From contig CAJYAJ010000013.1 in the NCBI GenBank assembly GCA_913065005.1, positions 1 to 33,613 of the forward strand: a DNA stretch of 33,613 bases. The letters are read 5' to 3'. Source of the DNA: an uncultured Verrucomicrobiota bacterium. GTDB taxonomy: Bacteria > Verrucomicrobiota > Kiritimatiellia > Kiritimatiellales > Pontiellaceae. Below the pieces are notes generated by a model, which was not told the DNA's origin, did no database searches, and saw only the letters and a list, made by a program, of their open reading frames with translations. The translations under genes were made by a program, and so were the position numbers. Position 1 is the first letter of the stretch; every line of letters begins with the position of its first letter. Below are positions 1-33,613 of this stretch, piece by piece.

Positions 1-89
1 ATTTAAGCCATTAGCTCTATTTTCTGGTTCAAATCGACTTCCTAATCGACGAAAAATTAGTTCAATCGTTATATTATTTAGATGGGTAT

Positions 90-674
90 TTGGAATACGA
101 ATTACGTTTCCAAATGGATTCAAATATTGGCAAACATGAACTTGATCCTAATATCCGGAGAATAGCCCAAGAGCTAGACGTTAATAATCATGAGCAACTT
201 ACCTCATTGAATGTGTCTGTAGAATCATCAGGTTCAGCTGTTGATATACTAGTAGACGCTGTAAGTGAATTAGACAGCTCTCTATACCAAACTCAGCAAA
301 CCAATCATACACAGGCGGTTGCTATTCAATCACTTAATACGGCTAGGAATGATTTGTATGCTTTGATTGCAGCGTTGCAAAATCAGATAACCACCTTATC
401 TTCAAAGGTAAATGCTCTGGAAAATCATCAAAATATGGGTCAAACAACGAATTGGTGGGATGATGCTGAGAATTTTGAAAATATTGCCTCTAACCTCGTG
501 GACGGCCGCGTGGGTTCAACCGTAGTCTCCGTTAGCAGGGGACAAGCATCCCTGCAAATGAACCTTGAAACCACTTCCAATCTCACCGAGGGCTGGGAAC
601 CAGCCACCAACGTGAATGTTGTGATCCCGGTTGGTGAATCAGACTCCCAGTTCTTCCGGATGGGATTTGAATAA
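90..674 (+). CDS. Hypothetical coiled-coil protein with a C-terminal 'FFR-G' module, possibly 5'-truncated
   Basis: I do not recognise a named family. The 194-residue frame opens with TTG and has no convincing Shine-Dalgarno sequence. The same frame stays open upstream to base 15 (TAG at 12-14), so the true start may be earlier or the gene may have lost its 5' part. Residues about 35-115 are hydrophilic, rich in Q/N/S/L with heptad-like spacing, which suggests a coiled coil as in surface fibres. The last 50 or so residues are beta-like and end in SDSQFFRMGFE. From my knowledge of the group, secreted proteins of Verrucomicrobiota/Kiritimatiellota often end in similar modules. No signal peptide is seen. 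Base composition changes inside the gene: AT-rich up to about 480, then clearly richer in G+C. The gene ends 32 bases before a strong terminator. Confidence 0.5.
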   Translation: MEYELRFQMDSNIGKHELDPNIRRIAQELDVNNHEQLTSLNVSVESSGSAVDILVDAVSELDSSLYQTQQTNHTQAVAIQSLNTARNDLYALIAALQNQITTLSSKVNALENHQNMGQTTNWWDDAENFENIASNLVDGRVGSTVVSVSRGQASLQMNLETTSNLTEGWEPATNVNVVIPVGESDSQFFRMGFE

Positions 675-706
675 CAAACTCATAGCATCCGTTCATCTTT
701 AAACCC

Positions 707-734
707 AAAAAGCCCGCCAAACGGCGGGCTTTTT
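707..734. terminator. Bidirectional rho-independent terminator
   Basis: The 7-bp GC stem GCCCGCC/GGCGGGC (712-718 with 723-729) closes an AAAC loop. It is flanked by A5 on the left and T5 on the right, so it works on either strand. It separates two convergent genes, the coiled-coil protein ending at 674 and the small membrane protein ending at 754. Confidence 0.9.
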
Positions 735-753
735 AGAACACTTCAATAACTAT

Positions 754-990
754 TTACTTGCGAAGAATGCCCACTAGGATCAAGAGCGCAATCAATCCTA
801 CCAATCCATTCTGCCCTCCAATCGAACCAATTATGCCCGTGAGGTTATCTACCACGCTTGTTCCAAAGATCGTGCTGCCAAAAGCAACTTCCGACACGAT
901 CGATAGCGAAACAACCGCTAATAACAGTTCAGTTAATGATTTAATCAAGCCACCAATCGTAGCAACTCCATTACTAATTAGGTCTGACAT
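754..990 (-). CDS. Small two-helix membrane protein, unknown
   Basis: This frame encodes 78 residues. I chose the ATG at 988-990 because an ideal ribosome-binding site (AAGAGGAGA) lies just upstream. A longer open frame reaching 1062 would use weaker starts and would read through the leader hairpin. The protein is very hydrophobic. Residues about 11-37 form one apolar or amphipathic helix, a Gly/Ser/Thr/Asn-rich linker follows (about 38-62), and residues about 62-76 form a second helix (LVGLIALLILVGIL) ending in Arg-Lys. There is no cleavable signal peptide, Cys or His. The layout resembles small structural or pore-forming membrane peptides such as holins, bacteriocin-like peptides or small coat proteins, but nothing in the sequence decides between them. 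It is monocistronic, ends at the bidirectional terminator, and has a palindromic leader. Confidence 0.7.
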   Translation of the reverse strand: MSDLISNGVATIGGLIKSLTELLLAVVSLSIVSEVAFGSTIFGTSVVDNLTGIIGSIGGQNGLVGLIALLILVGILRK

Positions 991-1023
991 GTTTCTCTCC
1001 TCTTTAGTTATATACTTATGTTC

Positions 1024-1048
1024 AAATACACACATTTTGTGTGTATTT
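1024..1048. repeat. 11-bp perfect inverted repeat in the leader of the small membrane protein
   Basis: AAATACACACA (1024-1034) and TGTGTGTATTT (1038-1048) are exact reverse complements around a TTT spacer. The repeat lies 34 bases upstream of the ATG at 990 on the minus strand. It could be an operator over the promoter or an mRNA hairpin. A TATAAC that could serve as a -10 element lies between it and the gene. The rest of the 295-base gap (991-1285) holds a 12-bp palindrome, GGAAATATTTCC at 1082-1093, and no gene that I can support. Confidence 0.6.
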
Positions 1049-1285
1049 TGGGACACCACCACAAAATATTGTGTTTGTTAAGGAAATATTTCCGCTTTTT
1101 ATTTCAAGCACCCCCCTAAAAACACAAAATAACAACCCCATCCGCTGATTTAATCTTTTCGTTTTCGCACAAATCCGTACCATACAAAATATGAGACCAA
1201 GCGAGCAGCTCTTACCAAACAATCCAACCCGGGCAAAACAAGCAGCCCGCAAGCAGCCCGCTCCTTTTTAACCCCACAACGCATC

Positions 1286-4200
1286 ATGCCAGCCGCCCCC
1301 TTCTGCCATCTTCACCTCCACACCTGCTACAGCCTACTGGACAGTACCCTCAAAATCAAAGACGCCCTCGCCACCGCTCGCGATATGGGAATGAACTATC
1401 TCGCCATGACCGACCATGCCGTCTTATACGGCGCCGTCGAATTCTATCGCGCCGCCGAATCCGCCGGCATCAAGCCCATCATCGGCTGCGATGTCTATGT
1501 GGCCCGCAACGGCATCGCCGAACGTAAAACGCAACGAGACAACATGAGTCTCGTGCTTCTTGCCGAAAATCAAACCGGATACAACAACCTCGTAAAACTC
1601 GTCTCCCATGCCCACCTCCGGGGCATGTATTACAAACCCCGTATCGATAAAGAAATGCTACGCGAATACGCCGAAGGCCTCATCGGACTCTCCGGCAACC
1701 TCCGCGGCGAAGTCAACGATGCCTGCCGCGATGAAGACCTCGAACGCGCCGAAAAACTTGCCCTTGAATATGCCGACATCCTCGGCCCCAACAACTTTTT
1801 CCTCGAACTCATGGATCACGGAGAAGCCGACGAAAAAACCGCCAATCGAAACCTCATTGCCCTCGCCCAAAAAACCGGACTTCCCCTCGTAGCAACCAAC
1901 GACGTGCACTACGTCAAGCAAGAGCATGCCGAAGCACACGACGTGCTCACCTGCCTCCAACGCGGCACCCTTGTTGCCGACCCGAACCGCTACCGCTATC
2001 CCGGCGATCAATTCTACCTCAAAAGCTCCGCCGAAATGGAAGCCCTCTTCGCCAAACAACCCGACGCCATCGCCAACACCATCGAAATCGCCAAACGCTG
2101 CAACGTCGAATTCTTCTTCCCCGATAAAGCCGAAGACCTCCACTTCCCTCAATTCCCACTCCCCGACCCCTTTGTCCGCGGAATTGACTATCTCATTCAC
2201 CTCGGCAAACAAGGCCTAAAAGACCTCTACGACATCGACGACATCGATACGCCCAAAAACGAACGCGAACAAGAAATCAACGAACGCTTTTACTACGAAG
2301 TCGGCGTCATCGAAAAAACCAACTATATCAACTACTTCCTCGTCGTCGCCGACTTCATCCAATACGCCCGAAACGCCGGCATCCCCGTCGGTCCCGGTCG
2401 CGGATCAGGAGCCGGCTCTCTGCTCGCCTACTCCCTCAAAATCACCACCGTCGACCCCCTCGCCTACAGCCTCATCTTCGAACGCTTCCTCAATCCCGAC
2501 CGCGTCTCACCCCCCGATTTCGATATCGACTTCTGCCCCACCCGCCGCCAAGACGTCATTCGCTATGTCCGCGAAAAATATGGTGAAGACTGTGTCGCCC
2601 AAATCATCACCTTCGGAACCCTCGGCGCCAAAACCCTCATGCGCGACCTCGGACGCGTGCTAGAAATCGAACTTCCCTATTGCGACCGCCTCGCCAAAAT
2701 GATTCCCGAAACCCCCGGCATGACCCTCGAAAAAGCCCTCAGCGAAAGCCCCGAATTTAAAGCCGCCACCGACGGCGAAGCCGACGCCCGACGCATCATG
2801 AAATATGCCCGCCTCCTCGAAGGACTTCCCCGCCATACCGGCATGCACGCCGCCGGCGTGGTCATCGGTGAAAAGCCCCTCATCGACATCATTCCACTCA
2901 CCCGCGAACCCAAAGAAAATTTAACCCTCGTTCAATTCGAAAAAGACCCCACCGAAGCCATCGGTCTACTCAAAATGGACTTCCTCGGCCTCAAAAACTT
3001 AACCGTCATCTACGAAGCCTGCGCCCTCATCAAACGAAATCACGGCATCGACCTCGACCCCGAAAAACTCCCCCTCGATGATGCCAAAGTCTACGAATTA
3101 CTCGCTCGCGGCGACACCGTGGGCGTCTTCCAACTTGAATCCGGCGGCATGCGCGACACCCTCCGCCAAGTCGCCCCCGACTCCATCCAAGACGTCATCG
3201 CCATCCTAGCACTCTACCGACCCGGTCCCATGCAGTTCATCGAAAGCTTTACCCGCCGCAAACACGGCACCGAAGACGTTGAATACGACCACCCCCTCCT
3301 CGAATCCATCCTACAAGAAACCTACGGCATCATCGTCTATCAAGAACAGATTCAACAAGCCGCCCAACAACTCGCCGGCTTCACACTCGGGCAAGGAGAC
3401 ATCCTCCGCCGCGCCATGGGGAAAAAGAAAGCCGAAGTCATGGCCGCCCAACGCGAAAAATTCATAGCCGGCTGCAAAGAAACCCATCAAATCGATGCCA
3501 AACTCGCCGGCACCATCTTCGACAACATCGAAAAATTTGCCCAATACGGATTCAACAAATCCCACTCCACCGCCTACGGCCTCATCACCTATCAAACCGC
3601 CTGGCTCAAAGCACACTACCCCGGCGAATTTATGGCCGCCCTCCTCTCGGGCGAAATGACCAATAGCGACAAAATTGCCAACTTTATTGCCGAAACCGCC
3701 GAAATCGATATTCAAGTCCTTGCCCCCTCCGTCAATGAATCCATCGGACGCTTTAATGCCGTCAGCGAAGGCGTCATTCGCTTCGGCCTCGTCGCCATCA
3801 AAGGCGTCGGCGAAGGCCTCGTCGAAGAAATTATAGAAGAACGCGATGCCAACGGCCCCTTCAACGGTCTCATGGACTTTTGCATCCGCATGAAAAGCCC
3901 CAATCGTAAAATGGTCGAGAGCCTCATACGCTCCGGCGCCTTCGACTTCACCGATATGCATCGTGCCCGCCTCTTTGAAGGCATCGATATGGCACTCAGC
4001 CGCGCCACCGAAATCGCCGAAGACAAACGCTCCGGCCAAGGCTCCATCTTTGACCTCATGGAAGACAACACCCTCAACGAAAACTCCGACGACGAGCTTC
4101 CCGACTGCCCCCTCTGGAGCGAATCCGACCTTCTCGCCGCCGAACGCGAACTGATCGGCTTCTACGTTTCCGGACACCCCCTCGCCCGCCATCAATGGAC

Positions 4201-4819
4201 CCTCGAACACTGCGGACTCACCGACCTTGATGGCCTCGACGACCTCAAACACGGCGACCATACCCGCTTCGGAGGCATGATCACCGACATCCGCAAACTC
4301 TACACCCGCAAAGAACAAAAACCAATGGCCTCCTTCCGCATCGAAGGCCTCAAAGGCTCCACCCAAGCCGTCATGTTCACCGAACCCTTTAGCGAATACG
4401 GGCACCTCGTCGAAGAAGATCAACTCGTCATGATCGGCGCCGGCATGCTCGACGAAGAAGGCGGCGAACGGAAACTTCAAATCCTTGAACTCCACCCTCT
4501 TTTCCGCGCACCCCGCCTCTATGGAGAGCGCCTCTGCATTCACCTACACGAACACCAAGCTCCCCGCGAACAACTCGAACGCATCAAAACAGTCATAGCC
4601 GAACACCACGGCCCCACCCCCCTCCACTTCTGCATCCTCTGCGATGACGGCAAAAAAATCTTCCTCGATACCGAATCCGTCTACCACATCGATCCCACCC
4701 CCGAACTCATTCACGCACTAGAGCGCCTCGTAGGAGAAGGGCAGGTCTATTATGCCGCACAAGCACGACCCCTGTTACGTCCGCCACGCCCACGCCGCCG
4801 CCCCGGAGCTCCCGCATGA
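1286..4819 (+). CDS. dnaE: DNA polymerase III subunit alpha
   Basis: Replicative polymerase (C family) of 1177 residues, close to the 1160 of E. coli DnaE. The N-terminal PHP domain starts with [13 protein letters not shown] (residues 8-20) and includes TDH 42-44 and NDVH 205-208. The palm carries PPDFDIDF with Asp411 and Asp413, and [10 protein letters not shown] with Asp565, which are the three catalytic carboxylates by alignment with E. coli Asp401, Asp403 and Asp555. The glycine loop [11 protein letters not shown] is at 369-379. An OB fold lies at about 990-1075. The tail after about 1155 is rich in Arg and Pro. Asn138 sits where exonuclease-active PHP domains have a metal-binding Cys, so proofreading by this domain is doubtful. 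The start ATG has no clear Shine-Dalgarno. The stop overlaps the next gene by ATGA. The coding strand is very C-rich, which fits a head-on position left of the origin. Confidence 0.97.
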
Positions 4820-5715
4820 AGCACTCACTCAAGCACCACGCCGAATATGCCCTCCTGCTGCTCTTTGGCACAACCGTCCGCCTGCTCCCGCTTCGCATCG
4901 CCCTTCTGCTCGGCTGGCTCATTGCGCTCATAGGCCACCATCTCGTTCGCTTTCGTCGCACGGAAGCTCGAAGACGAATCCGGCACGTCCTCGATAAAAA
5001 CCTCACCCCCGCTCAGATAAATAAAATCGCATGGATCTCATGGCGCAACCTCTGCTTCAACGCCGTAGAAGCCATCCGCTTTAAAACGCTCACCCGCGAA
5101 AACCTTCCCTTTGACAACAGCGTCACCCCCCTCATCAGCACCTTAAAAAAACAGCTCAAAGAGAGCCCCAGCGGCGCCATTGCAGCCACGATCCATATGG
5201 GAAACTGGGATCTTGCCGGCATCATAACAGATCTACATCAAATCCCTATTTTCTCAATCGCCCGCCGACAGAAAAATCCCCTCACCGACGCCTATCTCAA
5301 CCGCGCCCGCAACAGCTTTAATATGGAGATTCTCCTCAACGACAATCACATACTCAAAGAAATCATTCGCCGCCTTAAACAGCGGCAATTATTTGCGCTT
5401 CTCCCCGATGTGAGGAGCCCACGCCCGGCGCGCCAAATCCCCTTTCTCAATGGAACCGCCAACCTCGGTGCCGGCGCCGCCCTCTTTGCCCGGCAATGCG
5501 ACTGCCCCATTCTACCCGTCATAACCCATCGAATCGGATGGAGCCAACACACCTTCATCCAGCTCCACCCCATTACGCCCGATCCCACAGCCGAAAAAGA
5601 GGCCGATCAACAACGCATGATGGAAGAACTCATGGCTCAATTCTCAACCGCCATCAAAGCCAACCCCGAACAATACTTCTGGTATAACAAACGCTGGGTC
5701 CTCGACCCCCTATAA
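4816..5715 (+). CDS. LpxL/HtrB-like lysophospholipid (lipid A) acyltransferase
   Basis: This 299-residue protein probably transfers a fatty acyl chain to lipid A or a related lipid at the inner membrane. It has an N-terminal hydrophobic anchor (about 11-42), then the acyltransferase catalytic HX4D motif in ATIHMGNWDLAG (His127, Asp132). A second conserved block, PDVRSPRPARQIPFLNG, corresponds to the substrate-binding loop. The end, QYFWYNKRWVLDPL, is typical of LpxL/HtrB proteins. The start overlaps dnaE by four bases (ATGA), and GGAG lies eight bases upstream, so translation is probably coupled to dnaE. Which acyl chain or site it modifies cannot be told. The gene is convergent with serS, with 13 bases between the stops. 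Confidence 0.85.
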   Translation: MKHSLKHHAEYALLLLFGTTVRLLPLRIALLLGWLIALIGHHLVRFRRTEARRRIRHVLDKNLTPAQINKIAWISWRNLCFNAVEAIRFKTLTRENLPFDNSVTPLISTLKKQLKESPSGAIAATIHMGNWDLAGIITDLHQIPIFSIARRQKNPLTDAYLNRARNSFNMEILLNDNHILKEIIRRLKQRQLFALLPDVRSPRPARQIPFLNGTANLGAGAALFARQCDCPILPVITHRIGWSQHTFIQLHPITPDPTAEKEADQQRMMEELMAQFSTAIKANPEQYFWYNKRWVLDPL

Positions 5716-5728
5716 CACCCACCTCATC

Positions 5729-6997
5729 TCAGCGCGTCAATACGGTGTTGCCCCGCATGTAGGAGGCGAGCGCATCCGGCAGCACTATCGAACCGTCTGC
5801 CTGCTGTCCGTTCTCGAGAAGCGCAATCACCAAGCGCGGTAATGCCACTCCAGAACCATTTAACGTATGCACAAACGCCACTTTACCCTCTTCGTTGCGA
5901 TACCGAATGTTTGCTCGACGCGCTTGATAGTCGCCAAAGTTTGAACATGAAGAGACTTCCAGCCACTTCTCCTGTGCTGGCGCCCATAGCTCAATGTCAT
6001 AACACCTCGATGCACTAAACCCCATATCACCTGTGCACAACTCAATCACCCGATACGGCAAATTCAACGCCTGCAAAACGGCCTCCGCATTGGCCGTCAA
6101 TTTCTCATGCTCTGCTGCCGAATCTTCTGGGCGGGTAAACTTCACCATCTCCACTTTATCAAACTGATGCAACCGCTGCAGCCCGCGTGTATCTTTACCG
6201 GCCGCGCCTGCTTCGCGACGGAAACATGGCGTATAGGCCGTATGCAGAATCGGCAACGCTTGATCTAAAATCTCATTCGCATACATATTCGTTACCGGCA
6301 CTTCAGCGGTGGGAATGGCATACAGCCCATCTACTGGCATCGCATACATATCCTCTGCAAACTTTGGCAACTGCCCGGTTCCCGTCATGGTTGCTTCATT
6401 GCAGAAAAACGGCGGCGCCACTTCCGCATATCCATGCTGCTCGGTATGCAGGTCGAGCATGAATTGAATCAACGCCCGCTCCAATCGCGCACCCGCACCA
6501 GTAAACAGCGGAAACCCCGAACCCGACAATTTGGCTCCGCGCTCCAAATCAAACAACCCAAGCTGCTGCCCCAAATCCCAATGCGGTTGCAGCTCAAAAT
6601 CAGCTAATTTCGGTTCGCCCCAACTCCGCACCACCGGATTATCCTCCTCGCTCGATCCCACCGGCGTCTGCTCCGAAGGCACGTTAGGGATATACAAAAG
6701 CTGTTCACGAATCGATGTCTCCAGAGTCCGCACCTGTTCATCAAGCGTCGCGATAGAATCGCCCATCTCTCGTACCTGCGCCTTCACCGCATCGGCATCT
6801 CCACCGGTTTTCATGACCTCGCCAATCTGTTTGGAGCGTGCATTCTTCTCCGCCTTCAACCCCTCCACCTGCGTCACCACGCGCCGCCGTTGATCATCCA
6901 AGGCTAACAAGCCCGCCACATCCACATCGGCACCCCGGTTCTTCATCCCCGTCTCAACGGCCGCCTGATTTTCTCGAATAAAACGTATATCCAACAT
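5729..6997 (-). CDS. serS: Seryl-tRNA synthetase
   Basis: This class II synthetase charges tRNA-Ser and has 422 residues, a normal length. Residues about 1-105 form the helical tRNA-binding arm (long coiled coil, MLDIRFIREN start). The catalytic core shows the TAE serine-binding signature (230-232), motif 2 FRREAG (259-264) with RLHQFDKVEM after it, and motif 3 (about 380-398) with GVALPRLVIALLENGQ. I chose ATG 6995-6997 because GGGG lies seven bases upstream and MLDIR is the usual N-terminus. A TTG four codons earlier is the alternative. The gene is divergent from mutL across about 150 bases. Confidence 0.97.
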   Translation of the reverse strand: MLDIRFIRENQAAVETGMKNRGADVDVAGLLALDDQRRRVVTQVEGLKAEKNARSKQIGEVMKTGGDADAVKAQVREMGDSIATLDEQVRTLETSIREQLLYIPNVPSEQTPVGSSEEDNPVVRSWGEPKLADFELQPHWDLGQQLGLFDLERGAKLSGSGFPLFTGAGARLERALIQFMLDLHTEQHGYAEVAPPFFCNEATMTGTGQLPKFAEDMYAMPVDGLYAIPTAEVPVTNMYANEILDQALPILHTAYTPCFRREAGAAGKDTRGLQRLHQFDKVEMVKFTRPEDSAAEHEKLTANAEAVLQALNLPYRVIELCTGDMGFSASRCYDIELWAPAQEKWLEVSSCSNFGDYQARRANIRYRNEEGKVAFVHTLNGSGVALPRLVIALLENGQQADGSIVLPDALASYMRGNTVLTR

Positions 6998-7145
6998 AAT
7001 AATCCCCAACTTCTGATGGACTCACATCCTTCCCGATTCCCCCCGCCTTGAAAAGCCGGAAAACCATCGAAACCCATTGAATTACACGCCCCCTCATCTG
7101 CTTCTTCGCTTTTCAAACTCATCCGACCCCGCTACCTTATTCCCT

Positions 7146-8948
7146 ATGAACAACCTACCCACCATAACGCTTCTCGAAGATCAGGTGATTAACAAGATCG
7201 CCGCCGGCGAAGTCGTGGAACGCCCCGCTTCCGTTGTGAAGGAGCTATTCGAGAACGCCATCGACGCTCAAAGCGATCGGATTGAAGTGACCGTTGAACG
7301 CGGGGGAGCTCGGCGTTTAACCCTCACCGATAACGGGCACGGCATGACCCGTGATCAAGCGCTCCTCAGCCTCGAACGCCATGCAACCAGTAAAATTCAG
7401 AGCGAAGCCGACATCGAACAAATCACCACCCTCGGCTTTCGCGGAGAAGCCCTTGCCGCCATCGCCTCCGTCTCTCGCTTCACCCTCACAACTCGACCTG
7501 CCGATCAACTCGAAGGCACCCTGATCCACATCGAAGGCGGCAAAATAATCCGCTGCGAAGAAACCGGCTGCCCCATCGGAACGCAGATCGAAATCAGCGA
7601 CCTCTTTTATAACGTCCCCGCCCGCCGTAAATTTCTCCGTGCCGAACAGACTGAACTCAGCCACATTCGCCAAACCATTCTCGTTCATGCACTCGCCCAC
7701 CCCACCGTCGGCATCACCCTCACCGCCGACGGACGTGCCCTCTATCAGCTTCACGCCGCGGGCACCCTCGCCGACCGGATCAGCGCCCTCTACCAACCCG
7801 CCTTCCTGCATCAACTTCGCCCCATTCAATTTCACCAAGACGACATCCAACTAGAGGGTTATGCCGGTCTACCCCAAACGGGACGCAAAGATCGCACCGA
7901 TCAATTTATCTTTGTAAACGGTCGCCCCGCCTCCGCACCGATCGTCTATCACGCTGTTAATGAAGTCTATCATCCGCTTATCGGTCGCGGACGTTTTCCC
8001 GCGCTCTTTCTCTTCATCACCCTTCCGCCCGAATCCGTCGATGTAAACGTCCATCCCACCAAAAAAGAAGTTCGCTTTCGACAGCCACAACCCCTGCGCG
8101 ACACCCTCATCCAAGCCCTCAAAAAAGCACTTCAACAAACCATCGACCCCCCCGAAATCGACGCCCAAGAATCTACCGTCCCGCCCACGGCACTTCCCCC
8201 ACAACGCGAAAGACAACAGCAGTGGGAGCCGCTACTCGTGCGCCCCGATCTCATCGGAGTCTCGAAACCAAAAGACCCCCCTTCCTCCCCCCCCACACCA
8301 GCCAAACAACCCGCCACATCAGAGCCCTCCCTCAACGCAAATCCGCCCACCGAAGCCCCCTGGGGCTGGTGCCGTACTGTCGGCCAACTCGGCGGACATT
8401 ATATCGTTCTTGAAACTCGCGATGGATTTGCCCTCATGGAACCGCGCGCCGCACACGAACGCGTTCTTTATGAAAAATGCATGACCGCCTTCGAATCCGG
8501 CTCTATAGACCAACAACAACTCCTCGCCCCCGAAACCATCGAACTAGCACCCGCCGACGCCGAACGAGTTCGCCAAGCCCTTCCCCTGCTCAATGAACTG
8601 GGTTTTAGTATCGATGCATTTGGAAGCGACACCTTCCTCATCGACGCCCTACCTGTCTGGGTGCAGCACCAGCCTATCGAACCCCTCCTCTATGAAACCG
8701 CTCGAGCGCTCGCTGAAGGAGGTCGCTCAAAAGCCGCTCGCGAAGGGCTCGCTGAAATCATTATGCAAACAGCCTGTGCTGGCGCCGTTCGCGCCTCCGA
8801 CTCACTCACTGAAAAAGCCATCGAAAAATTAATCACCGATCTTGCCCAAACCGAAATGCCCTACACATCACCGTGCGGCCGCCCCACGCTCATTTTTACG
8901 AGTTATTCCGAACTGGAACGCTCCTTCCAGAAAAACGGCTCAATCTAA
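7146..8948 (+). CDS. mutL: DNA mismatch repair protein MutL with a degenerate endonuclease site
   Basis: This protein couples mismatch recognition by MutS to repair. It has 600 residues from ATG 7146. A TTG 23 codons upstream is open, but MNNLPTITLL fits the family start. The GHKL ATPase is intact: NKIAAGEVVERP (16-27), Glu33 and Asn37 of KELFEN, DNGHGM (62-67) and GFRGEAL (97-103). A Pro-rich linker (about 333-402) leads to the C-terminal dimerisation domain. The endonuclease motif DQHA(X)2E is here EPRAAHE (432-438), and the later CPHGRP is SPCGRP (575-580), so four of five metal-site residues are changed. The stop overlaps the convergent gene by nine bases. The coding strand is C-rich, as in dnaE. 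Confidence 0.95.
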   Translation: MNNLPTITLLEDQVINKIAAGEVVERPASVVKELFENAIDAQSDRIEVTVERGGARRLTLTDNGHGMTRDQALLSLERHATSKIQSEADIEQITTLGFRGEALAAIASVSRFTLTTRPADQLEGTLIHIEGGKIIRCEETGCPIGTQIEISDLFYNVPARRKFLRAEQTELSHIRQTILVHALAHPTVGITLTADGRALYQLHAAGTLADRISALYQPAFLHQLRPIQFHQDDIQLEGYAGLPQTGRKDRTDQFIFVNGRPASAPIVYHAVNEVYHPLIGRGRFPALFLFITLPPESVDVNVHPTKKEVRFRQPQPLRDTLIQALKKALQQTIDPPEIDAQESTVPPTALPPQRERQQQWEPLLVRPDLIGVSKPKDPPSSPPTPAKQPATSEPSLNANPPTEAPWGWCRTVGQLGGHYIVLETRDGFALMEPRAAHERVLYEKCMTAFESGSIDQQQLLAPETIELAPADAERVRQALPLLNELGFSIDAFGSDTFLIDALPVWVQHQPIEPLLYETARALAEGGRSKAAREGLAEIIMQTACAGAVRASDSLTEKAIEKLITDLAQTEMPYTSPCGRPTLIFTSYSELERSFQKNGSI

Positions 8949-9521
8949 TTGGATTCGACCCAAGCTCGGTGCAATTGCATATCGATGCTGATCACGCTCC
9001 ATCAACTCCGCAACGTGCGCCTGCGCCCGCGAATACCGCTTACGCCCGCCCTCATCCAACGAAGCTGCGTTCTCCTGTTTTAACGACGCAAACGAATCCT
9101 CCGCTAGCGCCAACGTCGAAAGCAACGCCTGCACCAACTCAATCGCACGCCGCTGATACTCCTCTGCCTGCAGCCCAATCGTCGCCTGGTTCGATCCCAA
9201 AAAGCTAAAGGATCGGTCTTTCAAGATAAGCTTCCGTAGATCCAACATCGAAAGAATCGCCTTTACGCTCCCCGTCAACAAATCCACAAAACGGGCAAAC
9301 TGCTCATCTGCCTCACTCACATGCGGACTCCGAACGCTGAAACGTGCATGCAACCGAGCCACCCGCAATAAAAACAGCACCTCCGTATAGCACGCCTCTT
9401 CCAGCACCGCATTCGACGGATGTGCCCCCTTCTTTAACGCATCCACCGCCGCCTCAAAATAGGCATCTCGACGAGCCAAGTGGACGGGCCGGTTCTGTTT
9501 AAAATGGTTAATCGACGTCAT
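8940..9521 (-). CDS. Hypothetical helical protein
   Basis: I do not recognise this 193-residue protein. Its composition (many A, L, E, R, Q, few G or P) and periodicity predict an all-helical fold. There is no signal peptide, membrane segment or metal motif. Notable stretches are YFEAAVDALKKG near residue 21, LLFLLRVARL-like apolar helix near 49-58, and a charged region with many Arg and Gln at about 125-185. It has no evident Shine-Dalgarno. Its end overlaps mutL by nine bases in convergent orientation, and a gap of 125 bases separates it from the next gene on the plus strand. The G-rich coding strand matches the other minus-strand genes here, which supports a resident, translated gene. Confidence 0.65.
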   Translation of the reverse strand: MTSINHFKQNRPVHLARRDAYFEAAVDALKKGAHPSNAVLEEACYTEVLFLLRVARLHARFSVRSPHVSEADEQFARFVDLLTGSVKAILSMLDLRKLILKDRSFSFLGSNQATIGLQAEEYQRRAIELVQALLSTLALAEDSFASLKQENAASLDEGGRKRYSRAQAHVAELMERDQHRYAIAPSLGRIQLD

Positions 9522-9646
9522 ACTAAAACGTTATCGTACACGCGCTCGCCTTTGAAGTCTATTCTTCCGCAGATCCCAATTACAGCGCCTTTAAAACAGC
9601 TCAAATCTGACTTTTCATTCGGCACCAACGCACTACACTATGAGGC

Positions 9647-10030
9647 ATGAAACAAGACCCGTTACCCCCTGATGTTTGGCTATACACGCTCCCCAACGGA
9701 TTCGAAATTAAAGCGGGGAAAACCGATGCCGATAACGACCAACTCAGTTTGAAAATCGCCCGCGCCAATGACTTCTGGTTTCACGTTTCCGGCAGCCCCG
9801 GTAGTCATGTTATTCTGCACCACCCAGCTCAATTAGCCCCCGACCGCGAGACCCTTCGCACAACCGCCGCCGTTGCCGCCTGGCACTCCAAATCCCGCCT
9901 AGCCGGTAAAGCTACAGTCAGCTATACGCAGGCAAAATATGTTAGCAAACCGCGGGGAGCCAAACCCGGATCCGTGACCCTTAAGCGGGCAAAAACACTG
10001 AAGGTTAAGCCTGAACTGCCCGCTGGCTAA
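9647..10030 (+). CDS. Stand-alone NFACT-R (DUF814) domain protein
   Basis: This 127-residue protein consists only of the RNA-binding NFACT-R domain found at the C-terminus of RqcH/Rqc2/NEMF. Recognisable blocks are [17 protein letters not shown] (residues about 41-57), [15 protein letters not shown] (about 77-91) and [20 protein letters not shown] (about 94-113), all in family order. The NFACT-N and coiled-coil parts of full-length RqcH are absent. Full-length proteins act in ribosome-associated quality control. The role of the single-domain form is less clear, but binding to tRNA or ribosomal RNA is a fair inference. The stop (TAA 10028-10030) shares bases with the stop of the convergent rubredoxin gene. 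Confidence 0.88.
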
Positions 10031-10203
10031 ACCTCTATCGCCGTGAAATCATCTTTACCAACCCCGCACTCGGGGCACTCCCAATCATCGGGAATATCCT
10101 CAAAGGCAGTGCCTGGTGGAATCCCACCATCCGGGTCGCCCACGGCTGGGTCATAGATCCAACCGCATACATCGCAAATATATTGTATTGTTTTTTCTTC
10201 CAC
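10027..10203 (-). CDS. Rubredoxin
   Basis: This 58-residue iron-binding electron carrier is read from GTG 10201-10203 with a GGGGG-rich ribosome-binding site just upstream. The two Cys pairs that hold the Fe(SCys)4 centre are Cys10-Asp-Val-Cys13-Gly and Cys43-Pro-Glu-Cys46-Gly. Between them lies the typical [19 protein letters not shown] stretch, followed by F-x2-IPDDW. It starts 10 bases after the aspC stop, so the two are probably cotranscribed. Rubredoxin commonly serves oxygen or superoxide detoxification in anaerobes and microaerophiles, so it hints at such a lifestyle; this is an inference. It overlaps the NFACT-R gene by four bases. Confidence 0.96.
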
Positions 10204-10213
10204 TTTTCACCCC

Positions 10214-11410
10214 CTACGCACGAAGCGCTTCTGCAATCGCATCGCACACATAATCCATATTACCCGACGTCAGGCCTGCCACATTAATGCGCCCGCCCTC
10301 CACAATATAAATGCTTCTCTCCGTCTGCAACCAAGCGACAACCTCATCGCTCAAACCGCTGAAAGAAAACATCCCGCGCTGATCCACAATAAACGAAAAA
10401 TCCTGCTCCACCCCACGCTGTTTTAATCCATCCACAAACGCCCTGCGCATCGCCTTAATCCGTTCACGCATCCCGGCTACTTCCCCAATCCACTCCTCAT
10501 AAAGTGTCTCATCGCTCAGCACCGTACGTGCCGCCAAGCCTCCATGTGCTGGCGGATTTGAATAGTTCACTCGAATAATTTTTTTCACATGGCTCATTGC
10601 CACAGCCGACTCTTCTGCGCTCGGGCTAACGATCGTCAATGCACCCGTACGCTCATTATACAGCGCAAAGTTTTTCGAAAACGAACTCGCGACTAAGAAA
10701 TCAAACCCAGCCGCCGCAAACTTTTCTACGGCCCCACGGTCTGCTTCCATGCTATCGCCAAATCCCTGATACGCAAAATCCAAGAAAGGCAACCACCCCT
10801 GTACGAGCGCTACCTCCACCACGCGGTCCCACTGCTCCGCATTGAGATCCACACCCGTTGGGTTATGGCAACAGACATGCAACAAAACCACATCCCCAGC
10901 CGGAACCTTTTTCAGGGTCTCAAGCATCGCATCAAAATCTACGCCTTGAGTCGCCTTATCATAATAGGGATAATCCTCAATCGCATATCCCGCCGCTGTG
11001 AAGATCCCCTTGTGGTTGGCCCATGTTGGCGTACTCACCCAGATCTTCGCTTCCGGTTTAAATTTCTTAATGAGGTCTGCGCCAACCCGCAAACCTCCGG
11101 TACCGCCTGGCGAATGAATCGTCGCTGCACGCTTCGATTGAATGACCTCACCCTGCTCACCAAACAAAAGCTTCTGAACACTCGCTCCGTAAGCGGCATC
11201 CCCCGGAATCGGTAGATAGCCTTTTGTCGACTGCTCATCCACCAATCGATGCTCCGCCTTCTTGATACAGCTCAAAATAGGCGTGGCACCCTGGTCATCT
11301 TTATAGACTCCAACACCCAAGTTCACCTTCTGCGGATTCGTATCTTTTTTAAACGCTTCGGTTAATCCCAAAATCGCATCGGCAGGAGCTGCCTCTATCT
11401 CTTTCCACAT
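10214..11410 (-). CDS. aspC: Aromatic/aspartate aminotransferase (AspC/TyrB family)
   Basis: This class I PLP-dependent transaminase of 398 residues (E. coli AspC has 396) moves amino groups between aspartate or aromatic amino acids and 2-oxoglutarate. The N-terminus has NLGVGVYKDDQG (30-41). The active site shows HNPTGVD with Asn183, Asp211 in FLDFAYQGFG, and the Schiff-base lysine Lys246 in SSFSKNFALYNERTG. A conserved Arg in GGRINVAGL near residue 376 binds the substrate carboxylate. The AspC versus TyrB preference cannot be decided from sequence alone. It is followed by rubredoxin and is divergent from the methyltransferase gene. Confidence 0.93.
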   Translation of the reverse strand: MWKEIEAAPADAILGLTEAFKKDTNPQKVNLGVGVYKDDQGATPILSCIKKAEHRLVDEQSTKGYLPIPGDAAYGASVQKLLFGEQGEVIQSKRAATIHSPGGTGGLRVGADLIKKFKPEAKIWVSTPTWANHKGIFTAAGYAIEDYPYYDKATQGVDFDAMLETLKKVPAGDVVLLHVCCHNPTGVDLNAEQWDRVVEVALVQGWLPFLDFAYQGFGDSMEADRGAVEKFAAAGFDFLVASSFSKNFALYNERTGALTIVSPSAEESAVAMSHVKKIIRVNYSNPPAHGGLAARTVLSDETLYEEWIGEVAGMRERIKAMRRAFVDGLKQRGVEQDFSFIVDQRGMFSFSGLSDEVVAWLQTERSIYIVEGGRINVAGLTSGNMDYVCDAIAEALRA

Positions 11411-11460
11411 ACTCTCACTTCCTCTCTACTTGTCTCGCTGATAAACAAAGCGAAACATCT

Positions 11461-11517
11461 TTGACAATTGCATACAACTCACGTAAGCAAAACAGATACC
11501 TCGCCACAACGTGTGGC
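11461..11517 (+). promoter_or_regulatory. Possible promoter and 6-bp hairpin upstream of the RsmB-like gene
   Basis: TTGACA at 11461-11466 is a perfect -35 hexamer. The -10 at 17-bp spacing (TAAGCA, 11484-11489) is weak. GCCACA-ACG-TGTGGC (11503-11517) is a perfect short inverted repeat 21 bases before the ATG at 11539, and could be an operator or an mRNA hairpin. Confidence 0.35.
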
Positions 11518-11538
11518 ACAACCTAGAAGTATCATTTT

Positions 11539-12831
11539 ATGAAGAGTCCCTATCCTGCAAAACCACTTCCCGAAAAAGTAATCAACCGTCTCGAGCAAAT
11601 TCTCTTTGAAATTCTGCCGCCGCTGGAAGAGGCCGTTCACAGCGGTCGCCCCGCAGATATAGAACTCTCGCAATGGATGCGTTCGCGCCGCGAGCTCGGC
11701 TCGCGCGACCGCCGCTTTCTCTCGCAAGCTGTTTTTCGTCACTTTCGCTGGATGGGCTGGACGCGCTTGGGTTTGCAGCTTGATCTGCCCGAAGCGGCCC
11801 TGCTCAGTGCCCTGCTCGAAGAACCAACCGAAAGCCAATGGATTCAACACCTTACCCAACATATCACCTTTCCAAGCCCACTGGCACCCTTGGGCGCCTT
11901 GCCGCTCGCAGAAAAGATCGATCAAATAAATCAAACCTTTCAATCCAGCCTCACCGATTCGCATCTGATCACCCCCGATGCTACATCGGTGATTCACCCC
12001 GACGTACTCGCCCGCTCCCTACCCGCCTTTCAACATCGCCCCCCCACATGGATTCGATCACGCATTGGATCCGAAGAGTTATTGAACGCCCTGACCGCAG
12101 AAAACATCCCCGCCGAATCATCGCCCCAACACCCCCATGCGATAGCGATTCCCAGCGGCATCAACCTTCAACAACGGCTCGAAAAAGGTCCCGGTCAATT
12201 TGTTGTACAAGACCTCGCCTCTCAATGTGTAGGCCAAGTCTGCGCTCCACTAGCGGGGCAACTTTGGTGGGATTGTTGTGCCGGCTCCGGCGGAAAATCA
12301 TTACACCTAGCCGATCTGATGAAACAACAAGGCGGCGTACTAGCAAGCGATCCCCGCGAGAGCGCCTTGATCGAACTAAAAAAACGAGCGCGCACCTGTG
12401 GTATCCGCATGATTCAATCCCAAGTACTCGACGCCACCAAAGAAAAACCCGGTACGTATTTATATGATGGCGTACTCGTGGATGCGCCCTGCTCCGGCTG
12501 GGGCACATGGGCGCGAAGCCCCGATGCTCGGTGGCGCACCTCCACCAAAGACGTCCGCCAATCTGCTCGGCGGCAACAAGCCATCTTAAAAAATGCAGCC
12601 CAAGCCGTAAAACCCGGAGGCACCTTGGTTTATGCCGTCTGCACCCTCACACAACCGGAAACCGATCAACAAGCCGCCGCCTTCCTCGAAGCCCATCCTC
12701 ACTTTGAATTAGACCCCTTCCGACACCCCATCACCGGCGAACTCACATCGGGGATGATTCAACTGTTTCCCTCGCAGCACGACGGCATGTTCATCGCGCG
12801 CTTCCGCAAGAAAAACGAAATCGCCACCTAA
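11539..12831 (+). CDS. RsmB/NOP2-family RNA (cytosine-5) methyltransferase
   Basis: This SAM-dependent m5C RNA methyltransferase has 430 residues. The N-terminal part (about 10-95) resembles a NusB/RsmB-type helical RNA-binding domain. The SAM site is WWDCCAGSGGKSLHLA (243-258), with ASDPRESAL (269-277) binding the ribose. Motif IV, VDAPCSGWGTW, carries Cys318, the Cys needed for product release. Motif VI, VYAVCTLTQPET, carries Cys368, the nucleophile. Both Cys are present, so it should be active. RsmB proper targets 16S rRNA C967; whether this paralogue has the same target is unknown. Its stop overlaps the convergent gene by CTAA. Confidence 0.9.
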   Translation: MKSPYPAKPLPEKVINRLEQILFEILPPLEEAVHSGRPADIELSQWMRSRRELGSRDRRFLSQAVFRHFRWMGWTRLGLQLDLPEAALLSALLEEPTESQWIQHLTQHITFPSPLAPLGALPLAEKIDQINQTFQSSLTDSHLITPDATSVIHPDVLARSLPAFQHRPPTWIRSRIGSEELLNALTAENIPAESSPQHPHAIAIPSGINLQQRLEKGPGQFVVQDLASQCVGQVCAPLAGQLWWDCCAGSGGKSLHLADLMKQQGGVLASDPRESALIELKKRARTCGIRMIQSQVLDATKEKPGTYLYDGVLVDAPCSGWGTWARSPDARWRTSTKDVRQSARRQQAILKNAAQAVKPGGTLVYAVCTLTQPETDQQAAAFLEAHPHFELDPFRHPITGELTSGMIQLFPSQHDGMFIARFRKKNEIAT

Positions 12832-13154
12832 CCCTGCAGCAGCTCGACCCGCTCAATCGCAGAACTCAAAAAAGTACGACCACCCAAACGCAACCGAATC
12901 TCCTCCGCATCCGCAGGTGGCAGCTCTAATCGGTTCAACGTTAACAAGCCCTGCAACAGCGTCTCCTCGCCGTGTAATGCAATCCGAACCCGTTGATTCA
13001 GCGGGGTTCCAAATTTCTCTTCCAAACGCTCAAACGCATCCCGACGATTCGCATAAAACTGAAACCAACCCTCCTCGCCTAAATCGCGAGGGAATTCCAG
13101 TAAATCATTCGCTGGAAAATTAAAATCTAGCTGATTCCCCTTTTTCATATCCAT
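12828..13154 (-). CDS. Small conserved-looking protein, perhaps LSm/Sm-like
   Basis: This protein has 108 residues. I do not recognise it with certainty. The N-terminal half is acidic and aromatic (FPRDLGEEGWFQFYANRRDAF), followed by a region with the beta-strand pattern of small LSm-like barrels: NQRVRIALHGEETLLQG, then IRLRLGGRTFLSSAIERVELL at the end. The LRLGGRTF...AIE-like ending is what suggests that fold; it is an inference. ATG codons at 13154 and 13148 are both possible, and neither has a good Shine-Dalgarno. The stop is shared with the methyltransferase gene (CTAA at 12828-12831). Confidence 0.65.
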   Translation of the reverse strand: MDMKKGNQLDFNFPANDLLEFPRDLGEEGWFQFYANRRDAFERLEEKFGTPLNQRVRIALHGEETLLQGLLTLNRLELPPADAEEIRLRLGGRTFLSSAIERVELLQG

Positions 13155-13231
13155 TCGCGCTTCGCTACGCTCGCTATTTCCTCTGTAGATTAACGGTTTC
13201 CTTATTCCACATTATACCCTATCATCCTGGT

Positions 13232-13417
13232 ATGAAAACAATTCATATTTGCCTCACACTAGGCGTCCTTTTTCTAACCAGCTGCGTATCCAGAACCGTA
13301 ACGGAAAAACCTTTAGGCGGAGATAACCCCTCCACAATGGGTCTCATGTCGAAAGAACGTGTCATCGAGAAACAATGGATTTGGATTTGGGAAGACGAAT
13401 ATCAACTCGAGAAATAA
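13232..13417 (+). CDS. Small lipoprotein
   Basis: This 61-residue protein has a signal peptide (MKTIHICLTLGVLFLTSC) and a lipobox ending in Cys18 (Leu15-Thr-Ser-Cys), so it should be lipidated and membrane-anchored. The mature part has only 44 residues, with a Gly/Pro/Ser stretch and a Trp-rich, charged end (KQWIWIWEDEYQLEK). No domain is recognised. It stands alone and ends one base before the encoded 3' end of the convergent tRNA-His. Confidence 0.6.
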   Translation: MKTIHICLTLGVLFLTSCVSRTVTEKPLGGDNPSTMGLMSKERVIEKQWIWIWEDEYQLEK

Positions 13418-13418
13418 T

Positions 13419-13496
13419 TGGGGTGAAAGACGGGATTTGAACCCGCGGCCTCCTGGGCCACAACCAGGCGCTCTAACCAACTGAGCTACAATCACC
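13419..13496 (-). tRNA. tRNA-His (anticodon GTG), with mismatched acceptor stem
   Basis: On the minus strand the gene runs from G-1 to an encoded CCA. The anticodon arm is CCTGG-TTGTGGC-CCAGG, which gives GTG. The D arm TAGCTCAGTTGG and T arm GCGGG-TTCAAAT-CCCGT are normal. The extra 5' G (G-1) and C73 are the identity marks of tRNA-His. The acceptor strands are GTGATTG and CTTTCAC: pairs 1-4 and 7 match, but positions 5-68 and 6-67 are both U-U. Confidence 0.92.
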
Positions 13497-13738
13497 ACTC
13501 GAAAGGCTGTAAAAAATACCCGCCCCCTCTTAAAAATCAACCGTTTTCTTTTCGGAAGTTACGTTCGCACACCCCTATGCCCCATAAACGGCTCTACAAA
13601 AAAAGTTCCATTACTTGCCCTTTAAATTCCTAATAAGAAAAGGGCCCTCATAAATTTGTGTTTATTCATAACTCCTCATCACTGAAATTATATAATAATT
13701 GAACTGAATTATTAGCTACCTAGAGCCACCTAGTCACA

Positions 13739-13828
13739 ACCCTAGCAGGAGTAACGAATACCCTTTTTACCAACTCCATACCCGTTGACGCAGGCACGAA
13801 GTTCTTTAGATTTAGGCTGGTGGAATAG
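13739..13828 (+). pseudogene. Decayed 3' end of a secreted-protein gene ('FFRFR' module)
   Basis: The stretch 13500-13849 (350 bases) holds no intact gene. One frame, open only from 13724, reads AGVTNTLFTN-SIPVDAGTKFFRFRLVE and stops at TAG 13826-13828. This resembles the end of the protein at 90-674 (IPVGESDSQFFRMGFE), and both look like the C-terminal module of Verrucomicrobiota/Kiritimatiellota extracellular proteins. A stop lies just upstream and there is no start codon context, so it is best read as the leftover tail of a lost gene. A 7-bp inverted repeat, GCCCTTT/AAAGGGC (13617-13623 and 13639-13645), lies upstream of it. Confidence 0.5.
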
Positions 13829-13849
13829 AGACGCTTTTTTATGCGCTCA

Positions 13850-14647
13850 TCACTCTTGTGCTAATTCTTGAGAGCGAGCAAATGCACTCTTCATCGCGGC
13901 AGAAATCACTTCCTTTAAAGCTTGTTCATCAAAGGTCTGAATAGCGGCGGCGGTAGTTCCACCTTTCGAGGTAACCCGCTTGCGCAGCTCCACAGGAGCT
14001 TCCTCTGAAGCCGCCAACAGATCGGCCGCTCCGCCAACGGTCTCAATGCACAGCAACCGCGCGGTTGCTTCATCCAGCCCTAGCTCTTTTGCGGAATCAA
14101 TCATCGCTTCCATCAAATAAAACAGATAGGCCGGACCACTGCCGCTTAACGCCGTGACAGCATGCAACTGCTCCTCTTGAACACGAACGGAAACGCCAAC
14201 CGCCTGCATCAGTCGCTCCGTTATTTCCATATCCGACTCCGTTGCCAACGCGCCTTGAGCAATCCCCGAAGCTCCTCGCCCGACTAATGAAGGCGTGTTT
14301 GGCATAACCCGCACCACCCTCAAATCCGATCCAGCAGCAATCGTCTCGGATGTCACGCCCGCCATAATACTGACGACTAGACTATTGGGCGAGAGCTCTG
14401 ATTGCAACGAACCCCATACCTGAGGAAAAACTTGTGGCTTTACCGCTAACACAACCACATCGGCATTCGCCACCGCCCGCGCATTATCTTCTTCCGATCG
14501 AACCCCGTATGCGTGCTGCATCTGATTGCGTCGCTCTTCCAGCGGATCACTCACCGTAACGGCATCAGCCGCAACCACTGCCTTTTTCAAGGCGCCCGCA
14601 ATGATCGCCTCACTCATGTTTCCAGCACCAATAAACGTTATTTTCAT
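13850..14647 (-). CDS. proC: Pyrroline-5-carboxylate reductase
   Basis: This enzyme makes the last step of proline synthesis, NAD(P)H-dependent reduction of pyrroline-5-carboxylate. It has 265 residues from ATG 14645-14647. An upstream extension of 13 codons is open, but MKITFIGAGNMSEAI is the normal start. The Rossmann motif is FIGAGNM (residues 5-11). The family block VMPNTPSLVGRGASG, the dimerisation-domain motif GSGPAYLFYLMEAM and the end block VTSKGGTTAAAIQTF are all present. The start overlaps the yggS stop by ATGA, so the genes are translationally coupled. yggS next to proC is a widespread arrangement. Confidence 0.96.
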   Translation of the reverse strand: MKITFIGAGNMSEAIIAGALKKAVVAADAVTVSDPLEERRNQMQHAYGVRSEEDNARAVANADVVVLAVKPQVFPQVWGSLQSELSPNSLVVSIMAGVTSETIAAGSDLRVVRVMPNTPSLVGRGASGIAQGALATESDMEITERLMQAVGVSVRVQEEQLHAVTALSGSGPAYLFYLMEAMIDSAKELGLDEATARLLCIETVGGAADLLAASEEAPVELRKRVTSKGGTTAAAIQTFDEQALKEVISAAMKSAFARSQELAQE

Positions 14648-15327
14648 CCTCTTGCTCCAAATAAATCCGTTCCGATACGCACCCACGTGCTGCCCTCTTC
14701 AATCGCCACTTCAAGATCATGCGACATTCCCATAGAAAGCTCCGGCAACGGCATCCCCACCTCTTGCTCCAATCGATCACGTAGCTCCCGCAACGCACGG
14801 AAATGCGCTCGTGTTTTCTCGGGATCCGGCGAAAAGGGCGGAATGGTCATTAAGCCATGAACCTCGCAATGACGCGACTCATTCGCCGCTTCTAGTGCCG
14901 CCCGGACCTCCTCAGGCTTAAACCCAAACTTAGCCACATCACCCGCCACATTCACCTGCAGCAAGATCGGTAAGGTTTGCTCCGCATAACGATCAAGCGC
15001 CCGCATCAATTTAAGCGAATCTACCGAATGGATCATATGAAAAAGCTGCGCCGCTAGCTTCGCTTTATTGCTCTGCAAGTGCCCAATCAAATGCCACTGC
15101 AGCCCCTCCGAACACACCGGTACTTTAGCTTGAGCCTCTTGCACCTTATTTTCACCAAAAAAACGCAACCCACACTGCGCCGCTATCTCAACGGCCTCCG
15201 GTGGTTTCGTTTTCGAAACCGCCAGCAATCGAACCTGATCACGCTCTCGCTCGGCGGCAGCACACGCCCGCTCAATCCGCGTCTGCACGACCGCTAATCG
15301 CTCCTCAAAAGCTGTTGTCTCACTCAT
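14644..15327 (-). CDS. yggS: YggS/PLPBP family pyridoxal-phosphate homeostasis protein
   Basis: This protein binds PLP and affects vitamin B6 and amino acid balance in the cytoplasm without a known enzymatic reaction. It has 227 residues, family length. The PLP lysine is Lys39 in LLAVSKTKP. Further family blocks are FGENKVQEAQAK, WHLIGHLQSNKAK, the HSVDSLKL stretch, HGLMTIPPF and LSMGMSHDLEVAIEEGSTWVRIGTDLFG near the end. It lies between holA and proC, one base after holA and overlapping proC by four. Confidence 0.96.
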   Translation of the reverse strand: MSETTAFEERLAVVQTRIERACAAAERERDQVRLLAVSKTKPPEAVEIAAQCGLRFFGENKVQEAQAKVPVCSEGLQWHLIGHLQSNKAKLAAQLFHMIHSVDSLKLMRALDRYAEQTLPILLQVNVAGDVAKFGFKPEEVRAALEAANESRHCEVHGLMTIPPFSPDPEKTRAHFRALRELRDRLEQEVGMPLPELSMGMSHDLEVAIEEGSTWVRIGTDLFGARG

Positions 15328-15328
15328 T

Positions 15329-16429
15329 TTACGACACCCGTTTCTCTCTTCTTCCGCAGACCCGTGCCAACAACGTTTCCATCATCAATTCATGGGGAAC
15401 CGATCCACTCGAAATCATCTGCTCATGCGTCTCCAACGTCAATCGCCGACATGCATCCAATCGCTTCACCGAATGAAGCATTGCCTGCCCTAATAGTTTC
15501 GAGGCGCGGTACCAATGCATCTTCCTCGGATCCGAATGGAGTTGCGCAAAAAAAGCGTCTGCCTGCGGATCAGCTGCCCACTGAATTCGCTGATCCTCCA
15601 ACCGGACCCACCCCGCATCCGCATATTCCCGAAAATGCAATAAATCGCTGAACAAACTCTCCATCGCAATCACCAATCGAATCGCGCTCTCCTTCTGAAA
15701 GAGAAGCCGCCGAAAGATGCGCAACGCATCGCCGAGCTTGCGTTCAGCCACTGCATCCGTAAAATCCCAGATTACCGCCTCTCCGGTCGCAGAGACAATC
15801 GCATCCACATCCGCAATAGATATCTGCCGCTCAGCCCCTTTATAGAGCATTAGCTTATCAAGCTCATTAAAGAGTTGCCGTGTGTCAAAACCGACGCGAT
15901 CAACAAGCCGATCCACACAACCCGCATCCATCGAAAACTCGGCTTCTCGCAACCGCTGTGTGGCACGCTGCAACGCAATGGGCCGCACCTTATAATCTCG
16001 CTCCGGTAAATCATACTCCTGCCAATCCACCACATCCTTGATGCCTTTATAAAAAGCAGACCGACGATCAACCCCCGGACCAGAAACAAGCAAATACTGC
16101 TCCAGCGTCAAGCCTCCCTTTAGATCTGAACCAAGCGAAGCGAGTAGCCCCTTTACCTTGGCATTCTTCATAATTACCGCATGCTTTAAAAACGTAGCAT
16201 CTCGAAGCCACACCACTTTCTTTCCGCCAAATAATCCGACCGTTCTCAACGCAGCTAAAACCCCATCCAACGCATAGATCGCTTCATCGATCGTCGCCGC
16301 CTTCCCCTCCACAACCTCTAAACTGAGTGCCTGCTCCTCAACGGGGCAAACGGCGTCCACCCACTCGCGCGAGTGAGACGTCACCAAATATTCATCGTTG
16401 CCACAAATCAATGCCGCCTGTTTTGCCAT
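15329..16429 (-). CDS. holA: DNA polymerase III subunit delta
   Basis: This clamp-loader subunit opens the beta clamp. It has 366 residues from ATG 16427-16429, chosen because AAGGA lies nine bases upstream. An ATG three codons earlier has no spacing for that site. The N-terminal half shows the HolA pattern: ICGNDEYLV, the alpha-helical TIDEAIYALDGVLAALRTVGLFGGKKVVWLRD block, and LVSGPGVDRRSAFYKG. The middle has DTRQLFNELDKLMLYKG (DNA pol III delta core), and the C-terminal collar domain follows. As in the family, there is no ATP-binding loop. It heads the operon holA-yggS-proC and is divergent from the HIT gene. Confidence 0.92.
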   Translation of the reverse strand: MAKQAALICGNDEYLVTSHSREWVDAVCPVEEQALSLEVVEGKAATIDEAIYALDGVLAALRTVGLFGGKKVVWLRDATFLKHAVIMKNAKVKGLLASLGSDLKGGLTLEQYLLVSGPGVDRRSAFYKGIKDVVDWQEYDLPERDYKVRPIALQRATQRLREAEFSMDAGCVDRLVDRVGFDTRQLFNELDKLMLYKGAERQISIADVDAIVSATGEAVIWDFTDAVAERKLGDALRIFRRLLFQKESAIRLVIAMESLFSDLLHFREYADAGWVRLEDQRIQWAADPQADAFFAQLHSDPRKMHWYRASKLLGQAMLHSVKRLDACRRLTLETHEQMISSGSVPHELMMETLLARVCGRREKRVS

Positions 16430-16503
16430 TCGATTCATCCTTCTCTAAGGGGACGATAATATGGTTTGATCGGGTTTTAGAAAAGAAGTTATCGGAGCAG
16501 ATC

Positions 16504-17001
16504 ATGCATCATTCAATTTGGGCCCCTTGGCGAATGGAATATATCCTACGTGCAAAATCCGGCGACTGCTTTCTTTGCGCCCTCCTCGCCAGCGACGATG
16601 ATCGGGAAAATTTAGTACTCAAACGCGGACCACTCGCCGCCATTATCATGAACCGCTATCCCTACAACGGCGGCCATCTTATGGTAATTCCAAACCGGCA
16701 TCTTGCCAAATTTGAAGAACTGACTTCCGACGAACACATCGCGATTTCAACCGACACCCAAACAGCCATTCATATTTTAAAAACAGTCATGAAGCCTGAT
16801 GGCTTTAACTTGGGCTACAATCTCGGGAGTGCCGCCGGAGCTGGGCTGAAAGAGCATCTCCATCAACACATCGTCCCCCGCTGGGAAGGCGATACCAACT
16901 TCATGCCCGTTGTGGGCGAAACCCACGTCATGCCTCAATCTCTGCTTGCGCTATACGACCAGCTCAAACCCCACTTCGACCACTGCGATCCCACCCACTA
17001 A
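16504..17001 (+). CDS. HIT family protein, Ap4A phosphorylase-like
   Basis: This nucleotide hydrolase or transferase has 165 residues from ATG 16504, with GGAG 7-10 bases upstream. The frame is open further 5', but the long extension has no family likeness. The catalytic triad is His118-Leu-His120-Gln-His122 in KEHLHQHIVPRW. Cys22 and Cys25 form a zinc-type pair near the start. The strings NRYPYNGGHLMVIP, FNLGYNLGSAAGAG and THVMPQSL match the Ap4A-phosphorylase group typified by Mycobacterium Rv2613c rather than the short HINT group. It probably degrades diadenosine tetraphosphate; this is inferred from the family. Confidence 0.9.
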   Translation: MHHSIWAPWRMEYILRAKSGDCFLCALLASDDDRENLVLKRGPLAAIIMNRYPYNGGHLMVIPNRHLAKFEELTSDEHIAISTDTQTAIHILKTVMKPDGFNLGYNLGSAAGAGLKEHLHQHIVPRWEGDTNFMPVVGETHVMPQSLLALYDQLKPHFDHCDPTH

Positions 17002-17004
17002 CAC

Positions 17005-17346
17005 GCCGCCCCAACCGCCCCATTTGCAGGTATCAGCGGTTATATCTGTTCCGGGTTTGAAGGGATACCATATCTGACCAGTGGCTATTTTTCCGAAGGG
17101 GTGACGGGCTTTGCGGGGCTGCGGTTTGAGATTGGAACGAATACGCGCTATGGCTATGTGTTGATCGATGAGAAGCCATCGCTTTGAGGAGGTGGATTTA
17201 TTGTGGAGTATGGCTATGAGTCCGAACCGGACACCGCCTTCACGATCATCCCCGAGCCGGGGTCGGTGGCAATGTGGCTGGGCGGAGCGGGGCTCCTGAC
17301 TCTCTATCGCCGGGAGCGGAACCGAATCAATGGGACGGAGCGGTGA
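17005..17346 (+). pseudogene. Decayed PEP-CTERM protein gene (C-terminal part)
   Basis: The gap 17002-17371 holds a 3' gene remnant. In one frame it reads GYICSGFEGIPYLTSGYF...GLRFEIGTNTRYGYVLIDEKPSL, then TGA (about 17186-17188), then GGGFIVEYGYESEPDTAF-TIIPEPGSVAMWLGGAGLLTLYRRERNR. The end is a complete PEP-CTERM sorting signal: PEPGS, a hydrophobic helix, and an Arg-rich tail. The block before it (LRFEIG...YGYV...YESEP) matches the beta-rich ends of PEP-CTERM proteins. Alignment continues across the TGA without a frame change, so it is a nonsense substitution. There is no start codon context. The plus strand is G-rich here, opposite to its neighbours. Confidence 0.75.
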
Positions 17347-17360
17347 ATACCACCGCTCCG
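17336..17360 (+). terminator. Hairpin terminator after the PEP-CTERM remnant
   Basis: CGGAGCGGTG (17336-17345) pairs perfectly over 10 bp with CACCGCTCCG (17351-17360) around AATAC. It is followed by ATTTTACTCTTTT, a T-rich but not pure tract. It overlaps the last codons of the remnant and lies 11 bases from the convergent yceI stop. For the minus strand there is no T tract. Confidence 0.65.
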
Positions 17361-17371
17361 ATTTTACTCTT

Positions 17372-17992
17372 TTACTTGGCGGTATAGCCCACTACATTTA
17401 CTTTGATCTGCACCTCATTCGCCACTTTTAAACGGGCGGGTGGAGGTAGATTTAATCCGTATTCATCCAATAAAATGGTGAAATTGGAACGCAGCACCAA
17501 CAGATCGCGCTTGTCATCGGGGTTTTTCTTTCCGGCACGCTGATTCGCCGCATCTTTCAAATAATTAAACGAAACCGGAACCTTGATCTCTTTCGTTACA
17601 CCCAAAAAAGAGAAGTTTCCGGTTGCTTCACCTCGAACCAGAGAGTCCTCTGCTTGGATGGGTTCAAACGTGCTGAGTGAAAATAAAATTTCCGGATGCT
17701 CTGCCGCATTAAGCCAACGCTTCCCATACATATTCTTGGTCATTAAGTGATTATTCAGCTCAATTGAGTCCACCTGCAAGTGCAACGACCCGGTTGTCTT
17801 CTGCGGGGCCTCAGGATCATACGAAATAAACCCGCTCAAGCCCTCGCCCTTGCCGCTAATAAACTCGAGAGGCGCATCCAAAATCACCAACACATGGTTG
17901 ATCCCCTTTTCGTCCTCAAAATCAAACACCTGTGACGCTATACCTGCCTGCATCACCATTGCCAGACTCAATATGCCCAATCCCCATTTCAT
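17372..17992 (-). CDS. YceI-family periplasmic protein
   Basis: This 206-residue protein of the YceI/lipocalin-like beta-barrel family binds isoprenoid-type or other apolar ligands in known members. I chose ATG 17990-17992 because GGGAG lies ten bases upstream and a signal peptide (MKWGLGILSLAMVMQAGIAS) follows at once. The family pattern is visible: GLSGFISYDPEAPQKTTGSLHLQVDSIEL, then NAAEHPEILFSL and GNFSFLGVTKEIKVPVSFNY. The C-terminal part reads LVLRSNFTILLDEYGLNLP and ends in the usual VQIKVNVVGY strand. It follows leuS after 22 bases and may be cotranscribed. Confidence 0.88.
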   Translation of the reverse strand: MKWGLGILSLAMVMQAGIASQVFDFEDEKGINHVLVILDAPLEFISGKGEGLSGFISYDPEAPQKTTGSLHLQVDSIELNNHLMTKNMYGKRWLNAAEHPEILFSLSTFEPIQAEDSLVRGEATGNFSFLGVTKEIKVPVSFNYLKDAANQRAGKKNPDDKRDLLVLRSNFTILLDEYGLNLPPPARLKVANEVQIKVNVVGYTAK

Positions 17993-18014
17993 ATATGTTC
18001 TCCCATCTAACCGA

Positions 18015-20540
18015 TTAACTTGCTGCCACATTCACCAACCGACCCGGAACAACGATTACCTTACGAATCGTCTTTCCTTCTAGCCATTTCTGCACACTGT
18101 CCAGCGCCAACACATCGGCTTCAATCGACTCGGTTGAAGCCGATGCAGACACCTGTAATTTATCACGTGTTTTTCCATTCACCTGGATCACCATTTCAAT
18201 GACGTCGCGCTCAAGTGCCCGCTTGTTTACCTCCGGCCATCGCGCCTGCAACACACTTTTTGGATGACCAAGCTCCGACCAAAGTTCTTCTGCAATGTGC
18301 GGTGCAAACGGCGAAATCAACAGCACCACCGTCTCCATGGCATCCCGATACACCGCCTTCGCCGCTCGGCTCGAATCCTCAGAGATTTTCAACTGATCGA
18401 CCGCATTCATCAGCTCCATAATCCCTGCCACCGCTGTATTGAAGGTAAAGGCGCCATCCAATCCGCGGGTGATCTGCTGAATCGTTTCATGGGTCTTGCG
18501 ATAAAGATCACGCTCGGGGGTCTCCATCTCATCCATCGTTATCTTCAAATCTGCCGCTTCCAATAGGAGCGTATGGTTATCCGCTACGCGACGCCACAGC
18601 CGCTTCAAGAATCGAGACGCACCTTCGACGCCTGCATCCTGCCACTCTGCCTCTTTTTCAGGCGGCCCAATAAAGAGGGTGTATAATCGCACGGTATCAG
18701 CACCATATTTTTTCAATAATTCATCCGGTGAAACTACATTTCCCTTTGATTTCGACATCTTATGCAAGTTTCCATCGGATCCCTTTTTACAAATCATTCC
18801 CTGCGTAAAAAGTTGCTTGAAAGGCTCATCAAAATCAATCAAGCCCAGATCGTAGAACACCTTGGTAAAAAATCGGGCATAGAGTAGATGTAAAATCGCA
18901 TGCTCGATTCCACCAATATACTGATCTACCGGCATCCATTTATTCGCTATCGCGGCATCGACGGCCTGGCGATCGTCCTGCGCGCTAAGATAGCGAAGGA
19001 AATACCACGAAGAATCGACAAAGGTATCCATGGTATCGCTTTCACGAACACAGTGCGCACCGCTCTCGGGATGGATCGCCTTCATGAACTCTTCCGAACT
19101 TCGTAGAGGTGACTCACCTGTTGGCTTAAATTCCACATCTTCGGGGAGTAGCACGGGTAGTTGATCAGCAGGGACCGGCACCGCTTGGCCGCTCTCATTA
19201 TACATGATAGGAATCGGAGCACCCCAATAGCGCTGACGAGATATCAGCCAGTCACGTAAGCGGAAGTTGACGGTGGCTTTCCCGAATCCTGCTGCCTCAG
19301 CTTTTTTAGACATTCTACTGATGGCATCGCGGTTTGGCATTCCGGTGAATTCAGCAGAATCATAACAGATTCCATCTTCAGTATACGCATCATCCATCTC
19401 GTCCAAAAAGAGCGTTCCCTCTCTATTCTGAATCGAGATTCTAATGGGTAGGTCATATTTTTTTGCAAAGCTCCAGTCTCGTGTGTCGTGCGCTGGAACG
19501 GCCATCACGGCCCCCGTTCCATACATCAGCACATAGTCGGCAACCCACAAAGGAACTTCCTCGCCGGTATACGGATTGATCACAAAGCGTCCGGTAAAAA
19601 CACCTTTTTTTTCACGGGTGTCAGATTGGCGGTCAATATCATTCAACGCAGCGCTATCCTTAATAAATTCAAGAACAGCCTCCTCCTGCGGCATGCCAGA
19701 AATCCACTCTTTTAACTGTGGATGCTCTGGAGCAACCGACATATAGGTGCAGCCGTAAATGGTATCGACACGCGTGGTGAAACAAGGAACGTTCTCGAAC
19801 GCATCTTTTACCCCATCTGATCGCGATACTAACGAGAAATAAATTTCTGTACCTTCTGAGCGACCGATCCAATTTTTTTGCATCGTCTTTACGCGCTCCG
19901 GCCAGCCTTCTAATTTATCGAGATCATCCAGGAGTCGCTGTGCATAATCGGTGATTTTGAAAAACCACTGAGAAAGCATCCGTGTCTCCACTTTGGCTCC
20001 TGAACGCTCCGCGGTGCCATCAGGCAGCACTTGTTCGTTGGCCAGTACGGTCTGATCTACTGGATCCCAATTTACAGGCGCTTCTTTCTTGTACGCAAGA
20101 CCTCGCTCATGAAGCTGCAAAAAAAGCCACTGCGTCCATCGATAATAATCTGGCTCGCAGGAGGTAACCTCTTTTTTCCAATCATACATACAACCCCAAG
20201 CGCGAAGCTGTTGTTTCATCGTCGCGATATTCGCCCGTGTATACGCCGCAGGAGGCGTGCCTGTTTTAATCGCCGCATTCTCGGCGGGCAGTCCGAATGC
20301 ATCCCAACCCATCGGGGTAAGCACATCAAATCCCTGCATCTTCTTATATCGAGCAACCGCATCACCGATAATATAGTTTCGACCATGCCCCACATGTAAT
20401 TTTCCTGAGGGATAGGGAAACATCATTAAACAATAATACGGATTCTTTGCCTGTTCTAAGTTCGTTTCAAACGCACCGTCTTGATCCCAAACGGACTGCC
20501 ATTTTGCCTCGATCTCTCCGAACGGATAATCTTCTTTCAT
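18015..20540 (-). CDS. leuS: Leucyl-tRNA synthetase
   Basis: This class I synthetase charges tRNA-Leu and has 841 residues. The start is ATG 20538-20540 with GGGAG upstream; a GTG one codon earlier is less likely. The HIGH motif is His49-Val-Gly-His52 in [14 protein letters not shown]. The CP1 editing domain shows [19 protein letters not shown] and [10 protein letters not shown], so editing of misacylated tRNA is probably intact. [15 protein letters not shown] lies near residue 592, and the zinc-less insertion length is normal. The anticodon-binding domain and the small C-terminal domain ([14 protein letters not shown]) close the protein. It has its own leader of about 120 bases after the gene at 20665. 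Confidence 0.97.
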
Positions 20541-20664
20541 CACCCATGCTCCCCATTCTGTATAAAGCGTGGCATCATAAGCGAATTAGGATCAATTGCG
20601 AAATAGAAACCGAAAAAAGCCTCGTAGCAAGTCACCATACCATAGCGCGCACCGAAGCGATCGT

Positions 20665-21042
20665 TTAATGCACCTTTACAGGCTGAAAAGGGCGTAAAAA
20701 AGCATCATTAAAATCATATCCTGCTTCAAAATCTGCGAGCGAATCCTCATCTGTTTTCCCTAATAAACCCGCGTGAACCAAATTAAATACGATGTGGCCA
20801 ATATCCGAACACCTATGAATGCCCCACTCCGAAAGTACCCGCTTGGAGATCGGCCCAAACTCCTCAAGCGCATATTCGCGAATACCTTCCAATAGCTCCC
20901 CACCGTTTACATGGCGTGGCTTTCGCAATTTTTTCACCGTATAATCCAACCCCTCACGAACAAAATGATATGCGTCGACCGAATACCGTACATCTTCTTG
21001 CACAATCGTTTCTAATAGATCTTCCACCGTTAATTCATTCAT
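20665..21042 (-). CDS. Minf_1886 family protein
   Basis: This 125-residue protein matches the Minf_1886 family (also called Plancto_Ver_chp), which is known from Planctomycetes and Verrucomicrobia and has no assigned function. Typical features are the Y-x2-DAYHFVREGLDYTVKKL block (residues about 20-40), GGELLEGIREYALEEFGP and VLSEWGIHRCSDIGHIVFNLVHAGLLGKTDEDSLADFEAGYDF. It has no signal peptide or membrane segment. It overlaps the upstream HIT gene by four bases (ATGA). It is one of the better taxonomic markers in the window. Confidence 0.88.
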   Translation of the reverse strand: MNELTVEDLLETIVQEDVRYSVDAYHFVREGLDYTVKKLRKPRHVNGGELLEGIREYALEEFGPISKRVLSEWGIHRCSDIGHIVFNLVHAGLLGKTDEDSLADFEAGYDFNDAFLRPFQPVKVH

Positions 21043-21458
21043 TTTAGGTTCTCTTTTAGTAGGTTAGCTAGTTGATCGCACTCATCCGGCGTTTCATACA
21101 ACGTAGGCTTCCAATTCCAACCAACGCCATCCTCTGACATTCGCGGGATTAAGTGAATATGAAAATGAAAAATCTCTTGTCCCGCTGCCGTTCCACTACT
21201 TTGCAACCAGTTGATTCCTTCCGCTCCCAAAGTCTTCATCTGAACTGCCGCTATGTTTTGTGCTGCGGAAAACAGGGCAGAAAATGCCTGCTTCGGCACC
21301 TCTAACAGGGTTTCATAATGCATCTTGGTGATGAGTAACATGTGCCCAAGAGCTAATGGATTAATATCCAAAAAAGCCATCACTGCATCATCTTCATAGA
21401 CCACCGAGGCGGCTATTCGACGTGCAGCAATCTCACAAAAAAGGCACGACTCACTCAT
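21039..21458 (-). CDS. HIT family protein (HINT-like)
   Basis: This 139-residue nucleotide-binding hydrolase starts at ATG 21456-21458. The histidine triad is His98-Phe-His100-Ile-His102 in QEIFHFHIHLIPR. Cys5 and Cys8 (SCLFCEI) form the N-terminal pair common in HINT proteins. DINPLALGHMLLI and NWLQSSGTAAGQ complete the family pattern. The substrate is unknown. The start overlaps the end of the small membrane protein by eight bases, and the stop overlaps the Minf_1886 gene by four, so the genes are probably translated in series. Confidence 0.93.
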   Translation of the reverse strand: MSESCLFCEIAARRIAASVVYEDDAVMAFLDINPLALGHMLLITKMHYETLLEVPKQAFSALFSAAQNIAAVQMKTLGAEGINWLQSSGTAAGQEIFHFHIHLIPRMSEDGVGWNWKPTLYETPDECDQLANLLKENLK

Positions 21459-21645
21459 ACACGCCGCCTTTCTGATAAGGCTCGCTCGCGAGCGGCGCAT
21501 CGCTGGCCTGAAAAAAGAAGCGCCCCATAAGACCGAGCATGAACAAACCCGCTATCAACAACAGGTATTTTTTTTCCTGCTCGGTCAGCTGAAAACATGC
21601 TCGCAATGCCCCTCGACGAATCATGTCTAAACCATATCGCTGCAT
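21451..21645 (-). CDS. Small single-pass membrane protein
   Basis: This protein has about 64 residues from ATG 21643-21645. A second ATG lies at 21622-21624 and an upstream TTG (21726) would overlap pepP by 14 bases, so the start is not fixed. After an N-terminal basic stretch comes FQLTEQEKKYLLLIAGLFMLGLMGRFFF, a short charged turn and one membrane helix, then a polar tail (QASDAPLASEPYQKGGVYE). The pattern resembles the membrane anchor at the start of ComEA-type proteins, but no helix-hairpin-helix follows. It lies in a minus-strand run between the M24 peptidase gene and the HIT gene. Confidence 0.6.
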   Translation of the reverse strand: MQRYGLDMIRRGALRACFQLTEQEKKYLLLIAGLFMLGLMGRFFFQASDAPLASEPYQKGGVYE

Positions 21646-21712
21646 CTCGATTATGACAAGAAAGAAGCGAAGAAAAACAGACCTCTTGTCCCTTTTTTTG
21701 ATACGGTGTGAT

Positions 21713-22840
21713 TTACACTCGTTCAAATTTTTTCGAGCAGGCTGCCAACATCCGACACCCCGCCGCTTCTACCGCCACAGTATCCTCAATTCGAACCCCG
21801 CCTACGCCTGGATAATAAAGCCCCGGTTCCACAGTCACGACATCCCCTTCGCTTAAAATCTCACCACTTCGACCGATGCGTGGACGCTCATGAATATCCA
21901 GCCCAACTCCATGGCCCGTGCCATGAATAAACCCAACCTGTTTTCCATTTGATTCACCTGTCACGAAACCAGCCGCCTCAAAAGTCGCTACGATATGCTG
22001 GTGAATCTCATCTCCACACACATCAGAGCGTACTTTTTTTAGAGCCTGTTTTTGAGCCTTTAAAACCGTATTGTAGATCTTTTTAAGCGCCGAGGATGCT
22101 TCACCTCTGCAAACCGTTCGCGTTAGATCTCCCCAATATCCTGTTGTTTCATTGCGCGGAAAAATATCCACTATAATCGCTTCTCCAGCAAACAAAGGCC
22201 CAGAACCCCGCTCATGCGGATCCGTCGCCTGATCTCCACCTGCCACAATAATATCACGCCCTGAGCACCCACGCTTTAATAGCTCCAATTGAACCGCCTC
22301 TCGAACTCGCTCCGACGTAAGCACACCTTGCGAATCACGCAAGGCTCCCCGCGATCCAATATCCGCAGATGCAATCCTCGCTACCGCTTCCTTCATTCCT
22401 GCAACGGCTGCGCGTTGCGAATTTCGAATATACTCAATCTCTTGCTGGTTTTTTGTTCGCCGGGTCGGATAATTAGATCGTGGGCTTAGCTGTACTTTCC
22501 ACCCTTTTTCCATTAGTTTAGTATAAATTCCCGCAGGAAAATCAAATCCCACCTCCACTGTTTTTATCCCCACACGTGCGGCTACTGCCTGAATCTGCTC
22601 CACAATATCCCAGCGTTTTTTAGGCGGTAATAGCAACTCCTCAGGCGTAAGCACCTCTACTGATGAATAGCATTCTCGCTTGGCGCGACCCTGCTCCATC
22701 GTCGAAACCACCAAAATTTGTTTCTTAGCCAATATAATCAGCAAAACTGGATCGGGTGCGACAAACCCACATCCATAACGCACATCATTTACGGCTGTTA
22801 ATGAATTCGAATAAATGAGTCGTGCTTTTAATCGCGCCAT
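21713..22840 (-). CDS. M24 metallopeptidase (Xaa-Pro aminopeptidase family)
   Basis: This 375-residue protein removes N-terminal residues before proline in known members. The N-terminal creatinase-like domain covers about 1-130. The C-terminal pita-bread domain carries the five metal ligands: Asp225 (IIVDIFPRN), Asp238 (YWGDLTRT), His310 (GTGHGVGLDIHE), Glu338 (VTVEPGLY) and Glu352 (GGVRIEDT). In many members the first block reads D-x-G/A, so IFPRN is a mild variant. It is the first gene of a minus-strand group and is divergent from dnaA across about 290 bases. Confidence 0.9.
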   Translation of the reverse strand: MARLKARLIYSNSLTAVNDVRYGCGFVAPDPVLLIILAKKQILVVSTMEQGRAKRECYSSVEVLTPEELLLPPKKRWDIVEQIQAVAARVGIKTVEVGFDFPAGIYTKLMEKGWKVQLSPRSNYPTRRTKNQQEIEYIRNSQRAAVAGMKEAVARIASADIGSRGALRDSQGVLTSERVREAVQLELLKRGCSGRDIIVAGGDQATDPHERGSGPLFAGEAIIVDIFPRNETTGYWGDLTRTVCRGEASSALKKIYNTVLKAQKQALKKVRSDVCGDEIHQHIVATFEAAGFVTGESNGKQVGFIHGTGHGVGLDIHERPRIGRSGEILSEGDVVTVEPGLYYPGVGGVRIEDTVAVEAAGCRMLAACSKKFERV

Positions 22841-23130
22841 ACGCTTATTTCTCTTTTTTTTGGTTTATGACCTCTAAACTAACACGAGTTATTCACTACA
22901 CAAATCTCCATTTGAAGACGATCTAAACCCACATTTAGTGGTTTTTAAAATTAGGATATACTAAATCAAGTATACCGTGTTTTTTAGTAAAAAAAATGAT
23001 GCTAATGCCTTTACCAAATTTCTCCGATTAACTAATCTCCTGCCTCACGTGGAAATAGCAGTTATAACCACGTGTTTAATAACCTGTTAATAACTTTTTA
23101 TACAACCGATTATGTGGATTTTATTAGGAA
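22841..23130. promoter_or_regulatory. dnaA/peptidase intergenic region with palindromes and a DnaA-like box
   Basis: This AT-rich, gene-free region contains TTATTCACT (22889-22897) and TGTTAATAA (23085-23093), each one mismatch from the DnaA box TTATNCACA or its complement. TATACT-6-AGTATA (22957-22974) is an inverted repeat. CACGTGG (23046-23052) and CCACGTG (23068-23074) face each other 57-85 bases before the dnaA ATG. These fit a regulatory leader for dnaA; a part in replication is possible. Confidence 0.5.
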
Positions 23131-24498
23131 ATGTCGTACAAAATTGAACCTATCTGGCAAGCGTGCTGTGAACAACTGAAAACCATTTTATCTGATGATA
23201 TATACGATCGCTGGATCGCTGTCATTCAGCCGCTATCCATAGAAGAAAACAATCTTCAATTAGCCGTTGCAAACGACTTTTATAAAGATTGGCTCGAAGA
23301 GAATTATCTACCCTTAATTGATAAAGCACTCATCCTGATCGGACACGAAGAATTGACCGCCACGCTAACCGTGGATGTTCAACGGTTTGATCATGCAACA
23401 TCTAACGAAAAACCCGCTGTTGAAGCACCCAAAAAAGAGCGGACCATGCGGATGAGCAATAAATCGAAAAATAAACTAAATCCAACGTATACCTTCGATT
23501 CGTTTGTTATTGGTGAAAACAACCAATTTGCACATGCAGCGGCCATGGCAGCAGCAACCTCCCCTTCTCGAACCTATAATCCCCTATTTATCTATGGTGG
23601 TGTCGGTTTAGGAAAAACGCACTTAATGCAAGCGATCGGGAATTATGTCGCTCAACAAAAAAATCGAGCCAAGGTGCGCTACATCACATGTGAATCATTT
23701 ACAAATGAATATATCGATGCTCTTCAAAACAACAATGTATCTGCATTCCGAAAAAAATATCGAAAAATTGACCTCTTACTCATTGATGATATCCAATTCT
23801 TAGATGGGAAAAATCGACTCCAAGAAGAGTTTTTCCATACGTTCAACACGCTTTTCGAAAGTCATAAGCAGATTATTTTAACCTCTGACCGAACACCGAG
23901 TGAAATGTCAGGCCTAGCCCCTCGTTTAATATCCCGCTTTGAATGGGGATTAGTCACCGAATTAATTAAACCTGATGTCGAGACTCGAATCGCCATTTTA
24001 AGAAAAAAAGCAGCCTCCATGCAGGTGCATATCGATAATACCTTAATTGATTATCTTGCACAAAAAATCTCATCGAACATCCGGAGTTTAGAGGGTGCCT
24101 TAATTCGAATCGCAACCTTTAACTCACTCACCCATCAAGAGATTACCATTGAACGGATCGATCAACTACTTCATGACTTGATCGGAAAAGATGAATGTAT
24201 GCCGATTAGTGTCGATCTAGTCCAAAAAACAGTTGCTGATTATTATGATATTCGACTCTCTGATCTCACGGGGAAAAAAAGATCAAAGGATATTGTGTGG
24301 CCTCGTCAAGTTGCCATGCATCTATCGCGTACATTAACAAAAAATTCATTCCCCTCAATCGGACAAAAATTTGATCGAAATCATGCCACCGTTCTTTATG
24401 CTCATGAACAAGTGAATAGCCGAGCAAATCAAGATCGACAACTCGAGCAGACCTTAGCACTCTTGACCGAAAAAATTAAAGATAACTCATTCTCATAA
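23131..24498 (+). CDS. dnaA: Chromosomal replication initiator protein DnaA
   Basis: This initiator binds DnaA boxes and opens oriC. It has 455 residues. Domain I is at about 1-85, a short linker at about 86-118, and the AAA+ domain at about 119-345: Walker A GGVGLGKTH (156-164), Walker B LLLIDDIQF (215-223), sensor regions LTSDRTPSEM and RLISRFEWG. The DNA-binding domain IV runs from about 355 to the end. Its signature normally reads FGGRDHTTV; here it is FDRNHATV (414-421), one residue shorter and with Asp and Thr replaced. The gene starts next to AGGAA, very close to the ATG. The coding strand still has C above G, unlike dnaN. recF does not follow dnaN here. Confidence 0.97.
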   Translation: MSYKIEPIWQACCEQLKTILSDDIYDRWIAVIQPLSIEENNLQLAVANDFYKDWLEENYLPLIDKALILIGHEELTATLTVDVQRFDHATSNEKPAVEAPKKERTMRMSNKSKNKLNPTYTFDSFVIGENNQFAHAAAMAAATSPSRTYNPLFIYGGVGLGKTHLMQAIGNYVAQQKNRAKVRYITCESFTNEYIDALQNNNVSAFRKKYRKIDLLLIDDIQFLDGKNRLQEEFFHTFNTLFESHKQIILTSDRTPSEMSGLAPRLISRFEWGLVTELIKPDVETRIAILRKKAASMQVHIDNTLIDYLAQKISSNIRSLEGALIRIATFNSLTHQEITIERIDQLLHDLIGKDECMPISVDLVQKTVADYYDIRLSDLTGKKRSKDIVWPRQVAMHLSRTLTKNSFPSIGQKFDRNHATVLYAHEQVNSRANQDRQLEQTLALLTEKIKDNSFS

Positions 24499-24782
24499 CG
24501 ACCCTCAATTTCTTAGATAATCAGCCTGCTTCGCTTCACAACCATCTCTTGAGATAACCCGCTCGATAAACTGTTAATAAAATAACAATAACTTCTATAA
24601 CTCTCACTTTTCAACAAAACCTACTTTCTATCGATACGTTATCAACAACCCCGACTCGGATTTTAAGTTTTTACGGGTGACGACTTTACAAAAAATAAGT
24701 ACCGTCTTATTCACATATTCACAGCATATAGGAATAGTGTATTTATTAAATAATCTATCTCTATTCTACAGGAGACTTGTTG
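24499..24782. other. Candidate chromosomal origin (oriC) between dnaA and dnaN
   Basis: This AT-rich gap has DnaA-box-like 9-mers: TTATTCACA (24707-24715, full match to TTATNCACA), the adjoining ATATTCACA (24715-24723), TTATCAACA (24639-24647) and TGTTAATAA (24572-24580, complement TTATTAACA), the last three with one mismatch each. An AT-rich unwinding-type stretch covers 24565-24600. By hand count the plus strand has 51 C and 16 G in 24481-24660, about equal numbers in 24661-24780, and more G than C further into dnaN. A skew switch beside DnaA boxes between dnaA and dnaN is the classic origin signature. The dnaN ribosome-binding site AGGAGA is at 24770-24775. Confidence 0.65.
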
Positions 24783-25889
24783 ATGAAACTGACCATAGAT
24801 AAAAACCAGCTTTTAGAAACCTTGCAAAAAGTACAATCGATTGTAGGTCAACGAACAACGTTACCTATTCTATCGAATGTAATGCTTGAAGCTCATCACG
24901 GACAATTAATCTGCACAACGACCGATATGGAAGTTAGCTTACGAACGAGTATCGAAGCAGATATCGAAGTGGAAGGAGCAACCACTTTGCCTGCAAGACG
25001 TTTTTTCAGTATTTGCAGAGACTTACCGAGCCATCAAGTTGAGTTATCACTTGAGTCTGGTGAGGATAAAGGCGAAATCGTAACGATTGTTTCAGGATCT
25101 TATAAAGGAAAGTTGGGTGGCTTATCTAAAAATGATTTTCCCCCTATGCCTGTATTTGAGGAGAGCTTTAGTTATACGCTTGGACAAGGGATTCTGAAGG
25201 ATACGCTTCAGAAAACATCGTACGCGGCTTCTAGCGATGAATCTCGGGCGATTTTGAATGGTTCATTGATGTCCTTCCGAGATGGAAAACTTATTACCGT
25301 GTGTACTGATGGTCGTCGCTTAGCTCTAGTAGAGCAAGATATAGAAATGCCAGAAGAAGCGCAGATGGATGTAGTGGTGCCTACAAAAACAGTGAATGAG
25401 CTTATTAAATCATTAGTTATAGAGGAGGATATTGAGATACGTATGTCTTCCACTCAGATTTCATTCGAATTTGGAAATATTCTCATTATCTCTAAGTTGA
25501 TTGATGGCACCTATCCAAATTACAGGCAAGTGATTCCCTCACAATGTGAAGAACGAATTAGTGTGGAGAGGGAATTATTACAAAGTGCGGTTCGGCGTGT
25601 TTCTCTCATGCTTGACGATCAGGCGGCAGCAGTTCGATTGGATATTAGTGAAAACCGAATTGAGCTGACTACTTCAACACCTGAAATAGGAACCGCCACA
25701 GAAAGTATACCCGTTAAATACAGTGGAAAATCAATATCAATTGCATTTAATCCAACCTACTTAGTTGCCCCATTAAAGCATCTCGAAAGCGATGAGGTCT
25801 TTATTGAACTATCCGATGAAACAAGTCCGGGAGTCATAAAGAGTAATATTCCGTTTTTATATGTGATTATGCCTATTCGCGTAAACTAA
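24783..25889 (+). CDS. dnaN: DNA polymerase III subunit beta (sliding clamp)
   Basis: This ring clamp tethers the polymerase to DNA. It has 368 residues from ATG 24783, with AGGAG eight bases upstream; a TTG two codons earlier is not needed. Three clamp domains cover about 1-120, 125-245 and 250-368. Family strings include GQRTTLPILSNVMLEA, TDMEVSLRT, PARRFFSICRDLP, YAASSDESRAILNG, CTDGRRLAL, DGTYPNYRQVIP, NPTYLVAPLKHLESDEVFIEL and the final YVIMPIRVN, which corresponds to the usual YLVMPMRL end. The stop is one base before the end of a convergent tRNA gene. Confidence 0.97.
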   Translation: MKLTIDKNQLLETLQKVQSIVGQRTTLPILSNVMLEAHHGQLICTTTDMEVSLRTSIEADIEVEGATTLPARRFFSICRDLPSHQVELSLESGEDKGEIVTIVSGSYKGKLGGLSKNDFPPMPVFEESFSYTLGQGILKDTLQKTSYAASSDESRAILNGSLMSFRDGKLITVCTDGRRLALVEQDIEMPEEAQMDVVVPTKTVNELIKSLVIEEDIEIRMSSTQISFEFGNILIISKLIDGTYPNYRQVIPSQCEERISVERELLQSAVRRVSLMLDDQAAAVRLDISENRIELTTSTPEIGTATESIPVKYSGKSISIAFNPTYLVAPLKHLESDEVFIELSDETSPGVIKSNIPFLYVIMPIRVN

Positions 25890-25890
25890 T

Positions 25891-25964
25891 TGGTTGCCGA
25901 ACTAGGGGTCGAACCTAGACTAAGCGAGTCAGAGTCGCTTGTGCTGCCATTACACCATTCGGCA
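25891..25964 (-). tRNA. tRNA-Gln (anticodon CTG)
   Basis: The 74-base gene on the minus strand includes CCA. The acceptor TGCCGAA pairs fully with TTCGGCA, the T arm is CTAGG-TTCGACC-CCTAG, and the anticodon arm AGCGA-CTCTGAC-TCGCT gives CTG. U1-A72 is the usual weak first pair of tRNA-Gln. Confidence 0.97.
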
Positions 25965-26074
25965 CTGCTTAAAAGCCAAGCAAACTATGATGAATCGATG
26001 AATCGATCAATGTGAATTTATAAAAATAATGAACAACAAGTGTTCGATTATTAAAACGTGAAAACGACGGTTTT

Positions 26075-26926
26075 TTACCCCTTCATCACATCCGTTAACG
26101 CATCTTTCAATTCAGCGTGTTTGAACGGATAGCCGGCGGTTTTTAATTTTTCAGGAATAACATGAGTGCCAGATAAAAGAATAGCTTCTGCCATTTCCCC
26201 AAATAGAATCTTAGCTGCAAACCCTGGTAGCGGTAGGATCGTAGGTCGGTTAATGACCTTGCCCAACACGTTTGTAAATTCTTTATTATCAACAGGATTG
26301 GGAGCGGTCAGATTAACGGGACCAACAAGTGAATCTTGTGCCATGATGAATTGTATCGCACCGACCATATCATCAAGGCTGATCCAACTCATATACTGTT
26401 TTCCTGAGCCTAATATACCACCACCACCCAAGAGAAAGGGAGGTAACATTTTTTTCAATGCACCACCCTTTCTGCTTAACACAATCCCAGTCCGAATATG
26501 AACGGTTCGAATTCCAGCTTGTTCGGCCGCTTCCGTTGAATTTTCCCATTCCACACAAACTTCGGGAAGAAAACCCGACCCGGATGGAGAGCTCTCTGTA
26601 ATCACGTCTGATCCTGTATCCCCATAAAAACCGGTAGCTGAGGCACTGATGAACACAGATGGCTTATGATCGCTGGAAGCAAGTTGCTCTGATAAAAGAC
26701 GCGTGCCCGTCAAGCGACTCATCTTAATCCGTTCCTTCTTCGCCGCATTCCATCGACCTTCAGCGATATTTTCTCCCGCTAAATGAATAACCGCATCTAC
26801 ACCTTCAAAATTGATCGGTTTTTTGAAGTCACGACCCAAACCAACAACGATATGACCCTCCGTAACAAGAGCCTCTTTAAGAGCAATTCCAACAAGACCA
26901 TGCGATCCAGATAAATAAATTTTCAT
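26075..26926 (-). CDS. TIGR01777 family epimerase (YfcH-like SDR)
   Basis: This extended short-chain dehydrogenase-like protein of 283 residues binds a nucleotide through the N-terminal Rossmann loop GSHGLVG (7-13), a variant of GGTGFIG. Family strings are VDAVIHLAGENIAEGRWNAAKKERI, SRLTGTRLL, FISASATGFYGDTG, RTGIVLSRKGGALKKMLPPF, YMSWISLDDMVGAI and NLTAPNPVDNKEF. The C-terminal stretch is FGEMAEAILLSGTHVIPEKLKTAGYPFKH. The reaction is not known for the family. AAGGA lies eight bases before the ATG. It is a monocistronic minus-strand gene between tRNA-Gln and the divergent mnmG. Confidence 0.92.
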   Translation of the reverse strand: MKIYLSGSHGLVGIALKEALVTEGHIVVGLGRDFKKPINFEGVDAVIHLAGENIAEGRWNAAKKERIKMSRLTGTRLLSEQLASSDHKPSVFISASATGFYGDTGSDVITESSPSGSGFLPEVCVEWENSTEAAEQAGIRTVHIRTGIVLSRKGGALKKMLPPFLLGGGGILGSGKQYMSWISLDDMVGAIQFIMAQDSLVGPVNLTAPNPVDNKEFTNVLGKVINRPTILPLPGFAAKILFGEMAEAILLSGTHVIPEKLKTAGYPFKHAELKDALTDVMKG

Positions 26927-27076
26927 GACATCCTTACATGTTAATAAAGGGTTATATCGGTATATTTACAATTTGCTTACTTCTATGTAATAAAAAAATG
27001 AGAATAGTGAGAGTTTAAAAAAGCGATTATTGACCAACGAAGCTCGGTGTGTAAGCTGATGTTATTGGAGAATGGT

Positions 27077-28966
27077 ATGGCGGATTTAAGAACACAGGTA
27101 ATTGTTGTTGGCGGAGGTCATGCCGGTTATGAAGCGGCATTAGCTTCAGCTCGGATGGGCGTTAAAACCATTCTCGTTACGCTGGACCAATCCCAAATTG
27201 GACGATTACCTTGCAATCCAGCTGTCGGTGGGATCGCAAAATCACACCTGGTCTCAGAAGTAGATGCAATGGGAGGCGAAATAGCCAAAAATGCCGATTT
27301 TACCGGTGTTCAATATCGGATGCTAAATACGCGCAAAGGACCAGCTGTACAATCTAATCGAATCCAATGCGATAAAACAGCCTATCCTGTACGCATCCAA
27401 GAAGTGCTCAAAAACCAAACCAATTTAAGTTTGATTGATGATATGGTTACCTCCATAGATACGCAAAATGGTAAAGTTAAGTCTATCTCAACTCGTTCTT
27501 ATGGAGTAATTTACGCTGATTGTGTTGTAATTTGTACGGGAACTTTTTTACGTGGAAGAGTGTTAATAGGCACGGAATCAATTGCAGAAGGCCGTATGGG
27601 TGAAGAATCTGCCGAAGCCTTATCAGCGTCTTTTCAGTCTTTTGGTTTTTCACTCGCTAGATTAAAGACCGGTACCCCGCCCCGTATACACCGCGACTCG
27701 ATCGCCTATGATCGTATTGATGAGCAACCCGGTGAAGATCCACCCCCTTTTTTCTCATATGAAGCCAAAAAAATTCGTAAAGCAGCCGAAGCGGAACTGT
27801 TCCACGTGGAACAATCCCCTTTAATTCCGTGGCTACCTGGCGATCAACAGCTGAGTTGTTACTTAACACACACCAACCCGCAGACACATCAAATCATTGC
27901 AGATCATCTTCATGAAAGCGCGATGTATGGAGGCATGATTGAGGGTACGGGCGTTCGGTATTGCCCTTCTATCGAAGATAAAATCGTAAAATTTTCAGGT
28001 CGTGATGCCCATCATGTGTTTATTGAACCTGAGGGGCGAAATAATGTGCGACTCTATCCCAATGGCACCTCAAATAGCCTTCCTGAAGCAGTACAATTAA
28101 AAATGATTCGATCGATTGTAGGTATGGAGCAAGCTGAAATGATTCGTCCCGGCTATGCGATTGAGTATGATTTTGCAGATCCAACTCAGCTTTTTCATTC
28201 ATTAGAGACAAAAAAAGTAGAGAGTCTCTTCTTTGCGGGTCAGCTCAACGGCACCACGGGCTATGAAGAAGCATCTGCTCAGGGCTTTGTGGCAGGCGTG
28301 AATGCAGCGTGTAAAGTATTAGGTGAGCCTGAATTCATATTAAGCCGAAACGAAAGTTATATAGGCGTTTTAATTGATGATTTGGTGACAAAAGGAACCG
28401 ATGAGCCATATCGAATGTTTACATCTAGATCAGAACATCGGCTAACATTACGCCAGGACAATGCGCCATACCGTTTATATGAGAAAGCGGCCCGAATTCA
28501 AATATTGAGCAACGATCGCTTACAGATAACTAAAAATCAGATGGATTCGATTCAAAAAGAGATGCGGCGGCTCGAAAAGACGTTTTCGGGCGGGAAGTCA
28601 TTAGCCCAACTTTTGCGTCAACCCGGGAATAACTACGAAGCGCTGCCAATGGAACTGCGCGAATATGATGATGAGGATATAGTGCGTCAGGTTGAGATCG
28701 AGATTAAATACGCGGGCTATATCAAACGCGAACGTGAGCGGATTGAGACTGCGCTAAAACAGGAGTCCTGGAGGATCCCAGTCAGTTTTGATTACGATAC
28801 TGTGGGCGGCTTACGGACAGAATCCCTCGAGAAGCTAAAAAAAATACTTCCCGAAAACTTAGGGCAGGCCGGACGAATATCGGGTGTAAACCCTTCGGAT
28901 GTAGCGCTTTTAAGTGTAGCTATCAAAAAACGGGAAGCTGCGAACGCGACTGATGTATCAGCGTAG
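27077..28966 (+). CDS. mnmG: tRNA uridine-5-carboxymethylaminomethyl modification enzyme MnmG
   Basis: This FAD enzyme works with MnmE to modify U34 of certain tRNAs. It has 629 residues from ATG 27077, with GGAG nine bases upstream. The FAD motif is VVGGGHAGYEAALASARMG, followed by LPCNPAVGGIAKSHLVSEVDA. The signature usually read GPxYCPSIEDK is GVRYCPSIEDK here. PGYAIEYDF, LFFAGQLNGTTGYEEASAQG and PYRMFTSRSEHRLTLRQDNA are intact, and the C-terminal helical domain follows. Between FFSY and CYLTHTN it has about 31 residues against 12 in E. coli, and the extra part (FHVEQ 242-246) is encoded by a parS palindrome. rsmG, parA and parB, common neighbours, do not follow. Its end overlaps the convergent gene by nine bases. 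Confidence 0.97.
   Translation: MADLRTQVIVVGGGHAGYEAALASARMGVKTILVTLDQSQIGRLPCNPAVGGIAKSHLVSEVDAMGGEIAKNADFTGVQYRMLNTRKGPAVQSNRIQCDKTAYPVRIQEVLKNQTNLSLIDDMVTSIDTQNGKVKSISTRSYGVIYADCVVICTGTFLRGRVLIGTESIAEGRMGEESAEALSASFQSFGFSLARLKTGTPPRIHRDSIAYDRIDEQPGEDPPPFFSYEAKKIRKAAEAELFHVEQSPLIPWLPGDQQLSCYLTHTNPQTHQIIADHLHESAMYGGMIEGTGVRYCPSIEDKIVKFSGRDAHHVFIEPEGRNNVRLYPNGTSNSLPEAVQLKMIRSIVGMEQAEMIRPGYAIEYDFADPTQLFHSLETKKVESLFFAGQLNGTTGYEEASAQGFVAGVNAACKVLGEPEFILSRNESYIGVLIDDLVTKGTDEPYRMFTSRSEHRLTLRQDNAPYRLYEKAARIQILSNDRLQITKNQMDSIQKEMRRLEKTFSGGKSLAQLLRQPGNNYEALPMELREYDDEDIVRQVEIEIKYAGYIKRERERIETALKQESWRIPVSFDYDTVGGLRTESLEKLKKILPENLGQAGRISGVNPSDVALLSVAIKKREAANATDVSA
27798..27813. promoter_or_regulatory. 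parS centromere-like site (ParB binding)
   Basis: TGTTCCACGTGGAACA is a perfect 16-bp palindrome. It is the parS sequence described for Pseudomonas and differs from the B. subtilis consensus TGTTNCACGTGAAACA at one position. It lies inside mnmG, about 3.1 kb from the candidate origin, which is where chromosomal parS sites usually cluster. Confidence 0.88.
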
Positions 28967-30073
28967 TTGCGACTCGAGAGACTCATTATAACCCGTGAGC
29001 TCCATATAGGCTTCACCAACCACTTTCCCTTTTTCCAGAATATCACAGGCGCCTTCCCAGTAGGCAATACCACCGAGTTCACCTGTTAGTTCTTGTTCAT
29101 CAAAAAGGGGTTTGATGAGAAGTTGGTAGGGCGAGCCATCGGGGCGCAACCCGGATAAGGTGGTTTCAACCGGATAGTTTGATTGGCTATTAGGGCTTTT
29201 CCACCGACGCAGAACATTCCAACTAAAATCATCTGGACCCATATGGGTGAGCTTTCCGTCGACTGAGATCCAGACTAGCTTGGAGTGGGGATCAGGATTA
29301 CCATCCTCATCTCGGAGGATGTAGAGCATGAGTTCGGTTTGGTCGTCAAACCTGACGCTCAGCCAATCCCAGCCAACTTGGGTCTTGCTCAGCTGGCTAC
29401 TACTGATTTCGTGATCCATCCAGGCTTCGCCTTCTACAGGTATTGATTTATTGTTAAGTATAATATCACCAACGATTTGCAATCTTGGATAGGTAATATA
29501 CCAACTACATGCAGAAGTCTCTGCACCTTTTTTTGATAGACCATTTTCGCCAAACGTAACATGGGGCTGAGCGGGGTCGAGCGTAAGATTGAGCTGCACC
29601 TCTTCTTGGATGGTTGCGATCAATTCGATTTGATTTTCTGCATCTTGCACGAGGCTCCAATTTCCATTTTGCATCTCCATTCTTTCAGTGGAGCAGAAAG
29701 CATCCCAGCCATCCCGATTGAGCCGTTCTTCGTGGTAAAATGCTTTTTGATCGATATCGCTTAGCGCCATGTGGGCCATGTAGATGTGCTCATCGCCAAA
29801 TTGATCCGATCCAGCTGCAGCGTTGGGTTTTAAGGCGTATCTAAAGAAGGTGGCTTGAAAACCATAACGATCTTTGTTTTCGGCATGCAGGTGCCCGGTG
29901 ATATACCACCATTCAATTCTAAAATCGGGATGGCTTCCATGATCGCGCGGAAAGGTGAACGTGGGGAATTCGGTTGGAATACGATACCCGTCTTCTGTGT
30001 AATTCATTTGAGACCATGCATTTAAAGAAACAATCAGGGTTGTAATAGTCGCTATAAAACAACGGTGCATCAT
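28958..30073 (-). CDS. Secreted lipocalin-like protein, AttH/CrtC family (COG5621-type)
   Basis: This 371-residue exported protein has a signal peptide (MMHRCFIATITTLIVSLNAWS). The AttH/carotenoid 1,2-hydratase-like fold is shown by FPRDHGSHPDFRIEWWYITGHL near residues 42-63, YGFQATFFRYAL, IYMAHMALSD, GEAWMDHEISSSQL and GWDWLSVRFDD. Whether it is an enzyme or a lipid carrier is unsettled. AGAGG at the end of the permease gene gives the ribosome-binding site, and only one base separates the permease stop from the ATG, so it is the last gene of the operon with the ABC permease and ATPase. The same trio defines the AttEFGH arrangement. Its 3' end overlaps mnmG by nine bases. Confidence 0.88.
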   Translation of the reverse strand: MMHRCFIATITTLIVSLNAWSQMNYTEDGYRIPTEFPTFTFPRDHGSHPDFRIEWWYITGHLHAENKDRYGFQATFFRYALKPNAAAGSDQFGDEHIYMAHMALSDIDQKAFYHEERLNRDGWDAFCSTERMEMQNGNWSLVQDAENQIELIATIQEEVQLNLTLDPAQPHVTFGENGLSKKGAETSACSWYITYPRLQIVGDIILNNKSIPVEGEAWMDHEISSSQLSKTQVGWDWLSVRFDDQTELMLYILRDEDGNPDPHSKLVWISVDGKLTHMGPDDFSWNVLRRWKSPNSQSNYPVETTLSGLRPDGSPYQLLIKPLFDEQELTGELGGIAYWEGACDILEKGKVVGEAYMELTGYNESLESQLR

Positions 30074-30074
30074 A

Positions 30075-32681
30075 TTATACCTCTTTATCCGCTTCTAGGG
30101 TGCTGCTCCAGTATCCGACGGAGTAGCAGGTGACAATAGAGGCCACAATGATACCGGCAGATAGAAGCCAAAGGTTGCCGGCGGGTAGCCCAAAGGCGAG
30201 AGTCCAACCAAACGATTGTTTATTGATCACAAACACAAGGATATAGCCCAACCAAATGCTGATTATCAGACCACCTAGTAGCCCATATAGGCTCATGAAA
30301 AGGCCTTCAATCGTTAAACTTGAGGCGATATCTCGTCTGCTAAATCCAATTTCTCGTTGCACCTCAAGTTCACGCCGCCGCTCCATAACGAGGCTGAAAA
30401 GGGCGAGGGCGAGCCCCGCGATGGCTACTAGGATCCCAATTGCCTTTAGGGCGTGGGTCACGGCGAAAGTCTGGTTAAAGATGGTGATGACTTCAGCGCG
30501 TAGCGCGCGGTTGGTCCGAACGGTTAGGCCTGGATAGTCTTTTGACCATTGGTTTCTTACTTCCTCTGGATTTACGCCTGGTTTCAGAGTGGCGGCAAAG
30601 TTGAGCGCGCGTCGATCGTTGAACCAGTTACAAACTAAGTCGCTATCTACCACTAAAGAACCTCTTTCATTGCCATAATCAGCAAATAAACCCTTCACGC
30701 GTAGGGTTTTGACGCCATCGGGGGTGGGGAGTTCGAGGGTGTCGCCGGAGCGCAGGGCGTATCTTTGGGAAAAACTTTCACTTATGAGTGCTGGGTAGGT
30801 GCCTGAGGGATCAGGTTGCGAGCGATTTATCTTTCTATCTGGTGCCTCAATCCAAATAAATTGGTTGCCATCCCATTCGCGTTCTGAGCGCATACCGACG
30901 AGAAAGGTTGGGGCGCCTTTGAATGAAATAGGCATGATATGTCCAATATCCGCAGATTCCACATTTGGGTCATTTTTGAGCGTTTTCCATGTTTTTTCGC
31001 TCATTTTGTTGCGATTTGACGCATTTTCAACCCCTTTTACGGCAACAAACAGATCGGCTTTTAGCGTATGACCAATCCAGTTGGTGACGGTTTGTTCAAA
31101 TGAGTGGATCAAAATATCCATACCCGCTGCCATACCAATGGCGGCGACCATTCCGGCAACGGTAAGGCGATGTCTTCCGGTGAGACGTTTGAGTTGACCG
31201 GCGGCAATCCGAAGGTGGGCGGAGAGGGCGGAAAATGGGGAGAGAAGGATGGGGGCGCTACGCAGGAGCGATCCGCTCAGCATCGCAGCCCCTGTGAGCG
31301 CAAAGAGAGCAGAGAGATAGCCGCCAAGGGGAAAGCGGTTGCCTACCGCTAGTTCAACGGGTGGTAAGAAGTGCGCTAGCCAGGCAAAAGCGGCAAGCAA
31401 CAAGCCCCATTTGGTATGGTTAAAATGGGTCTTTTGGGTGCCTAGGCGCTCTTGGCGGATGGCTTGAATGGGCGGGGTTGAGGCGGCGTCCTTGGCGGGA
31501 ACCCATCCCGCTAAGAGAGAGACGACGATGCCCATTAGTGCAGCGAGAGTCGCTTCTTGTGCGTCCCAGCGTGCAGCGGTAGCGGTGGTATTCATATACA
31601 GGGCATTCACGGTTCTGGCTATTGCTTGCACGGTTCCTTGTGCGAGCAGCCATCCTATTAAGAGCCCAAGAGCACTTCCGATGGAACCGAGGAGTACGGA
31701 CTCGATGAGCCACATACGTTGAATCCATTGAGGGGTGAATCCGAGCGCACGGAGTGTGCCGATTTCACTTCGCCTGCGCACCACGGCGGCTTCAAGCGCT
31801 TGTAAGATGAGGTAGAGCCCGACAATCAGGGAGAGCCCCGACAAAATGGTTAGGTTCATTCGAAAGGCTGCGGTCATGGCTTGGGTGGCTTGGCGTTGCT
31901 CGTCGCTTCGCATCCATACCCATTGTTGCGAATCGAGTTGTTCAAGGCGCTCAAGGACATGCTCCATGATTTGATCCCGTGCCGAACCTTCGGGAACAAA
32001 TAGATCAACCCGATCGACAGCATTTGGTTGATCTGTAAATCGTTGCACAGCAGGTAGATCCATTAGAAAGACAGATTCTTTTTTTCCGGCGTCCAGTTCT
32101 CCAGGGATTAAAATAGCGGCTACTTTCAGTGTTCGGGATTGATCGCCAATAATGGCGTTGAAGGGATCGCCGACATCAACAGAAAGCAGCTCTGCGGCAG
32201 CTTGCGTTAGATACACTTGATCGTTAGCACCTAACTGGATATCGGCTTGATCTTGTGTTTGCAGGGTTATAACACCGCTGGATCCACGGGCATTGGAGAG
32301 GTTTCGAAGCGCCATGAGGTCGAGCCCTACTAGGGTGATTTGTTTGGCGTCAAAATCATCACTATCGAGGCCCGTTCCGGGAAGGGCGGCGGTGGCTTCG
32401 ACCACGGGGAGCATGACTACAGGTAGGGTGCCGAGCGCACGGCGTAACTCCGGAAGTTTGGAGGTAGGTATTTTTCCAGAGGGGGTTGAGACAATAAGGT
32501 CGCCTCCTCCACTCAACGATTGAGTGAAGAGCTGAAATCCAGAAACGGCGGCGCGGTTGGCAAGTCGAACGGAATAAAGCACCGCTACGCCCAAAGCAAT
32601 GATTGCCACTAGCGCTATCGTCGTGGTGGGTGAGCGCTTGGCGTGCCGCAAGGTGAATCGACTGAGATACATTAATTCCAT
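30075..32681 (-). CDS. ABC transporter permease, two FtsX-type modules
   Basis: This inner-membrane protein of 868 residues has the double-module build of AttF/AttG and LolCE-like permeases. Module 1 has a first membrane helix (about 20-42), a large periplasmic domain (about 45-270) and a three-helix FtsX block from about 275, including RRRSEIGTLRALGFTPQWIQ, the coupling loop. Module 2 begins near 505 with another helix and periplasmic domain, and ends in the FtsX block (about 745-860) with the coupling loop MERRRELEVQREIGFSRRDI. It probably moves lipids or lipoproteins by mechanotransmission; the substrate is unknown. It starts 12 bases after the ATPase gene. A second ATG (MYLSRF) three codons in is a possible start. 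The coding strand is C-rich, so the gene is head-on to replication. Confidence 0.92.
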   Translation of the reverse strand: MELMYLSRFTLRHAKRSPTTTIALVAIIALGVAVLYSVRLANRAAVSGFQLFTQSLSGGGDLIVSTPSGKIPTSKLPELRRALGTLPVVMLPVVEATAALPGTGLDSDDFDAKQITLVGLDLMALRNLSNARGSSGVITLQTQDQADIQLGANDQVYLTQAAAELLSVDVGDPFNAIIGDQSRTLKVAAILIPGELDAGKKESVFLMDLPAVQRFTDQPNAVDRVDLFVPEGSARDQIMEHVLERLEQLDSQQWVWMRSDEQRQATQAMTAAFRMNLTILSGLSLIVGLYLILQALEAAVVRRRSEIGTLRALGFTPQWIQRMWLIESVLLGSIGSALGLLIGWLLAQGTVQAIARTVNALYMNTTATAARWDAQEATLAALMGIVVSLLAGWVPAKDAASTPPIQAIRQERLGTQKTHFNHTKWGLLLAAFAWLAHFLPPVELAVGNRFPLGGYLSALFALTGAAMLSGSLLRSAPILLSPFSALSAHLRIAAGQLKRLTGRHRLTVAGMVAAIGMAAGMDILIHSFEQTVTNWIGHTLKADLFVAVKGVENASNRNKMSEKTWKTLKNDPNVESADIGHIMPISFKGAPTFLVGMRSEREWDGNQFIWIEAPDRKINRSQPDPSGTYPALISESFSQRYALRSGDTLELPTPDGVKTLRVKGLFADYGNERGSLVVDSDLVCNWFNDRRALNFAATLKPGVNPEEVRNQWSKDYPGLTVRTNRALRAEVITIFNQTFAVTHALKAIGILVAIAGLALALFSLVMERRRELEVQREIGFSRRDIASSLTIEGLFMSLYGLLGGLIISIWLGYILVFVINKQSFGWTLAFGLPAGNLWLLSAGIIVASIVTCYSVGYWSSTLEADKEV

Positions 32682-32693
32682 GTGATTTTTCCG

Positions 32694-33398
32694 TTAGACG
32701 AGGGCACCGTCATGTAGGTTCAGGGTACGATCGCAGGAGGCTGCCGCATCCGGACTGTGTGTGACCAAAAATAGCGCAATTTGATGTTTTTCAGTCAATT
32801 TTTTGAGTAAATCGAGCGTTTTTCGGCCACTTTTTGAATCTAAGCTGCCGGTCGGCTCGTCGGCTAAAATCAGTTTTGGACGATGTGCGAGCGCTCGTGC
32901 GATGGCAATTCGTTGTGATTCACCGCCGCTTAAAGTGTCGGGTAGCGCGTTGGCATGAGAGGTTAATTCGACTGCTTCGAGCAGTTGGGCGACTCGTTCT
33001 TTGCGTACGGGTGCAGGCATGCCGGCAATTTGCATGCTGATCTCAATGTTTTCAGCGGCGGTAAGGGTGGGGAGTAGATGAAAAAATTGAAAGATGGTGC
33101 TGATGTGATGTCGGCGAATGTGCGTTAGTGTAGTGGCCGAGGCTTGGGCTAGATCGTTGGATGAGAGCATGATAGTGCCGCTGTCAGGTCGATCGATTCC
33201 GGAAAGGAGATTAAGCAACGTGCTTTTGCCTGAACCCGAAGGACCCATTAATGCGACACGCTCGCCCGGCTGGATTGAAAAGCTGACATCCTTTAAAATC
33301 ATCTGTTTGCCATATGCTTTACAAACATGCTCTACCTGCAAGAGATTGGGCTGCGCTTTTTTAATTTCAATGTTTTCTGCTACCGTTTCTGAATTCAT
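32694..33398 (-). CDS. ABC transporter ATP-binding protein (LolD/MacB type)
   Basis: This ATPase of 234 residues powers the adjacent permease. Walker A is GPSGSGKST (52-60), the Q-loop is near [17 protein letters not shown] (102-118), the signature LSGGESQR is at 156-163, Walker B LILADEP is at 176-182 with GSLD after it, and the switch His214 is in [14 protein letters not shown] and GSLDS place it in the MacB/LolD group that partners FtsX-type permeases. It is the first gene of the operon ATPase-permease-secreted protein. A leader with an inverted repeat lies upstream. Confidence 0.95.
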
Positions 33399-33450
33399 GA
33401 TTAACCCTCGCGTTTATCCGCATGAGAGGATGCTAAACTTACATTCGAGA

Positions 33451-33477
33451 TTCTGTCGGTTGATGGGATCGACAGAA
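33451..33477. repeat. 8-bp inverted repeat between the ABC operon and tRNA-Lys
   Basis: TTCTGTCG (33451-33458) and CGACAGAA (33470-33477) are perfect reverse complements around 11 bases. The repeat lies 53 bases upstream of the ATPase start and 55 bases before tRNA-Lys, so it could be an operator for the divergent operon. No T tract follows it, so it is not a terminator. Confidence 0.4.
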
Positions 33478-33531
33478 GAAAAAGCTTCGAATTGGATTGA
33501 TGCGAACGGATTGGCTTTCTATTTTGTCCTT

Positions 33532-33607
<76 letters not shown>

Positions 33608-33613
33608 ATATTT

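Follow-up and report, generated by a model that had tools for sequence, protein, structure and literature searches.

The 284-bp gap between dnaA and dnaN in the window (the whole analysed stretch of 33,613 bases, which is the complete contig C13) is very probably the oriC of its chromosome, with a layout that is probably like that of the basal unwinding system of B. subtilis. The preliminary description had proposed a candidate oriC at this gap, and our analysis bears it out: the GC skew, a change-point fit, a unique profile match, the positions of the DnaA boxes, the weakest duplex and the skew minimum of a related single-contig genome (G024) all agree. A skew switch, a cluster of DnaA boxes and adjacent, easily melted AT-rich DNA, as expected of a DnaA-dependent oriC, were all found here. 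The interval originally proposed (24481-25140) includes the gap but reaches too far into dnaN, and the functional core is likely about 24,570-24,782. As such, this is an ordinary and well supported oriC of the kind typical of bacteria. Mildly new are a Pontiellaceae-specific sequence block and, in a small-genome clade, loosened DnaA-trios with a doubled box. A literature search found no description of an origin for Pontiella or other Kiritimatiellia.

Source genome and gene context

The metagenome-assembled genome (MAG) comprises 1,199,496 bases in 44 contigs and is 79% complete. The source organism is a small-genome Pontiella-like bacterium belonging to the genus of Pontiella (Verrucomicrobiota/Kiritimatiellia), and its DnaA is 65-67% identical to those of Pontiella sulfatireligans and a Pontiella MAG, the nearest named relatives, and 80% identical to that of a sister MAG (G019). 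It was noted that G019, G015 and G022 are similarly small genomes, which suggests a reduced-genome clade within a genus whose genomes mostly measure 2-9 Mb. The genes flanking the gap, and the gap itself, are as follows.

23131-24498, plus strand: dnaA, the initiator gene (Pfam Bac_DnaA 2.3e-71, Bac_DnaA_C 2.1e-25, DnaA_N 6.6e-17; alignment)
24499-24782, plus strand: dnaA-dnaN intergenic region, the proposed oriC (change-point at 24,657, unique profile match, synteny)
24783-25889, plus strand: dnaN, the sliding clamp gene (Pfam DNA_pol3_beta domains 1-3; tblastn of relatives)

DnaA domains I, III and IV are present, the N-terminal, AAA+ and helix-turn-helix domains are all intact, and alignment showed that the ISM region and the RNHATVLYAH signature are intact as well. 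The conserved start of dnaN is the ATG at 24783, preceded by AGGAG; the TTG at 24777 given by the mechanical ORF call is not conserved. In every relative inspected (L002-L033, including two duplicates of the same organisms), dnaA and dnaN were adjacent, with gaps of 230-799 bp. The gene order pepP-dnaA-dnaN-epimerase-mnmG is shared by G024, G027, G018 and G019, and the distance from dnaN to the epimerase gene is approximately 1.8 kb in the three larger genomes (G024, G027 and G018) compared to approximately 0.2 kb in the window and G019.

Loss of dnaA itself from some of the small-genome relatives was considered and rejected. Assembly or binning loss is the best explanation, because the G022 contig ends 36 bp from dnaN, the fragmented assembly of G002 carries dnaN and the inter-box block described below without a dnaA match, and G015, G004 and G010 lack dnaN in addition to dnaA and gave no genuine pepP match. 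It seems that origin regions are easily lost in assembly or binning.

DnaA boxes and conserved layout of the gap

The 9-mers listed in the preliminary description were all located at their given positions, with the copy of TTATTAACA at 24572 lying on the minus strand. The following features were identified within the gap and upstream of dnaA.

23085-23093, minus strand: DnaA-box-like TTATTAACA, 46 bp before dnaA, at a position matching boxes at -46/-47 in several relatives
24572-24580, minus strand: DnaA-box-like TTATTAACA, weak, with 2 mismatches to TTATCCACA
24639-24647, plus strand: DnaA box TTATCAACA, 144 bp before the dnaN ATG, its position conserved across Pontiellaceae
24668-24705, plus strand: conserved inter-box block, with TTTTACGGGTGACGACTTTAC at 24669-24689 followed by AAAAAATAAGTACCG (pattern search and alignment)
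24707-24715, plus strand: DnaA box TTATTCACA, an extra upstream copy, with CTATTCACA in the same place in G019
24715-24723, plus strand: DnaA-box-like ATATTCACA, 68 bp before dnaN, the positional equivalent of the second box of the relatives
24726-24766, plus strand: candidate AT-rich DNA unwinding element, the weakest 40-bp duplex of the window
24728-24739, plus strand: degenerate DnaA-trio stretch ATA GGA ATA GTG (CTA ATA ATA GTG in relatives)

Four sites with at most one mismatch to TTATNCACA were found in the gap, compared to approximately 0.2 expected from the rate in shuffles of the whole window (22 per 33.6 kb). At most one mismatch to TTATCCACA was allowed by only two of the gap boxes (24639 and 24707). 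In a weighted box-density scan of 47,440 windows across the genome the gap ranked among the top 5, but two other loci tie with it, and the boxes alone are therefore not decisive.

An nhmmer profile was built from the gaps of 20 Pontiellaceae relatives, leaving out the window and the sister G019, and its sole significant match in the 1.2-Mb genome was C13:24638-24781 (E=1.4e-17; next match, E=1.5). When the Pontiellaceae gaps are aligned at dnaN, the first box lies at 143-144 bp, most often as TTATCAACA, and the second box at 67-68 bp before dnaN, the two being 76 bp apart with the block TTTTACNGGTGACGG..TTAC...AAATA.GTA between them. After the second box come a brief GA(C) spacer and a run of trios such as CTACTACTACTAG or CTAATAATAGTG, and then the AT-rich sequence TTTATAAATA and the dnaN ribosome-binding site. 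In the window the second box is doubled as TTATTCACATATTCACA, with copies at 24707 and 24715 that are offset by 8 and share one base, and G019 has CTATTCACATATTCACA at the doubled-box position.

We found TTTTACNGGTGACNGNNTTAC with at most two mismatches in 25 of the 28 genus genomes. All zero-mismatch copies of the block in these genomes occupy the dnaA-dnaN position, and copies elsewhere carry 1-2 mismatches and are about as common as control matches. Since the exact copies are confined to the dnaA-dnaN gap, the block is origin-specific. It may be a regulator binding site or a structural element. We tentatively put forward, as a possible reading, that the block of approximately 38 bp is a Pontiellaceae-specific origin element bound by a putative regulator of initiation or segregation, and that in the small-genome clade the trios have loosened and the adjacent box has been doubled. 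A promoter scan of the gap gave matches at chance level, and an Rfam scan returned tRNAs only.

Trio sequences, duplex stability and proposed initiation

The published trio rule (PMC8287927) requires a box and, within 16 bp after it, three or more trios of the form 5'-NTN-3' on the box strand. Trio runs past the second box were found in most Pontiellaceae relatives, with empirical p values mostly at or below 0.02; a few Pontiellaceae relatives and several members of the neighbouring family did not pass. For the window the best match was poor (GTA TTT ATT, spacer 15, p=0.135), and among its four homologous trios one is broken. A change in the DnaA ISM matching these weak trios was considered and rejected: the position in apparent correspondence with Asn187 (B. 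subtilis numbering) is Asp or Glu in the whole family and is therefore not specific to the window. The duplex at 24,726, directly beside the doubled box, has a nearest-neighbour energy of -40.2 kcal/mol, at the 99.94th percentile of the genome.

From this arrangement, DnaA would bind the boxes on the plus strand at 24639 and 24707/24715, and from the second site an oligomer would spread rightward along the lower strand of the AT-rich DNA with trio-like sequence at 24728-24766. This stretch would then melt and allow the helicases to load there, with two forks presumably departing in opposite directions.

A second possibility is that the origin is bipartite, with the gap serving as the unwinding half and a 290-bp region upstream of dnaA binding DnaA and being needed as well, as in B. 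subtilis and C. difficile. The DnaA-box-like site at 23085 (-46 before dnaA) matches the -46/-47 boxes of several relatives, and the gap upstream of dnaA (22841-23130) is AT-rich and contains a weak duplex at 22,934. However, the 400 bp that precede dnaA in the window hold no site matching TTATCCACA with at most one mismatch, and autoregulation of dnaA, which is probably the role of the site at 23085 judging by its place, better explains a single conserved box. We therefore consider a bipartite origin unlikely.

GC skew across the window, the assembly and relatives

The seven C/G counts of the preliminary description (51/16, 10/8, 8/9, 6/13, 8/19, 21/12 and 8/31) were reproduced exactly. We scanned 1,198,409 of the 1,199,496 bases of the assembly and found that, among all 44 contigs, only C13 has a sustained minus-to-plus switch in GC skew, with an interior minimum 287 counts deep. 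Apart from the 5-kb C43, the remaining contigs are one-signed, except for brief stretches of the other sign in C2, C10 and C11. C43 has an interior maximum, with a plus-to-minus change at about 2257, and is a possible terminus fragment. The search for a dif site gave none that was convincing; dif-like patterns were many and weak, and none was recognised on C43. It was also noted that the skew of the 1.2-Mb genome is very strong (mean absolute 0.26 per 5 kb, compared to approximately 0.10-0.15 in the 4.1-Mb G024), and that the window is GC-poor around the origin (0.38-0.45 at 22500-28000 versus approximately 0.50 elsewhere).

A two-rate change-point fit placed the switch at 24,657, inside the 284-bp gap, with a 2-log-unit interval of 24,628-24,953. 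The raw cumulative minimum lies at 26,937 (-3069), 2.2 kb to the right of the gap and 14 counts deeper than the value near 24,900 (about -3055). The cumulative-skew minimum anticipated at about 24.7 kb was thus matched by the change-point but not by the raw minimum, which is shifted because the skew just to the right of the switch is weak and wobbles with gene strand. For the same stretch, the earlier claim that skew follows position rather than gene strand needs qualification. It holds on the left arm, where third-codon-position skew is negative on both gene strands and close to zero in two small ORFs of the plus strand, but it is weaker over the 3-5 kb immediately right of the switch, where the values run from +0.18 in dnaN to -0.20 in the epimerase gene and +0.05 in mnmG before minus-strand genes reach +0.20 to +0.36.

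Among the relatives, G024 (a single 4.1-Mb contig) has its skew minimum at 3,339,299, within its dnaA-dnaN gap, with sampled stretches negative before dnaA and positive after it, and its skew turns from plus to minus near 1.2 Mb, roughly opposite the minimum. The minimum of G027 likewise falls in the dnaA-dnaN gap and that of G018 in dnaN, and G019 has its change-point just before dnaA and its raw minimum at 26,109, between the epimerase gene and mnmG.

An origin in the epimerase-mnmG gap (26,927-27,046), at the lowest raw cumulative skew, would fit the location of mnmG beside oriC in E. coli and others, the raw minimum at 26,937 with its 70% AT and weak duplex, and the corresponding raw minimum of G019. 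However, this gap has a single weak box (26939) and no trios, it is excluded by the change-point likelihood, and its dip derives mostly from the minus-strand epimerase gene; G024 and G027, whose genes here are in the same order, have their minima in the dnaA-dnaN gap. An origin at 26.9 kb was accordingly rejected on change-point, boxes and relatives as highly improbable. That the switch is instead the edge of an assembly join or inversion, and the conserved sequence a dnaN promoter or leader with regulatory DnaA boxes only, is barely plausible: the MAG is split in 44 contigs and the strongest conservation takes in the dnaN ribosome-binding site, but gene order and switch are repeated in the sister MAG G019 and the single-contig G024, and conservation extends over 150 bp covering boxes, block and trios.

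Significance and comparison with known origins

Placing the oriC in the dnaA-dnaN gap provides a precise origin for the Pontiella lineage, which is useful for estimating growth rates from metagenome coverage. On comparative evidence, the basal unwinding system is also extended to Pontiellaceae, and one conserved origin-specific element stands out.

Experiments support the box-spacer-trio layout in B. subtilis and in oriC2 of C. difficile (PMC8287927, PMC7561715). As in the B. subtilis oriC (boxes #6/#7 and DnaA-trios; PMC8287927, PMC10721633), the boxes here face a trio-like stretch that lies to the same side and is followed by AT-rich DNA, and trio runs occur in Pontiellaceae relatives, for example CTACTACTACTAG after TTATCCACAGA. 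Unlike B. subtilis, the window has degenerate trios and tandem boxes that overlap by one base (8-bp offset), and its relatives have one box at the trios and another 76 bp upstream, with the conserved block between. C. difficile oriC2 (PMC7561715) similarly lies in the dnaA-dnaN gap, with a box, a CTA-type trio and an AT-rich DNA unwinding element in the same orientation, which is reported as 5'-CACCTACTACTATTACTACTATGA-3' (PMC7561715). However, C. difficile requires the box-rich oriC1 upstream, whereas no comparable cluster precedes dnaA in the window.
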